The notes beneath the pieces are model-generated. The model was not told where the DNA came from. It did not search any database and saw nothing but the letters and a program-made list of their open reading frames with translations. Below are positions 1 through 64,000 of a stretch of 64,000 nt of DNA, piece by piece. The position numbers and the translations under genes are program-made. The stretch comes from an uncultured Chlorobiaceae bacterium. Its GTDB lineage: Bacteria > Bacteroidota > Chlorobiia > Chlorobiales > Chlorobiaceae. The number at the start of each line of letters is the position of its first letter. Position 1 is the first letter of the stretch. Location: positions 1 through 64,000 of the forward strand of contig CAIJVD010000027.1 of assembly GCA_903824045.1 (NCBI GenBank). The letters run 5' to 3'.

Positions 1-3000
1 CCGTCAGGGTGTTGCTCTGCGTCACAGGCCCACTTGAGGTGGCAAGCAGATCACCGGTCACTGTGGTGGGGGCAGCGCCGAAAGTGAGGCCAGCAGAATT
101 CGTTGTCAGGTTGCCGCTAGTGCCGTCAAGTGTCAGACCACCAACCGCAGTCAGTACGGTTACGCCGGTGGTCAGGTTGGCCGTCAGGTCGTTCTTGTCC
201 TTGATGGTGGTCGCGCCGCCGGTCAGGGTAAGCGCTCCAACAAAGTCATTGCCGGGGTCGGACAAGGTGACACTGTTGCTCCCCGCATTGATGTTCGATG
301 TGCCGGTGACCGTCAGGGTGTTGCTCTGCGTCACAGGCCCACTTGAGGTGGCAAGCAGATCACCGGTCACTGTGGTGGGGGCAGCGCCGAAAGTGAGGCC
401 AGCAGAATTCGTTGTCAGGTTGCCGCTGGTGCCGTCAACCGTCAGACCACCAACCGCAGTCAGTACGGTTACGCCGGTGGTCAGGTTGGCCGTCAGGTCG
501 TTCTTGTCCTTGATGGTGGTCGCGCCGCCGGTCAGGGTAAGCGCTCTAACAAAGTCATTGCCGGGGTCGGACAAGGTGACACTGTTGCTCCCCGCATTGA
601 TGTTCGATGTGCCGGTGACCGTCAGGGTGTTGCTCTGCGTCACAGGCCCACTTGATGTTGCAACCAGATCCCCTACTGTGGTGGGGGCAGCGCCGAAGGT
701 GAGGCCAGCAGAGTTCGTTGTCAGGTTGCCGCTGGTGCCGTCAACCGTCAGACCACCAACCGCAGTCAGAGCGGTCACTCCGGTGGTAGAAAGCGACACA
801 TTCAGCGCGTTGGCATCTTTAAGCGACACATTACGCCAGTTCCCATTGTTGGCGTTGTCAAAAGTGACGAGCCCACCAAAGTCATTATTCGCATCGGTCA
901 GCAAGGCATCCTGATTTATTGCTGTGCTGGCAGTAAAAATAGCGGTATCACTCACCACAATGGGGCCAGCCTGTTGAACACCACCGGTAATACCGCCGAC
1001 GCCCGTAGTCACATGCAGGTTACTGGCATTAATTGCGACCGTAATAAGGTTTCTGTCTGTGAGACTGATATCTTTTCCGGATGCCGTTATGGCGCCACCA
1101 AAATCGTTGTTATCATTTGTGAGGGTGATGTTTCTGTCGATAGCACTGACGCTGGATGTACCTGTTACGGTTAGTGAACCGCTCTGTTCGACGGCACCGG
1201 TGGAGTTCGCTGCCAGATTTCCGGCTATCGTGGTGGCGGCATCACCAAAGGTGAGGCCAGCGGAGCTGGTGGTCAGGTTGCCGGTCGTGCCGTCGGCTTT
1301 CAGGGTTGTCGCGGCAGTCAAGTCGGTCGTACCGGTGGTCAGGTGCGCCGTTAGACTGTTTGCATCCTTGATGCTGGTGGTACCGCCTACTGCCGTTAAT
1401 GCGCCCCCGAAGTCGTTGGTTACATCGGCCAGGGTGACGCTGTTGCTGCCGGCTGCGATGTTCGATGTGCCGGTTACAACAAGTTTGCCGGTCTGATCTA
1501 CTGTGCCGGTGGAGGTGGCTGCCAGATTACCGGTTACCGTGGTGGCGGCATCGCCGAAGGTGAGACCGGCGGAGTGCGTGGTCAGGTTGCCGGTCGTGCC
1601 GTCTGCTTTCAGGGTGGTCACGGCAGTCAGGTCAGTTGCCCCAGTCGCCAGGTGGGCCGTCAGCGTATTGGCATCCTTGATGGCTGTTGTGCCGCCTGCT
1701 ACCGTCAGAGCGCCGCCGAAGTCGTTGGCGGTTGTATTTAGTGTAACCGAACCGGTGCCGGCATTGACGCTGGTAGTTCCGGTCACGTACAGAGCCGCAT
1801 TCTGCGTTACGGCACCGCTGGCGATGACATCCAGGTTGCCGCCAAAGGTTCCACCGGCCAGTATCAGGGCGTTGGCATCGGTGACAGCGGCGTTGTTTGT
1901 GCCGCTGTTGCTTAGCGTCACTGTACCGGTAAAGTCATTGGCCTGGGTCAGTGTGATTGGGTTCGCTCCCGCATTGAAGGTAGCAGCCCCCGCACCCGTC
2001 GCCTGAGTGACTCCGCCAGTTTCGGTAATGGCACCGTTCGAGGAAATCGTCAATGTTCCGCTGCCTACCGATGATGCGCCAAGGATGGTTGCTCTATTGT
2101 TGGTAAGTGCTACGTCATGTGCGCCGCTGTTGTTTAATGTTACCGCCCCGGTAAAACTGTTGCTTGCCGTATCCAGTGTTATTGCATTTGCGCCGCCGCT
2201 GAGGGAGGCTGTGAGGGCGACAGTAGCCGTCCCTGAATCGGTTATTGCGCCCGCCGTGGAAGTCACGCCCAGGGTTCCCGTTGCCGTCGTCGTTCCCAAA
2301 TCAATACCGCCAACGCCATCAACAAGGGTTACGTTTCTGCCACTGGCGTTGACTGTGCCGAAGTTGTTGGTAGCCGTGTTCAGCGTGATGTCTGCCGCAG
2401 GAGCGGTCAACGTCGTAACGCCCGTTACAGCCACCACCCCGGAACCGGTGATTGCGCCATCCGTTGAGGCCACGTTCAGAGTTCCCGTTGCGGTGATATT
2501 GCCCAAATCAATACCGCCCGTACCATCAACCAGAGTGACGTTGCCGCCACTGGCATTGACCGTGCCAAAATTGTTGGTGGCTGCGGTCAACGAAAAGTTG
2601 CCCGGGCCAGTGAGAGTCAGTGTGCTGCCAGCGGCACTGAAAACACCTCCCGAAAACGTCTTGCCGCTGGCTTCACTGAGCCCACTATCCGCACTCAGGG
2701 TGACAGTACGACTGCCAAGATCCACGTTGTCCGTAGCCGCAAGCGTGCCACCGCCCAGGCTGATATTGCCTGAACCTGTACCTGCCGCAGTTGCAAGAGA
2801 AAGTGTGCCAGCACTGATTGTCGTAATGCCTGTGTAGGTGTTGATGCCTGACAGCGTCAGCGTGCCATTGCCGATCTTTGTTACTCCTCCACCAGTGCCC
2901 GAAATCACACCGGCATACGATAACGGTGTCGTATTATCTCCGCCAACCGTCAACGTCGCTGAACCAAGTATTACGTTGCCTCCATTTATTCCTCCACCGG

Positions 3001-6000
3001 TCAGTGAACCGATCTGCGTATTGTAACCGGTAATATCCAGAGTAACACCCGAGGTGTTTGCCAACGACACAGCAGAGTTATTTCCGAATGCTCCGCTTGT
3101 ACCGCCAACTGAGAGAACTCCAGCCGCAAGCGTACCCTGGTTCACTGTTGTCGCACCAGTGTAGGTGTTGGGGCCAGAGAGCGTCAACGTCCCGCTGCCT
3201 GCTTTCGTCAGGCTACCCAAACCGGATAACACTCCTGAATATGCAGTTGAACTATTGTTTGCGCCAACGGTGAGAGCAACAGGCGTGGTTGCCAGATTGG
3301 AGAGGCTTAAAGTACCAGTACCAGCCAGACCTTGTGCTGTTATTGTCGTTATTCCGGAAGCTACATTGACAGCACTGTTATCGGTCAAGGTTCCACTGCC
3401 AAGCGCGGTTGTATTGCCAAGTGTCAACGTACCGGCTGAAACTGTTGTGCCTCCGCTATAGGTGTTTGCGCCAAAGAGCGTCAATGTGCCATTGCCATCC
3501 TTCGTCAGGGTGCCTGTTGTGGTACCTATAATACCGCTGGATGCAATGTTGCCAGTTCCGCCAAAGGTCACATTTTGAGTATTACCGCCGATAGTATCGC
3601 TCAACGTCAATGTGTTGCTATCAGAGTTGATGCGTGTTGGAGCACCCAGGGTAATTGCTCCGCCATAGGTATTATTACCACTGATACTACGAAGTGCTCC
3701 TGTCACTGCGCCGGTACCCGTACCTGAAAGGGTCAAAGTTTCGGCACCAATTGTTATATCCCCGGAGAGTTCCAAAGCAGCACCGGAAGTGACGCTCACT
3801 CCGCCTGCAGTAGTACCAAGCGCTGTATTGTTCGCCGCCCTGAGCACCCCAGCACTGATTGTCGTCAAGCCCGTGTAGGTGTTTGCTCCCGAGAGCGTCC
3901 AAGATCCCGTGCCCGTCTTTGTCACTGTGCCTGCACCTGTTCCGATGATACTCGCGAGACTGCTGCCTGCAGCCGTGCCGTCAAGCGTCAACCCGAATCC
4001 GGATCCGGTTATCGTACCGATATTGGAAAGAATAATATTGCCACTGCTGGCCACAATACTGCTGCCGCTGCCGAGCGTGATCAATCCACTGTAGGTTGAT
4101 GCTGTGGCGGAACTGTTGGTCAATGCTCCACCACCCGCAACACCTGTACCGTTCAGCGTCAGTGCCTCGGCAGTGCCAAGCGTAAACCCGTTCAAGTCAA
4201 GTGATGCACCACTCGCGGAGACTATGGTTCCACTGCCTGTGGTGCCCAACGGAGTATTCGTTCCGTCACCCGCAGCACCAAGCTTCAACACTCCGGTGCT
4301 GATTGTCGTCAAGCCGCTATAAGTATTCGTGCCCGACAACGTCAGCGTGCCAGTGCCGGATTTGGTCAGCGTACCGCTGCCGGAAATGGTACCGTTGTAG
4401 CTCAGTGCATCCGTGCGGTTGATTACCAGCCCTGCGTTGTCGACAATATCACCGACGACCGAGCCGGTGGTGCTGCCTGAACCGATCGACAGAGTGCCCG
4501 CACTGATTGTGGTCGCACCGCTGTAGGTATTGGTGCCGGTGAGTGTCAGCGTACCGTTACCGGATTTGGTCAGCGTACCGCCGTTGCTCGTTAGTGCTGT
4601 GGCGAGCGTTACGCTCTGACCGTTGGTATCGAGCTTGTATGATTGGCTGACGGCATTGCTAAACCGACCGGAATAGTCTGAGGTATTGCTGCTGGAGGAC
4701 TGCAGCGTGCCGCCGCCGAAGGTGATGGTTCCTGAGCTGCCGATAGCGCCGGATGACCCGAGCGCCAGCGTACCATCACTGATAGTGGTACCGCCCGTGT
4801 AGGTGTTGGCACCCGAAAGCGTCAGCGTGCCAGTGCCGGACTTGGTCAGACTGCCATTACCACCGATCGCGGTACTTGATGTCTGGGTTATATTGCCAGC
4901 AGATGCAACACCAAGCGAACTGAAACCTGAGATGTTCCCCAGTGTGAGCGTGCCGCTCGTCTGGGTGAAGGAAAGCGCCCCGGTGGAGGTGATGGTGCCA
5001 GCGGTCTGGCTGAAGCTGTTCGTCGTCGTCAAACTTCCCGCACCACCGATGCTGCCACCGGTCATCGTTAGTCCACTCAAATTCAGGCTGGTGGCGACGT
5101 TCAATGTGCCTGCGGAGAGCGCCAGGGTTACGCTGGGACTGGTGCCGCTCATCGAAATAGTGTCAACAAACACCGGGCCAGCCTCGGCGGTGCCGCCCAG
5201 CGTGTTGTTGAAGCTCACCGTGGTGCCCGAAGGAATCACCACGGTGGCGACGTTGGACTTGTCCGGTACCGCGCCGCCATCCCATTTGGTCGAATCGAGC
5301 CAGTTACCGGTTGCACCTCCAGTCCATGTTACCGAATTTAAACGGGTGATTTCACCGGTCAGTCCGGTCGGTTGAGTCAGCGTGTAGTTTGAAATTGCGG
5401 TGCCGCTCAGGCTGTCGTTTGCCGTGACCGATAAACCGGTGCCGACATTTTTTGAAGAAAAGGTGCCCGCCTGAGTCAGGGTGACATCTTCACCGGAAAC
5501 CACACCCACAAGCGTGCCGGCCGAAAGAGTTGCCGTGGTGTTGCCGTTGTACGTCTTGTCCGCAACCGTCGTATTGGTTACTGTCAGGGCTGCCTTGTTG
5601 ATGGTAATCGTGCCGGACCCGGCAGCGGTGGTGTAGTTGGCGTTTATGGAGGCCAGCGTATCCATGCTGGTAATGTTCCGTGTTCCATTATCTTTGCTCG
5701 CCAGGGTTGCCGTGCCGGTGAAGCCAACAGAATCGCTTCCTATTTTGTTGGTAACGGTGAAGGTCGTCCCCGATGTTGTGGCATTGCCGTCATAGGTTTT
5801 GATGCCAGCGAGCGCGACGGTCTTGGGGGTGATCGTCGCCGCAGTCATGAGGGATGTTGTGCTCAGACTGTAATCGGTGACTGCTGAGGTATTGCCACCG
5901 GTGATGCCCGAGATTGCGAGGCCACTCACCGTCACATTGGCTGCAGTCAAAACATCCGCGTGGTCGTAGGCTCTGCTGGTGTAGGTCAAGGTTGCCGCCG

Positions 6001-9000
6001 TGTCGCCAGTGACCAGTCCGCTGTAGCCCGGCGTCAGCGGAGTGCTGGTGCCGCCGTCGTAGACCTTGGCGGTGCCGCTGGCCAGCGTTGGAGTTAGCGT
6101 GGCGGCGGTGATGTCTATGTGGTTGGTCGATGCGTTGTAACTGGCTGGAATCTGGTAATTGCTGGCCAGGCCACCGCTGCTGCCAGTGTCATTCGTCAGG
6201 GTAATGGCGCTGACGTACTTGTTGGTTGCTGCCACATGTGCACTGCTTGCCGAAGCGACACTGTAGCCGACAGTCTCGCTGCCGACGAAGCCGCCCAGGG
6301 TCAGCGAGCCTACCATGTTAGAGGTGCCGTCGTAGGTCTTGCTTCCGGTGACCGTCAGCGTCGCCTTGTTGATCGTCACAGCATTGTTGGCACTGGCGGC
6401 GGTGAGCTCGGGAAGCGTGTAGTTGCTGGTAACACCGCCATTAGTGCCGGCACTGAGAGTAATGGCGTTAATGTAATTGTTGGCGCCAAAGTCCTTGCTA
6501 CTGGCGGTAGCGCCGCTGTAGGTAAGTGTCTCAGTGCCAGCCAGATTACCCAGGTTCACACTGCTGAGATCGACGGTGCCGTTGTAGGTCTTGCTGGCCG
6601 ATAGCGTGAGGGGGCGTGGCGTGATCGACAGCGTGCCGGGGCTGTAGGTAATTGCATAATTTGCCGCGCTGCCCGTTGTAAAGGCTTGTGAACTCGGTGT
6701 CAGCGAAGGCGTCGATCCGGCGGCTGTAGTGCTCGTCGCCGCTGAGGTGACAGTTGCCATACCTAAAGCATCGCCCGATCCAAGGGTGCCGGTGAGGGTT
6801 ACAGCACCCGTCGTCGGGTTTGCACTGCCGTAGGTACGTGACTGGTTATTTGCAGTAACGGTTATAGCGTTCGTCGTAATGGAAGCACTGGCCGGACTCT
6901 GCATAGTCAAGCTGTAATTGCCAGCCTGAGCCCCCGTCAGGGAAAGGCCGCTGAAGCTTACTGTTGTTGCGCCAACATTCGGGCTGTTATACGTACCGAC
7001 CGATGTGCCGGTTAAACTCACCTGGTCTCCGGTATAGGGTATGCCGTCTGCCGTAGTACCGGTGCCTGTCGCCTCAGCGGATTGCAATGCGGCGGCGCCG
7101 CTCACTACGGCTGCTGCAGTGCCGTCATAGGCTCTGCTGGCTGGCACTGTCAGACCGCTTTGTGTCAGCGCTTTCGGTGTAATTGTACTGGTAGAGTTAC
7201 CTACATAGGTAAAGGTATAATTCGTTGGAACGCTGACTGTGGCGCCAGTAAAGCTTACCGTCTTGTTGGAGGTTCCAGCATTCTTGTCAGTATATGCCAG
7301 CGTAATACCTGTTACCGTATCACCACTCACGCCAAGCAGGTTTGAAAGAGTAGTGAGATCACCCGCTATAGCGGTATAACTCGTGCCGCCATCATAGATT
7401 TTGGTCAACGCAGGCGCCGTCAGGGTCACCGGCTTGGCCGTGATCTTTCCGGTTAATCCGGTTGGCTGGGTCAGCGAGTAATTACCGGCTGCTGTGCCGG
7501 TTAAGGTATCCGCAGCCGTCACGGCAATGCTATTAGCTGCGTCCTTTGAAGCGAAGGTACCCCCTTGTGTCAGCGTTACATTCGAAGTATCGCCATCAAG
7601 CACCCCAGATAGCGAACCTCCCGTCAGGGTTGCTGTGGTGTTGCCGTTATAGACTTTGTCGCTGAACGCTGTGCCGGTTACGGTAAGGGCTTTCGGGGTT
7701 ACTGTCAGCGTACCGGGAATATATTTGACGAAGTAGTTGGAGTCGGAGAAAGTTCCACCGGAAACAGTAATTGCATAACCACCGCTCAGGACGGGTGAGG
7801 TTATAAGGGCTGCGGTAGTTTCCGTTGGAGCAGTGCTAAAGGTACCTGTTCCACCACCAGTAACGCTGTAAGAGAGAGTCGGAAGAACCCCTGCGCCATA
7901 AACCATGCTGGCGCTGTTTGCGCTGACCCTGACCAATTGGGCGAGCGCCTGAAGCTTGGGACTGTCTGTTCCAGTGGAAAACCACGTGTTGTTGAAGTCA
8001 AACCCGGTAAAATTACTCTCAGCATTCATCTGGGCATGGGTCAACCCTGTAACTGCAGCAGCTCCCCAAGCCGACCCGTATCCCGCCAATCCCGGAGTTG
8101 ACTCATTATCCCAATATAAATTTATAGTAGGCCCTGCAACCGCTCCGACAAACCCACCGATCCAGCCGTCTCTCCCAGCTGTGACATTTCCGCTGGCATA
8201 ACAAGATTTGATTGCATAAGGCGCAGTACCATTTCTGGGTGGGGTATATGAAAACATCCCAACGAATCCACCAACAGCCGCGGTGTTGATTCCGCCAACC
8301 ACGTTGCTGCCAATCACGTTGCCGGTAGCATAAGAATCACTGATTACCCCGATGCTAAAACCTGCGAGACCACCAATATATCCACTATTGTTTTGGCCTG
8401 TTACATTACCACTAGCGTAACTCTTGCTAATCGTGCCTCCATCTCCTAAGTAGGCAACAAGTCCACCGGTACCTTGATCTGCAGTTAAACCGCCCATTAC
8501 TGAGCCTGTGGCATAGCTATTAATCATACTTCCTGAGAAGCTCCCTACCAAACCACCAGCCCCATTGGTGTCGCCAGTGACACTCAATGTTGAGTAAACG
8601 TTGCTGACTATACTAAGGCTGCCCGTAGATCCAGTTAACGCACCAATATATCTGGAACCAGCCGCACTGACGCTGCCCCCGACAAGTCCAAAATCACGAA
8701 AAGTGGAGTAGCCCACCCATGAAAATAGACCGACGTCAGGATTACCTGATACACCATTTAACGTATTGATTACAACATTACTTATGGTATGACCAAGGCC
8801 TGCAAAAATACCCGAATAACCGCCATTAATTGGTGTAAATGGAGTGCTGGTAAGGTCGACATTGGCGCCAAGAGCATAGTTGGCGTTGACGTTATTATTT
8901 ATCCCCATCAACCCGGTTCGGTCGGTGATGGTGGTATAGGACATTTGAGTCCCATTATTCCCTTCTTTTGTATAAAGTTGGGCGCCGCTACCCAACAAAT

Positions 9001-10705
9001 CAACAGAAGTGCCAAGACCAAGATTGTAGTTATATGGATGCGTTGTTTGATAAGCTTCGGCCTGCCCATAAATCAGACTCAACACTCCGCCGCCTGTAAT
9101 CGACACATTGGCGTTGAAGTTAATATTGTGCCAAGCGTTGAGGGTCAGCAGATATCCGCTTGCCCATGTCACTGGTGTATTGATATTGATATCCCCATTG
9201 CCACTGCCGGCTGTTCCGGAGTTGGTCGTCGTGATGATGACGTTTCCTGTACTCAACGCGGTTTGCAGGGTAGTGACATTAACCGTCGAGGTTGCGGACG
9301 ATGAAGTGGGCGTGTATGTCCCACTGGCATTGGCATAGTTTGCATCCGAGGAGGATGAAATCGTCACATCGGCTGGATCGAGCAGCCAGTTGCCGCTATT
9401 GCCGTTGGTTGATAGGGTGCTGACACGGACGCTGTCGCCAATGTTCAGCGTGTGCCCCGAGGTTTCGATCTTGCCGCCGTCGCCCGATTCGCTGCCGCCC
9501 TTGGCGAGAATCTCACCATTAACGCGGGTCACGCTGCCGTTATTGGTGACATCAGACCACAACACCGCCGTACCACCGTTACCGCTTTGGGTCGCCGAGA
9601 CATCAATCTTCGCGCCCCGCTCCATCGTCACCGTGGTGGCCTGGTGCAGGGCGCCGCTCCCCTGCCAACCGCCGCCAACCAGCACCGTGCCGCCGCCGGT
9701 TGCGCCTGAGGCATCGAGCGTGCTGCCGCTTGCGAGAGTGATCTGGTCGCCGGCCAGGGTGATTGCGCCGCCTTTAACCCCTGATACATCCAGCGTGCCG
9801 CTGTTGGTCACGCTGTTCCCTTCAATAACGATCTCGCCGTTGCGCTCAACCATGCTGCCGGCGCGGACGGTGCCGCTGTTGTTCACCACCGTGGCAAGCA
9901 GGGCATCTGCCGCGCTGGCAGTCATAACCACCGTGCCACCATCAGCCTCGATGACTCCGCTGTTGCTGACCTGCGCCTGATAGGCCGCTTTATCAACCGT
10001 GATGGCCATCAAGCCGTTGGGGTCAAAGCCAAGGGTAATTGCCTCACCCGCTCCAAGTCCTGTTGAGCCTTTGGTGGTAACGATGGTACCGCTGTTTTCT
10101 ACCGAGTTGCCGAGCAGTGCCACGAATCCACCGGTCAGGCTCCCCTGGTTGACGACGGAACCTGCCGTACCCTCTTTTAAGAACGAATATTTCTCAGCAA
10201 GGAAGTCGCTGTCCTTGATGTTGAGGGTGGACGCAACCAGAGCACCAACATTAACGCTGGCTCCAGGTGCAAAAAGCACGCCGGAGGGGTTGACGAGAAA
10301 AACCTTGCCGTTGGAGGTGAGCGAGCCGAAGATCTGAGATGGGTTGTTGCCGACAACGCGGTTGAGAGCTGCGGAGTTGACGCCGGGCTGGTTGAAACGC
10401 ACCGATGCCGCCGAGCCAATATCAAACCCCTGCCAGTTGGCAATCATCTTCTGGGTGGACTGGTTGACCGTCATCTGGGTCCCGCTGGTGACTACGCTGG
10501 CGCTGCCGGAGGTTACCTGCCCTCCGGTCGGGAGGGCTCCGGAGTCAAGCGCATAAGCCGGCCCGCCTGAAGCAAGCATGGCTGCAAGCACTGCAATACT
10601 TTTGAGCGGTGAAGAAGGTACTTTTCCATTCCCTTTGACCTTTTCAGAGACGACGATCCACCGCTCTTTGGTTTTGGACCAGATGAGGTTGTATATCCTA
10701 TTCAT
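1..10705 (-). CDS. Giant filamentous-hemagglutinin-family exoprotein (TpsA-like adhesin), C-terminus outside window
   Basis: One minus-strand frame stays open from the ATG at 10705 to the window edge (at least 3,568 codons); the phase is the same at the start, in the middle (around 5160) and at base 1. Residues 1-28 resemble an extended signal peptide (MNRIYNLIWS, then a K/E-rich stretch). A hydrophobic core follows, with a likely cleavage after AYA (about residue 52). Residues about 55-320 look like the two-partner-secretion hemagglutination domain (QGFDIGSAASVRFNQP; VNPSGVLFAPGA). Then come GLUG-type repeats (NSYATGSV, GGLVG; about 8100-8850), MBG/YDG repeats (ITPKALTVTG, KTYDGT; about 5350-7750), autotransporter-type repeats (GTLTLSGANTYTG, TTISAGTL; about 2850-5150) and long 103-residue repeats. 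Function inferred from family: a secreted beta-helical surface adhesin exported by a TpsB-type porin, which is not in the window. No convincing Shine-Dalgarno lies before the start; a C10 run abuts it. Confidence 0.93.
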   Translation of the reverse strand, partial: MNRIYNLIWSKTKERWIVVSEKVKGNGKVPSSPLKSIAVLAAMLASGGPAYALDSGALPTGGQVTSGSASVVTSGTQMTVNQSTQKMIANWQGFDIGSAASVRFNQPGVNSAALNRVVGNNPSQIFGSLTSNGKVFLVNPSGVLFAPGASVNVGALVASTLNIKDSDFLAEKYSFLKEGTAGSVVNQGSLTGGFVALLGNSVENSGTIVTTKGSTGLGAGEAITLGFDPNGLMAITVDKAAYQAQVSNSGVIEADGGTVVMTASAADALLATVVNNSGTVRAGSMVERNGEIVIEGNSVTNSGTLDVSGVKGGAITLAGDQITLASGSTLDASGATGGGTVLVGGGWQGSGALHQATTVTMERGAKIDVSATQSGNGGTAVLWSDVTNNGSVTRVNGEILAKGGSESGDGGKIETSGHTLNIGDSVRVSTLSTNGNSGNWLLDPADVTISSSSDANYANASGTYTPTSSSATSTVNVTTLQTALSTGNVIITTTNSGTAGSGNGDININTPVTWASGYLLTLNAWHNINFNANVSITGGGVLSLIYGQAEAYQTTHPYNYNLGLGTSVDLLGSGAQLYTKEGNNGTQMSYTTITDRTGLMGINNNVNANYALGANVDLTSTPFTPINGGYSGIFAGLGHTISNVVINTLNGVSGNPDVGLFSWVGYSTFRDFGLVGGSVSAAGSRYIGALTGSTGSLSIVSNVYSTLSVTGDTNGAGGLVGSFSGSMINSYATGSVMGGLTADQGTGGLVAYLGDGGTISKSYASGNVTGQNNSGYIGGLAGFSIGVISDSYATGNVIGSNVVGGINTAAVGGFVGMFSYTPPRNGTAPYAIKSCYASGNVTAGRDGWIGGFVGAVAGPTINLYWDNESTPGLAGYGSAWGAAAVTGLTHAQMNAESNFTGFDFNNTWFSTGTDSPKLQALAQLVRVSANSASMVYGAGVLPTLSYSVTGGGTGTFSTAPTETTAALITSPVLSGGYAITVSGGTFSDSNYFVKYIPGTLTVTPKALTVTGTAFSDKVYNGNTTATLTGGSLSGVLDGDTSNVTLTQGGTFASKDAANSIAVTAADTLTGTAAGNYSLTQPTGLTGKITAKPVTLTAPALTKIYDGGTSYTAIAGDLTTLSNLLGVSGDTVTGITLAYTDKNAGTSNKTVSFTGATVSVPTNYTFTYVGNSTSTITPKALTQSGLTVPASRAYDGTAAAVVSGAAALQSAEATGTGTTADGIPYTGDQVSLTGTSVGTYNSPNVGATTVSFSGLSLTGAQAGNYSLTMQSPASASITTNAITVTANNQSRTYGSANPTTGAVTLTGTLGSGDALGMATVTSAATSTTAAGSTPSLTPSSQAFTTGSAANYAITYSPGTLSITPRPLTLSASKTYNGTVDLSSVNLGNLAGTETLTYSGATASSKDFGANNYINAITLSAGTNGGVTSNYTLPELTAASANNAVTINKATLTVTGSKTYDGTSNMVGSLTLGGFVGSETVGYSVASASSAHVAATNKYVSAITLTNDTGSSGGLASNYQIPASYNASTNHIDITAATLTPTLASGTAKVYDGGTSTPLTPGYSGLVTGDTAATLTYTSRAYDHADVLTAANVTVSGLAISGITGGNTSAVTDYSLSTTSLMTAATITPKTVALAGIKTYDGNATTSGTTFTVTNKIGSDSVGFTGTATLASKDNGTRNITSMDTLASINANYTTAAGSGTITINKAALTVTNTTVADKTYNGNTTATLSAGTLVGVVSGEDVTLTQAGTFSSKNVGTGLSVTANDSLSGTAISNYTLTQPTGLTGEITRLNSVTWTGGATGNWLDSTKWDGGAVPDKSNVATVVIPSGTTVSFNNTLGGTAEAGPVFVDTISMSGTSPSVTLALSAGTLNVATSLNLSGLTMTGGSIGGAGSLTTTNSFSQTAGTITSTGALSFTQTSGTLTLGNISGFSSLGVASAGNITQTSSTAIGGNGSLTKSGTGTLTLSGANTYTGGTTISDGTLALGSSGAIGSSGTITFGGGTLQSSSSNTSDYSGRFSNAVSQSYKLDTNGQSVTLATALTSNGGTLTKSGNGTLTLTGTNTYSGATTISAGTLSIGSGSTTGSVVGDIVDNAGLVINRTDALSYNGTISGSGTLTKSGTGTLTLSGTNTYSGLTTISTGVLKLGAAGDGTNTPLGTTGSGTIVSASGASLDLNGFTLGTAEALTLNGTGVAGGGALTNSSATASTYSGLITLGSGSSIVASSGNIILSNIGTITGSGFGLTLDGTAAGSSLASIIGTGAGTVTKTGTGSWTLSGANTYTGLTTISAGVLRAANNTALGTTAGGVSVTSGAALELSGDITIGAETLTLSGTGTGAVTGALRSISGNNTYGGAITLGAPTRINSDSNTLTLSDTIGGNTQNVTFGGTGNIASSGIIGTTTGTLTKDGNGTLTLFGANTYSGGTTVSAGTLTLGNTTALGSGTLTDNSAVNVASGITTITAQGLAGTGTLSLSNLATTPVALTVGANNSSTAYSGVLSGLGSLTKAGSGTLTLSGPNTYTGATTVNQGTLAAGVLSVGGTSGAFGNNSAVSLANTSGVTLDITGYNTQIGSLTGGGINGGNVILGSATLTVGGDNTTPLSYAGVISGTGGGVTKIGNGTLTLSGINTYTGITTISAGTLSLATAAGTGSGNISLGGGTLAATDNVDLGSRTVTLSADSGLSEASGKTFSGGVFSAAGSTLTLTGPGNFSLTAATNNFGTVNASGGNVTLVDGTGGIDLGNITATGTLNVASTDGAITGSGVVAVTGVTTLTAPAADITLNTATNNFGTVNASGRNVTLVDGVGGIDLGTTTATGTLGVTSTAGAITDSGTATVALTASLSGGANAITLDTASNSFTGAVTLNNSGAHDVALTNNRATILGASSVGSGTLTISSNGAITETGGVTQATGAGAATFNAGANPITLTQANDFTGTVTLSNSGTNNAAVTDANALILAGGTFGGNLDVIASGAVTQNAALYVTGTTSVNAGTGSVTLNTTANDFGGALTVAGGTTAIKDANTLTAHLATGATDLTAVTTLKADGTTGNLTTHSAGLTFGDAATTVTGNLAATSTGTVDQTGKLVVTGTSNIAAGSNSVTLADVTNDFGGALTAVGGTTSIKDANSLTAHLTTGTTDLTAATTLKADGTTGNLTTSSAGLTFGDAATTIAGNLAANSTGAVEQSGSLTVTGTSSVSAIDRNITLTNDNNDFGGAITASGKDISLTDRNLITVAINASNLHVTTGVGGITGGVQQAGPIVVSDTAIFTASTAINQDALLTDANNDFGGLVTFDNANNGNWRNVSLKDANALNVSLSTTGVTALTAVGGLTVDGTSGNLTTNSAGLTFGAAPTTVGDLVATSSGPVTQSNTLTVTGTSNINAGSNSVTLSDPGNDFVRALTLTGGATTIKDKNDLTANLTTGVTVLTAVGGLTVDGTSGNLTTNSAGLTFGAAPTTVTGDLLATSSGPVTQSNTLTVTGTSNINAGSNSVTLSDPGNDFVGALTLTGGATTIKDKNDLTANLTTGVTVLTAVGGLTLDGTSGNLTTNSAGLTFGAAPTTVTGDLLATSSGPVTQSNTLT
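2..1780 (-). repeat. Tandem 309-bp (103-codon) repeats inside the adhesin gene
   Basis: Units starting at 2 and 311 are nearly identical (only a handful of substitutions over 309 bp). The unit at 620 is similar for about 150 bp with one codon deleted, and then diverges. More diverged copies with about the same period are visible around 1160, 1470 and 1780. The period is a multiple of three, so copy-number change would keep the frame. Units encode beta-helix-type sequence with motifs such as GDLLATSSGPVTQSN and GNLTTNSAGLTFG. The array probably continues left of the window. Confidence 0.9.
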
Positions 10706-10715
10706 GGGGGGGGGG
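10706..10715 (-). promoter_or_regulatory. Homopolymeric C10 tract directly against the adhesin start codon
   Basis: Ten consecutive G on the plus strand (C10 on the coding strand) lie immediately 5' of the ATG at 10705. The tract fills the space where a ribosome-binding site and its spacer would sit. An in-frame TAA stop lies just upstream of the tract, so with ten C the ATG at 10705 is the first usable start in frame. Runs of this length are prone to slipped-strand mispairing in other bacteria; an effect on expression here is inference. Confidence 0.75.
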
Positions 10716-11065
10716 CGTTATTCGATTTCTAAAATTAACCACGCGACGATAGTTTCTTTTTCCTTTTTGAATTGAATTCTTTGACAACCTCGTCTGTCAA
10801 ATCGCGTTAATAACGAGTTTTGTTTTGAACAGCTACTGCATTCATGATCGGAGGAATCGGAGCACAGGCGTTACGAACGATTAATGGTTATAAATTCAAC
10901 CGGCAGGCCTTTTTCAGGCAAGTACAATGGTCAACCACTATGTTACGAGAAAATCATTCGTGAGCTGATTTATGATTTATACCATCAACTGACTATTTTA
11001 TACCATCTTTGGTTGCTACCCTTCGAGGTGTGAGTTATCCCTTTGATTTGTTACTCTAAGCTCTC
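10716..11065. promoter_or_regulatory. Divergent control region between adhesin and AraC-type regulator
   Basis: This AT-rich stretch of about 350 bp holds no gene. Visible elements are a dyad TTGACA-N8-TGTCAA at 10781-10800, a degenerate inverted copy of the regulator half-site near 10883-10896 (ATGGTTATAAAT), and an exact 11-bp direct repeat, TTTATACCATC, at 10976-10986 and 10997-11007. The dyad also contains a -35-like TTGACA on the plus strand. No convincing -10 element could be assigned, and transcription starts are unknown. Confidence 0.55.
10976..11007 (+). promoter_or_regulatory. Direct repeats with 21-bp spacing, probable AraC-family operator
   Basis: TTTATACCATC occurs twice, at 10976-10986 and 10997-11007, with starts 21 bp apart (two helical turns). 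This same-face direct-repeat layout is typical of AraC-family half-sites. It ends 58 bp before the ATG of the AraC-type gene, so autoregulation is the simplest reading; control of the divergent adhesin is also possible. Confidence 0.55.
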
Positions 11066-12091
11066 ATGAAATCGACCATTATCAGTACCCGATTTAACTG
11101 GATCGCAGACAGTACACAGCCTTCATTTTTCGACGACCCATTGCTGGATATAGAGCGAACGACGATGCCTATGCCTCGGAAGATTGGGGATGCTTCGTTT
11201 ATTTCAGTCGCTCTGCCGATGAACATGGTTGTCCGCCGCGGTTATCACCATTTCAGGCCCGAAGCTGCTGGCAAACTCCAGCCCATGTTTCACTGTGTGG
11301 AAGAGTTTGTTGAGCCGGCGCTTTGTGTTCAATCGCCAAAAAAAGGGAGGGTCATTTTAGAGGAGAGACGTGTAGGGCAGGTGTTCGAGTTTGGACCATC
11401 AGGGTGCCTTTTTCAGCATATTGATGCTTTTGATAACCTGCCGACAGTGGATACCAGCGAAGATTTTGAAGTGACAGTGCTCATTGCAGGGAAGTCAATA
11501 CTCGATACACTGCTTGGGGAAGAGGAGTGCGGGATGCTGCTCAAAAACATGAACATAGCCTCTGTGCCTTCCGCTTCCGTCCGGAAAATACCCTACCCCT
11601 TAAGGAACATCCTCTATTCGTCGATCCCTGATCATCTGACCGGTACTATCCGTAAACTGTTTATGCAGAGCAAGGTGCTTGAGTATCTCTGCGGGCTGGC
11701 AGAGCACTTTGCCTGTACAGTTGTACCAGAGCGGCAGGAGCAAAACAGGATTGAGGTGGCGCTGAAAGAGATTCATGAAGAGCTACTCCTGCTTGAGGGA
11801 AAGCTACCGATGCTTAATGAACTGGCGATGAAGTACAATATGACGGCACAAAAGCTTGGGCTTGAGTTCAAAAAGAGGTATGGACAATCTATCTACCTCT
11901 ATATTAATGAGCTTCGGCTCAATGAAGCTCGTGGCGCTATTCTCCGTACCGACATTCCGTTGAAGGCGATTGCAACAAAACTGGGCTATTCACACGTAAA
12001 CCACTTTAGCCGGGCCTTCAGCAAACTATTTGATTGCTCTCCGGGAAGCCTGAGATGTGTAGTGGACCCCGATTTTCAGACAGTTGATTAA
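11066..12091 (+). CDS. AraC-family transcriptional regulator, PchR-like
   Basis: 341 residues. The last ~110 form an AraC/XylS DNA-binding domain: a first helix-turn-helix around LPMLNELAMKYNMTAQKLG and a second around PLKAIATKLGYSHVNHFSRAF, followed by FDCSPGSLR. The N-terminal ~220 residues are a ligand-sensing region. Their linker (YPLRNILYSSIP, then KLFMQSKVLEYLCGLAEHF) resembles PchR-type regulators, which in other bacteria respond to siderophores; the ligand here is unknown. It is transcribed divergently from the giant adhesin and has a 21-bp-spaced direct repeat just upstream. The final ~11 codons (after GSLR) coincide with what looks like the left end of an IS3-type element, so the native C-terminal tail seems to have been replaced. 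The helix-turn-helix core is intact. Confidence 0.85.
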   Translation: MKSTIISTRFNWIADSTQPSFFDDPLLDIERTTMPMPRKIGDASFISVALPMNMVVRRGYHHFRPEAAGKLQPMFHCVEEFVEPALCVQSPKKGRVILEERRVGQVFEFGPSGCLFQHIDAFDNLPTVDTSEDFEVTVLIAGKSILDTLLGEEECGMLLKNMNIASVPSASVRKIPYPLRNILYSSIPDHLTGTIRKLFMQSKVLEYLCGLAEHFACTVVPERQEQNRIEVALKEIHEELLLLEGKLPMLNELAMKYNMTAQKLGLEFKKRYGQSIYLYINELRLNEARGAILRTDIPLKAIATKLGYSHVNHFSRAFSKLFDCSPGSLRCVVDPDFQTVD

Positions 12092-12123
12092 GGTGGTAAC
12101 TTGCCCAAAAACAAGGACAAGTT

Positions 12124-12417
12124 ATGAGCGAAAAGAAACGGAAGAGCTTTACGTCACAGTTCAAGGCCAAGGTGGCGCTTGAGGCGATCAGGGGCGAGAA
12201 AACCCTGAACGAGATTGGCCGGGAATTCGGGGTACACCCGAATCTGGTTGGGCAATGGAAACGGGAGGTGCAAGAGCATGCCGCTGGACTGTTCGAGGTC
12301 AAGCGGGGTCCGAAGCCAGTCGATCCACTCGCAGATCCGGAAAAGCTGTACGCCGAAATAGGCCGGCTGAAGGTCGAATTGGGGTGGCTCAAAAAAAAAG
12401 TCGATCCTTACCTGTGA
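12124..12417 (+). CDS. IS3-family transposase OrfA
   Basis: 97 residues with the usual OrfA plan: a basic start (MSEKKRKSFTSQFKAKVALEA), a helix-turn-helix (TLNEIGREFGVHPNLVGQWK) and a C-terminal leucine-zipper-like helix (PEKLYAEIGRLKVELGWLKKK). It would bind IS ends as part of the OrfAB transposase. The frame passes through an A9 run (12391-12399) and stops shortly after; shifting -1 there enters the orfB frame, as in other IS3 elements. Because orfB is cut short, no functional transposase is expected. OrfA alone may survive as a DNA-binding protein. Confidence 0.85.
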   Translation: MSEKKRKSFTSQFKAKVALEAIRGEKTLNEIGREFGVHPNLVGQWKREVQEHAAGLFEVKRGPKPVDPLADPEKLYAEIGRLKVELGWLKKKVDPYL

Positions 12418-12473
12418 AGGTGCGTAAAACATGGATCAGTGAGCAGGAGCAGCTGCCGGTATCCACACAATGA
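12399..12473 (+). pseudogene. 5' fragment of IS3-family OrfB transposase
   Basis: In the -1 frame relative to OrfA, the sequence after the A9 run reads SRSLPVKVRKTWISEQEQLPVSTQ in part. This matches the start of IS3 OrfB proteins, where a W-I-S-E-x-E-L-P-V-S segment precedes the first helix. A stop follows at once and no DDE catalytic region is present downstream. Confidence 0.65.
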
Positions 12474-12752
12474 CAATAAATGGGGTCAGGTCTTGTATTT
12501 TGACCTTTTCGCCGAAAATTGCAGCGACCAGTGATACCGACCTGGTGCTCCTACCCCGCCAACCCTATTGTAATATGCTTGTTTATCAATGGGAGCCCAG
12601 ATTACTCTTGATAATCGATTCCTGCTTAAACTCTATGAGGCATTCTGCATAGCACTTGCGAATAACGAAACTTATGTATAGGTTTCACTGTGTTTTGCTC
12701 AACAGCTGATCCATATCTGCCATATCCGGTTAACCGATAATCCCATAAAGAG
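12474..12752. other. Gene-free stretch after the IS remnant
   Basis: About 280 bp without a credible gene. It starts with a segment ATGGGGTCAGGTCTTGTATT, which looks like the repeat-like text often seen beside small transposon relics. A 60-codon open frame at 12470-12652 has no recognisable features. The promoter of the zinc peptidase gene presumably lies near the right end. Confidence 0.5.
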
Positions 12753-13454
12753 ATGTTCTATTTCGATCCTTTATATTTTGTTTTCGCCCTGCCTCCGATG
12801 CTTCTTGGGCTTTGGGCGCAGTTCAGGGTGAAGTCCGCCTTCAGGAAATATTCACAAATTCCTACCCAGAGCGGGCTGAACGGTGCTGAAACTGCCCGCC
12901 GTCTTCTTGCGCGAGGGGGGATGCCGAATGTCACCGTTGAGAGTGCCGAAGGGATGCTCTCCGACCATTACGATCCGCGCGAAAAAGCTCTGCGCCTGAG
13001 CGAAGATGTCTATAACCTGCCGAGCATCGCTTCTGTTGGCGTGGCAGCTCACGAAGCTGGCCATGCGCTTCAGGACAAGACCGGCTACGTGCCGCTTCAG
13101 CTACGCTCATTTATGGTTCCAGCGGTCTCCATCGGCAGCAATATTGGCCCAATACTCTTTATTGCCGGTCTCTTCCTCTCGCGCATACTCGGCTCTCTTG
13201 GCACCACGCTTGCATGGGCCGGGATCATGATGTTTGCCGCTACCGCCCTCTTCGCCCTCATAACGCTGCCGGTTGAATTCGATGCGAGCCGCAGGGCAAA
13301 GGAGCTGCTCGTATCGCAGGGAATCCTCTCGAGCGCAGAGATGGTGGGTGTCAACGCCGTGCTCAATGCCGCCGCGCTGACCTATGTTGCCGCCGCTGCC
13401 CAGGCGATCATGCAGCTTGTCTACTATCTGACGATGATGAATCGCCGGGATTGA
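12753..13454 (+). CDS. Neutral zinc metallopeptidase, YugP-type (membrane)
   Basis: 233 residues matching the zinc-dependent peptidase family that includes Bacillus YugP. An N-terminal hydrophobic helix (YFVFALPPMLLGLWAQF) precedes a soluble part carrying HEAGH at residues 100-104, the zinc/catalytic motif. Further membrane segments follow (FMVPAVSIGSNIGPILFIAG; LAWAGIMMFAATALFALITL), with a conserved EFDASRRA stretch that probably supplies another zinc ligand. The role of the family is poorly known; membrane-protein quality control has been suggested by analogy with other HExxH membrane proteases. It is followed by the permease gene in the same direction. Confidence 0.85.
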   Translation: MFYFDPLYFVFALPPMLLGLWAQFRVKSAFRKYSQIPTQSGLNGAETARRLLARGGMPNVTVESAEGMLSDHYDPREKALRLSEDVYNLPSIASVGVAAHEAGHALQDKTGYVPLQLRSFMVPAVSIGSNIGPILFIAGLFLSRILGSLGTTLAWAGIMMFAATALFALITLPVEFDASRRAKELLVSQGILSSAEMVGVNAVLNAAALTYVAAAAQAIMQLVYYLTMMNRRD

Positions 13455-13520
13455 GAGAGAAAAGGAAAAGTCAAAATCTTGCTTTGGGAATTTCACCATA
13501 ACTGATAAACCATCCCCGAT

Positions 13521-15008
13521 TTGAAAAACAGCTTCAGAAAAAAGCCGCTTGCCCTGCTGCTCGAGGAGTTGAAGAGCGAACACCGGCTCAACCGGGTGCT
13601 CGGCCCTGTGGCGCTTACCAGCCTTGGCGTCGGAGCCATCATCGGAACAGGCATCTTTGTGCTCATCGGCGTCGCTGCTCATGACAAGGCGGGTCCGGCC
13701 GTCTCCCTCTCCTTCGCCCTGGCGGGTGTGGCCTGCATTTTCGCTGCGCTATGCTACGCTGAGTTCGCCTCCATGGTACCTGTGGCAGGCTCTGCCTACA
13801 CCTACGCCTATGCTTCACTCGGTGAGCTCTTTGCATGGGTCATCGGCTGGGACCTGATTCTCGAATACGGAATGGCATCGGCCACCGTCGCGCATGGCTG
13901 GTCACACTACTTTCAGGATTTTATAGGCATTTTCGGGCTCGGCGTACCGCTGATCTTTTCGAAGGCTCCGCTCGACTTTGATCCCACCACGGGAATCATG
14001 AGCTATACCGGCGCATGGTTTGACCTCCCTGCCGTGCTGATCACCTTTGCCGTCACCGTCGTTCTGGTCAAAGGCATCAAGGAGAGCGCGGGCTTCAATG
14101 CCGGCATGGTTATCGTCAAGGTCGCCATCGTGCTACTGGTGATTGTGCTCGGGGCGATGTACGTCAAGCCAGAGAACTGGCACCCCTTTGCACCATTCGG
14201 CTACTCTGGACTCAGCATCTTCGGCCATACCATCCTCGGCGATGCAGGTGCCGGCGGCACACCTGTCGGCGTTCTGGCTGGCGCGGCAATGATCTTCTTT
14301 GCCTATATCGGTTTTGACTCCATCTCCACCCATGCCGAGGAGGCTAAAAACCCACAGAGAGACATCCCGATTGCCCTCATCGGCTCGCTTGTCGTCTGCA
14401 CCATTCTCTATATCGCTGTAGCCACGGTCATCACCGGCATGGTGCCCTACAACCAGATCAATATCGATGCTCCGGTCTCCAATGCCTTCAAGCAGGTCGG
14501 CATCGGATGGGCCCAGTTTGTCATCTCTCTTGGCGCAATCACCGGAATCACCTCGGTGCTGCTGGTGATGATGCTGAGCCAGCCGAGAGTCTTTCTTGCC
14601 ATGGCGCGCGACGGACTCCTGCCCAAGTCCTTCTTCGGAGACATTCACCCGAAATTCAGGACGCCATGGAAATCCACCATTCTTACAGGCGTTTTCGTTG
14701 CGGTGCTTGGAGCCCTGCTCCCCTTGCGCCTTCTGGCAGAGCTGGTCAATATCGGCACCCTTTTTGCCTTCGTAGTGGTCTGCAGCGCGGTGCTCATCAT
14801 GCGCAAAAAATATCCTGATGCCCACCGCCCCTTCAGGGCGCCACTCGTACCATTCGTACCGTTGGCAGGCATCTTCACCTGCCTTGTCCTTATGCTTTCG
14901 CTTCCTGCGGAGAACTGGATCCGGCTTGTCGTCTGGCTGTTTATCGGCTTTGTGATCTACTTCTTTTACGGCCGCAAGCACAGCCTCCTCAACAACACAA
15001 ACTCATAG
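13521..15008 (+). CDS. APC-superfamily amino acid permease (cationic amino acid transporter type)
   Basis: 495 residues with about twelve hydrophobic segments. The first carries the APC signature GAIIGTGIFVLIG (about residues 37-49), in which the main chain binds substrate. The CAT/YfnA-like pattern continues with EYGMASATVAHGWSHYF and a segment FFAYIGFDSISTHAEEAKNPQRD, a conserved loop in this subfamily. It likely imports or exchanges an amino acid at the inner membrane; the substrate cannot be read from sequence. The only start consistent with a full first domain is a TTG at 13521. It is followed 12 bp later by the SDR gene, so the two are probably co-transcribed. Confidence 0.85.
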   Translation: MKNSFRKKPLALLLEELKSEHRLNRVLGPVALTSLGVGAIIGTGIFVLIGVAAHDKAGPAVSLSFALAGVACIFAALCYAEFASMVPVAGSAYTYAYASLGELFAWVIGWDLILEYGMASATVAHGWSHYFQDFIGIFGLGVPLIFSKAPLDFDPTTGIMSYTGAWFDLPAVLITFAVTVVLVKGIKESAGFNAGMVIVKVAIVLLVIVLGAMYVKPENWHPFAPFGYSGLSIFGHTILGDAGAGGTPVGVLAGAAMIFFAYIGFDSISTHAEEAKNPQRDIPIALIGSLVVCTILYIAVATVITGMVPYNQINIDAPVSNAFKQVGIGWAQFVISLGAITGITSVLLVMMLSQPRVFLAMARDGLLPKSFFGDIHPKFRTPWKSTILTGVFVAVLGALLPLRLLAELVNIGTLFAFVVVCSAVLIMRKKYPDAHRPFRAPLVPFVPLAGIFTCLVLMLSLPAENWIRLVVWLFIGFVIYFFYGRKHSLLNNTNS

Positions 15009-15020
15009 GTTCAGCGCACT

Positions 15021-15719
15021 ATGTCGAGCAAGGTTTTTCTCATTACCGGAGCATCAACAGGGATAGGCGAATCGACAGCGCGCCGCGCCGTCGAAGCTGG
15101 ATTCAACGTTGTGCTTGCCGCCCGTTCGACCCATAAACTTCAAAAGCTGCAGGATGAGCTCGGCAGAGAGCGGGCCCTCGCCGTAACTTGCGATGTTGCA
15201 AGCTGGGAGTCGCAGGAGGAGTTGGTGAGGCTCTCCCTTGAGCGGTTCGGAAGAATCGACGTAGTCTTTGCCAATGCAGGTTTCTCCAAAGGATCGACCT
15301 TTTACGGCGGAGATGACCGGCCGGAAGAGTGGAAGGAGATGGTGCTCGTCAATCTCTTCGGTGCAGCTGCAACCGCTCGCCTTACCCTGCCCGAACTCGT
15401 CAAAACCAAAGGGCACTTCCTTGTGACCGGCTCTGTTGTTGGTCGAATCACCTCCATCAGGAACCTCTACTCCGCCACAAAATGGGGAGTCACCGGCATG
15501 GCCCAGGCGATCCGCAATGAGATGGCCGGATCCGGCGTCCGCGTAACGCTCATCGAGCCCGGTGTTGTCGACACCCCTTTCTGGGAGAACCTTCAAAAAC
15601 CATGCGTCGCCGAACTCCAGCCGGATGACATCGCTCGCGCGGTACTCTTCGCCGTCACTCAGCCGCCCGGTGTTGACGTCAACGAAATCATGATCCGTCC
15701 GACGGGACAACCCAATTAA
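15021..15719 (+). CDS. Short-chain dehydrogenase/reductase (SDR)
   Basis: 232 residues with the classical SDR layout: cofactor-binding TGASTGIG at residues 9-16, NAG in the fourth strand (VVFANAG), a catalytic Ser in VTGSVVGR, and the Y-x3-K pair in YSATK. The ARSTHK stretch after the second strand suggests NADP(H) preference. Length fits the family. The substrate is unknown. The next gene, tmk, begins 46 bp downstream and is probably unrelated in function. Confidence 0.85.
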   Translation: MSSKVFLITGASTGIGESTARRAVEAGFNVVLAARSTHKLQKLQDELGRERALAVTCDVASWESQEELVRLSLERFGRIDVVFANAGFSKGSTFYGGDDRPEEWKEMVLVNLFGAAATARLTLPELVKTKGHFLVTGSVVGRITSIRNLYSATKWGVTGMAQAIRNEMAGSGVRVTLIEPGVVDTPFWENLQKPCVAELQPDDIARAVLFAVTQPPGVDVNEIMIRPTGQPN

Positions 15720-15765
15720 GCGCCTGCGTACATCATTTTAGAACACTCCGTTTTCAGGAAGCTCA

Positions 15766-16404
15766 ATGCTGATAACTTTTGAAGGAATAGATGGCGCCGG
15801 CAAATCGACGCAGATCAAAAAACTCGTCGCCTGGCTCGCCTCTCGTGACGTTGAGGCAGTAACCCTCAGAGAGCCCGGGGGAACGGCGGTCGCAGAAAAG
15901 ATACGTTCAATCCTTCTGGAGAGCCGGGAGGATATCAGCCCGATCGGCGAGCTGCTGCTGTTCTCTGCAAGCCGTGCGGAGCTGGTGCAGGAGGTCATCA
16001 TGCCTGCGCTCTCATCAGGAAAAACCGTCATTCTTGACCGCTTCTACGACTCCACCTCCGCATACCAGGGGTACGGCAGAGGGATCGACCTTGAGGTGCT
16101 CCGCTCGATCATCGCCATTTCGACCTGTGCCATCACCCCCGACATCACCTTCTACCTCGATATCAAGCCAGAAGAGGCCCTTTCGAGAAAGTTCTCCGCC
16201 AAATCCCTTCCGCTGGCCTTCGACCACGAAGAACTTGACCGGATGGAGCGCTCCGGTCTGGAGTTCTACCGCCATGTCCGCCAGGGATATCTCGACATTA
16301 TCAGTCGTGAGGGCGACAGGTTTGTAAGCCTTGATGCGCTAGAAGATGCGGAGTGCATCCACCGTAAAATCGTCGAGACCCTTAACAGCCGCATCCAGGC
16401 CTGA
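15766..16404 (+). CDS. tmk: Thymidylate kinase
   Basis: 212 residues; phosphorylates dTMP to dTDP with ATP, an essential step of dTTP synthesis in the cytoplasm. The P-loop [11 protein letters not shown] lies at residues 4-14. REPGGT follows at about 36-41, and the [16 protein letters not shown] segment forms the dTMP-binding/DR(Y/F) motif. Full length with no anomalies. A 138-bp gap follows before the HAD phosphatase gene, so the latter probably has its own promoter. Confidence 0.95.
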
Positions 16405-16542
16405 CCCTCACGCCCCGGCAGTCGCATTATTACTGCGATATTCATGTTTTGCAAATTATAAAAATCTTTATACGGCTTTTGGCCGGATTTTGCTTAAATT
16501 GCGGTTCAAACTACACTAAAGCCACATCCTTACCTGTAACGC

Positions 16543-17805
16543 ATGCACGAGAGTATTCTTAGAGAGCGCAAGCTGAACACCTGTGCCACCTCGATCACGT
16601 TGCAGGATATCCGCACACTGAAAGAGCTTTATCAGCTCAAGGCCGAGACCAAAGAGATTCGCGAACCGATCGTCAAGAACATCATCAAGCAGAGAATGGT
16701 CGGCCAGACCTGCGTTGAGTCGCTGAAAAACGCACTCTACTCGCTTGAAACAATCTATATCGACGACGATACCGGCCACCGCCTGCTGCGCCTTGACGGC
16801 ATGAAGCAGATAGAGGTCGACCTGACCTACGAGATCAGGGAGCTGCAGAAGGATATCTACTATCTCGAATACGGAGAGGACAAGTTCATCGACTACCTCG
16901 CCAAGTTCATGCCCGGCTTCCGCACCTACGTCAACGACGGCGTCAGGCTGCTCAAGGGAAAACGGTTCAGCACCTTTATCACCGATCGGGACGGCACGAC
17001 CAACAACTACTGCGGCCGTTACCGCTCATCAGTCCAGCCGATCTACAATTCCGTCTTCCTGACGCGTTTTGCAAAAAACTGCTGCCACTACCCTATCATC
17101 ATCACCTCGGCACCGCTGAAGGACTTCGGAATCCTGAATGTCTCGATCAACCCGAGCAATACCTTTGTCTACGCCGGATCGAAAGGCAGAGAGTTCATCG
17201 ATCTCAACGGCGAGTTCAACAGCTTCCCTATCGAAGAGAACAAGCAGAAACTCATCCGCCTTCTCAACGACCGGATGCTTGTACTGCTTCAGGATCCGAA
17301 CTTCGAAAAGTTCAACTTCATCGGTTCTGCCCTCCAGATCAAGTTCGGCCAGACCACCGTTGCCCGTCAGGATATCACCCAGTCCATCAAGGTTGACGAA
17401 TCGAAAGCCTTTCTAGAAAAGGTCAAGGGGATAGTCAAGGAGATAGACCCGACTGGCAGAAACTTCCGTATTGAGGACACCGGCCTCGACATCGAGATCA
17501 TCCTGACTATTGATGCGCCTTCCGGCGACGCCCCGATCAGGGACTTCGACAAGGGAGACGGACTCTCGTTCATCTGCAATAAACTTTCCATCACCTCAAA
17601 AGAGGGGCCACATCTTGTCTGCGGCGATACCTCCTCAGACATACCCATGCTGAAAAAGGCAATGGAGATGTTTGATGACGTCTGGGCAATCTTTGTCACA
17701 AGAGACGAAAAACTTAAAAAACAGGTCGAGGAGATCTGCCCCAACTCCTATACCGTACCCTATCCTGACATTCTTTTGACCATTCTCGGTCTGCTTTCAC
17801 TGTAA
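16543..17805 (+). CDS. HAD-superfamily phosphatase, possible trehalose-phosphatase
   Basis: 420 residues. HAD motif I is seen in [14 protein letters not shown] (DxDGT, about residues 147-158), and the late motif [11 protein letters not shown] (about 364-374) supplies the Mg-binding acidic pair. The DRDGT form and overall size fit the trehalose-6-phosphate phosphatase-like branch, but the ~145-residue helical N-terminal region ([18 protein letters not shown]...) is not part of a minimal OtsB. Only 23 bp separate it from the phosphoglucomutase/GH65 fusion gene, which points to a shared operon for alpha-glucoside phosphate metabolism. Removal of phosphate from trehalose-6-phosphate is inferred from this context; another sugar phosphate is possible. 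Confidence 0.65.
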
Positions 17806-17828
17806 TCATATAACCCATTACCTGCGGT

Positions 17829-20800
17829 ATGAGTATCCACTTCAAAGGCGCGATTTTCGATCTTGACGGTGTTATTACGGGCACGGCTAAAGTGCACAGC
17901 CTTGCCTGGGAGTCAATGTTCAACTCCTTTCTGAAGAATTATTCCGAAGCGAATGCTGAACCCTACGTTCCGTTCGACCCGGCTCACGACTATCACAAAT
18001 ATGTGGATGGCAAGCCAAGAATGGAGGGCGTCAAGAGCTTTCTGAACTCTCGGGGCATCGACCTCCCCTACGGTGAGCTCGACGACGTGCCGGAGAGAGA
18101 GTCGGTCTGCGGACTTGGAAACCGGAAGAACGAGCTCTTTACCGAGATCCTCATCAAGGAAGGGCCTGAAGTCTATACAACATCCGTAGACCTTATCAAC
18201 GACCTGATCGCCCAGGGCGTCAGGATCGGCATCGCATCCTCAAGCCGCAACTGCCAGCTGATTCTCCAGCTCTCCAAGCTCGAGCATCTCTTTGAAACCC
18301 GCGTTGACGGCGAAGTCTCCATCGAAATGGGGCTAAAAGGCAAACCAAACCCGGATATTTTTGTTACCGCCGCGCATAATCTCGGGCTCGAACCGCACGA
18401 GTGCGTTGTTGTCGAGGATGCCATCTCCGGCGTCCAGGCTGGTTCACGAGGCAATTTCGGCATGGTGCTCGGCATTGCCCGCGATATTGAAGGGGCCAAG
18501 CTCAGGGAGCAGGGCGCCGACATCGTTGTGCGTGACCTCGGCGAGACCTCGGTTGAGGCCATCGACCGCTGGTTCACCGAGGGTCTCGAGCACGAGGGAT
18601 GGAACCTTACCTACACACAGTTTTCCGCACGAGACGAGAAGCTCCGCGAAACTCTCACCTCAACCGGCAACGGTTACCTTGGTGTACGCGGCGCATACGA
18701 AGGCTCTTCGATCTCACACCATCACTACCCCGGCACCTACATTGCCGGCATTTTCAACAGGGTTCCCTCAGAAGTTCACGGCCAGACCATCTTCAACAAC
18801 GACTTTGTCAACACCCCTAACTGGCTCCCCATTGAGTTCAGGATCGGCGGCGGCGAGTTCATCGACCCGTTTGAGCAGAAGATTCTCAGCTACCAGCAGA
18901 ACCTGAACCTGAGAAACGGCCTGATGGAGCGCGAGCTCGTTATTCAGGACAACCTTGGCAGAATATCTCAGATCAGCAGCAAACGTTTCGCAAGCATGGC
19001 TGACCCTCATCGCTGCGCAATAAAGTTTACCCTCAAGCCGGTCAACTACACTGCAGATGTTGAATTCCGCACCTCGATCGACGGACGGGTGCAGAACAAG
19101 GGAGTTGCCCGATACAGCGAACTGACGAGCGACCATCTCCAGCAGCTTGACAGCAGCGCTGAAAACGGCACCATGCTGCTTCATACCCAAACCAATGTAT
19201 CCGGATACGAAATCGCAACCGCAGCCAAAACCCGTGTTGTCTGCCACACGGAGGAGATTGACGTAACCTTCAAGCCGGTCAGTGAGAGCCGTTACATCGG
19301 CGAGTGCTTCACCCTCTCGCTTAAACCGGGGAAGAGCTGCTCGATCGAAAAACTCGCATCCATCCATACCTCCCTTGATGAAGGCTCGACCAACCCGGTA
19401 AAAGCTGCCAGAACGTCGCTTGCCCAGAACGACTCTTTCGACTCCCTCTTGAAGGCGCACAACGATGCGTGGGAGAAGATCTGGAAAAAAGCGGACATCG
19501 GTGTCGAGGGCGACCGGTTCAGCCAGAAGCTCCTGAGGCTTCACACCTATCACATGCTCTGCACAGCCTCACCCCACAACCCTGCCATTGATGCAGGAAT
19601 GCCGGCCCGAGGGCTTAACGGCGAGGCATACCGCGGTCATATCTTCTGGGACGAGATCTTCATCCTCCCGTTCTTCAACCGCCACTTCCCCGATATTTCC
19701 AAGGCGCTGTTGATGTATCGCTACAACAGGCTCGACGCGGCAAGGAACTATGCTCGCGACAACGGCTACAGGGGGGCGATGTTCCCCTGGCAGACTGCCG
19801 ACGACGGCATTGAGGACACCCAGATCATTCACTTCAACCCAAAGAGCGGCGAGTGGGGACCGGACTACAGCTGCATGCAGCGACATGTCTCCATCGCGGT
19901 ATTCTACAATACCTGGCGCTACATCTACGACACCGGCGACACCGAGTTCCTCAACAGCTGCGGTGCAGAGCTGATGTTTGAAATTGCAAGGTTCTGGGCA
20001 TCAATAGCGACCTTCTCCCCCGAGAGCGGCAAGTACCACATCGAGGGCGTCATGGGACCTGACGAATTCCACGAGGAGCTCCCTGGCAGCGGCAAGCACG
20101 GCCTGAAGGACAATGCCTACACCAACATCATGACGGTCTGGCTGCTCGACAAAGCCGTTCAAATCAGCGAAACTATCGACGCCACCGTCCTCAGCCGCCT
20201 GATCGAGAAGATGAGGCTCGGTTTCGACGAGCTCCAGCAGTGGAGAGAGATCAGCAGCAAAATGAACATTCTGATCGACTCCGCAGGCATCCTCGAGCAG
20301 TTCGATGGATACATGGGGCTTAAGGAGCTTGACTGGAAGCACTACCGCGCAACATACGGCAACATTCACCGCATGGACAGGATCCTGAAGGCCGAGGGTG
20401 ACACTCCCGACCTCTACAAGGTTGCCAAGCAGCCGGATGTGCTGATGACCTTCTATACCATCTCTCCCGGAGAGGTTGCCGAACTGCTTAACCGAATCGG
20501 CTACAAAATACCCGATGATTTGACCCTCGTCAGAAACAACTATGCATACTATGAACCGAGAACCAGCCATGGCTCGACGCTCAGCAAGGTTGTTCACAGC
20601 ATCATCTCCAGCTATCTGCACGACGGCCATGACATGGCGTGGAAGTGGTTCTCTGAGGCGCTGAAGAGCGATATCAATGACACGCAGGGCGGAACAACCC
20701 AGGAGGGCATCCATTGCGGCGTGATGGCTGGAACGCTCGATACCGTTACCCGCTATTTTGCCGGCATCTCGTTCTACAACGAAAAGCTCAACATCCACCC

Positions 20801-20987
20801 CAACCTACCGAGTCAGTGGAAAAAACTCTCGCTGAATGTCTGTTTTCGCGGCAACATCTACAGCATAGAGATCTCCAAGGGGAAGATTACGGCAACCCTG
20901 GTTGACTCTATAGAGCCAGAGGCCCCGGCATGCATTGCGGGAGTACACATGACGCTGAAAAAAGGAACGCCATACCACTCCGCATAA
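17829..20987 (+). CDS. Beta-phosphoglucomutase fused to GH65 disaccharide phosphorylase
   Basis: 1,052 residues, two enzymes in one chain. Residues 1-~250 are a HAD beta-phosphoglucomutase: nucleophile motif [21 protein letters not shown], and [12 protein letters not shown]. Residues ~260-1040 are a glycoside hydrolase family 65 protein: substrate-binding WDEIF, catalytic acid E746 in GPDEFHE, and the phosphate-binding SHGSTLS around H914, which marks inverting phosphorylases rather than hydrolases. GH65 phosphorylases split trehalose, maltose, kojibiose or nigerose with phosphate to beta-glucose-1-phosphate; the fused mutase would convert this to glucose-6-phosphate. The substrate is not decided by sequence, though the neighbouring HAD phosphatase favours trehalose. 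The chain is complete, followed by a terminator at 21003-21030. Confidence 0.88.
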
Positions 20988-21002
20988 CCGGAGCTCATTT
21001 AA

Positions 21003-21030
21003 GGTCGGGCTTGAAGCCCGGCCTTTTTTT
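21003..21030 (+). terminator. Rho-independent terminator after the phosphorylase fusion gene
   Basis: GGTCGGGCTT and AAGCCCGGCC form a stem of about ten pairs (one G-T) with almost no loop, followed by a run of T. It lies between the stop at 20987 and queA, so queA should have its own promoter. Confidence 0.85.
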
Positions 21031-21088
21031 GTATTTTGGGCTTAAACCATATTATATTCAGCATTTTACTTCACTTGCCAGCTTACCT

Positions 21089-22129
21089 ATGCGCCTGTCA
21101 AACTTCCGATATACACTGCCAAAAACCAAGGTAGCCGATCAGCCAACCTCACCGAGGGACAAGTGCAAGCTGATGGTTCTGAACCGCCGCAAAAAGGATA
21201 TCGAACACAAGGTATTCGACGAGATCACCTCATACTTCAAAAAGGGCGACCTCCTGATTCTCAACAACAGCAGGGTATTTCCGGCAAAGATCTTCGGACA
21301 GAAAGAGAAAACAGATGCAAAAATTGAGGTATTCCTGCTTCGTGTTCTCAACAAGGAGGCCGGGTTGTGGGATGTTCTGGTAGACCCGGCAAGAAAGGTC
21401 AGAGTTGGCAACAAGATATACTTCGATGAGGACGTGGTTGCTGAAGTGGTCGATAACACCACTTCGCGCGGCAGAACGATACGCTTTCTCAATCCTGAAA
21501 TTGATGTCTTCAGTCTTGTCGAAAGGATCGGCAGCATTCCCCTGCCGCCCTATTTCACAAGACCTCCCGAGGCGTCGGACAAGGAGAACTACCAGACGGT
21601 CTATGCATCACAAACCGGTGCTGTTGTTGCGCCGATGGCCGGACTTCACTTCACCATGCCCCTGCTCGAAAAGATAAAGAAGATGGGGGTCAAAATACTG
21701 CCGATCACCCTTCATCCCAGCCTGAGCACCTTCAATGCAATTGAGGTCGAGGATGTATCGAAACACAAGATGGATTCGGAATATTTCAATATTCCCTACC
21801 AGACGGCCATGGAGATCAATGATGCAAAGATCAACAAGACCGGACGCATCATTGCCGTAGGCACAACGACCTGCCGTGTGCTTGAAGCGAACGCGACGGT
21901 AGACGGAAAGATCAAGTTTGGTCGTGGCTGGACCGACAAGTTCATCTATCCCCCCTATCAGTTCAAGGTTACCGATGCACTTGTAACAAATTTCCAGCTG
22001 CCGGAGACCACGCTGCTTATGGCGGTCAGTGCCTTCGCCGAGCACCGCCTGCTCATGGATGCCTATAAAGTTGCGCTCAAAGGCGACTACCAGTTCCTCG
22101 CATACGGTGATGCGATGTTTATCCATTAA
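21089..22129 (+). CDS. queA: tRNA preQ1(34) S-adenosylmethionine ribosyltransferase-isomerase
   Basis: 346 residues from the ATG at 21089 (MRLSNFRYTLP); an upstream in-frame start at 20930 would overlap the previous gene and the terminator, so it was rejected. QueA moves the ribosyl group of SAM onto preQ1 in tRNA, giving epoxyqueuosine. Family motifs present are RDKCKLMVLNR, GDLLILNNSRVFPAKIFG, YQTVYA, GAVVAPMAGLHFT, ITLHPSLSTF and TDALVTNFQLPETTLLMAVSAFAE. Full length. ispD begins 24 bp downstream, so the two are likely co-transcribed. Confidence 0.93.
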   Translation: MRLSNFRYTLPKTKVADQPTSPRDKCKLMVLNRRKKDIEHKVFDEITSYFKKGDLLILNNSRVFPAKIFGQKEKTDAKIEVFLLRVLNKEAGLWDVLVDPARKVRVGNKIYFDEDVVAEVVDNTTSRGRTIRFLNPEIDVFSLVERIGSIPLPPYFTRPPEASDKENYQTVYASQTGAVVAPMAGLHFTMPLLEKIKKMGVKILPITLHPSLSTFNAIEVEDVSKHKMDSEYFNIPYQTAMEINDAKINKTGRIIAVGTTTCRVLEANATVDGKIKFGRGWTDKFIYPPYQFKVTDALVTNFQLPETTLLMAVSAFAEHRLLMDAYKVALKGDYQFLAYGDAMFIH

Positions 22130-22153
22130 CCGCGGGAACGCCTCTTTTTTGCC

Positions 22154-22876
22154 ATGAACGCTTATGCCATCATAGCCGCAAGCGGCATTGGAAAGCGGAT
22201 GCAGCTCGGAGACGGACGAAGCAAGCAGCTGCTTGAAATCGGCGGCCTCCCCGTCATCCATCACACTCTTCAGGCCTTTGAATCGGCCCCCTCCATCAGC
22301 GCCATCTACATCGCTACCAGGGAGGAGAGTATCGCCACTCTCGAAGAGATTATTGCCAGAGCCAGCTTCCGCAAGGTAAAGGCGGTCATTGAGGGAGGAA
22401 AAGAGCGGCAGGATTCGGTAGGCAACTGCATCAGACTCATCGAAAAGGAGATCCGCCTCCGAGGAGATACTCCGGACGCCATTCTTGTGCATGATGGAGC
22501 CCGACCGTTCATTCAGCCACAGGAGATCGAGGAGATCACCCGCCTTTCCATAGAATATGGCGCCTGCGTCCCGGCAAACAGGCCAAAAGACACCATCAAG
22601 GAGATCGGTTCCGATCCCGGGTTTTTTGGTGCGACGCTCAATCGCGCCAACCTTCTTCAGGTGCAGACCCCTCAGGGGTTCCGAAGCACCATTCTGATTC
22701 AGGCACACGAACAGGCTGAAATCGAAAAATGGTATACCACCGACGACGCAGCACTGGTCGAGCGTTTTTTTCCTGAGCAGCCCGTCAGAATCCTCGAAAC
22801 CGGCTACCACAACATCAAGATCACAACGCCGGAAGATATCCCCTTCGCCGAAGCCATTCTGAAGAGCCTTCAGTAA
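22154..22876 (+). CDS. ispD: 2-C-methyl-D-erythritol 4-phosphate cytidylyltransferase
   Basis: 240 residues; couples CTP and methylerythritol phosphate in the non-mevalonate isoprenoid pathway, which feeds carotenoid, quinone and bacteriochlorophyll side-chain synthesis in phototrophs. The CTP-binding start AIIAASGIGKRM has AASGIG where many family members have AAGxG. VHDGARPF, RPKDTIKE and TPQGFR match conserved substrate-binding blocks, and TTDDAALVE is near the end. Length is normal. Confidence 0.93.
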   Translation: MNAYAIIAASGIGKRMQLGDGRSKQLLEIGGLPVIHHTLQAFESAPSISAIYIATREESIATLEEIIARASFRKVKAVIEGGKERQDSVGNCIRLIEKEIRLRGDTPDAILVHDGARPFIQPQEIEEITRLSIEYGACVPANRPKDTIKEIGSDPGFFGATLNRANLLQVQTPQGFRSTILIQAHEQAEIEKWYTTDDAALVERFFPEQPVRILETGYHNIKITTPEDIPFAEAILKSLQ

Positions 22877-22986
22877 TCGACTCATTCCAGCCATTTCCAT
22901 CCGTCGAACCCTGAGCACTGAACACACCATTGCATGAAACTCCCTGCCTGTCGGGAGAGAAGTATTCGTTGTATTACATCACAACT

Positions 22987-23062
22987 CTGGTTAGTTGAAT
23001 TAGTTGTGAACGTCCCCCTTTTTCCTGGTTAGTTGAATTAGTTGTGAACGTCCCCCTTTTTT
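22987..23062. repeat. Two tandem copies of a 38-bp repeat
   Basis: A 38-bp unit starting CTGGTTAGTTGAATTAGTTG and ending in CCCCC plus a T run occurs at 22987-23024 and 23025-23062, differing only in T-run length (5 versus 6) and one neighbouring base. It lies in the 250-bp gap between ispD and tRNA-Met. Its unit resembles relic-type intergenic repeats; no protein or clear hairpin explains it. Confidence 0.8.
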
Positions 23063-23128
23063 GGAAATAAAGGCCGGGGAACTGTTGTATATTGCGGAAG
23101 GCTATTGTATATTTTCAGCCCGGAAAAT

Positions 23129-23205
23129 GGTGAGGTAGCTCAGTTGGTTAGAGCACAGGATTCATAACCCTGAGGTCGAGGGTTCAACTCCCTCTCTCAC
23201 CACCA
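23129..23205 (+). tRNA. tRNA-Met (CAT)
   Basis: Cloverleaf: acceptor GGTGAGG with TCTCACC (last pair G-T), D-arm AGCTCAGTTGGTTAGAGC, anticodon loop TTCATAA, T-arm GAGGGTTCAACTCCCTC. CCA is encoded (23203-23205). The first pair is G-C, so it is elongator-like rather than initiator; a tRNA-Ile2 with modified C34 cannot be excluded. The 31-39 pair is A-C. Confidence 0.92.
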
Positions 23206-23211
23206 CGGAAA

Positions 23212-23284
23212 GCGGGTGTAACTCAGTTGGTAGAGTGTTTGCTTCCCAAGCAAAATGTCGCGAGTTCGAATCTCGTCACCCGCT
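23212..23284 (+). tRNA. tRNA-Gly (CCC)
   Basis: Acceptor GCGGGTG pairs with CACCCGC. The anticodon stem is TTTGC/GCAAA with loop TTCCCAA, giving anticodon CCC. The T-arm is CGAGTTCGAATCTCG. The discriminator is T and CCA is not encoded (CCT follows), unlike the neighbouring tRNA-Met seven bases upstream. The pair is probably one transcript. Confidence 0.92.
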
Positions 23285-23327
23285 CCTCTGCCGGATTCAG
23301 ATGCGTCCATCTTCACCACGACCAGCC

Positions 23328-23768
23328 ATGGCTACAGCCTCCATCTTCTTCTCGCCTGTCACACCCGAGGAGATCAACGCCACCCAGATCATCGAAGGCC
23401 AGATGGCCCGTCATCTTGGTATCGAAATCAGTGAGGTTGGCCCTGACTTTATGAGGGCAACAATGCCGGTCGACCACCGGACCATACAGCGCATTGGCAT
23501 ACTTCACGGAGGAGCATCACTCGCACTTGCAGAGACCGTGGGCAGCATCGCAGCATCTTACTGTGTAGATCGCGAAGCATTCTACATTGTCGGCCAGGAG
23601 ATCAACGCAAACCATATCCGACCGGTCAGCACCGGTCAGGTCCATGCTACGGCAACCCCGCTCCATCTTGGCAGAACCACACAGGTCTGGGATATCCGCA
23701 TCAAAAACGACGAAGACAAGCTTGTCTGTGTAAGCCGCTTCACTGTTGCGGTACTGAAGAGGTCCTGA
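23328..23768 (+). CDS. menI: Hotdog-fold thioesterase, likely 1,4-dihydroxy-2-naphthoyl-CoA hydrolase
   Basis: 146 residues from the ATG at 23328; longer in-frame starts would run into tRNA-Gly. The sequence closely follows E. coli YdiI/MenI: MRATMPVDHRTIQRIGILHGGASLALAETVGS in parts, with catalytic Glu in HGGASLALAE, then EINANHIRP, and PLHLGRTTQVWDI. The enzyme would release CoA from DHNA-CoA in menaquinone synthesis, consistent with a green sulfur bacterium that uses menaquinone-type quinones. The family is promiscuous, so another acyl-CoA substrate is possible. It lies 43 bp after tRNA-Gly. Confidence 0.8.
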   Translation: MATASIFFSPVTPEEINATQIIEGQMARHLGIEISEVGPDFMRATMPVDHRTIQRIGILHGGASLALAETVGSIAASYCVDREAFYIVGQEINANHIRPVSTGQVHATATPLHLGRTTQVWDIRIKNDEDKLVCVSRFTVAVLKRS

Positions 23769-23889
23769 CCCGCCTGAAAAGCCGCTCTCTATTGCTATTT
23801 TTGAGCTCCCCTCCCGTTATTTGAAAAACTTTTCATACCTTAGTTTTTCGCTGTAAAGATTTTCCTACACCTATTGCAGATTTAAGGGC

Positions 23890-25290
23890 ATGCAGACCAT
23901 ACAATCAGAAACTGTCCCCTCACCGTTCGATCCCTCCCCTGAGGAACTCCTTCAGCAGCTCGCCTCACAACAGAACCGCCGCAAGAGATGGCTTCTTGTC
24001 CAGCCGATGAGCAACACCAGCATGATGGTCGACTCCGGAACGGTGAGCATGCCGCTGAATTTGATCATGGTTGCCACCCTCGTAGGAAAGCTTTTCGACG
24101 TAACCTTTATTGATGAGCGGCTTGGTGACAAACTCCCCGACGACCTCTCACCATTCGATATTGTTGCAATCACCTCACGCACGCTCAACGCGAGCCAGGC
24201 CTACCGCATAGGAGACGCTGCCCTGCGCCAGCACAAAACGGTCATCCTTGGAGGTGTCCATCCCACCATGCAGCATGAGGAGGCCACAAAGCACTGCACC
24301 AGCGTGGTCTACGGAGAGATAGAGTCGATCTGGACGGAACTGGCAATCGATGTCCTCAACGGCAAGATGCAGCCAATCTACCGGGCCAAGGAGCTCAAGC
24401 CGATGAGCGAGATGCTTCATCCTGACTTCAGTTACGCACTCTCCTCCAAAAACGCCAAAAAATACAGCTCCCGTATCCCGATTCTTGCCACCAAGGGTTG
24501 CCCGGTAGGATGCAACTTCTGCACCACACCGACTATCTACGGCAAAAACTACCGCTACCGTGAGCTTGATCTGGTGCTGGATGAGATGAAATACCATCAG
24601 GAGCGGCTCGGAAAGCGGGATGTCAACTTCTCCTTCATGGACGACAACATCAGCTTCCGCCCGCAGTACTTCATGACCCTGCTTGAAGAGATGGCCAAGC
24701 TCGGTGTGCACTGGAACGCCAATATCTCGATGAACTTCCTTGACAAGCCGGAAGTTGCCGAACTGGCCGGCCGCTCCGGATGCGACCTGCTCAGCATCGG
24801 CTTCGAATCGCTCAATCCCGAAACCATCAAGAGCGTCCATAAGGGATCAAACAAGCACGGCAACTACGAAAAGGTGGTCGAGAACCTCCACAGAAACGGC
24901 ATAGCGATTCAGGGCTACTTCATGTTCGGCTTCGACAACGATACCGAGGAGAGCTTCCAGCTCACCTACGACTTCATCATGAATAACCGCATTGAGTTCC
25001 CCGTCTTCTCGCTGGTCACACCATTCCCCGGAACCCCTTATTTCGAGGAGATGAAGCCCCGCATCCGCCACTTCGACTGGGACAAATACGACACCTACCA
25101 TCTGATGTTTGAACCAAGCAAGATGACCTCAAAACAGCTGCTCGAAAACTTCATCAAGCTCCAGCAGGATGTCTATACCGGCGGAGCTATCCTGCGGCGC
25201 ATGAAAGGCAAGCCCCTGAACTGGGTCTGGCTGGCCAACTACGCCATGAACCGCTTCACCAAAAAGCTGACTCCGGAATATTTCTATTGA
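23890..25290 (+). CDS. B12-binding radical SAM protein, candidate bacteriochlorophyll methyltransferase (BchQ/BchR-like) or relative
   Basis: 466 residues. Residues ~40-160 form a cobalamin-binding-type Rossmann domain (LVQPMSNTSMMV..., VILGGVHPTM). The radical SAM cluster motif follows in TKGCPVGCNFCTTP (C-x3-C-x2-C, about residues 200-212). Then come FMDDNISFRP, LLSIGFESLNPETIKSVHKGSNK and GYFMFGFDNDTEESF, typical of the B12/radical SAM family containing BchE and the green sulfur BchQ/BchR ring methyltransferases. Those enzymes alkylate C-8 or C-12 side chains of chlorosome bacteriochlorophylls. The exact member cannot be decided here, and neighbours give no pathway clue. It ends at a shared bidirectional terminator with aspS. 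Confidence 0.7.
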   Translation: MQTIQSETVPSPFDPSPEELLQQLASQQNRRKRWLLVQPMSNTSMMVDSGTVSMPLNLIMVATLVGKLFDVTFIDERLGDKLPDDLSPFDIVAITSRTLNASQAYRIGDAALRQHKTVILGGVHPTMQHEEATKHCTSVVYGEIESIWTELAIDVLNGKMQPIYRAKELKPMSEMLHPDFSYALSSKNAKKYSSRIPILATKGCPVGCNFCTTPTIYGKNYRYRELDLVLDEMKYHQERLGKRDVNFSFMDDNISFRPQYFMTLLEEMAKLGVHWNANISMNFLDKPEVAELAGRSGCDLLSIGFESLNPETIKSVHKGSNKHGNYEKVVENLHRNGIAIQGYFMFGFDNDTEESFQLTYDFIMNNRIEFPVFSLVTPFPGTPYFEEMKPRIRHFDWDKYDTYHLMFEPSKMTSKQLLENFIKLQQDVYTGGAILRRMKGKPLNWVWLANYAMNRFTKKLTPEYFY

Positions 25291-25311
25291 GGTTTGAGGG
25301 CGGGCAGAAAT

Positions 25312-25370
25312 AAAGTAAACGAAATAAAAAGAGGCCGACAGTGTCGGCCTCTTTTTATTTCGTTTACTTT
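25312..25370. terminator. Perfect 59-bp palindrome, bidirectional terminator overlapping the aspS stop
   Basis: Arms of 29 bp (25312-25340 and 25342-25370) are perfectly complementary around a single central G. The core GAGGCCGACA/TGTCGGCCTC is flanked by A-runs on one side and T-runs on the other, so it can terminate transcripts from both strands. It lies between the convergent radical SAM and aspS genes and includes the aspS stop codon (25364-25366) and its last lysine codon. Confidence 0.9.
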
Positions 25371-27184
25371 TTCTCCTCTTCCTTCTTCGGCAGGTCGATC
25401 TTCAGGTGCAGCTCCCTGAGCTGTGAGGCAAGAACCTCGGAGGGGGCGTTCATCATGAGATCCTGTGCCTGCTGGTTCATCGGGAAGGCTATGACCTCGC
25501 GGATGTTCTGTTCGTCGCGAAGAATCATCACCAGCCTGTCAAGACCGGGAGCAATGCCTCCGTGCGGCGGAGCGCCGAGCTTGAATGCCTCAATCATGTG
25601 ACCGAAGCGCAGGTCGACCTCGTCGCGGGTGTAGCCTGCAATCTCGAACGCCTTGTACATAATCTCGGGCTTGTGGTTACGGATGGCTCCACTCGAAAGC
25701 TCAATGCCGTTGCAGACGATATCGTACTGGTAGGCGAGGATATCGAGCGGGGAGCGCGTTTCGAGAGCCTCCATCTCGCCCTGCGGCATGGAGAAGGGAT
25801 TGTGTGAAAAGTCGATCTTTTTGGCATCCTCGTTGTACTCGTACATCGGGAAATCGACAATCCAGCAGAATGAGAGCTGATCGCGATCGAGCGTAAAGAG
25901 ATCTCCGAAATAGGTTCTCATGCCGCCCATGATCTTGCAGGTCGGTTCCCACTTGCCGGCAGCAAAGAAGACCACGTCGCCGGTCTCAAGGCCGAGCTGC
26001 TGCATGAGCACGGAGAGCTCATCGGCCGAAAGGAACTTGACGAGCGGCCCTTTAGGCCCCTCCTCCCTGAACTGTATATAGGCAAGTCCGCCGGAGCCGA
26101 GTTCCCTTGCCCTCTTTTCGGCCTTGTCGTAAAAGAGGCGCGACTCGCCGCCTCGTCCTTTGAGCACAAGAGCTTTGACGCATGTGCCGTCAACGGTGTT
26201 GCTGGCAAAGACCTTGAAGGCGGAGTTTACAAAAAGCGGTGTGACGTCCTGAATTTCAAGAGGAATGCGCAGGTCCGGCTTGTCGGTTCCGAAACGGTTC
26301 ATCACATCCCTGAAGCTTATTCTCGGGAAGGGGAACTGGGCAATGCGCTTCGTTGACATGGTGCGGGTAAGATGCTCGACCATACCCTCAAGAATGGAAA
26401 AGAGGTCGTCCTGCTCAATGAAAGCCATCTCCATATCGAGCTGGTAGAACTCGCCGGGGCTGCGGTCAGCGCGGGCATCCTCGTCCCTGAAACAGGGGGC
26501 AATCTGGAAGTAGCGGGGGAAGCCGGAAACCATCAGCAGCTGCTTGAACTGCTGTGGCGCCTGCGGGAGCGCATAGAATTTGCCCGGATGAAGGCGGCTC
26601 GGCACAAGGAAGTCCCTGGCTCCTTCGGGTGAGCTTGAGGTAAGAATAGGGGTCTGAATCTCGATAAACCCCTTCTCTTCGAGATAGTGGCGGATAGTTG
26701 CCGTCAGACGGCTGCGGAAAATGATGTTCTCATGGATCTTTTCACGACGAAGGTCAATGAAGCGGTACTTCAGGCGAAGCTCCTCGGAAGTCTGCACCTC
26801 GTCGGCAACCGGGAACGGAAGCGGCTGGGCATGACTCTCTACCGTCAAGGCGCTAACGACCACCTCTATCTGGCCGGAGGCAAGCTTCGGGTTGATGGTG
26901 GACGCGCTGCGGAGTACCACCCTGCCCTCGATGCAGATCACCGATTCCAGATGCAGCTGGCCCGCAACAGCGAACAGCTCCTGCTGCTCCGGCTGGACAA
27001 CAAGCTGACTGATGCCTGTATGATCTCTCAGATCGATAAAAACCAGCCCTCCGTGATCACGTTTTCTGTGAACCCATCCGGCAAGTCTGACAACCCGATT
27101 CTCGCTCTCGGGGTTCAACAGCCCGCAATATTCGGAGCGGAAACGGTTTTCAAGAGTCTCTGTGCGGCCTGCAGCTATACTCAT
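25364..27184 (-). CDS. aspS: Aspartyl-tRNA synthetase (bacterial type)
   Basis: 606 residues, class II synthetase. Order: an OB-fold anticodon-binding domain ([23 protein letters not shown]), motif 1 ([29 protein letters not shown]), motif 2 ([21 protein letters not shown]), the bacterial GAD insert (about 300-430), and motif 3 ([12 protein letters not shown]). It charges tRNA-Asp. Whether it also mischarges tRNA-Asn for amidation cannot be settled from the sequence. The C-terminus is lysine/glutamate-rich (PKKEEEKK). dnaX lies upstream on the same strand, about 100 bp away. Confidence 0.96.
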
Positions 27185-27287
27185 AGCGATCTATAGTCCT
27201 TTACTGTTGAAATTGTAATTAAAAGTAAAAACCCGAAAAGACTGAATATGATGAATTTTTCATGATTTGGAAAGCGCGAAGATAGAC

Positions 27288-29141
27288 TCAGTAGACCAGT
27301 TCACCGCCAAACTCGGTAATCAGGTAGCGGATAACCTCATTCTCCTGGGTCAGCTCCTGAAAAAGGGTGAACACTGTTTTCTCCCTGGTGCAGGCATCCT
27401 TCTCGGCATCGTAGCGTATGCGCAACTGGAGCGGCAGAGCATAGAACTCCGAAACCTCTTTCTGGAGGAGTGCGCGGTCCTGCTGAAGCTCCTCGTAGGA
27501 AAACTTTCTGCAACAGGCTATTTCAAGAACACCCCCTGGAGTGCAGGCGACAAGCTCGCATGACTGGAGGTGGGTCGCCATGAAGTTGTGGCTTTTTTTT
27601 GAGATGTGTTCAAGAAACTGCCGCCACTCGAGCTTCAGCACCTCAATATCGGCACTGATAGCGGAAGATGGCATCCCGTTTTCATCCTGAAGGGCAGGCT
27701 CAACTCCCACGCGAAACTCTTTGGCCGTTGAGTTGACGGCAAAACCGGAGAGTTTCTTCTGCCACGAGCCAAGCGCAAGGCTTCCCTCGGCGGCGGCTGT
27801 TGAAGGGGTTGGGCGGGAAACTGCGGGCTTTGGAGCAGGAGGCTCAGGCGCCAGCGCTTCAGTTATCAGCGCCTTGACGACCGGAGGCTCGGCACCTGCC
27901 TTCCGAACAGCGGGAGCGGGAGCCGAAGGCGGAGCGGAGATCAGGGGCTTGTCAGGGGCTTTTTTTTTTGAGGCCGCGTCGGCGGCTGCTGCTGAACCGC
28001 TGAGGGCGGAGGCCTGGCTGCCGATATCAATAAGCTTCAGAAGGGCAAGCTCAAAGCGGAACTGGTATTCGAACTGGAACTTCAGCTCTTTCTGTGTCAG
28101 AAGCAGAAAGTCGACCATCCGCATGAGGGCGTCAGGCGAGAAATTTCCGGCGTCTCGCATGTAGCGTTCGCATACCGCCTCTGGCCGTTCAACAAGACGG
28201 GTGGATGAGAGATTCTTTACAACCAGGATATTGCGCAAGTGCTCTATGAGCTTTTCAAGAAAATCCTGTTCGTCGTAGCCATTCTGGAGCACAAACTGTG
28301 CGACACCGAGCATTTTGGCAGCATCGTGCATGCTCACCGCATCGGTAACGCCAAACATCTGGTCATCATCAATATAATTGAGCAGTTCGGCCACCTTCTG
28401 GTAGCTGATGCGACCCTCATGATCATTTTCGACAGAAAAGGCTATGACCTGGTCAAGGATGCTCTGGGCGTCACGCATTGAGCCCTGGGCCTTTCTGCCG
28501 ATGAGCTGGAGCGCATCGTCGTCAACCGGAATATGTTCAGCATCGCAGATAGAGTGAAGCTGCTTCTGGAGTTCCGGCAGCGGAATCCGCTTGAAGTTGA
28601 ACCGCTGGCAGCGAGAGGCGATGGTGGCCGGAATCTTGTGCAACTCGGTCGTGGCGAAAATGAATATGGCGTGCGGAGGGGGCTCCTCAAGAGTCTTCAA
28701 AAACGCATTGAAGGCTGCAATGGAGAGCATGTGCACCTCGTCGATGATATAGACGCGGTACTTCCCTTTCTGGGGGCCATAGCGGACATTCTCCCTGAGG
28801 GTGCGGATATCGTCGACACTGTTATTGGAGGCCGCATCGAACTCGGCGATATTGAGGCTTGTGCCGGAATCAAAATCCCTGCAGCTCTCGCACTCGCCAC
28901 ACGGTTCAGTCACCTTCTGGAGATACTCGGGATCCTCCATCATCTTGCGGCAGTTCACCGCTTTTGCAAAAACCCTTGCCGCAGTTGTCTTGCCGACCCC
29001 GCGAAGCCCGGAAAAGATATAGCCGTGGCCAAGCCTCCCCATGCGCAGGGAGTTCTGAATGGTTGTGGTGATATGTTCCTGCGCAGTAATATCGGCAAAC
29101 TTTGTCGGCCTGTATTTCCTTGCTATAACCTGATAACTCAT
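27288..29141 (-). CDS. dnaX: DNA polymerase III subunit tau/gamma, with internal A10 run
   Basis: 617 residues; the clamp-loader ATPase. Walker A is GLRGVGKTTAARVFAKA (about 45-61). A four-cysteine zinc module follows (from NCRKMM to CGECESC), then Walker B DEVHML, a sensor-1 FATTE and the arginine-finger box SRCQRF. Domain III ends near residue 375. A linker rich in Ala/Pro separates it from the tau-specific C-terminal part. At 27960-27969 the coding strand has A10 (TCA AAA AAA AAA GCC, residues ~390-394). A shift to either other frame meets a stop within a few codons, giving a ~395-residue gamma-like form. It overlaps the upstream membrane-protein gene by four bases. Confidence 0.95.
   Translation of the reverse strand: MSYQVIARKYRPTKFADITAQEHITTTIQNSLRMGRLGHGYIFSGLRGVGKTTAARVFAKAVNCRKMMEDPEYLQKVTEPCGECESCRDFDSGTSLNIAEFDAASNNSVDDIRTLRENVRYGPQKGKYRVYIIDEVHMLSIAAFNAFLKTLEEPPPHAIFIFATTELHKIPATIASRCQRFNFKRIPLPELQKQLHSICDAEHIPVDDDALQLIGRKAQGSMRDAQSILDQVIAFSVENDHEGRISYQKVAELLNYIDDDQMFGVTDAVSMHDAAKMLGVAQFVLQNGYDEQDFLEKLIEHLRNILVVKNLSSTRLVERPEAVCERYMRDAGNFSPDALMRMVDFLLLTQKELKFQFEYQFRFELALLKLIDIGSQASALSGSAAAADAASKKKAPDKPLISAPPSAPAPAVRKAGAEPPVVKALITEALAPEPPAPKPAVSRPTPSTAAAEGSLALGSWQKKLSGFAVNSTAKEFRVGVEPALQDENGMPSSAISADIEVLKLEWRQFLEHISKKSHNFMATHLQSCELVACTPGGVLEIACCRKFSYEELQQDRALLQKEVSEFYALPLQLRIRYDAEKDACTREKTVFTLFQELTQENEVIRYLITEFGGELVY
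27960..27969 (-). promoter_or_regulatory. A10 slippery tract in dnaX (candidate gamma-producing frameshift/slippage site)
   Basis: Ten A on the coding strand, just past the region encoding domains I-III. -1 reading gives AGC CCC TGA and +1 reading also stops shortly. Placement and outcome match the dnaX recoding sites of E. coli (A6G ribosomal frameshift) and Thermus (A9 transcriptional slippage). Use here is inferred. Confidence 0.65.
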
Positions 29142-30442
29142 AGGTGGTGTTCGTTGCCTTCATCCAGTAAGGTGACAAGCGGGAGATCCATGCTGCTCTT
29201 CAGGCACGCTGTCACTCCCCTGCCTATCATCTCCAAATGTACGCTATTGACGCCTGATTCCATCGCAGAGTTTTCCTCCTGGGCAAACCCCGGAGGGATG
29301 AGTGCGTAAAGATCATAGAGCTTCAGCAGATGAAGATCGCGGCTCACAGCAAGGTCGCCGTTTGCCGTGACGTGGATCCAGTCGTTGTCAAGCAGAATAT
29401 CGACAATTTTTCGCAAAACCGAGGGGTCTCGGGGGTGGAGCGCCTTGAGAAGTTTTTTCATGTTCGCCGGGGTCCCGCCGTTCTGGCCTCCACGAATATG
29501 ACTGAGCACCGCAAGAACGACCGGCAGGCCTGCCAGCGGATCAAACGCCCCTGAAATGGAGCCAAGCGGCTTGAGGGCGCCGAGACAAAAGACAAATTCC
29601 GCGCCGGTCAGCACCACGACCCATCCAAGATAGATCCAGAAAAAGAGCATCGGAATGACCGAGAGCGCTCCGTAAATGTGCTGAAATGTCGCAATATGGC
29701 CGATGTAGAACGAGAACCAGATCTTCGATAGCTCGAAGAGCACCGCGGCAAGAAGCGCGCCGGAAAAAGCGTGAACAAACCTCACCCTGCAGTTCGGCAC
29801 CAGCATGTAGAGGAGAAAAAAGGCCACAACGGAGTTGATAAAAGGGAGAAAGGAGAGCAGCTGGGTTTTCAGTGCAAGAAGAGGGCCTTCAGTAAAGACC
29901 GTATACCAGACATAAGATGCGGCGGCAAGGCTGCTGCCGATGAAAACAGGGCCGAGAGTCAGAACAGTCCAGTAGAGGGTGAATCCCTGAAGCATCTTGC
30001 GGGGAGAGTGAACCTCCCATATCTCGTTGAGGGTGTGGTCGACCGTTGAGATAAGAACCAGCGCAATGATGAAGAGGAATATGCCGCCGAAAAGAGGGAC
30101 CGTTGCAGTCTTGCCGAGAAATTCAGAGAGATACTGATTGATAAGGTTGCCCGCATCAGGCATGAAATTCTGGACAACAAAATCCTCCATGGTACGCTTG
30201 AGCGGGGTGAATACCTTGAAGACGCTCAGTATCGAGAGCACGACTGCCAGAAAAGGCACAATGGAGAGCAGGGTCTGAAAAGCCAGCGAGCCTGCGCCGA
30301 GGAATATCCGGTCATGCTGGAAGTTTTTCCAGAAAAACGGCACAAAAGCCCTCATGTACTCGGCGAAACCCGGCTTCTCTATGTTCTCCCTTTTCTGCAA
30401 TGCTTTTTCCTGCTTGTTAGAATAAAACGCGCCAGACGGCAA
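29138..30442 (-). CDS. YihY/UPF0761-family inner-membrane protein
   Basis: 434 residues. The N-terminal ~290 carry about six hydrophobic segments with family landmarks: DRIFLGAGSLAFQTLLSIVPFLAVVLSI, NEIWEVHSPRKMLQGFTLYWTVLTLGPV, and GALSVIPMLFFWIYLGWVVVLTGAEF. The C-terminal ~140 residues (HPRDPSVLRKIVDILLDNDWIH) look like a soluble winged-helix-type extension seen in some members. The family was once called RNase BN, but that activity belongs to another protein; the function is unknown. Its stop overlaps the dnaX start (ATGA), so the two are translationally coupled. Confidence 0.85.
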   Translation of the reverse strand: MPSGAFYSNKQEKALQKRENIEKPGFAEYMRAFVPFFWKNFQHDRIFLGAGSLAFQTLLSIVPFLAVVLSILSVFKVFTPLKRTMEDFVVQNFMPDAGNLINQYLSEFLGKTATVPLFGGIFLFIIALVLISTVDHTLNEIWEVHSPRKMLQGFTLYWTVLTLGPVFIGSSLAAASYVWYTVFTEGPLLALKTQLLSFLPFINSVVAFFLLYMLVPNCRVRFVHAFSGALLAAVLFELSKIWFSFYIGHIATFQHIYGALSVIPMLFFWIYLGWVVVLTGAEFVFCLGALKPLGSISGAFDPLAGLPVVLAVLSHIRGGQNGGTPANMKKLLKALHPRDPSVLRKIVDILLDNDWIHVTANGDLAVSRDLHLLKLYDLYALIPPGFAQEENSAMESGVNSVHLEMIGRGVTACLKSSMDLPLVTLLDEGNEHHL

Positions 30443-30465
30443 CTCTGGATAAGGTAGTGTTTTTT

Positions 30466-31758
30466 TTACTCCTGAGGGCTATAGCGGCTTCCGGCAGAGC
30501 CGACTCTGGTCATGAGCAGAAGCCCGATGGCAAAAAACATGAGCAGCGAAGCGAGCGCCACCCGCTGGCTTCCTGCCTGCGCCGATACCAGACCAAAGAC
30601 AAGTGGACCGATGATTGCCGATGCCTTGCCGAAGGTTCCGTCATAAAAGCCGAAGAACTCGGTAACATGCTCGATCGGGGTGAGACGGGCCATCATGGAG
30701 CGGGAAGCAGCCTGGGATGAACCCATGCTCATACCAGCAAGCATGCCGGTCGAGAAAAAGAGCTCCTTGCTGTCGGAAAGGATTGCCGCAATCACCACAA
30801 AAAACCAGATCACCAGCGTAATAACAATGGTCCTTTTCGGGCCGATCCTGTCGGTGATAAAGCCGAAAATCACCGAACCAGCAATGGCCGTCGTCTGCAC
30901 CAGCATGAAAAAGAGGATGAGCTCTCCGGTTGTAAAGCCGAAGGTGTTCTGGGCATAGATCGACGAAAAGGCAATGACGGTGAGGATGGCGTCATTGTAA
31001 AAAAAATAGGCGAGAAGAAATCGAGAAAGGTCTGGGTAGTTCAGAATATGGCGGATCGTATGGCGCACCTCACGGATGGAGCGAGTGACGGAAGCGATGG
31101 AGATCGCCGTTGACACCTCTTTTTTCTCATCCCGAAGCGCCAGAAATATCGGTGTCGCAAACAGAGCGAAAAAGAGGGCCGATGCAAGAAAGCTCATCTG
31201 AACATTGTGAACGTTTGCAAGCACAATTCCATCACTCAGAAGCGGTTTGAGAAGCAGAAGAATGACAAGCGCGCCGAGATAGCCCATGGCAAAACCGTAG
31301 CCGGAGACCCGGCCAAGACTCCTGTCAGAGGTCAGCTCCTTGAGATAGGCGTCATAAAAAACAAGGCCACCCTCAAAGCCCATGTTGGCGAAGACAAAAA
31401 GCGTCGCAGCCATAACGGCCATTCCCGGCCCGGAAAAAGAGAGCAGAGCGGTTGCCACAACAGAGAGCAGGGTGAAAAAGAAGAGAAATCGTTTGCGACG
31501 TCCGGAATAATCAGCTGCGGCGCCGAGAACCGGTGATATCAGGGCAACGAGCAGCATCGAGATACTGACGCTGAACCCCCAGATGGCATCGCCGGAGGGA
31601 TCGCCATGACAGATAACATTCTTGAAATAGAGCGGGAAGGCAAAGGTCACCATCATCACGCTGAACGAAGTGTTGGCAAAATCAAACAGCAGCCATGAGA
31701 ATACCTTCAATTTCTCTGTCACAACAGCCTGGAGTTTAACTTGTGGTGAATGTGTCAA
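30466..31758 (-). CDS. MFS transporter, UMF1/Atg22-like family
   Basis: About 430 residues and twelve membrane segments. The start SWLLFDFANTSFSVMMVTFAFPLYF and the motif AADYSGRRKRFL (MFS loop 2-3 signature D-x3-R-R) place it in the UMF1 group related to Atg22. FYDAYLKEL and GYGFAMGYLGAL are further family blocks. The substrate is unknown. The start is uncertain: a TTG at 31758 has GGAGAGG eight bases upstream, but that Shine-Dalgarno is buried in the arm of a hairpin (31768-31793). A GTG at 31722 is an alternative. An eight-codon out-of-frame ATG ORF begins at 31762. It lies 50 bp downstream of purQ on the same strand. Confidence 0.82.
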   Translation of the reverse strand: MTHSPQVKLQAVVTEKLKVFSWLLFDFANTSFSVMMVTFAFPLYFKNVICHGDPSGDAIWGFSVSISMLLVALISPVLGAAADYSGRRKRFLFFFTLLSVVATALLSFSGPGMAVMAATLFVFANMGFEGGLVFYDAYLKELTSDRSLGRVSGYGFAMGYLGALVILLLLKPLLSDGIVLANVHNVQMSFLASALFFALFATPIFLALRDEKKEVSTAISIASVTRSIREVRHTIRHILNYPDLSRFLLAYFFYNDAILTVIAFSSIYAQNTFGFTTGELILFFMLVQTTAIAGSVIFGFITDRIGPKRTIVITLVIWFFVVIAAILSDSKELFFSTGMLAGMSMGSSQAASRSMMARLTPIEHVTEFFGFYDGTFGKASAIIGPLVFGLVSAQAGSQRVALASLLMFFAIGLLLMTRVGSAGSRYSPQE

Positions 31759-31767
31759 CCATTGCGC

Positions 31768-31793
31768 CTCTCCCCGGGCGGCACCGGGGAGAG
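31768..31793 (-). promoter_or_regulatory. Hairpin between purQ and the MFS gene, covering the Shine-Dalgarno
   Basis: CTCTCCCCGG and CCGGGGAGAG form a perfect ten-pair stem with a six-base loop. On the minus strand the 3' arm contains the GGGGAGAG that would serve as ribosome-binding site for the MFS start at 31758. No strong T-run follows, so it is more likely an intercistronic processing or translation-control hairpin than a terminator. Confidence 0.6.
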
Positions 31794-31808
31794 GGTATTT
31801 TCAAGGCT

Positions 31809-32513
31809 TCACATGCCTGAAATATGGGTAAACAGGGAGTCGAAGAGCGCTCTTCCGTCATCCGATCCGAGCTGTTTTTCACTGGCGCGTTCGGGATGAG
31901 GCATCAGGCCAAGCACATTGCCCTGAGGGTTGACGATGCCGGCTATATTGAGAAGTGAGCCGTTCGGATTGGCCTCCGGGGTAACGTTGCCCGAAGCATC
32001 GCAGTACCTGAAAGCAATCTGCTCGTGCTCTTCGAGGCTTTCGAGAACTTCCGGCGGAGCAAAGTAGTTGCCTTCACCATGCGCGATAGGAATATTGAGC
32101 ACATTATCGGGAGCATAACGGCTGGTAAAGATCGTCGAGCAGTTCACCGGCTTGATGGTAGTCCGGCAGCAGAGGAACTTCTTGTCACGATTGCGCGAAA
32201 GAGCGCCCTCAAGCAGACCACTCTCAAGCAGTATCTGAAAGCCGTTGCAGATGCCGAGCACAGGGTACCCTTTTCGGGCGAACTCGATAACCTCCTTCAT
32301 GATTGGGGAGAATCTCGCAATTGCTCCCGAGCGAAGGTAGTCGCCATAGGAAAAACCGCCAGGCAGAATGATCGCCTTTGCGCCCTGGAGATCATGGTCG
32401 TTATGCCAGAGCATGACAGGCTTTACGCCGCTGAAGGAAGCGACGGCATGTTCAGTATCATGATCACAGTTCGAGCCGGGAAAGACAACGACCCCTACAG
32501 TTACATCAGACAT
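31809..32513 (-). CDS. purQ: Phosphoribosylformylglycinamidine synthase subunit PurQ (glutaminase)
   Basis: 234 residues, class I glutamine amidotransferase. It releases ammonia from glutamine for FGAR amidation in purine synthesis. [13 protein letters not shown] begins the protein. The nucleophile Cys lies in [11 protein letters not shown], and the His of the triad in [26 protein letters not shown] is the oxyanion-hole region. purS precedes it by 15 bp. The large PurL subunit is not in this window. Confidence 0.95.
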
Positions 32514-32528
32514 AGTAAAAAGTGATGG

Positions 32529-32783
32529 TTAGTTGACCTTTTCGAGTTCGAGGGAGTAGTTCTCCATGACCGGGTTCGACAGCAGCTTCTCGGAGATCTC
32601 CCTGCCGATGCGTTCGGCAGTATCCCGGGACTCTTCGTTGATGGTCACCTCGATATACTTGCCGATGCGTGCAGACTCAACGGTGCCGTAGCCAAGATTT
32701 TTCAGGGCATGCTCGACGGCTTTCCCCTGAACATCAAGAATGGACTGGCGAAGGGTCACCTTAATTTTAGCAGTATAGGGCAT
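32529..32783 (-). CDS. purS: Phosphoribosylformylglycinamidine synthase subunit PurS
   Basis: 84 residues, the normal size for PurS. It bridges PurL and PurQ so that ammonia can be channelled. Family features: AKIKVTLRQSILDVQGKAVEHALKNLGY, and IGKYIEV with a short C-terminal helix. It is immediately followed by purQ and preceded by pssA (28-bp gap) on the same strand. Confidence 0.93.
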   Translation of the reverse strand: MPYTAKIKVTLRQSILDVQGKAVEHALKNLGYGTVESARIGKYIEVTINEESRDTAERIGREISEKLLSNPVMENYSLELEKVN

Positions 32784-32811
32784 TGTATGCGGTAAGGTTG
32801 ATTAGGAAAGA

Positions 32812-33612
32812 TCATGTCTGCCACTGACGGTAGAGAAGAGAGATTGAGCGTCCGATACCGAGCAGAATATACAACAACATGGCAAGAAAAAAAGCTTTCG
32901 CATGAAAGAGCAGGACACAGAAAATCGCCCCGACATAGAGGGACATCTGCACAGGTTTCTGGCGGAAAGAGTCGACAGTCGGCTTGGGCAGGGTGTCATA
33001 ATTGACCTTGCTGACCATGAGCAGTGCCAGTCCGGTCGAGAGCCATGCAAGACCGTTGCGCATAACTTCGATCGGAAAAATCGGATCGGCGATCATCCAG
33101 AGCACAAACCCCGCGATGGTCAGCGCCTGGGCCGGGGTCGGGAGTCCGGAAAAGGACTCCTTGTTGTAGCCAATCATGCTGATATTGAAGCGGGCAAGGC
33201 GCAGGCCGCTGCCAACCATCAGAAGAGAGCTGACAAGAATCCCGGTCTTTCCGGGAAGTCCCTCAAGGCCGAACTTGTAGACGAGATATGCTGGTGCTGC
33301 GCCGAAGGAGACAAGGTCTGAAAGCGAATCGAGTTCGACACCGAAGTCGGAAGTTCCCTTGGTAACCCTTGCCACAAAACCGTCAATCGTATCGAAAAAG
33401 GAGGCGAGAATGATAAACCAGCAGGCGGCGACAAAACTCCCCTCTCCTGCCATAACAATGGCGATATAGCCGGAAACCATGTTCATGACCGTAAAGGCCG
33501 AAGGAACAAAAGAGCGGGAGACGGACGGGAAGAGCTGGGGACGACCCTGCGGGCTGGTTTTCAAAAAAGGGGGATAGCGCTTCTGCGCCTTTCTGCTGCC
33601 AGTATCAGACAT
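32812..33612 (-). CDS. pssA: CDP-diacylglycerol--serine O-phosphatidyltransferase
   Basis: 266 residues, an inner-membrane CDP-alcohol phosphatidyltransferase. The signature lies in FDTIDGFVARVTKGTSDFG followed by ELDSLSDLVSFG (DG-x2-AR...G-x3-D-x3-D), which binds Mg and CDP. Several hydrophobic helices flank it. It makes phosphatidylserine, the precursor of phosphatidylethanolamine. FVPSAFTVMNMVSGYIAI and SGLRLARFN are typical of PssA rather than PgsA. It is the first gene of a probable pssA-purS-purQ run. Confidence 0.92.
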   Translation of the reverse strand: MSDTGSRKAQKRYPPFLKTSPQGRPQLFPSVSRSFVPSAFTVMNMVSGYIAIVMAGEGSFVAACWFIILASFFDTIDGFVARVTKGTSDFGVELDSLSDLVSFGAAPAYLVYKFGLEGLPGKTGILVSSLLMVGSGLRLARFNISMIGYNKESFSGLPTPAQALTIAGFVLWMIADPIFPIEVMRNGLAWLSTGLALLMVSKVNYDTLPKPTVDSFRQKPVQMSLYVGAIFCVLLFHAKAFFLAMLLYILLGIGRSISLLYRQWQT

Positions 33613-33737
33613 AGATCAGGAATCCGTCATAAAAAATATTATCCCGGACCAGGCAAAAAGATACCTTCGGGGGTTTCAGATTGAAAGTACAATCTTTCCT
33701 GTAGCTTTAGAAGAGAAAAGCAACACAAACATTCCGT

Positions 33738-34571
33738 TCAGTAGCTTTCGTCGGGAGAGGGGAAACTGCGACTCCTCACATCCTGAACATACTGCTTAAC
33801 TGCATTCTCAACAAGGCTGTTAAGGTCGGCGTACTGGCGCACAAAGCGGGGATGAAACTCCCTGTTGAGGCCAAGTATGTCGTTGATCACCAGCACCTGC
33901 CCGTCACACTCGACCCCGGCGCCGATGCCAATAGTCGGAATGGTGAGTGAGCGGGTAACCTCTCGGGCAAGCGCCGTCGGAATCTTCTCGAGAACAACAG
34001 CAAAAGCACCCGACTCCTCAAGGATCCGGGCATCCTCAATGAGCTGTTCGGCCTCACTCTCATCCTGAGCCCTGACCCGGTAGCTGCCATACTTGTAGAT
34101 CGACTGGGGCATAAGACCCAGATGACCCATCACGGGAATACCCACATCGGTTATGCGCTTGACGCTGTCGGCTATAACCCTGCCGCCCTCCATCTTGAGA
34201 GCATCGCACTCGTGCTCCTTCATGATTTTGCCCGCATTGCGAAGCGCCTCGTCTCCCGAGATCTGGTAGCTCATAAACGGCATGTCTACCACCACCATCG
34301 CCCGGCTGCTCTCCGATTGAACACCCTTGACAACCGCCTTGGCGTGGTAGATAATCTCCTCAACGGTGATAGGCAGTGTCGTATTGTGTCCGGAAAAGAC
34401 GTTGCTGGCAGAATCGCCGACAAGAATGACGTCGATACCCGCTCGGTCAAGAATCCGCGCCATGGTATAGTCATAGGCGGTCAGTACCGAAATCTTCTCA
34501 CCGTTCTGCTTCATGTCAAGCAGCCTTCGGGTAGTAACGTGCGCCTGTTTCGGCTGAGCCATACTGTTCAT
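33738..34571 (-). CDS. panB: 3-methyl-2-oxobutanoate hydroxymethyltransferase
   Basis: 277 residues; adds a hydroxymethyl group from methylene-THF to ketoisovalerate, the first committed step to pantothenate and CoA. Motifs: [71 protein letters not shown], and IPTIGIGAG (all short family blocks). Length is normal. It sits 15 bp downstream of the lipoate-ligase-like gene, so the two are probably co-transcribed. Confidence 0.95.
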
Positions 34572-34586
34572 AATGCCTTCCGCTTG

Positions 34587-35396
34587 TTAGGTGTATTGTT
34601 CGCTATGCAACAAAAATTCCTCAAGTTCTTCAGATCGGATAACTGTTGGCGCAAACCCGTTGAAACGGCCAACAGCATCTTTCATCAATTCAGAGAGCGA
34701 CTTGTAGAGAGGAATATAGCCAAGGATCTCCTCAAGAGAGACCGCTTTCTGCTCCAGCTCCTCCCTGATGCTCACCAAATCTTCCCGGGTTGAAGAGGCG
34801 ATGAGGGCACCGAGCTCCTTGTGACGCGAGGAGAGTGGCAGAGAGCCGTGCTGAAGCAGCACCTCTCCGGTCCGGCGTTGGGCCGATCCAACCAGCTTGC
34901 GACCATCGACCTGCAACTCGTGACGGGCAGAGGCCGTAAAGCAGCTTACTGCTCCCCCGCCCCTCCGGGCGTCAGAACGGGCAAGCGTTGAGCGGCAGAA
35001 CTCCGCGTTAATGCCCAGCCCCTGAAGAGCAAGTCGGATCGTCTCGTGCACATCCCGATAGAGCGTGGCATTATCCTCAGGGGAGTCCGAAAAGAAGCTG
35101 TAGGTAAACTCTTCGGCATGAAAAACCGCTCTTCCGCCGGTCGGGCGTCGAACAATATCAATGCCCGCCTGGAGGCACTTTTGGGCATCCAGCCCGCTCT
35201 CTTGCTGGTTATAGCCGAGAGTGACGGCAAAAGGGTGCCAGCCGTAAAACCGCCAGAGTGAACTGGAGGAACCATAACGGGCCTGAAATCGGCCATCGAC
35301 GAAAGAGGCCATCAACCGGCGGTCGAAGGCCATATTCTCCTCCCCGGAACGCATCCCGGTATCAACACAGTATACCTTTGGGGTCTCTGGGGTCAC
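34587..35396 (-). CDS. Lipoate-protein ligase A / octanoyltransferase family protein
   Basis: 269 residues of the biotin/lipoate ligase fold. GEENMAFDRRLM, WHPFAVTLGYNQQ, the lipoyl-binding IVRRPTGGRAVFHAEEFTYS, and DGRKLVGSAQRRTGEVLLQHGSLPL (catalytic Lys in R-K-L-V-G) all follow family order. It lacks the long C-terminal accessory domain of E. coli LplA, so it may be an octanoyltransferase (LipM-like) rather than a salvage ligase. Either way it would modify the E2 subunits of 2-oxoacid dehydrogenases or the glycine-cleavage H protein. Confidence 0.82.
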   Translation of the reverse strand: MTPETPKVYCVDTGMRSGEENMAFDRRLMASFVDGRFQARYGSSSSLWRFYGWHPFAVTLGYNQQESGLDAQKCLQAGIDIVRRPTGGRAVFHAEEFTYSFFSDSPEDNATLYRDVHETIRLALQGLGINAEFCRSTLARSDARRGGGAVSCFTASARHELQVDGRKLVGSAQRRTGEVLLQHGSLPLSSRHKELGALIASSTREDLVSIREELEQKAVSLEEILGYIPLYKSLSELMKDAVGRFNGFAPTVIRSEELEEFLLHSEQYT

Positions 35397-35604
35397 AACA
35401 CTAAACGCTCAATTATTTTTCGACACCTTCACTTAAGAGAAAACGGTCAGGCACTATGCTACACACTCATAGCGGGAAACCTTCAAAAACCCGGAAAAAC
35501 AGAGAAGCATCATTGCCGGCTGAAACAGGCAATGATGCCGCGCTGGTTTAGTCTCCAAGATAGTGGAAAAGGTTTTGTCCGCAAAAAATGTGATGCGCCC
35601 CGGC

Positions 35605-36210
35605 TTACTTCTCCCTCTTGAGCGGAGAGAACAGCTCGATAATCTTCGAAACGGCACTGTCGATATCCTCCTGCATCGACCCGGGATCCCTATAACCCTT
35701 TAGCGCTCCCGACGCCTGCCCTCGCCAGACAAGCTTGTTTTGCACTCCGTCCACAACGTCGACGGCAAGCACGCCCTCCCGATAGTACCCGACATAGGGC
35801 CTGGAAAAGGGACCCCACCAGGGATCATAGCGATAGAACTGGCCCCGGTAGTACCCTCTTGAATAGAGAAGCGGATCCTCGTAGATCGCCGCATGCAGCC
35901 TTGACTGAGCGTGCACGGCAACAATAAAGTCAACCGAACCTGTTGTTTTCAGCTTGTATCCCCTCAGGGAGAGCTCCCTGTCCACGGCGCTCTTAATCCT
36001 CGAGTAGACAAACGGGTTCATATCGAGCTCAGAGGGCGTTTCGCCCCCCCCTGGCGAAAGAGACCATGCGTAGGAAACATATCCGGAGCGGTCAAAAGAG
36101 GGGTCGCTGTCGGAAGAGAGCGAGAGCGTGTAACACCCGGCAAGCATCAAAAAGAGTGAAAGCAGAAGCAATCTGCCAGTTTTTGCTGCGCTGAAGAGAG
36201 AAATCATCAT
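35605..36210 (-). CDS. DUF4136-type outer-membrane lipoprotein
   Basis: 201 residues from the ATG at 36210, chosen because AGGAGG lies six bases upstream; a longer in-frame start at 36258 lacks this. The signal peptide (LLLLSLFLMLAGC) ends in a lipobox, so the mature protein would start at the lipidated Cys. The rest has the DUF4136 pattern: YAWSLSPGG, then IKSAVDRELSLRGYK, DFIVAVHAQ, and GVLAVDVVDGVQNKLVWRGQASG. The middle is rich in Tyr/Gly/Arg. The function of the family is unknown. It is a single-gene unit before the divergent ddl. Confidence 0.8.
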   Translation of the reverse strand: MMISLFSAAKTGRLLLLSLFLMLAGCYTLSLSSDSDPSFDRSGYVSYAWSLSPGGGETPSELDMNPFVYSRIKSAVDRELSLRGYKLKTTGSVDFIVAVHAQSRLHAAIYEDPLLYSRGYYRGQFYRYDPWWGPFSRPYVGYYREGVLAVDVVDGVQNKLVWRGQASGALKGYRDPGSMQEDIDSAVSKIIELFSPLKREK

Positions 36211-36474
36211 GACCCGCCTCCTGCATCTGTCGATAAAGAGATACGCATTATCAGCCAATGATAACGACCTTGTCTTCAGTGTAACTAAGTGGCGGCTCTT
36301 TTCGTTTCAGTAAAGCGGCACCCTGCGTTTGCTTGCGGCTTTGGTCGGCGAAATACCTTTTTTCGATTATTTTTCCCTCTCACTTTGTATGTAAGAACCC
36401 ATACAGGTATTTTGACAGCTACATTGATCGAACAATATCCCCAACGTTAATCGAAAACGCCACGTAACTGCCCT

Positions 36475-37578
36475 ATGTCACTAACAACTGTTGCGCTCAT
36501 TTTCGGAGGCAGGTCGGCTGAACATGAGATATCGATCATCTCGGCCAAATCGATCGAGGCGAACATCAATCCCGAACGCTACCGGGTGGTTCCGATTTAC
36601 ATCACCCATGAAGGCGTCTGGCTTTATGAGGGCGTTGCCCGTGAAATTCTGGGCCTCGACCTCTCCGGACTCTTGAGAAGCACTTCGCTGGAAAATGCGG
36701 ACAATACCCTCCGCGGCATGGTATCGAAAGCGGCCCAGCCCCAATTTGACCTTGACTTCCGCAAAGCCGGAATCGATGTGGCATTTCTTGCGCTTCACGG
36801 CACCTTCGGCGAGGACGGCCGGGTACAGGGACTCCTCGACACCTGCGGTGTGCCCTATACAGGCTGCGGCGTTCTCTCCTCGGCGCTGACGATGGACAAG
36901 GCGCTGACAAAGCTGTGCGCCGCCGATGCCGGCATCGCTGTAGCCCCAGGAGTAACCCTCATGAGTTCAAATTACCACGACGACCCTGCCATAACCTGCC
37001 AGGAGATTGCCGCCCGCTTCAGCTACCCGTTTTTTGTCAAGCCTGCCAATCTCGGATCCTCCGTCGGCATCTCCAAAGTTCACAACGCCTCGGAAATCCA
37101 GCCCGCCCTCGACAGTGCATGCGCCCTCGACACAAAAGTGCTTGTCGAAGAGGCCATCACCGGCCGTGAGGTCGAAGTAGCCGTGCTCGGCAATGATCAG
37201 CCGCTTGCATCGGTACCAGGCGAGATTGAGCCCGGAAGCGACTTCTACGACTATGAGGACAAATACATCCGCAACTCGGCAAAGCTTTTCATTCCTGCCC
37301 GCATTCCCGCTTCACTCCAGGAAGAGGTGCGGCGCCTTGCCGTCAAAGCCTTCAAGGCTCTTGGATGCAGCGGACTTTCACGCATCGACTTTTTTGTTAA
37401 TGAAAAGAGTGGCCATATCGTCCTGAACGAAATCAACACCATTCCCGGCTTTACCGACATCAGCATGTACCCCATGCTCATGGAGTCAAGCGGCATATCT
37501 TTCCCGGAACTGACTGAACGTCTGATCCGTCTTGCGCTCGAAAAACCACCAGAAAGCATCACCGCCTCCCGTTCATGA
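36475..37578 (+). CDS. ddl: D-alanine--D-alanine ligase
   Basis: 367 residues, an ATP-grasp enzyme making D-Ala-D-Ala for peptidoglycan. [18 protein letters not shown] starts the N-terminal domain. [55 protein letters not shown] and [10 protein letters not shown] are the expected substrate and Mg motifs. Length fits the DdlA-type subgroup. Its stop overlaps the start of the next gene by four bases. Confidence 0.95.
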
Positions 37579-38204
37579 CCAGTAATCATGGAAATTACAC
37601 CTGGGGATATGACCGGAATGTCATCAGCGAGCCTCACCTTCTCTTTGCCGAGGTCTCACTCGACATCTCCCGCGGGGAGTATCATGCGGGAATCGACAAG
37701 CTCTCCCCGTTCTCTGGCCCTCTTGGCGACTCATACCTCTACTGCCTGCTCTATGGAAAGGCGCTCAAAGGGCTCAATAGCCGGAAGCTTGCGGGAGAGT
37801 ACCTCAAAAAATGCTGCCTGATAGCACCGGCAAACCAGATCGCATGGAACGAACTGCAGGAGCTTCAGACCCTTCACAGCTCTTATGACGGCGACCAGCA
37901 GGCTTCGTCCGATCAGTTTTTCGACCCCATTGCCGATGAGCTCGACAAACTCTCTCTGGCGCTGATGGAGTTCCAGCCAGTCAAAACAACCGAAAACGCC
38001 GATCCAACCCCGATCAACGAACAGAAGCAGCCCTTCTCCGACGATACCGCTATCGCCGTACCAACCGAAACTCTCGCCACCCTCTTCACCGCCCAGGGCG
38101 CCTACAAAAAGGCAATTAAAATCTTTTCCCTTCTCATCCAGCTCAAGCCCCAGAACGCCGAACACTACCAGCGGGAGATCGACCTGCTGCTTGAGAAACT
38201 GTGA
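37575..38204 (+). CDS. TPR-like protein of unknown function, coupled to ddl
   Basis: 209 residues. No enzyme motif is visible. Helical repeat-like segments occur near the N-terminus ([44 protein letters not shown]) and a clear TPR-type pair closes the protein ([29 protein letters not shown]). A Gln/Pro/Asp-rich linker lies between them. The overlap ATGA with ddl suggests translational coupling. A link to cell-wall synthesis is only inferred from position; there is no signal peptide, so it is probably cytoplasmic. Confidence 0.7.
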
Positions 38205-38540
38205 GCTCAAAGCGCCCCTTAGGCTACCAACATTTCGCTCCTCTGGAGCGGCAAAATACAGTGTCGGTTCAGAGCTCCCGACTTGTCGGGTGAGAATAGA
38301 TCCATACAGCCGCTGGGCGGTGACATGTTGGCAGCATGCCGGAAATGTGTCATCCAAAACAGGGTGAGGGATCTGGAGCTGTCTTTGTTTGCCCGTCACG
38401 ACCTGTCGGATGAGGGATCTCATGGATAAGGCCCACATCTTCACAAAGAGTCGCAGGGCAGAAGAGGAATGGTCGTTCCGGAACTTTTACCTCGCCTGAT
38501 TGGTATATAACTCGTTATATTATTGCAAAAAGAAGCCGGT
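38205..38540. other. Gene-free stretch between the TPR gene and tolC-like gene
   Basis: About 335 bp with no credible ORF. It contains a perfect short palindrome CCCGACTTGTCGGG (about 38278-38291) and two similar segments around GTGAGGGATCTGG and GATGAGGGATCTCATGG (38360-38425), which look like degenerate intergenic repeat text. The exporter operon promoter presumably lies near the right end; I could not assign it. Confidence 0.45.
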
Positions 38541-39956
38541 ATGCTACCCTTGAAAGCCAAACGCCCGAAGAACCTCGTTACAGCTCTCTCCAATTGCCTC
38601 TGCAGTGCGGCAGCGCTCTTCATGCTCTTCTGGCCGTCACCCGCCCTCTCGGCGGAAGCGAATTTACAATCGCTCACTCTTTCCGACTGCATCCGGATTG
38701 CTGTGGAGAACGCAACATCGAAAATAAAGGCTGAAAACAACCTTAAACTGCAAGGTGCCGATCTGCTGAGAAGCTACGGGAACTTCCTTCCAACAGTAAG
38801 TTCTTCGGCCAGTTATACCCCCTTTGCGCTTAGCAGGAACTACAGCTCCCTCTACGGCAGTAACCTCACCCGCATCAAAACGGACTCGCGCTCGACCAGC
38901 ATCACCCTTACGACGTCGCTCAATCTCTTCAACGGCTTTGCCGACTATGCCGCACTTCGCTCAGCCCTCCAGAGAGAGAAGGCAGCTAACCTCACCCTCG
39001 ACCGGGCGCTGCAGTCCATAGCCTTCGATGTCACTCAGGCTTACTATCAGGCGCTGCTTGACCGCGAACTCCTCGATATCTCCCGCCAAAACCTCCGTTC
39101 AGCAGAGGATCAGCTCACCCTCACCGAACGGCAGTACCAGATAGGGCTGAAATCGTTGATTGACCGCTACCAGCAGCAGGCTGAAGCCTCACAGAGCGGT
39201 CTCGTGGTCATAAAAGCAAAGACCCGGATGGAGCACAGCATGCTCGAACTCCTCCGGCGCCTCGGGTTAGAAGGGATGAGTAGAATCGACATCGCACCTC
39301 AACAAAAGAGCAATGAAACGGCCATTGCTGTGAAGATCAACGTCGACAGCCTTGCCACGATGGCTATGGAGAGGCGAAGCGACCTTACGAGCAAAAGCCT
39401 TGAAGCCAGCGCTGCAAAATGGCAGATCACCCAGGCCCGCTCCGCCTGGTTCCCCCGTCTCGACCTCGACTTCAATGTGGGAAGCGCCGCCACGAGTTAT
39501 CTCAGCGGATCAACCTATGCCTATCCGACCCCTACGATCTCCGACCAGCTCGGCAACTCGATCGGATATTCGTTGACGCTTAACCTTCGCTGGTCGATTT
39601 TTGACGGCTTTCAGACAAGCTACAACGTCCAGTCGGCCAAAATTGCCCATAGCAATCAGGAGCTTGACTATCATGACCTGAGGGACAACATCAAGATCGA
39701 TCTGCAGCAGGCTGCCGGGGAGTACTCCTCCGCAGGGCGACAGATCGAGGCTGCAAAAGTTTCGCTAACAGCCGCAAATGCTGCCTTTGACGGAATCAAA
39801 AGAAAATACGAGCTTGGTGCCGCGGGCTTTACTGAGCTCAGTGCGGCACGCGCGGCCCTCTTCAGCGCCCAATCCACTCTCTCGCAGGCCAGATGGAATC
39901 TCGCGCTTCAGAAAAGCGTTCTTGACTATACAACCGGCAGCCTCACGCTGCCATAG
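38541..39956 (+). CDS. TolC-family outer-membrane efflux channel
   Basis: 471 residues from the ATG at 38541 (a TTG six codons upstream is less likely). A signal peptide (NCLCSAAALFMLFWPSPALSA) is followed by two OEP halves with long helices: LTLSDCIRIAVENATSKIKAENNLKLQGADLLRSYGNFLP opens the first, and KIAHSNQELDYHDLRDNIKIDLQQAAGEY lies in the second. ITLTTSLNLFNGF and LTLNLRWSIFDGF are the paired outer-membrane strand motifs. It forms the channel of the tripartite exporter encoded by the next four genes; 27 bp separate it from the adaptor gene. Confidence 0.9.
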   Translation: MLPLKAKRPKNLVTALSNCLCSAAALFMLFWPSPALSAEANLQSLTLSDCIRIAVENATSKIKAENNLKLQGADLLRSYGNFLPTVSSSASYTPFALSRNYSSLYGSNLTRIKTDSRSTSITLTTSLNLFNGFADYAALRSALQREKAANLTLDRALQSIAFDVTQAYYQALLDRELLDISRQNLRSAEDQLTLTERQYQIGLKSLIDRYQQQAEASQSGLVVIKAKTRMEHSMLELLRRLGLEGMSRIDIAPQQKSNETAIAVKINVDSLATMAMERRSDLTSKSLEASAAKWQITQARSAWFPRLDLDFNVGSAATSYLSGSTYAYPTPTISDQLGNSIGYSLTLNLRWSIFDGFQTSYNVQSAKIAHSNQELDYHDLRDNIKIDLQQAAGEYSSAGRQIEAAKVSLTAANAAFDGIKRKYELGAAGFTELSAARAALFSAQSTLSQARWNLALQKSVLDYTTGSLTLP

Positions 39957-39983
39957 CTACCAGAATTTCTCTACCAGAGTACC

Positions 39984-41237
39984 ATGAGCAAACAGAAACC
40001 CCTTCTGAAACGAAAAACCATCCTGTTATCGATTGCGGCCGCTCTCTTTGCCTGCGCCCTGCTCTTCTTTTTTCTCAAATTCAGGGAAAAACCCGTAGAG
40101 GTGACGACCGAAAAAGCATTTATCAAGGAGGTCGTCCATATCGTCACTGCAACCGGCAAGATCGAGCCAGAGCTCGTTGTTGCCATGTCACCGGACGCCT
40201 CGGGTGAAATCATTGAGCTTCCGGTACGCGACGGCCAGAACGTCAAAAAAGGGGAGCTTCTTTTCAAGATACAGCCCGACCTCTACATCAACCAGGTGCA
40301 GCAGAGCCGGGCACAGCTCAATACGGCAAAATCGCAGAGCCTCGAGGCTAAGTCCCGCAAGCTCAAGGCCGAGGATGATTTCCGAAAGGCCGATATGCTC
40401 TTCAGGGAGAAACTGATCTCCCAGTCCGACTATCTGGGAGCCAAAACCGCTGCGCAGGCCGCAAAAGCGGTCTGGCAGGCCTCACGCCATTCGATAGAGC
40501 AAAACAAAAGCCTCCTCGAACAGAACGAGGACCGCCTCAAGAAGACCGTTGTGCGCGCCCCGAATAGCGGCACCATCATCCTTCTCAACAGCAAGCTCGG
40601 CGAGCGCGTCGTTGGCACAGGACAGTTCCCCGGCACCGAGGTACTGCGCCTGGCCAACCTCGACAGCATGCAGGTGAAGGTCGATGTCAACGAGAACGAT
40701 ATTGTCAACGTCAAGCCGGGCAATCCGGTATCAATCAAGGTGGACGCCTTCGGCGACCGCATCTTCAAAGGGATTGTTCACGAGATATCCAACTCTGCCA
40801 TTGCCAAAGCCGCCGGCACTCAGGAAGAGGTGACCAACTTCTCGGTCAAGATCCGCATTTTCAACCATGACCGGTTGCTCAAGCCCGGCATGAGTGCCAC
40901 GGCAGACATTGAGTCGCAGCGCATCAAAGGGGCGCTTGTCGTCCCCATACAGAGCGTGACGGTCCGAAGCAGTGCTCCCGAGGGTGTGGCGCAAAAAACC
41001 GAAAAAAACGGTGTGATGATGACGACAAAACCAAGGCCTGCTGAAAGCGTGCAGGGGGTCTTCATCGTCAGTGACGGCAAAGTGCTCTTCCGCCCTGTAA
41101 AAACGGGAACGACCGACAATACACACCTTATCATCACCGACGGGCTCAAGGCTGGCGAGGAGGTGGTCTCGGGAAGCTACTCCGCCATCACGAGCCAGCT
41201 CAAGAACGGCGGCTCCATCAAAAAACAGCAGCGCTGA
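39984..41237 (+). CDS. Periplasmic adaptor (membrane fusion protein), MacA/HlyD type
   Basis: 417 residues. One N-terminal membrane anchor ([22 protein letters not shown]) precedes a biotinyl-lipoyl-like half-domain ([22 protein letters not shown]), a helical hairpin ([26 protein letters not shown]... to about residue 185), the second lipoyl half ([26 protein letters not shown]) and a beta-barrel. This is the standard adaptor plan linking an inner-membrane ABC transporter to TolC. The ATPase gene follows after 7 bp. Confidence 0.9.
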
Positions 41238-41244
41238 GGGGCCG

Positions 41245-41934
41245 ATGACCAATAAAGCGATCATCACCATGCAGTCGCTCTGCAAATTTTATGAGATGGG
41301 CGACCAGGTCGTTCGGGCGCTCGACTCGATCGATCTCGATTTCCGGCTGAACGACTATGCCGCCATCATGGGACCGTCCGGCAGCGGGAAGTCGACACTC
41401 ATGAACATCATCGGCTGCCTCGACACGCCAACATCCGGAATCTACGAGCTGAACGGCCAGCAGGTTGCCGATATGGATGACGATGAACTGGCCCGCATCC
41501 GGAACCGCGAAATAGGCTTCGTCTTTCAGACATTCAACCTGCTCCCACGCCTCAACTGCCTGCGCAATGTTGAGCTCCCCCTGATCTATGCCGGAGTTCC
41601 GCCCGAGGAGCGCGAGGAGCGTGCCGCAGAAGCCCTGAAACGGGTCGGCCTCGGCGACCGCATCACCCACAAGCCGGCAGAGCTCTCAGGCGGCCAGATA
41701 CAGCGAGTCGCTATCGCAAGGGCGCTCATCAACAAGCCCTCGATCATCCTTGCCGATGAACCAACCGGCAACCTCGATACCGCCACCAGTATCGAAATCA
41801 TGAAGATCTTCAGCGAGCTCTCCGACGCTGGCAACACCATCATCCTCATCACCCACGAAGAGGATATCGCACGCTATACGCGGCGCATCATCCGGCTGAG
41901 AGACGGCAAAATCGAAACCGACTCCCGGCAATGA
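41245..41934 (+). CDS. ABC transporter ATPase, MacB/LolD type
   Basis: 229 residues. Walker [10 protein letters not shown] is at about residues 45-53, the Q-loop in [12 protein letters not shown], signature [15 protein letters not shown], Walker [12 protein letters not shown], and the H-loop in ILITHEE. This is the MacB/LolD subfamily that powers mechanotransmission rather than channel transport. The stop overlaps the first permease start by four bases. Confidence 0.93.
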
Positions 41935-43196
41935 CCGCGAACCGGCGACAGTTTCGCTACGAGAGTGCGGAAAGCCTCAAAATGGCCCTCTTCCAGATCA
42001 GGGCCAACAAGACCCGTTCCTTTCTCACCGCGCTCGGCGTCATCATCGGCATTGTCGCCATAACCTTGATGGGCACGGCCATCAACGGCATCGACCGCGG
42101 GTTCGACAAGAGCCTTGCCATGCTCGGCTACGACGTCATCTACGTCCAGAAGTCATCGTGGAGCACCATGGGAAAGTGGTGGCTCTTCCGCAACCGTCCT
42201 GACCTGAAAATCGAGTACGCCGACCAGCTCAACCGCATCATTGCCGACGATCCGCACTCCGAGCTGCAGATAGCCGTGCCGCAAATGTCAACCTACCAGG
42301 CTACGGCATCCTACAAGGAGAAGACCCTTGAACAGGTCTTTTCGCTCGGCACAACCCACGACTACCTGCAAACTGCCTCGGGGGCCCTCTCGGCCGGCCG
42401 GTTCTTCACCATAACGGAGAGCGCCGGAAGCGACATGGTCGCAGTCGTCGGCGACGACATCGCCACCGCGCTCTTCCCCAATGAACCCGCTCTCGACAAG
42501 TTCATCCAGCTCAAGAACCGGAAGTGCCGGATCATCGGCGTCTTCCGCAAACAGGGAAAGTTTCTCGGCCTTTTCAGCTTTGACAATCAGATCATCATGC
42601 CACTCGGTGCATTTGAAAAGATCTACGGCAAGAACCAGTTCACCACCATCAGGGTCAAAATCAAGGATCAGACGCACGTCGGACAGGCCAAAGAGGAGCT
42701 GCTCGGCCTGATGAGGCGGATCCGCAGAATTCAGGCAGGTCAAGAGGAAAACTTCTCCATCAACGAGCAGCAAGCCTTCAAGAGCCAGCTCGACCCTATC
42801 AAAAACGGCATTGCCATCGCCGGTATCTTCATCACCGGACTCTCGCTCTTTGTCGGCGCTATCGGCATCATGAACATCACCTTTGTGAGTGTCAAGGAGC
42901 GCACCCGCGAAATCGGGCTCCGCAAGGCCCTCGGCGCAAGACGCAGAACCATCCTCCTGCAGTTCCTCATCGAATCAGTGATGATCTGCCTGATCGGCGG
43001 CGTCACGGGAATGGCCGTCGCACTCTCCATAACGTTTGCGATCATCATCATTGTGCCCGATTTTCCGGTTCAATTCTCTTTCAACCTGGTACTGGCAAGC
43101 ATTGCGGTTTCGGTCATTACCGGCATTATCTCGGGTCTGGCTCCGGCTGTAACAGCCTCAAAGCTCGACCCGGCAGACTCGCTGCGCTATGAATAG
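41931..43196 (+). CDS. ABC transporter permease, MacB/FtsX family (first)
   Basis: 421 residues with the four-helix MacB topology: a first helix ([22 protein letters not shown]), a large periplasmic domain (about 70-290), and three C-terminal helices. [32 protein letters not shown] is the conserved coupling region. The N-terminal MacB_PCD-type domain contains the typical [12 protein letters not shown]. It pairs with the next permease (3-bp gap), giving a probable heterodimer. Confidence 0.9.
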
Positions 43197-43199
43197 GAG

Positions 43200-44441
43200 A
43201 TGCTCTTGAAGACCGCTGAAATCATTAATCAGGCGATCTACTCCCTCGCTGTAAACCGCCTTCGCTCATGGCTCACCATCATGGGCGTAGCTGTCGGCGT
43301 ATTCTCCATCATCGCCGTTATGACCGCGCTCGATGCGATCGACAAAAGCGTTGAATCCGGCCTTACCAGCCTCGGTGCAAACACCTTCCAGATACAGAAA
43401 AACCCTGCAATCATGTTCGGCAGCGGCCACAGCCGAAATTTCTACGCCAACCGAAAGGACATCACCTACCAGCAGGCCATCCTCTTTCGCAAAAGCATGG
43501 AACAGGATGCCCGAAACATTGGCCTCGTCATTGTCAGCCAGGCAAACCTTGCCAGATTCGCAAACCGTGCATCAAACCCTGACGTCTCCATGACCGGCGG
43601 AGACGAGAACTTCGCACCCTCCAATGGCTACACCCTTACTGCGGGCCGAAACCTGATCGAGAACGACATCCGCACAGCGCGCAACACCGCCGTCATCGGC
43701 AACGAACTTGCCGAAACCCTCTTCCCTTCCGGCGAAAGCCCGCTCGACAAGCAGATAAAGGTCAACAACGAGGTCTACACCGTTGTCGGCATCTTTGAAA
43801 AGAAGGGGGCCGCCTTCGGCCAGAGCCAGGACAACTTCCTGCTTATCCCGATCACCCGCTTCCTCGACCATGTGAACGAAAAAAGCAGCCTCTCCATAAC
43901 CGTTGAGGCACTGTCGCGAAAAGCATATCCCGAAACCATAGACCGCGCCATAGGGGCAATGCGCCTTGCAAGAGGGCTCACCGTCAAGGACAGCAGCGAC
44001 TTTGAGATCCGCACAAACGAGTCGCTCATCGACAGCTTCCGCGACATTCAGCGCGCCATCAGCACGGGTGCTTTCATCATCAGCTTCATGGCACTGCTCA
44101 CTGCAGGCGTTGGCATCATGAACATCATGCTTGTCAGCGTCACCGAACGAACGCGCGAAATAGGCATCCGCAAATCGGTCGGTGCACAAAAAAACAGCAT
44201 TCTCCGCCAGTTCCTCTTTGAAGCTCTCTTCCTCTCTCTGGCCGGAGGAGTAATCGGCATCCTCGCAGGTCTTGCAGCCGGAAACATCATTGCGCTCAAA
44301 TTCAACCTCCCGACGATCTTTCCTATCCTCTGGATAACCGTCTCAATAGTGGTCTGCAGCGGAATCGGCGTGGCCTTTGGCCTCTTCCCCGCATGGAAAG
44401 CCGCAAACCTCAACCCCGTAGAGGCGCTGCGTCCAAAATAA
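43200..44441 (+). CDS. ABC transporter permease, MacB/FtsX family (second)
   Basis: 413 residues, homologous to the preceding gene product but clearly diverged. The first helix is WLTIMGVAVGVFSIIAVMTAL, the periplasmic domain includes NTAVIGNELAETLFP, and the C-terminal part has GIMNIMLVSVTERTREIGIRKSVGAQKNSIL. Two distinct permeases with one ATPase suggest an asymmetric exporter. The substrate is unknown (macrolide-like compounds, peptides or lipids are possibilities in the family). It is followed 29 bp later by the NRAMP gene. Confidence 0.9.
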   Translation: MLLKTAEIINQAIYSLAVNRLRSWLTIMGVAVGVFSIIAVMTALDAIDKSVESGLTSLGANTFQIQKNPAIMFGSGHSRNFYANRKDITYQQAILFRKSMEQDARNIGLVIVSQANLARFANRASNPDVSMTGGDENFAPSNGYTLTAGRNLIENDIRTARNTAVIGNELAETLFPSGESPLDKQIKVNNEVYTVVGIFEKKGAAFGQSQDNFLLIPITRFLDHVNEKSSLSITVEALSRKAYPETIDRAIGAMRLARGLTVKDSSDFEIRTNESLIDSFRDIQRAISTGAFIISFMALLTAGVGIMNIMLVSVTERTREIGIRKSVGAQKNSILRQFLFEALFLSLAGGVIGILAGLAAGNIIALKFNLPTIFPILWITVSIVVCSGIGVAFGLFPAWKAANLNPVEALRPK

Positions 44442-44470
44442 GGGTAACTATCAATCACCACGCCCCGCAT

Positions 44471-45712
44471 ATGGCATCGGCAAACAACAATAAGAGCGCT
44501 TTGTGGCTGAAAAAGCTGCCGGGGTTTCTCGGGCCAGGGTTCCTTGTAACGGTGGGGTTTGTCGATCCCGGAAACTGGGCTACAAATATCGAGGGTGGAT
44601 CGCGCTTCGGCTACGAGCTGCTCTGGGTAGTGACGCTTAGCACCGTCATGCTCATCCTCATCCAGCATATGGCGGCAAAGCTCGGGATTGCGACCGGAAG
44701 CTCGCTGGCAGTCAATATCCGCCAGCACTTCCCCAAACCCGTAACGGCCCTCTTCGGCACGAGCATTATGCTTGCCTGTATAGCAACCGATGTGGCAGAG
44801 CTGCTTGGCGGGGCAATCGGTTTCAGCCTTCTTTTGGCAATACCGATCTGGGTCGGAGCACTCTTTACCGCTACGTTGAAGGTATTCCTGATCATCAGCC
44901 AGCGCTACCACCGTATCGAATCAATCATTGTAGGGTTCCTCGCCATCATCACACTCTCTTACCTCGCTGAACTCTTTATCGTCAAGCCTGAGTGGAGTCA
45001 GGTTCTGCCTGCGCTCGTGGTGCCAAAAACCGGAAGAGAGAGCATCTATGTCACCATGGCGATTCTTGGCGCACTGGTAATGCCTCACAACATCTTCCTG
45101 CATTCGAACATCATTCACAGCCGCAAGTGGGGGATTTCCGAGGAAGAGAAGCTCTCTGTGTTGCGGTATGAAAAAATTGATACCATCGCCGCAATGACTC
45201 TTGGGTGGCTGGTTAACTCGGCAATGATTATCGTTGCGGCCGCCGTGTTTTTCCGCAACCACCTCTCTGTCGGAAGCATTGAAGAGGCGTCGGCAACACT
45301 GAAGCCCATCGCCGGGCCGCTTGCTGGCCTGCTTTTTTCGGTAGCGCTCCTTTTCTCTGGAGTCGGTTCATCAATCACCTCCGCCATGGCTGAAGCCAAC
45401 GTCATCACCGGCTTCCTCGCCAAAGCCGAAGACCCTCGCTCCCCTTTCTACAGAGTTGCCGTTATTGCCATTGCCATCCCTTCGCTGCTGATTATCCTGC
45501 TGACAAGCGACACCTTTCGCCTCCTGATACTGAGTCAGGTGGTGCTTGGCCTGCAGCTCCCCTTGACGCTCCTGCCGCTGCTCATTCTTTCGAGAAGCCG
45601 CAGGGTGATGGGCGCGTTCAGAAGCAGCAATCCTGAATTTGCGGCGGCTCTCCTGGTTTCCGTCATCGTTGTCGCACTCAACATCTTTCTCTTTTACATA
45701 ACCTTCAACTGA
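44471..45712 (+). CDS. NRAMP-family divalent metal transporter
   Basis: 413 residues from the ATG at 44471; a longer frame start at 44393 would overlap the permease gene. The metal-binding DPGNWATNIEGGSRFGY in helix 1 and MPHNIFLHS in helix 6 are the diagnostic NRAMP motifs. About eleven helices are seen. It would import Mn(II) or Fe(II) with protons. The uspA-like gene lies 10 bp downstream, so they are a likely operon. Linkage to the exporter is by position only. Confidence 0.9.
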   Translation: MASANNNKSALWLKKLPGFLGPGFLVTVGFVDPGNWATNIEGGSRFGYELLWVVTLSTVMLILIQHMAAKLGIATGSSLAVNIRQHFPKPVTALFGTSIMLACIATDVAELLGGAIGFSLLLAIPIWVGALFTATLKVFLIISQRYHRIESIIVGFLAIITLSYLAELFIVKPEWSQVLPALVVPKTGRESIYVTMAILGALVMPHNIFLHSNIIHSRKWGISEEEKLSVLRYEKIDTIAAMTLGWLVNSAMIIVAAAVFFRNHLSVGSIEEASATLKPIAGPLAGLLFSVALLFSGVGSSITSAMAEANVITGFLAKAEDPRSPFYRVAVIAIAIPSLLIILLTSDTFRLLILSQVVLGLQLPLTLLPLLILSRSRRVMGAFRSSNPEFAAALLVSVIVVALNIFLFYITFN

Positions 45713-45722
45713 GGGAGCCAAG

Positions 45723-46127
45723 ATGGCCGATTACCGTGAAATCCTTGTCGCCCTTGACTGCTCATCTGTCGATGATAGACTTATCGAGCATGTCTCGGTG
45801 CTTGCCCAGGGGCTTCGATCGAGGCTGCATCTTCTGCACGTAGTACACTCACACACCCTTGATCAGGAGCGCACGCTCAGGAAATCGGCTTCCCTTCGGC
45901 TCAACCGGTACCGGGAGCGATTGCTTTCAGAGGGCATAACTGCAGAGGTTCTGCTCAGAAGCGGCGAGCCTGAAGAGGAGATTCTCGGAGAGATCAGGGA
46001 GCATGACTATGACCTTCTGGCGATGGCCTCCCACGGCCACCATCTGGCAGGGAGAATCCTGTTCGGCAGTGTTTCAAGAACACTTCGCCAGAGCGCGGAT
46101 ATCCCGCTGCTGATCGTAAAGTCGTAG
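45723..46127 (+). CDS. Universal stress protein, UspA family
   Basis: 134 residues, single Usp domain. The opening strand YREILVALDCSSVDDRLIEH is followed by LHLLHVVHS, and the C-terminal ATP-binding signature is present in MASHGHHLAGRILFGSVSRTL (G-x2-x..G-x4-GS form), ending in DIPLLIVKS. It likely binds ATP in the cytoplasm. Fusion or pairing of Usp domains with transporters is common, which fits the adjacent NRAMP gene. Confidence 0.88.
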   Translation: MADYREILVALDCSSVDDRLIEHVSVLAQGLRSRLHLLHVVHSHTLDQERTLRKSASLRLNRYRERLLSEGITAEVLLRSGEPEEEILGEIREHDYDLLAMASHGHHLAGRILFGSVSRTLRQSADIPLLIVKS

Positions 46128-46181
46128 GATCCTGGTTGGTGCTGTTCAGTTGGCGTGGAGAGGGATTATCACCTTGGAGGA

Positions 46182-46228
46182 GAAAAAAAAAGCGCACCCC
46201 GGTCAAAAAAGAGTTCGAGGTGCGCTTG
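46182..46228 (-). terminator. Rho-independent terminator of the chlorosome protein gene
   Basis: On the minus strand, AAGCGCACC and GGTGCGCTT form a nine-pair stem with a loop of about 22 bases, then a run of about ten T (the A-run at 46182-46191). It starts about 20 bp after the stop at 46247. The strong signal suits a highly expressed monocistronic gene. Confidence 0.85.
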
Positions 46229-46246
46229 AATAAGGAACGAGGCGGC

Positions 46247-46480
46247 TCAGCCTAATTTTTTAGGTGTAACTGCTGCAGCTGCACCCTGGAAAACCTGTGT
46301 AACCTGAGCGGTAGCACTGCCAGCAAGGTCAGATGCGGTTTTGCCAAGCGGGGTAACAAAGGAGCAACATGCATCAAAAAGTGCTGTGACAATGTTGATG
46401 ACCTGCTGTGGCACTGTACCTGCAGTCTGGAGAATGTTGTTGAAAGCAACTGACAAATCGTTGAACTGGTCGTTTGACAT
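46247..46480 (-). CDS. csmB: Chlorosome envelope protein, CsmB/CsmF type
   Basis: 77 residues, the size of CsmB/CsmF. It begins MSNDQFNDLSVAFNNILQTAG and ends QVFQGAAAAVTPKKLG; the centre has the family's amphipathic helices with SFVTPLGKTASDLAGSATAQV. These small proteins sit in the lipid monolayer of the chlorosome, the antenna of green sulfur bacteria, without a signal peptide. CsmB and CsmF are close homologs; I favour CsmB but cannot exclude CsmF. Cysteines are present (DACCSF), worth noting because redox control of chlorosome quenching is known. It is single, with its own terminator, and divergent from the next gene. Confidence 0.82.
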   Translation of the reverse strand: MSNDQFNDLSVAFNNILQTAGTVPQQVINIVTALFDACCSFVTPLGKTASDLAGSATAQVTQVFQGAAAAVTPKKLG

Positions 46481-46746
46481 GGCTTATGATGTTTTGGTTA
46501 AAAAAAACATTGTTTTTTGTTTATAGGATAAGTTACATGATTTCGTTCAATTACCCTAAATCAAAAATTCAGGGGCTGCAAGTCATCGGGCCTGTGTGGC
46601 GGCTTGAGCGGCAGAGAAAATGGGAGCGGGTTTCCTGAATGGCTGAACTCACTCCGATCAAGCTTTTTTTATCTACGGATTAAAAGGAAATAACTTACTT
46701 TTCGGCCGAAACTTGCCAATAGATGATCTAACCAATAAAGCGCGTC

Positions 46747-47142
46747 ATGATCTATTTCAAAAATGCTGAAGAGGTTCTGTTTCAATGGGTTTCACGGGTT
46801 TGCAGCGGGAGTCCGGATGACATTGCAGCTCTCTACCAGGAGTCCGCAGTGCTTGTCCCGACCTTTTCACCACATACCGTCACAACACCCGAAGGGGTAA
46901 GAGGATACTTTGGTCTCCTTGCAACGAGGGAGGGTCTTGGCGTGCGACTGCACAACAAGGCGCTCAGAAAGCAGGCCCTGAGCGAAACACTCTTCGCCCT
47001 GAGCGGGATTTACTCTTTTGAATTTGAAGTCGATCAGGTACTGCTCTCATTCCCTTCACGATTTTCCTTCGTAGTCGATATATCGCTGGAAAGGCCAATC
47101 ATCCATCACCACTCTTCGCAGGTGCCGAGAAACCTCTCCTGA
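46747..47142 (+). CDS. NTF2-like / SgcJ-EcaC-type protein (CaMKII-association-domain fold)
   Basis: 131 residues. YFKNAEEVLFQWVSRVCSGSPDDIAALYQESAVLVPTFSP is the typical helix-strand start of the CaMKII association-domain group of NTF2-like proteins, followed by TPEGVRGYF and a strand FSFVVDISLERPIIHHHSS. No catalytic pair is certain. Function unknown; such proteins bind small ligands or form oligomers. It is flanked by the divergent chlorosome gene and the convergent TPR gene. Confidence 0.7.
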   Translation: MIYFKNAEEVLFQWVSRVCSGSPDDIAALYQESAVLVPTFSPHTVTTPEGVRGYFGLLATREGLGVRLHNKALRKQALSETLFALSGIYSFEFEVDQVLLSFPSRFSFVVDISLERPIIHHHSSQVPRNLS

Positions 47143-47166
47143 AGGCGCCATCGAGAGACCGGCTCC

Positions 47167-50100
47167 TCACGCTCCGGTTGCGGCAGCCAGATCAAGGGCG
47201 AGCAAGCCGAGCACGCCCGCCCATTCACCGAGGGCGGGTTGCCGGTAGAGTTTTACGGAAGCGTACCAGGGGCTGTCGCTCCTCTCCTGCATCCACCGCC
47301 AGTCCGGATTAAAGGGCAGGAGCATCCAGGTCGGACGACCGAGGGCCCCGGCAAGATGCGCCACGCTGGTGTCAACGCTGACAACAATGTCCATGAGCGT
47401 GCAAAGCGCGGCAGTGTCACCAAAATCCTTGAGATCACTACCGAAATGCAGAACGCCTTCAAGCGCCTCCTTATCGGCGTCGCGAACCTCTGGCTGAAGG
47501 CTGACATACTCAATTCCTCCGGGAAGGCCGTGCAGGAGGGTTGCGAGCGGGATACTCCTGCTGCTGTCATTGCGATGGCCGGCGTTTCCGCTCCAGACGA
47601 GCCCAACGCGCGGTTTGCTCCTGCTGCCCAGCCTTTTTTTCCACTGCCCCACCCTTGCCGGATCGGCTTGCAGGTAGCCTGCTCTGGAAGGGATGGTCTC
47701 AAGGGTTGTCTTGAGGGCAAGCGGAAGGCTGAGCATCGGACAGTGGAAGTCAAACGGGGGCAAGGGGCTCCCCTGCGCCACCACCTTCGAGACTCCTGCA
47801 AGAGGGCTGAGGAGCCCGACCAGCGGTTGCTGCACCTCCAGAATCACCCTTGCGCCAAGCCCTGCAACCAGGGCTGCGTAACGGCAAAACTGAATGGAGT
47901 CACCAAAACCCTGCTCGCTGTGCAGAAGAATGGTTCTCTCTTTCAGCGATTCACGACCAAGCCAGAGCGGCTTCGAAAAAATCCGTCTTCCGGGAGAGTA
48001 CCTGCCGTTCTTCCAGCGCCACTCGTAAAGTTCAAAGCCCAACGCAAACTCCCCTTGCAGCAGCAATACCAGCGACTTGTTCGCCCATGCTTCGCTATAA
48101 TCAGGGTTGAGAGCTATCGCCCTGTCATAACTCTCTATGGAGGCCTCGAGCTGGTGAATGGACTGAAAAGCCATGCCGAGATTGTACCATGCAGCCGCAA
48201 AATCGGGGCGCAGGGTGACGGCCTGCTGATAGCTGCTCACTGCGCCGGCAACATTGTTCTGTTCATGAAGAGCCATACCCCGGTTTGACCAGGCAGGAGC
48301 GTAGCCGGGATCTATGGCAATAGCCTTGTCGAAGCTGAGAATGGCCGCATCAAGCCGCTTCATTTCGAACTGGGCAAGTCCACGGTTGGACCAGAATTCC
48401 GGGTGGCGGGGCTCGAGGGCAATGGCTTTTTCAAAACACTCAAGAGCTTCGGACCATCGCTTCCGTTCGTAGAGCGAAATACCTCGTTGAGAGAGCGCTT
48501 CAGCCGGTTCAGGGCCGGGCTGAGGAGCGAGGGGCTCAAGCTCCCGTGCGAGGGCGTCGAGCACGCGCGCCCAATCCCCTGTAGCCGTCTGCCGCCAGAG
48601 TATTGCGGATGGGTACCAGGGGGTGTCGCCTCTGTCAAGCATCCACCGCCAGTCCGCGTGCCGGGGAAGCAGGATATGCACGGGACGGCCGAGGGCACCG
48701 GCCAGGTGCGCCACGCTGGTGTCGACACTGATGACAAGGTCCATGAGGGTGCAGAGCGCGGCCGTATCGGTAAAATCCTTGAGCTCACTGCCGAAATGCA
48801 GCACTCCCGAGAGCGCCTCCCGGTCAAGGTCGCGCACCTCCTGCTGCAGGCTGACATACTCAATCCCTCCGGGCAGGTGTTGCATCAGGGTCGAGAGCGG
48901 AATGCTCCGGTAGTGATCCCCCTTGTGCAGTGTGCCGCCGCTCCAGACAACTCCGACTCGTGGCCTTGTTTTTTCTCCGAGCCTTCGCTGCCACTGCTCT
49001 ATCCGGGCGGGATCAGCTTTGAGGTAGGCCGGGGCGGCCGGAATGGTATCGATACCCGTCCTGAAGGCGAGCGGCAGACTCAGAAGCGGGGTGTGGAAGT
49101 CGAAGGGTGGGAGCAGTTCACCATGCCCAACCACCTCCGACACCCCCTCCAACCCCCTGAGCAGTTCACAAAGCGGTGGCTGCACCTCAAGGATCACCTG
49201 TGCGCCAAGCTCCGCGACAAGGGTGGCATAGCGGCAGAACTGGATAGTGTCACCGAGCCCCTGCTCGCCGTGCAGCAGGATGCGCTTTCCCTGTATCGAC
49301 TCCCGGCCCAGCCAGAGGGGACGAGGAAAGTTACGGCGCTTTGAGGGAAACTTGTCATTCTTCCAGCGCCACTCATAGAGCTCCCACCCTCGTTCAAACT
49401 CTCCAAAGGTGAGCAGGAGAAGCGATGTATTCCAGTGCGCCTCCGCGTACTCTGGCCTGAGAGCGATGGCGCGCTCGTAACTCAGTTTAGCTTCGTCGAA
49501 ACGGCTCAGCTCGTGGAGGGCTATACCGCGGTTCAACAGGGCTTCAGCGTAAGCGGGGTTGATCTGGATGGCTCGATCGTAACTCCGGAGAGAATCTTCG
49601 AATCGGTTCAGCTCGCTGAGGGCTACGCCCCGGTTCGACCAGGCTTCGGCGAAATGGGGACGGATGGCGGTGGCACCCTCATAGCTCTGCACGGCAGCCT
49701 CATGCCTGTTGAGGGCGAGCAGTGCATTGCCTCGATTGTAGAAGGCTTCGGCATGGCCGGGCTGGAGGGCTATCGCCCGATCGTAGCTCTGCGCGGCGGC
49801 CTCATGCTGCTTCATGGAGAGCAGGGTGTTGGCGCGATTGTACCAGGCTTCCGGGTAGCCGGGACTTACGGCAATGGCCCGGTCGTAGCTGACAAGAGCG
49901 GCTTTGAGCTGTTTGAGCTCTTTGAGCACATTGCCGCGGTTGGACCAGGCCATCGCATAATCGGGTCTGATGGCAATCGCTTTGTCATAGCTGGCGACGG
50001 CGGCCCTGAGTTGCCCCATCTCCCTCAGCAGGTTTCCACGGTTGCACCATGCATCATGGGCGTCAGGATGTAAAGCGATAGCAAGGTCGTAGCTGGCCAA

Positions 50101-50415
50101 GGCGGCGTCGAACTGCCGGAGCTCCTTGCGGGCGTTGCCGAGATTGGTATAATAGGAGGGTTCAACAGAAGAGAGGGCAATGGCCTGTTCGATCAATTCG
50201 ACAGCCCGACGATGGTTGCCGCTCTGAAAGGCGATAACACCGAGCAGATGGATGGAATCGGCATGGTCAGGCGCTCTTTCAAGAATCGAGGCATAGATTG
50301 CCCCTGCTTCGCCATGACGCCCCTTCCGGTGTAGCTCCAGAGCCTCCTGAAACTGCGTTTGAAGTTGCGCACTCAGTTCAGATGCACCCATGCCCTGCTC
50401 CATGTTATCTGCCAT
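47167..50415 (-). CDS. Double-module TPR--glycosyltransferase protein (GT9-like)
   Basis: 1,082 residues made of two TPR-plus-transferase units. TPR block 1 covers about 20-345, with repeats reading like AWSNRGNVLKELKQLKAALVSYDRAIA. Domain 1 follows (about 360-640: LLHGEQGLGDTIQFCRYA; VGVVWSGG; VISVDTSVAHLAGALGRP). TPR block 2 covers about 645-790 and domain 2 about 800-1075 (LLHSEQGFGDSIQFCRYA; VGLVWSGNAGH; VVSVDTSVAHLAGALGRP). The transferase domains resemble heptosyltransferase/GT9-type folds of TPR glycosyltransferases; the donor and target are unknown. It overlaps the upstream related gene by 11 bp. Confidence 0.82.
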   Translation of the reverse strand: MADNMEQGMGASELSAQLQTQFQEALELHRKGRHGEAGAIYASILERAPDHADSIHLLGVIAFQSGNHRRAVELIEQAIALSSVEPSYYTNLGNARKELRQFDAALASYDLAIALHPDAHDAWCNRGNLLREMGQLRAAVASYDKAIAIRPDYAMAWSNRGNVLKELKQLKAALVSYDRAIAVSPGYPEAWYNRANTLLSMKQHEAAAQSYDRAIALQPGHAEAFYNRGNALLALNRHEAAVQSYEGATAIRPHFAEAWSNRGVALSELNRFEDSLRSYDRAIQINPAYAEALLNRGIALHELSRFDEAKLSYERAIALRPEYAEAHWNTSLLLLTFGEFERGWELYEWRWKNDKFPSKRRNFPRPLWLGRESIQGKRILLHGEQGLGDTIQFCRYATLVAELGAQVILEVQPPLCELLRGLEGVSEVVGHGELLPPFDFHTPLLSLPLAFRTGIDTIPAAPAYLKADPARIEQWQRRLGEKTRPRVGVVWSGGTLHKGDHYRSIPLSTLMQHLPGGIEYVSLQQEVRDLDREALSGVLHFGSELKDFTDTAALCTLMDLVISVDTSVAHLAGALGRPVHILLPRHADWRWMLDRGDTPWYPSAILWRQTATGDWARVLDALARELEPLAPQPGPEPAEALSQRGISLYERKRWSEALECFEKAIALEPRHPEFWSNRGLAQFEMKRLDAAILSFDKAIAIDPGYAPAWSNRGMALHEQNNVAGAVSSYQQAVTLRPDFAAAWYNLGMAFQSIHQLEASIESYDRAIALNPDYSEAWANKSLVLLLQGEFALGFELYEWRWKNGRYSPGRRIFSKPLWLGRESLKERTILLHSEQGFGDSIQFCRYAALVAGLGARVILEVQQPLVGLLSPLAGVSKVVAQGSPLPPFDFHCPMLSLPLALKTTLETIPSRAGYLQADPARVGQWKKRLGSRSKPRVGLVWSGNAGHRNDSSRSIPLATLLHGLPGGIEYVSLQPEVRDADKEALEGVLHFGSDLKDFGDTAALCTLMDIVVSVDTSVAHLAGALGRPTWMLLPFNPDWRWMQERSDSPWYASVKLYRQPALGEWAGVLGLLALDLAAATGA

Positions 50416-52189
50416 AGGCCACGCTCAAATCCTCCATGACCCGCCGAAGCACCCCGTCCCAGTCATCAAGCAGCTCCTGGCGATAGAGGGTTGCTGAGGA
50501 GTAGAAGGGTGAGTCCGTTCGATCAAGCAGCCAGCGCCAGTCGGCGTTGCGGGAGAGGGTGATCCAGACAGTTTTACCGAGGGCGCCGGCCAGATGAGTC
50601 ACGCTCGTATCGACACCAACAACTATATCCATAAGCTCAATAAGAGCTGCTGTATCGCTGAAATCCAGAAGCTCTTCGCCAAAGTGCACAATATCAGCGC
50701 ACCCCTCAAGCGCCTCCCTGTCGCTGTCGCGAAGCTCTTTCTGGAGGCTGACATAGTGAAACCCTGCTGGCAGGTGGCGGATAAAGGCAGAGAGCGGACA
50801 GCTGCGGTTGTGGTCGTTCTGCTGCCCAGAATTCCCGTTCCATACCAGCCCAACCCTTGGTTTCGTTCCGGGGCCGAGCCTGTCACGCCACGTTTCAAGC
50901 CTCAAAGGATCAGCCTTGAGGTAACCCCCGGCAAAAGGAATGGTGTCGAGGGTTGTTTTGCATGCAAAGGGCAGGCTCAGGAGCGGGCAGTGAAGGTCGA
51001 AAGAGGAAATCCGCTCGCCCTTTGCGATGACCTCAGCGACTCCTTTGAGCTCTCTAACCAATCCGACCAGCTGCTCCTGTACCTCCATAATAACCGTAGC
51101 ACCGAATGCAGCAACCAGTGGCGCGTAGCGGCAGAACTGGATGGTATCGCCGTTACCCTGCTCGCTGTGCAGCAGGATGCGCTTTCCCTCTATCGACTCC
51201 CCGCCAAGCCAGAGCGGTTGCTGAAAGTCTCGTCGGGGAGAGGTGAACTTCTCCTTTTTCCAGCGCCACTCATGGAGCTCAAAGCCGCGCTCAAACTCTC
51301 CGCGGATAAGCAGGGCATGTGATTTATTGCACCAAGGCTCGGCATAATCGGGCCTTAAGGCGATAGCCCTGTCGTAACTTTCAGCGGCCTCATCAAACCG
51401 CTTCAGCTCATGCTGGCACATGCCGCGGTTGGACCACGCTTCGGCAAACTCAGGCATGATTTCAACAGATCTGTCGCAGCTGGCAAGTGCCTCCTGGTAG
51501 TGCTTCTGCTGCTGGAGCGCAAGCCCCCGGTTCGACCAGGCCTCAGCATAGTTCGGCCGGAGCTCGATGGCCTTCTGGTAGCTGTCAATCGCGGCATCCA
51601 GCTCTTTCAGCTCCTGAAGTGCCAGTCCCCGGTTCGACCAGGCCTCGGGATAGTCGGGGCGCAGGGCCACCGCACGATCATAGCTGGCAAGTGCCGCCTC
51701 AAATTCGGAGAGCTGAAAGAGGGAGATCCCCCGGTTCGACCAGGCCTCGGCAAAGCGAGGCTGGATTGAAAGCGCCCGGTCAAAGCTGGCAACAGCGTCA
51801 ATAAAGCGTTTCAGTGCGTGCAGTGCGTTGCCGCGATTGAACCATGCGTCTACATTACCCGGTCTGAGGGAGATCGACCGGTCATAGCTGGCCAGGGCCG
51901 AGTCATACTCTTTCAGTGCCCGAAGCGCTGCGCCACGGTTAATGTAAAAGTCGGCACTCCCTGGCCGAAGTGCAATGGCTCTCTCAATCAGGTCGGCGGC
52001 CTCCTGGTAGTTTCCGCACTGGAATGCTGCAACACCGGACAGGTGCAGGGCATCGACATGGTTCGGTTCTTTGTCGAGAACCTGGGTATAGAGGGCCTGT
52101 GCCTGGTCGAGAACGCCCCTCTGATGCAATGCAAAAGCCTGCAGGAACTGCTCTTGCGCAACCACTACAACTGATTCTGGAGTTGGCAT
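50405..52189 (-). CDS. TPR--glycosyltransferase protein (GT9-like), single module
   Basis: 594 residues with the same plan as half of the neighbouring 1,082-residue protein. TPRs span about 10-320 (repeats like AWSNRGLALQELKELDAAIDSYQKAIELRP), then a transferase domain (LLHSEQGNGDTIQFCRYAPL; VGLVWNGNSGQ; VVGVDTSVTHLAGALGK). It overlaps the next gene by 11 bp, so the two are translationally coupled. The duplicated domains probably arose by tandem duplication. The target may be a protein or polysaccharide on the cell surface; this is inference from the TPR-GT architecture. Confidence 0.82.
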   Translation of the reverse strand: MPTPESVVVVAQEQFLQAFALHQRGVLDQAQALYTQVLDKEPNHVDALHLSGVAAFQCGNYQEAADLIERAIALRPGSADFYINRGAALRALKEYDSALASYDRSISLRPGNVDAWFNRGNALHALKRFIDAVASFDRALSIQPRFAEAWSNRGISLFQLSEFEAALASYDRAVALRPDYPEAWSNRGLALQELKELDAAIDSYQKAIELRPNYAEAWSNRGLALQQQKHYQEALASCDRSVEIMPEFAEAWSNRGMCQHELKRFDEAAESYDRAIALRPDYAEPWCNKSHALLIRGEFERGFELHEWRWKKEKFTSPRRDFQQPLWLGGESIEGKRILLHSEQGNGDTIQFCRYAPLVAAFGATVIMEVQEQLVGLVRELKGVAEVIAKGERISSFDLHCPLLSLPFACKTTLDTIPFAGGYLKADPLRLETWRDRLGPGTKPRVGLVWNGNSGQQNDHNRSCPLSAFIRHLPAGFHYVSLQKELRDSDREALEGCADIVHFGEELLDFSDTAALIELMDIVVGVDTSVTHLAGALGKTVWITLSRNADWRWLLDRTDSPFYSSATLYRQELLDDWDGVLRRVMEDLSVAYGR

Positions 52190-52222
52190 GGCACTCGTTC
52201 TGAACGAAGGATAATAAAGCGC

Positions 52223-53278
52223 CTACTCGCGGCTTTTAAGCGCTTTGAGCTCAGCTTCAAGGTGATCAAGTTTCTCTTTCATCGACCCGAGACCACGCAC
52301 AAGCGCCTCCTGGCGAAACTGGTCGCGCATGGGCTGGGCCGGAACGCCACGGATGGCTTGACCGGGTTCGGTAAAGGATTTGGAGATGCCTGCCTTTGCA
52401 GCGACAGAGGTTCTGTCGGCAAGCTCGAGATGGCCGGCAAAACCGGCCTGTCCGCCGATCATGCACTGCTTGCCGATAATAACGCTGCCGGAGATGCCAG
52501 CCTGTGCGGCGATAACGGTATCCTCCCCGATGCGGCAGTTATGGGCAATCTGAACAAGATTGTCGATCTTGGCGCCCCGCCGGATAACGGTGCTTCCCAT
52601 GGTCGCCCGGTCGATGGTTGAGTTTGCGCCGATCTCCACATCGTCACCGATCTCGACAATACCCATCTGCGGTATCTTCACGTAGGAACCGTCCCGCTGC
52701 GGAGCAAAGCCAAAGCCGTCCGCCCCGATGACACTGCCGGAGTGGATGACCACCCTCTTGCCGATAAGCGTGCCGTCATAACAGGTGACGCGGGGGAAGA
52801 GAAGTGATCCCTCCCCGATTGAAACATTATTCAAAAGCGTTGTGTGCGCGCCAATAACCGTACCGCTGCCGATCGAGCAGCCATCGCCGATGACGGCGAA
52901 CTCCCCGATCGATACCCCTTCACCAATTGAGACAGACTCCCCTATGACTGCGCTTGAGGCGATGCCGGGTCTGGCTACAGTGCGCGGAGTGGCGAACTTC
53001 TGAAGGAGGAAGACAAAGGCGGAGTAGGGATCGCTGACCTTGATGAATGAACGGGCAGTGATATAGCCCGAGACATCGACCGACTGGTGAACGATGACAA
53101 GGGATGCCTGTGTAGTGGAAAGGTGACGGATATACTTCTCGTTGGCAATAAAGCTGACCTCTCCCTTAATGGCCTCTTCGATTTTGGCCGGTCCGGCAAT
53201 GGTGACCTCACCGCTTCCCTCAAGTTCGACAGGGTCAAAATATTGAAGCAGATAGGTGCGGATCTCCTGAATAGTCAT
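52223..53278 (-). CDS. lpxD: UDP-3-O-acylglucosamine N-acyltransferase
   Basis: 351 residues from the ATG at 53278 (a TTG at 53287 is the alternative). It adds the N-linked hydroxyacyl chain in lipid A synthesis. An N-terminal uridine-binding domain precedes a left-handed beta-helix of hexapeptide repeats ([20 protein letters not shown]). The catalytic His region is in [20 protein letters not shown], and [15 protein letters not shown] is near the C-terminal helix. Presence of lpxD supports a Gram-negative envelope. It lies 34 bp downstream of the TPR-glycosyltransferase gene's start, on the same strand. Confidence 0.93.
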
Positions 53279-53456
53279 ATTTTTCAAGGAAATAAGATCT
53301 CGGATGCAAGAGGAAAAAATTAGTTAATTTTTCACCCTTTTTGTTTTATATTCGAAGGCTCTTGACGGTATCACCTCCGGAATCGGCCGGTAAGACTGCG
53401 GGGGCTCGGAAGTACTGCCATAATATAATCCCTTTCATTTGAAAATGCAGGACAGG

Positions 53457-54428
53457 ATGGCAAAACCCATTAAAATTTTCGCAGGCCGCAGCAACCCTGT
53501 ACTTGCAGAGAAAATTGCAGGCTATCTCAACATGAATCTTTGCGACGCAAAGGTTGAGAATTTTTCGGACGGGGAGATCTCCGTCAACTATTTCGAGTCG
53601 ATTCGCGGATCGGACATGTTCATCATCCAGTCCACCAACCCGCCGGCCGACAACCTGATGGAGCTGCTGATCATGATTGATGCAGCTCGACGCTCTTCGG
53701 CTGCCAGAATCACCGCGGTCATCCCCTACTACGGCTATGCCCGCCAGGACCGCAAAGATCGTCCCCGCGTGGCCATTACGGCAAAGCTTGTGGCCAATCT
53801 GCTCACTCAGGCAGGCGCCCACAGGATCCTGACAATGGACCTTCACGCTCCCCAGATTCAGGGCTTTTTCGATATCCCTTTCGATCACCTCTATTCGAGC
53901 GTCATCCTTATCGATGATATTCGCCAGCGTGATTTTCGTGACAACCTTGTTGTAGCCTCCCCTGACGTCGGTGGCGTCAAGCTGGCGAGGAAATTTGCAG
54001 AGGAGCTTGGTACCGACCTGGTGATTGTCGACAAGCGCCGCCCGAAAGCAAACGTGGCTGAAGTAATGAACATCATCGGCGACGTCAGAGGCAAAAACGT
54101 CCTCCTCGTTGACGACATGATCGACACTGCCGGTACGCTGGTCAATGCAGCAAAGGCAATCCGAGAAGCTGGCGGACTGAAGATCTATGCCGCTGCGACA
54201 CACCCGATCCTCTCCGGCCCGGCCATCGAGAGAATCAATGCTTCGCTGCTTGAGAAGCTGATCGTCACCGACTCGGTGGTAACCAGCCATGAGTACTCGC
54301 CAAAAATTGAAACCGTTACGGTAAGCAACCTCTTTGGAGAGGCAATCAAACGCATCTACGAAGATGATTCCGTCAGCTGCCTTTTCGACAGCAAAAACAT
54401 CACTGAAAAACTCACAAATTTACATTAA
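53457..54428 (+). CDS. prs: Ribose-phosphate pyrophosphokinase
   Basis: 323 residues from the ATG at 53457 (MAKPIKIFAGRSNP; AGGACAGG lies just upstream). Upstream in-frame starts at 53439 and 53445 give only a short non-conserved extension. It makes PRPP for purine, pyrimidine, His and Trp synthesis. FSDGEISVNYFESIRGSD, YYGYARQDRKDRPRVAI, TMDLHAPQIQGFFDIPFDHLY and the PRPP loop VLLVDDMIDTAGTL are all present. rplY begins 31 bp downstream. Confidence 0.95.
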   Translation: MAKPIKIFAGRSNPVLAEKIAGYLNMNLCDAKVENFSDGEISVNYFESIRGSDMFIIQSTNPPADNLMELLIMIDAARRSSAARITAVIPYYGYARQDRKDRPRVAITAKLVANLLTQAGAHRILTMDLHAPQIQGFFDIPFDHLYSSVILIDDIRQRDFRDNLVVASPDVGGVKLARKFAEELGTDLVIVDKRRPKANVAEVMNIIGDVRGKNVLLVDDMIDTAGTLVNAAKAIREAGGLKIYAAATHPILSGPAIERINASLLEKLIVTDSVVTSHEYSPKIETVTVSNLFGEAIKRIYEDDSVSCLFDSKNITEKLTNLH

Positions 54429-54459
54429 ACACAAGCGATAAAAGAGATAAAGGAATAGC

Positions 54460-55059
54460 ATGGAAACTATTGTACTGGGGGTAGAACCTCGCATTATTAA
54501 AAAGAAGGATGCAGAAAAGCTGCGCAAAAACGGCATTGTTCCTGCCGTCGTCTATCATAAAGGCGAAGAGACCCTTCCGATCAGCGTCAACGAAATAGCA
54601 CTGAAGAAGCTGGTGCATTCAGCTGAGTCACATATTATCGACCTGCAGTTCCCAGACGGCAGCTTCAAGCGTTCGTTCATCAAGAGCGTCCAGTTCCACC
54701 CGGTGACTGACAGAATCATTCATACTGATTTCCAGCTCTTCTCGGCTGACGAAGTTATCGAGCTTGAAGTCCCCGTATCAACCTCAGGCCTGAGCGCAGG
54801 CGTTGAAAAAGGTGGCCGGCTCCAGATCATCCGCCATGCGCTTACCATCAAAGGCAAGCCGGAGAACATGCCAGACCATCTCGTCATCGACGTCACGGCT
54901 CTTGAAATCGGCCACTCCATCCACGTCAAGGATATCCCTATGGATGCATACGCTGGACTGACCATCGACGCCGATCCGGATGCCCCGGTCATCACGGTTC
55001 TGGCTTCCAAAAAAGAGTCGGAAGCAACAACCGAAGAGGCTGCAACCCCGGCGAGCTGA
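54460..55059 (+). CDS. rplY: 50S ribosomal protein L25/general stress protein CTC
   Basis: 199 residues, the long CTC-type form. The N-terminal ~90 residues bind 5S rRNA (RKNGIVPAVVYHKGEETLPISVNEIALKKLV), and the C-terminal beta domain has PVSTSGLSAGVEKGGRL and HSIHVKDIP. A Glu/Thr/Ala-rich tail ends the chain. prs-rplY order is common. A terminator follows at 55088-55128. Confidence 0.93.
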   Translation: METIVLGVEPRIIKKKDAEKLRKNGIVPAVVYHKGEETLPISVNEIALKKLVHSAESHIIDLQFPDGSFKRSFIKSVQFHPVTDRIIHTDFQLFSADEVIELEVPVSTSGLSAGVEKGGRLQIIRHALTIKGKPENMPDHLVIDVTALEIGHSIHVKDIPMDAYAGLTIDADPDAPVITVLASKKESEATTEEAATPAS

Positions 55060-55087
55060 GTGTCGCCCGCCAATGGGACCATCACTT

Positions 55088-55128
55088 CAAAAAGCTGCTT
55101 TTCTTTCCTGAGAGGCAGCTTTTTTTTT
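55088..55128 (+). terminator. Rho-independent terminator after rplY
   Basis: AAAAGCTGC and GCAGCTTTT form a stem of about nine pairs with a loop of about 14 bases, followed by a run of T. It separates prs-rplY from the permease gene and argues against the permease start at 55127. Confidence 0.85.
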
Positions 55129-55276
55129 GCCGATAGTGCTTGATTTTCTGCAACTTGAATGGTTCTTTTTATGTACAGAGAGATCTTATTCATCCAACGC
55201 CCATAAAAGCTTGAAGACTGCAACCGGCACATCGTCACCCCAAAAGAGTCTCCCCTCCGGAAGTGGAGAGGGCTCC

Positions 55277-56689
55277 GTGCAGGAGAAGAGCAAAATCCTC
55301 TTTCTTTTCTGCTCTCTTGCGCTCTTTCTCTGTACTCTTGCATTTCGTGCGGATCTGGTCGTCATCAGCTTCCGCTCCTTTTTCACCGCGGCGGCCCTTT
55401 TTTTTTCAGCACCCGACGCCCTCAGCGATATCTTCACACCAGAGATTCTCGAGTTCTGGATCGGCTCACTCTACCTGCTTGCCGTTCCGGTCATTCTTTC
55501 CATCATCATTGTCCGCTCGTTGCGCCGAAAACCAGCTGAAGGGAGCGCCGCTCAGCAGGAGGAGTTGAGCCTCGGCAAGATTAGCCTCCGTGCATTTTTG
55601 CGCAATACGACCGCGCTTTACGCCGCAGCCGTTATTTTTCTTCTCTACTCAGCTGCGTTCCTTGCCCCTTTCATTGCACCCTTCAGCCCCTACGACCAGC
55701 AGGATTTTCTTGTAACCGCCTACCAACCCCCTTTGGCCAGAATTGATGCGCTGGTGCTCCGTCAAGAGAAAAACCTCGCCATCCCCATTCAGGCCGGGAG
55801 CGGCAGAAAAATCGAGCTTGCCAACAGCCTTATCAGCGACTTTCAGCTGCTAAAAACGCGCAATGAACCTCACGCACTGCGCTTTGTCAATGAGTACCGG
55901 ATTGAAGGAGAGAGTGTCGTTTTCCGTCAGGGGATCAGAACCAAAAGCCTCCCGCTCGCTGAACTTGCCGGCAGCCCGAAGCTCATCGGTGGCAAGCCGG
56001 GCTTTGCCATTACCCGAACCTTTATTCTCGGCACCGACCAGTATGGCAGGGATATCCTCAGCCGCGTCATCTACGGCTCCAAAATCTCGCTCTCCATCGG
56101 ATTTCTTGTCGTCCTGATCTCCGTCACCCTCGGCACCGTCATCGGCGTCTCTTCCGGCTATTTCGGAGGGTGGATTGACGCAACCCTGATGAGGATCGTT
56201 GACGTGCTTATCGCCTTTCCGGCGCTCTTTCTGATACTCATCATCATTGCGACCTTCGGCAACTCGATCTATCTTATCGTCATCACCCTCTCCTTCACCG
56301 GATGGATGGGTGTAGCAAGGCTGGTGCGAAGCCAGGTGCTCTCGCTGAAGGAACAGGAGTTCATCCTTGCGGCCAAGTCGCTCGGACTCTCGCACATGAG
56401 AATCATCTTCCGCCACCTTGCGCCCAATACCATGACACCGGTCATTATCGCCGCAACCCTGCGCATTGGCAGCATCATCCTGACCGAGGCCGGGCTCTCC
56501 TTTCTCGGACTTGGAGTACAGCCGCCGACGCCGAGCTGGGGCAACATCATCAATGAGGGGCGCGACAGCCTTCTGAACTACTGGTGGATCTCGACTTTCC
56601 CCGGCATAGCCATCCTGACGACCGTAGTATGCTTTAACCTTATCGGAGACGGCGTCAGGGATGCCCTCGATCCGAGAATGCGAGGATAG
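55277..56689 (+). CDS. ABC transporter permease, OppC/DppC type
   Basis: 470 residues from a GTG at 55277, chosen because GGAGAGGG lies six bases upstream; longer frames begin inside the rplY terminator. An N-terminal extra region of two to three helices (LFLFCSLALFLCTLAF...) precedes a DppC-like core: ALYAAAVIFLLYSAAFLAPFIAPFSPYDQQ, then a ~110-residue periplasmic insert, FILGTDQYGRDILSRVIYGSKISL, and the EAA loop (AAKSLGLSHMRIIFRHLAPNTMTPV). It would form half of the membrane pore for a peptide or similar solute. No partner permease, ATPase or binding protein is in the window. The NUDIX gene starts 2 bp after its stop. Confidence 0.85.
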   Translation: MQEKSKILFLFCSLALFLCTLAFRADLVVISFRSFFTAAALFFSAPDALSDIFTPEILEFWIGSLYLLAVPVILSIIIVRSLRRKPAEGSAAQQEELSLGKISLRAFLRNTTALYAAAVIFLLYSAAFLAPFIAPFSPYDQQDFLVTAYQPPLARIDALVLRQEKNLAIPIQAGSGRKIELANSLISDFQLLKTRNEPHALRFVNEYRIEGESVVFRQGIRTKSLPLAELAGSPKLIGGKPGFAITRTFILGTDQYGRDILSRVIYGSKISLSIGFLVVLISVTLGTVIGVSSGYFGGWIDATLMRIVDVLIAFPALFLILIIIATFGNSIYLIVITLSFTGWMGVARLVRSQVLSLKEQEFILAAKSLGLSHMRIIFRHLAPNTMTPVIIAATLRIGSIILTEAGLSFLGLGVQPPTPSWGNIINEGRDSLLNYWWISTFPGIAILTTVVCFNLIGDGVRDALDPRMRG

Positions 56690-56691
56690 CC

Positions 56692-57252
56692 ATGACCAAA
56701 CTGCACGACCCGGGAGAGTGGAAAACCCTCAATTCACAGTATCTCTACCGAAAACCCTGGTGCACCATGCGCCAGGACTCTGTCATGCTGCCGAACGGAC
56801 GGGTGATTGAGGATTACTACGTCTGGGAGTATCCGCCCTGGAACAATGTCATTGCCGTAACAACGGATGATCAGATTGTGCTGATCAGGCAGTACCGTCA
56901 CGGGATAGGACAGGTTTACTATGAGCTTCCCGCCGGTGTGCACGACAAGCCTGGCGATTCATTGCTCGATTCGGCAAAGCGCGAGCTGCTCGAGGAGACC
57001 GGTTTCGGCGGCGGCACCTGGACTCCCTGGATGGAGCTCAGTGCCAATCCCGCACTGCAAAACAACATCACCTACAGCTTCCTTGCTGAAGGAGTTGAAG
57101 CGCTCGGAACGCAGCAGCTCGACCTTACCGAAGAGATATCGGTGCATCTGGTGAGCCATGAAGAGCTTCTGCGAATTGTGCTTGAGGGAGAGATGATGCA
57201 GTCCCTTCATGCTGCACCGTTGCTGAAATACCTTGCCCTCAGAGCTCGATGA
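56692..57252 (+). CDS. NUDIX hydrolase, ADP-ribose pyrophosphatase-like
   Basis: 186 residues. The Nudix box is present as GVHDKPGDSLLDSAKRELLEETGF. Its catalytic RELLEETGF half is perfect, but the first half has Asp where Glu is usual and is one residue longer than the canonical G-x5-E. VIAVTTDDQIVLIRQYRHGIGQVYYELPAG is typical of ADP-ribose/nucleoside-diphosphate-sugar pyrophosphatases. Substrate not certain. It directly follows the permease gene (2-bp gap), suggesting a common transcript. Confidence 0.85.
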   Translation: MTKLHDPGEWKTLNSQYLYRKPWCTMRQDSVMLPNGRVIEDYYVWEYPPWNNVIAVTTDDQIVLIRQYRHGIGQVYYELPAGVHDKPGDSLLDSAKRELLEETGFGGGTWTPWMELSANPALQNNITYSFLAEGVEALGTQQLDLTEEISVHLVSHEELLRIVLEGEMMQSLHAAPLLKYLALRAR

Positions 57253-57275
57253 ACACATAACCGAGGTAGATGGTC

Positions 57276-57551
57276 ATGAAAAAATCCGCACAGCTTCCTC
57301 TGCTCGAAGCCGCCATCAAGAATCTCGGCTACAGCCTCCGCTACGAAAAAGGCAACTTTACAGGCGGAGAGTGCCGGCTGAGAGAGGACAACGTGGTCGT
57401 GGTCAACAAGTTTCTCCCTCTCGAAGGCAAAATCTACACGCTCGCCCTCGTCATCAGCAAAATCAATCCTCCCGGCCTCTCGCCCGACATTGCCGCTATT
57501 GTAGACAATCTCATACAGAACGGCCTTTTTACCAGGGAGAGCCGGGGGTAG
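57276..57551 (+). CDS. Small conserved-looking protein of unknown function
   Basis: 91 residues from the ATG at 57276; GAGGT lies nine bases upstream, and an ATG two codons earlier is too close to it. The protein reads MKKSAQLPLLEAAIKNLGYSL, then VVVVNKFLPLEGKIYTLALVIS, with no recognised motif and no signal peptide. It starts 23 bp after the NUDIX stop, so it is probably the last gene of that transcript. Codon use looks normal. Confidence 0.7.
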   Translation: MKKSAQLPLLEAAIKNLGYSLRYEKGNFTGGECRLREDNVVVVNKFLPLEGKIYTLALVISKINPPGLSPDIAAIVDNLIQNGLFTRESRG

Positions 57552-57588
57552 GAGATTCCGGATTCTGGATAGTGGATTTTGGCAATGC

Positions 57589-59796
57589 CTATTCGACGAC
57601 GAGCTGGCGGGTTTTGTTGCGAAGCTCTGTTCCAGGATGGGTTGCGACGAAGCGACGGAGGCTTGAGAGGTGAGCTCTGGAAAGAAATGAGCCCGGAGTG
57701 AGCATGCACTTTTCAGGACTGGCAAATTTCAGCCATCTGTCGAGCTCCTGCTGCTGTTTGTCACCGAAGCGCCATATCCAGACAAGCCCAATATCGGCCT
57801 TGAAGGTTTCGTTCTGGTGAAACTTCCCCGTCCCTGAGGCCACAAGCAGCGACTTATTGCGGCTCCAGAGCTTGAGAACTCTCTCCTCGGGCCGAACAAT
57901 GACCATTGAGGGAAGCACAAGAAGAGTGTCCGCCTGAAGCATGTGACGGTTCGACTGCAGCCGGGTTGCGACGGAGTCCGGAGAGTAGAAGCTGACGACG
58001 GCTTCAGGGGCAGCAAAACCGTACTCTCCGATCTGGCGAAGAATACGCTCCTGATCCCTCGGCTCACGGCCGGCATCAATCACCACCGTTGAAGTGCCTG
58101 TAGAGATGATGGCCGCAATATTCCTTCCCATATTGACCGTTACAAGTGCGGGCACGCTCCTCGAAGGCCTGAGAACCGCTGAGTACCAGAAAATCAGGTT
58201 GAGTCCGAGCAACAGAGCGATTGCGACCTTTCCCCATGCCTTTCGACTTGCAAAGAAAATCGCAACGCCAAGCATGATGTAGTAGCATATGACCCCTGCA
58301 AGGTCAGGCTTGAGCGGCAGTGATGCCAGCGGGATGCGGCTGAAGAGGAGCGCAGAATCGAGGGTGAGGCGGGCAAAAAAAGCGGCTGCGGCGGCAAGGC
58401 AGGATGCCGCATATCCTGAAAACAGGTTCACCAGCAGCATCGGCACCAGAGCATACATCAGAATGGTTGAAAAAAGCACTACAGGGAGATTGGCAAGCAG
58501 GCTGACAAGCGAAAAGGTGCCGAAGTAGAGCGCGATGACCGGAGCGACGCCGATGATTGCGGCAAAAGTGACCATAAAAGCATCCCGAAGCAGGCGCCAG
58601 GCCGCCCGGAGTAACCCATCCGAACCCCTCTTCTGCGCCGTCAAAAGCGGGTAGATGAGCAGAATAGCGATCACGGCCGTGTTGGTCATGATGAACCCTG
58701 GATTGAGAAGATCAAGCGGGTCGACGAGAAGGATAAGGAGATCGGCAAGCGCAAGGGAGTTAAGTGCAAAGGTTTTCCGCCCGAGAGTCTCTGCGCCCGA
58801 AAGCACTGCGGTCATTATGGCCGCACGCTTGACCGAGGGAGAGTTCCCGGTGACATAGCTGTAGAGAATCAGGATAAAGAGCACAAGCAGGAGGGCAATC
58901 CATCTGCCCGCCCTCGTTACCTTCAGGCGCTGCAGGAAAACATGGACCAGAAGAACGAGAAGTCCGACGTTAAGACCTGAAACAGCAAGGATATGCGCGG
59001 TGCCGGTAATCTTGAATGCATCAAAAAGCTCTTCGTCGAGGAGCGCCCTCTCTCCGGTTATTACACCTGCCGAAAGCTGTCGTTCCGCTTCACCCGGGAC
59101 AAGATCAGCGATACTTTTCATGATATAGCCATAGACCGGAACCACAAGCCAGCTCTCGAAAAAATTAAGCCTTGGATGCCCTTCATGCAGCACCTGCCAG
59201 GGACCTGCTGTGAAAAGCTGCACAGAGAGCTGCCGCATGCGTCCTGTAAGCCGCGGATTGAACTCCCCTCTGTTGGCGGCTTCGGGGAGAAGATCAAGCT
59301 TCCCTTTCACACGCAACATGTCGCCATAACAAATCGGCGTCCCAGGGTCAGCGGCCATGCGCATGAAGATCTTCGCCCTGTCATGGACGTCCTGTGACCT
59401 CCCGTCAGCAACAACCTCTTCGACCTCCATCACCCAGCCTGTCCCCTTTTTTGTCTGATCGGGCACGACTGAAACCCGGCCGTAAAGCATCACCTCCTTG
59501 CCTGCATGCTGAATCAGACCATCCCCCGGCGAATAGTGCATCCGGAAGTCGCTATAGGCGCCAAAGGAGGAGAAGAGAAAGAGGGCGTACCCTATTACGC
59601 TTGCGGTTCGAGGCAAACTCGCTTTATGCTTGAGCTGTTCATAAAGCAAACTGCCAAGAAGCTGAAGGAGTGAGAGGGCGCAAAGCACCAGCCACACCTC
59701 AATTCCCGGAGAGGAGAAGCTCCCGGCAACTATCCCTGTTGCAACAAGAACAAGGAGCCTTACAGCAGGCCAGGGGGCAAGCGAAACGGATAGCAT
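57589..59796 (-). CDS. comEC: ComEC/Rec2-family competence membrane protein
   Basis: 735 residues from the ATG at 59796 (a TTG twelve codons upstream is the alternative). The N-terminal OB-like periplasmic domain (DUF4131 type: GKEVMLYGRVSVVPDQTKKG) precedes the competence domain with many helices (DAFKITGTAHILAVSGLNVGLLVLLVHVFL; SYVTGNSPSVKRAAIMTAVL). The last ~190 residues occupy the place of the metallo-beta-lactamase domain (VIDAGREPRDQERILRQIGEYG) but lack the HxHxDH zinc motif. It would form the inner-membrane channel for single-stranded DNA uptake. Divergent from metF. Confidence 0.88.
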   Translation of the reverse strand: MLSVSLAPWPAVRLLVLVATGIVAGSFSSPGIEVWLVLCALSLLQLLGSLLYEQLKHKASLPRTASVIGYALFLFSSFGAYSDFRMHYSPGDGLIQHAGKEVMLYGRVSVVPDQTKKGTGWVMEVEEVVADGRSQDVHDRAKIFMRMAADPGTPICYGDMLRVKGKLDLLPEAANRGEFNPRLTGRMRQLSVQLFTAGPWQVLHEGHPRLNFFESWLVVPVYGYIMKSIADLVPGEAERQLSAGVITGERALLDEELFDAFKITGTAHILAVSGLNVGLLVLLVHVFLQRLKVTRAGRWIALLLVLFILILYSYVTGNSPSVKRAAIMTAVLSGAETLGRKTFALNSLALADLLILLVDPLDLLNPGFIMTNTAVIAILLIYPLLTAQKRGSDGLLRAAWRLLRDAFMVTFAAIIGVAPVIALYFGTFSLVSLLANLPVVLFSTILMYALVPMLLVNLFSGYAASCLAAAAAFFARLTLDSALLFSRIPLASLPLKPDLAGVICYYIMLGVAIFFASRKAWGKVAIALLLGLNLIFWYSAVLRPSRSVPALVTVNMGRNIAAIISTGTSTVVIDAGREPRDQERILRQIGEYGFAAPEAVVSFYSPDSVATRLQSNRHMLQADTLLVLPSMVIVRPEERVLKLWSRNKSLLVASGTGKFHQNETFKADIGLVWIWRFGDKQQQELDRWLKFASPEKCMLTPGSFLSRAHLSSLRRFVATHPGTELRNKTRQLVVE

Positions 59797-59888
59797 TGCA
59801 CCGGGCCGCCTTAATTTTTTCAGGCTTGCCAAATCATTGTTTTGTATATTCTTCTTTTCTTGAAAGCCTCTAAACGCAATTGACCTGC

Positions 59889-60758
59889 ATGCTTGTCAAA
59901 GAGATTCTCAGCACCGCATCCCGACCGGTATTCAGTTTCGAGTTTTTCCCGCCGAAAAAAGATGAAGAGTGGGAGCTGCTTTTTAAAACCATTGCGGCCC
60001 TCTCGCCGCTCGACCCCTCCTATGTCAGCGTCACCTATGGAGCCGGTGGCTCGACGCGCTCGAGAACGCATGACCTTGTCACAAGAATTCAGAGCGAGAC
60101 CGGCCTGACGGTTGTATCGCACCTCACCTGCATCTGTTCCGACATGGAGGAGACCGGCTCGATCCTGCAACACTACATGGAGCACGGCATCAACAATGTC
60201 CTTGCGCTCAGGGGCGACAAGCCCGCAGGAACGGCGACACTCGCCGAGGCCATCAAGGATTTCCCTCATGCCATCGACCTTGTACGGTTTATCAAAACCA
60301 ACTACCCTGCTATCGGCGTCGGCGTGGCCGGATTTCCCGAAGGTCACCCGGAAACTCCCAACAGGCTGCAGGAGATAGAGTATCTTAAAGAAAAAGTGGA
60401 CGCAGGTGCCGACTATATTGTCACACAGCTATTTTTCGACAACAGGGACTTCTTCGACTTTGCTGAACGGTGCGCGATAGCAGGCATCAACGTGCCCATT
60501 ATCCCGGGCATCATGCCTATCACGACACGAAAGGGGATGATCAGGATGTCAGAGCTTGCTCTCGGAGCCAGAATCCCCGCTCCCCTGCTGAAAAAGGCAC
60601 TCTCTGCCTCAACCGACAGCGAAGTAGCAGCAATCGGCATAGAGTGGGCCACCTCACAGGTTCAGGAGCTGATCGACCATAAGATCAAAGGGGTTCACTT
60701 CTACACCCTGAACATGGCCGATGCAACCCTGAAGATCTTCAGAAACCTCCACCAGTAG
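59889..60758 (+). CDS. metF: Methylenetetrahydrofolate reductase
   Basis: 289 residues from the ATG at 59889 (a TTG three codons upstream is possible). It reduces methylene-THF to methyl-THF with a flavin, for methionine synthesis. FSFEFFPPKKDEEWELL starts the barrel. YVSVTYGAGGSTRSRTHDLV, HLTCICSDMEE, NNVLALRGDKP, GVGVAGFPEGHPE and DYIVTQLFFDN are classic blocks. It is convergent with lysA over a shared hairpin. Confidence 0.95.
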   Translation: MLVKEILSTASRPVFSFEFFPPKKDEEWELLFKTIAALSPLDPSYVSVTYGAGGSTRSRTHDLVTRIQSETGLTVVSHLTCICSDMEETGSILQHYMEHGINNVLALRGDKPAGTATLAEAIKDFPHAIDLVRFIKTNYPAIGVGVAGFPEGHPETPNRLQEIEYLKEKVDAGADYIVTQLFFDNRDFFDFAERCAIAGINVPIIPGIMPITTRKGMIRMSELALGARIPAPLLKKALSASTDSEVAAIGIEWATSQVQELIDHKIKGVHFYTLNMADATLKIFRNLHQ

Positions 60759-60760
60759 AG

Positions 60761-60781
60761 GGCTGCCCGTCACAGGCAGCC
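60761..60781. terminator. Hairpin between convergent metF and lysA
   Basis: GGCTGCC and GGCAGCC form a perfect seven-pair stem around a seven-base loop in the 33-bp gap between the two stops. No T-run follows on either strand, so it is a weak or non-canonical terminator. Confidence 0.5.
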
Positions 60782-60791
60782 GGACACGCCC

Positions 60792-62138
60792 CTAAGAGAG
60801 CAGTTCGTTCTGGACGAGCTGCTCATAAGTCTCACGCTTACGGATAAGGCGCACGTCACTCCCGTCAACCATAACCTCTGCGGGCCTTAGTCTGCCGTTG
60901 TAGTTGCTCCCCATTACTGCCGCATAGGCACCGGCCGACATCACCGCAAGCAGCTCACCCTCTTCGGCCGCTTCAATCTCCCGGTGACGGGCAAAAAAGT
61001 CGCTGGATTCGCAAACCGGACCAACAACATCAGCCACAATCGTTCTTTCATGGGGGGTTACCGAAAGGATCTCATGGTGAGCCTGGTAGAGCGCAGGACG
61101 GATAAGCTCTGTCATGCCTGCATCGACAACAAAAAACTCCTTGCCGGTATGGTTGCGTTTCCTGTAGAGTACTCTCGTCACAAGCGCAGAGGCGTTGGCA
61201 ACAAGGTAGCGGCCCGGCTCAAAAATGACCTTCACGCCAGCCGGCTTGAGCATGACAATGAGCTTGCGGGCAAACTGCTCAATCGGCGTTGCCTCCTTGA
61301 GAGGATCATAGGTCACAGGGAAGCCTCCGCCTATATCGAGGAATTCAATGGCAAACCCGAGTGATTTGGCCGACTCAAAGATATCGAGCAGCTTGGTGAC
61401 TGCGGCAACGTAGTATTCAGGATCGAAAATCTGGGAGCCGATATGCATGTCGAGCCCGACAAGGGAGACATGCTTGAGCTGCCGGATAAGGGTAAAGAGC
61501 TCGGGAAGCTCACCCTCATCGATGCCGAACTTCTCCTTGCTGTCTCCGGTTGTTATGTATGGATGGGTCTCAGCGGTCACGTTAGGGTTTATGCGTATTG
61601 CGACCGAGGCGGTTTTGCCCTGGAGGGCGGCGATGCGGTCGATTGAGCGGAGCTCCGGGATTGACTCCACCTTGAGCATCAGCACTCCGCTCTGAAGGGC
61701 ATACTCTATCTCTTGGGGCTTCTTGCCCACTCCGGCAAAAATAATCTTCTCCGGTGCCACCCCGGCCTGCAGGGCACGGTAGAGCTCTCCTCCGGAGTTG
61801 ACATCACATCCGGCACCAAGCTCCGCAAAGGTTCGGATGACGGAAAGATTGAAATTCGCCTTGACCGAATAGCAGGTAAAATGCGGCAGGTCAGCAAAAG
61901 CCTGCTCAAAGCTTCTGTAGCTTTGAACAAGAGTTTTTTTGGATGTCACGAACAGAGGGGTGCCGTAAGTGGCAGCAAGGCCATCGAGGGAGAGCTGATC
62001 GCAACTGAGCGCCCCGTCGGTATAGTGAAATTGGTTGCTTTCGAACACGAGGGAATTACCTGTTAATTGGGTTTGAAAAGCGCTGAGTTGCCTGATTGTC
62101 TGCTGAATAATGAGTTGAAAAATAGTGTTTCTTCGCAT
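60792..62138 (-). CDS. lysA: Diaminopimelate decarboxylase
   Basis: 448 residues; makes lysine from meso-diaminopimelate with PLP. The Schiff-base Lys lies in [64 protein letters not shown] and the catalytic CESSDFF are the expected motifs. The first ~35 residues ([22 protein letters not shown]) are not typical; a GTG near [10 protein letters not shown] could be the true start, so the N-terminus is uncertain. Confidence 0.93.
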
Positions 62139-62229
62139 ATCTCAGAAAGAAAAAACCCTGAACTTGCAAAATCGTCCTGACGGGCTTATATTCACAACTC
62201 TTTACAACTCATACCTGATTGATTTTATC

Positions 62230-62412
62230 ATGGCAAAAGGCAAAGAAAACAGAATAGTCATCACGCTCGAATGTACCGAAGCGAAGAAAGAAGGAAAGAC
62301 CGTTTCCCGATATACGACGACAAAAAACAAGAAAAATACCACTGAGCGTCTTATCTTGAAAAAGTACAATCCAAACCTGCAGCGTCACACACTGCACAAG
62401 GAGATCAAGTAA
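62230..62412 (+). CDS. rpmG: 50S ribosomal protein L33 (zinc-independent form)
   Basis: 60 residues from the ATG at 62230 ([22 protein letters not shown]); the longer frame beginning at 62125 overlaps lysA and is not conserved. [23 protein letters not shown] and HTLHKEIK are L33 signature segments. Only one Cys remains, where zinc-binding L33 has four (CxxC...CxxC), so this is the C-minus type. tRNA-Leu follows about 70 bp downstream. Confidence 0.94.
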
Positions 62413-62483
62413 GTAACTATCTTCATCTCTCTTGAGCTTTGGACTGAGAAGAACGTTGCTTTTTTTTCCACGCATAACGCAAT

Positions 62484-62565
62484 GCCCGAATGGCGGAACT
62501 GGTAGACGCACTCGTTTCAGGGACGAGCGCCGCAAGGTGTAGGAGTTCGAATCTCCTTTCGGGCA
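62484..62565 (+). tRNA. tRNA-Leu (CAG)
   Basis: Acceptor GCCCGAA pairs with TTCGGGC. The anticodon stem CTCGT/ACGAG holds loop TTCAGGG (anticodon CAG). A long variable arm (CGCCGCAAGGTGT region) marks a class II tRNA. T-arm AGGAGTTCGAATCTCCT. CCA is not encoded. A terminator lies about 100 bp downstream. Confidence 0.93.
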
Positions 62566-62664
62566 CAAACATTCTTCCGACGCGATATGCAACAGAATTC
62601 ACTCGTCACTGCAGCAACAGCCTGCTTGTCGCAGAAAGCCTTATCACCATACCAGACAGAGTAC

Positions 62665-62693
62665 GCACCTTTTCTCGGGAAGGTGCTTTTTTT
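62665..62693 (+). terminator. Rho-independent terminator after tRNA-Leu
   Basis: GCACCTT and AAGGTGC form a seven-pair stem with an eight-base loop followed by seven T. It would end the rpmG/tRNA-Leu transcript before the zinc-ribbon gene. Confidence 0.85.
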
Positions 62694-62723
62694 ATGCTTT
62701 AATAATCCAAAACATCAGCAGTA

Positions 62724-63524
62724 GTGGATCATACCAAAATCAACCTCCTTGTCAGGCTCCAGCACCTTGACAACCAGATAGAGAGCATCGTCAGCCTGCA
62801 GAAGGGGCTCCCTGAGGAAATCAATGCTCTTGATGAGGACCTTGCATTTACGACCCGCCAGATTGAGTCAAGAAAAAAGGTTGCTGATGACCACCTGAAA
62901 CTCCGTCAGCGCCTGCAGGAAACGGTTAACGAGTGCAAGGACAAAATCGCAGGATTCAAGGAGAAGCAGACTCTCGCCAGGAACAACAAGGAGTATGATG
63001 CTCTTTCCAAGCAGATAGAGTATGAGGAGAAGGAGATCGCCCAGGCAGAGATCCAGCTTCAGGATATTGCCCATGGCGAACAGCGCTCCCAGGAGATACA
63101 GCAGAAAGGGCGCCAGCTCATAGCTGAAAACCGTTATGACGAGATCACCGAAGAGATGATGCCCGACGACCTTCTCGGTCAGCAGCTTGAAGACCTCAAG
63201 ACTCAGGTTGAACAGAAGAGAGAGGAGCTGAACAGCATCGTCATTGAAACCGCAGCCGATGTTGATCATCTGAAAGGAAAAATAGAAGATCAGCGCAAGC
63301 TTATCGAAGAGGAGGCAAAGCGCCTGCTCGACAAGTATGACCATCTCCGGAGCGGCACGCTTCAGAATGCCGTCGTCAAGCTCAGCAGAAATGCCTGCTC
63401 AGGATGCAATACAAGGGTACCAACCAACCGCCACACCATGATCGTTCAGGGAGGATTCTACCTTTGCGAGTCATGCGGCCGGATCGTAGTCCACGAAAGG
63501 CTGTTTGACGAAGCCGAAAGCTGA
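62724..63524 (+). CDS. Coiled-coil protein with C4 zinc ribbon
   Basis: 266 residues from a GTG at 62724. About 200 residues are a continuous predicted coiled coil (charged heptads, LQHLDNQIESIVSLQKG to RKLIEEEAKRLLDKYD), including the family's LARNNKEYDALSKQIEYEEKEI block. The C-terminal ribbon has CSGCNTRVP and CESCGRIVV, four cysteines that would bind zinc. Members of this family are widespread but poorly characterised; a nucleic-acid role has been suggested. It is followed by rnpB. Confidence 0.85.
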   Translation: MDHTKINLLVRLQHLDNQIESIVSLQKGLPEEINALDEDLAFTTRQIESRKKVADDHLKLRQRLQETVNECKDKIAGFKEKQTLARNNKEYDALSKQIEYEEKEIAQAEIQLQDIAHGEQRSQEIQQKGRQLIAENRYDEITEEMMPDDLLGQQLEDLKTQVEQKREELNSIVIETAADVDHLKGKIEDQRKLIEEEAKRLLDKYDHLRSGTLQNAVVKLSRNACSGCNTRVPTNRHTMIVQGGFYLCESCGRIVVHERLFDEAES

Positions 63525-63570
63525 GTTCACTACCCGAACCAATTCGAAACAACACCGTTCTTTTTTATTG

Positions 63571-64000
63571 CTGGAATCGCAAGTGTGCAGTCGCTGTGCC
63601 GCCAGAGGGCAGCACAGAGGAAAGTCCGAACTTCACAGGGCAGGGTGCCGGTCGAGATGAACGGAGAGTGCAGTGCAAACTGCTTCCCTCCCGGAGTCAA
63701 GCCCGGGGATTGCGGCGCAAGCCGACTTTCACAGAGAGTGCAACAGAAAACAAACCGCCCCGGGAAACCGGAGTAAGGGTGAAATGGGGGTGTAAGAGAC
63801 CACCAGACAGTGCAGCAATGCAGTGTGCTTGGCAAACCTCCCCGAAGCAAGGCTAAATAGGAAAACTTTCCCCGCAAGGGGAGAAGGGCGGCCCGCTCAA
63901 TTCTGAAAGGCCACCGCTAATAATTGTCGTTAGCGGGCCGAGTGTTAGGCGGACGGAGCGCAGAAACCGGCATGTCCCGACATGTCTGGACATGAGGATT
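63571..64000 (+). ncRNA. rnpB: RNase P RNA, bacterial type A (3' end at or beyond the window edge)
   Basis: Conserved core elements appear in order: GAGGAAAGTCCGAACTTC with AGGGCAGGGTGCC (P4 5' strand), GAGAGTGCAACAGAAAAC with AAACCGCC, AAGGGTGAAA, AGCAAGGCTAAATAGG, and CAGAAACCGGC (P4 3' strand). It forms the catalytic subunit that trims tRNA 5' leaders. The 5' boundary is estimated near 63571 and the 3' P1 strand may lie past base 64000. After the P4 3' strand a ten-base unit is repeated about three times (63971-63997), an unusual terminal segment. Confidence 0.9.

Follow-up and report, generated by a model that had tools for sequence, protein, structure and literature searches.

Introduction

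Contingency loci are known mainly from host-associated bacteria and are defined by length variation that has an effect on expression, a long tract being one of about 8 or more. Slippage of mononucleotide tracts of ten bases is known from other bacteria, a point on which the initial annotation of the locus described here was right. The TpsA gene fhaB of Bordetella pertussis phase-varies via a ten-base G tract (nt 1,078-1,088), and mixtures of tract lengths have been shown in B. pertussis isolates (PMC7446907). The promoters of hmw1A and hmw2A in Haemophilus influenzae contain heptanucleotide repeats, some 100 bp upstream of the genes, in many copies and variable between strains (PMC2651432). 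Poly-G/C tracts lie in the promoters of opc, porA and Treponema tpr (PMC7864442), and a G-tract in the 5' UTR of M. tuberculosis espR alters translation (PMC11898584). A literature search on phase variation in Chlorobium found nothing relevant.

Here we describe a run of ten C residues (C10) at the start codon of an adhesin gene of an uncultured Chlorobiaceae bacterium, within a window of 64,000 nucleotides (the whole stretch of DNA analysed). What the initial annotation had observed here, namely an adhesin gene with C10 at its ATG and no Shine-Dalgarno (SD) sequence, stands; the phase-switch mechanism that it proposed is not established.

The adhesin gene and its start codon

The frame that begins at the ATG at 10705-10703 is open for 3,568 codons to base 1 of the window; contig C27 begins at the same base, and the gene is therefore truncated, with its 3' end missing. 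Domain searches placed an ESPR (PF13018, 2.6e-10) at residues 1-46 and matched the TPS secretion domain (PF05860, 1e-37), adhes_NPXG (TIGR01901, 9.5e-23) and YDG (8e-20); the protein therefore has the arrangement by which TpsA proteins are recognised, an ESPR or signal peptide followed by a TPS secretion domain. Because of these matches the product is very probably a TpsA-type, filamentous-haemagglutinin-like adhesin and the ATG is very probably its true start, the position at which alignment of the ESPR with many relatives also places it. The earlier description as a giant adhesin was apt. The closest relative shares 59% protein identity. Candidate TpsB partners, proteins with POTRA_2 matches above cut-off, are encoded on contigs C26, C15 and C23, and none on the adhesin's own contig. 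The coordinates of the locus are summarized in Table 1.

Table 1. Features around the start of the adhesin gene (window coordinates)
Feature	Position	Strand	Evidence or remark
Probable TpsA-type giant adhesin, 3,568 codons, 3' end missing at contig end	1..10705	-	ORF and domains
ESPR (extended signal peptide region), residues 1-46	10568..10705	-	PF13018
C10 homopolymer (+ strand: G10), at -10 to -1 relative to the adhesin ATG	10706..10715	-	
TAA stop in adhesin frame, 15 nt before ATG at C10	10718..10720	-	
Upstream GTG (-37 at C10), candidate start without SD	10740..10742	-	Frame analysis
Divergent intergenic region, 350 bp	10716..11065		No sigma-70-type promoter or terminator match
Divergent AraC-family regulator	11066..12091	+	

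The adhesin gene runs off the contig start, and the assembly was probably broken by its internal repeats, which are YDG domains and repeated NTYTG-type units. A further ESPR, 81% identical over 48 residues, is found in a 140-aa ORF of the same genome (L069:3137-3559, contig C4); a TPS domain is absent from this ORF, whose product appears to be a truncated or different ESPR-bearing protein.

The plus strand reads ...ATTCAT GGGGGGGGGG CGTTATTCG..., with G10 directly after the CAT at 10703-10705; on the coding strand C10 is followed by the ATG with no gap. The sequence and an exact search of the genome, which gave a tract length of exactly ten, thus confirmed that C10 adjoins the start codon of the adhesin. 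The reported lack of an SD at normal distance likewise agrees with an anti-SD duplex energy of +0.1 kcal/mol. The initial annotation had, however, set the tract between a ribosome-binding region and the ATG, a placement that is not supported: no SD-like site was found within 50 nt of the ATG, and most relatives also lack an SD. The closest SD-like element of the leader, AAGGA, ends 55 nt upstream.

Comparison with relatives and with other tracts

We compared 41 distinct ESPR-type starts, including the adhesin itself and its own-genome paralogue. Most of them belong to genomes of the Chlorobium group; a few were taken from bins labelled Geobacter or Desulfuromonadales. None of the 40 related starts has a G/C run longer than 4 in the preceding 20 nt, so the tract appears to be private to this lineage, and a conserved switch was rejected. 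A search for C7 or longer before ESPR-like starts in 394 genomes of the phylum, made with a narrow pattern, returned only this gene. DNA similarity between the adhesin locus and its relatives stops at the start codon. With an anti-SD duplex of -4 kcal/mol or better as the cut-off, an SD is missing in 33 of the 40 related starts (34/41 counting the adhesin); SD-less initiation therefore looks usual in this family, and its occurrence here was discarded as a special feature.

In the whole genome (2.09 Mb), 13 separate G/C tracts reach 9 bases or more, 6 of them 10 or more, while base composition (independent bases, G=C=0.25-0.27) leads one to expect 12-23 and 3-6, respectively. The number of long G/C tracts is not above chance in this genome, and tracts of at least 10 occur in 55/65 genomes of the genus. 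The position of the tract is mildly unusual, the probability that one tract directly touches a start codon being about 0.01 for tracts placed at random and 0.03-0.09 for tracts confined to intergenic DNA, as judged post hoc and assuming about 1,950 genes and 10-15% intergenic DNA. No over-representation in surface genes was seen among the 13 tracts, most of which lie outside such genes. Counts near the expectation from composition, together with the mixed gene classes, led us to reject a genome-wide contingency set. Nine-base tracts stand 5-7 nt before the likely start codons of L015, an ORF of 347 aa that matched no Pfam family, and of an ACT-domain protein (L017), and the other long tracts lie in a hybrid histidine kinase ORF, in a glycosyltransferase ORF, inside a 797-aa ORF that we take, without a family search, to be a DNA polymerase B, or far from starts.

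A more conventional frame-switch site than the adhesin leader is a G9 (L013:2480-2488) within the ORF of a family 2 glycosyltransferase in this genome. The longest G/C tract of the genome, a G13 (L010:2508-2520), precedes the start of an 85-aa ORF by 36 nt; this ORF matches TPR weakly, and a gene for IMP dehydrogenase is close by.

In sister species C8-C9 adjoins the apparent starts of genes for CobA/CobO (L121), a SAM hydroxide adenosyltransferase (SAM_HAT, L132), an ABC permease (L128) and two unassigned, possibly exported proteins; the first three, genes of housekeeping type, have C8 at the ATG. The same geometry thus occurs in genes for which surface phase switching is hardly a sensible explanation.

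Leader, promoter region and reading frames

The leader frames were read for tract lengths C5-C16. The adhesin ATG and reading frame are intact at every one of these lengths, which gives no OFF state for the ATG and leaves all lengths compatible with expression. Upstream of the ATG the adhesin frame is closed at C10 by the TAA of Table 1 and at C11 by an in-frame TAG at -27; at C9, C12 and C15 it is open to a GTG (-36 at C9) and a TTG (-81), so that C9 and C12 would permit an extension of 12-13 (GTG) or 27-28 (TTG) residues before the ESPR (12 or 27 at C9). The GTG frame ends at C10 in a TAG at +6 to +8, overlapping the adhesin start, and at C11 in ATGA at the adhesin start, and it joins the adhesin at C9 and C12. 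An upstream ORF from the GTG at -37 or the TTG at -82 might accordingly overlap the adhesin start at C10 and C11 and fuse with it at C9 and C12, a reading drawn from this frame analysis. Coupling or fusion would need upstream initiation, but both starts are non-ATG and neither has a well-spaced SD, and overlaps of this size easily arise by chance; we regard such coupling as very unlikely.

RNA structure prediction gave an identical minimum free energy for C9-C11 in a short leader, and a predicted AUG accessibility of 0.38-0.51 for C7-C13 over three leader lengths. An RNA-structure switch was rejected, the prediction showing next to no length dependence from C7 to C13. No sigma-70-like promoter was recognised in 10600-11200, and a simple promoter-spacing switch was set aside; Chlorobium promoters may differ, so that the tract could act on transcription, e.g. 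by lying at a promoter or transcription start.

Homologues of the divergent AraC-family regulator (42-48% identity) occur in 15 other genomes, and one more genome has a broken, partial match. We asked whether an orthologous locus might combine the adhesin with this AraC neighbour, but could not establish that the adhesin neighbourhood is shared. Two exact 11-bp direct repeats, TTTATACCATC, at 10976-10986 and 10997-11007 (+ strand) and 21 bp apart, precede the AraC-family gene; no second pair of this kind occurs in the genome, and the repeats are a plausible AraC-type operator. A diverged 33-nt relative is present in A+T-rich intergenic DNA on G003 contig C42.

Interpretation of the tract

We consider it likely that the tract is lineage-specific, probably slippage-prone and mostly incidental. 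The C10 run would have arisen in this lineage, where the DNA 5' of a TpsA adhesin gene diverges fast, and its length suggests that it changes by replication slippage. Translation would start at the ESPR ATG without an SD, as the sequences indicate for most relatives. As the start codon and frame survive every length, the tract would mostly be incidental to expression; gain or loss of one C should bring small, graded changes at most, and a modest effect on adhesin expression is possible. Three points count against the incidental reading: the start-codon position at the largest adhesin (probability about 0.01-0.09), the precedent of fhaB, a phase-variable TpsA gene (PMC7446907), and the possibility that the tract coincides with the promoter or the transcription start.

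In a contingency locus, slippage of C10 would instead alter leader spacing or the choice of start site by RNA polymerase and render the adhesin graded or ON/OFF. Surface adhesins are a typical target class, and precedents are available in opc, porA and tpr (PMC7864442), espR (PMC11898584) and hmw1A/hmw2A (PMC2651432), but here there is no SD whose spacing could shift, no sigma-70-like promoter, no sensitivity of predicted RNA structure to tract length and no relative that has kept the tract, and we judge such a locus unlikely. The last two observations also tell against the simple phase switch of the initial annotation, as does the fact that no length removes the ATG or shifts the ORF, only the optional C9/C12 extension from an SD-less GTG or TTG being available. 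Known from one genome only, of a kind expected by chance and with no clear length-dependent ON/OFF, the tract can at most be put forward as a candidate switch of a kind already known. A miscalled homopolymer whose true length is not ten is conceivable in a draft of 37 contigs, homopolymers being error-prone, but several tracts of different lengths in the genome have normal flanks and the ATG and frame are intact at any length, which makes an artefact highly improbable. We also think it very unlikely that a green sulfur bacterium here provides the first case of a giant two-partner adhesin under a homopolymer phase switch, with the tract at -1 to -10 making translation of the signal peptide alternately independent or coupled (C10/C11) and fused (C9/C12).

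Comparison with known systems

If the tract did switch adhesin expression, the range of contingency loci would widen to include a free-living phototroph and a leader position that has no SD. As it stands, the locus illustrates how a striking start-codon homopolymer can prove ordinary after relatives, genome-wide counts and frames have been checked. With fhaB (PMC7446907) it shares a TpsA adhesin gene and a ten-base G/C homopolymer, but the fhaB tract is part of the coding sequence and its slippage truncates FHA, whereas C10 lies outside the ORF and truncates nothing. As in hmw1A/hmw2A (PMC2651432), the repeat is upstream of a TpsA adhesin gene; unlike theirs, it is a mononucleotide tract, it is located at -1 and it comes from a single genome. 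The noncoding homopolymers 5' of opc, porA and tpr (PMC7864442) and of espR (PMC11898584) are similar in kind, but they overlap a promoter or transcription start, and both variation in length and effects on expression have been demonstrated for them, whereas C10 is known from its sequence alone. C10 resembles the homopolymer contingency loci only in its composition and in the class of gene that it precedes.
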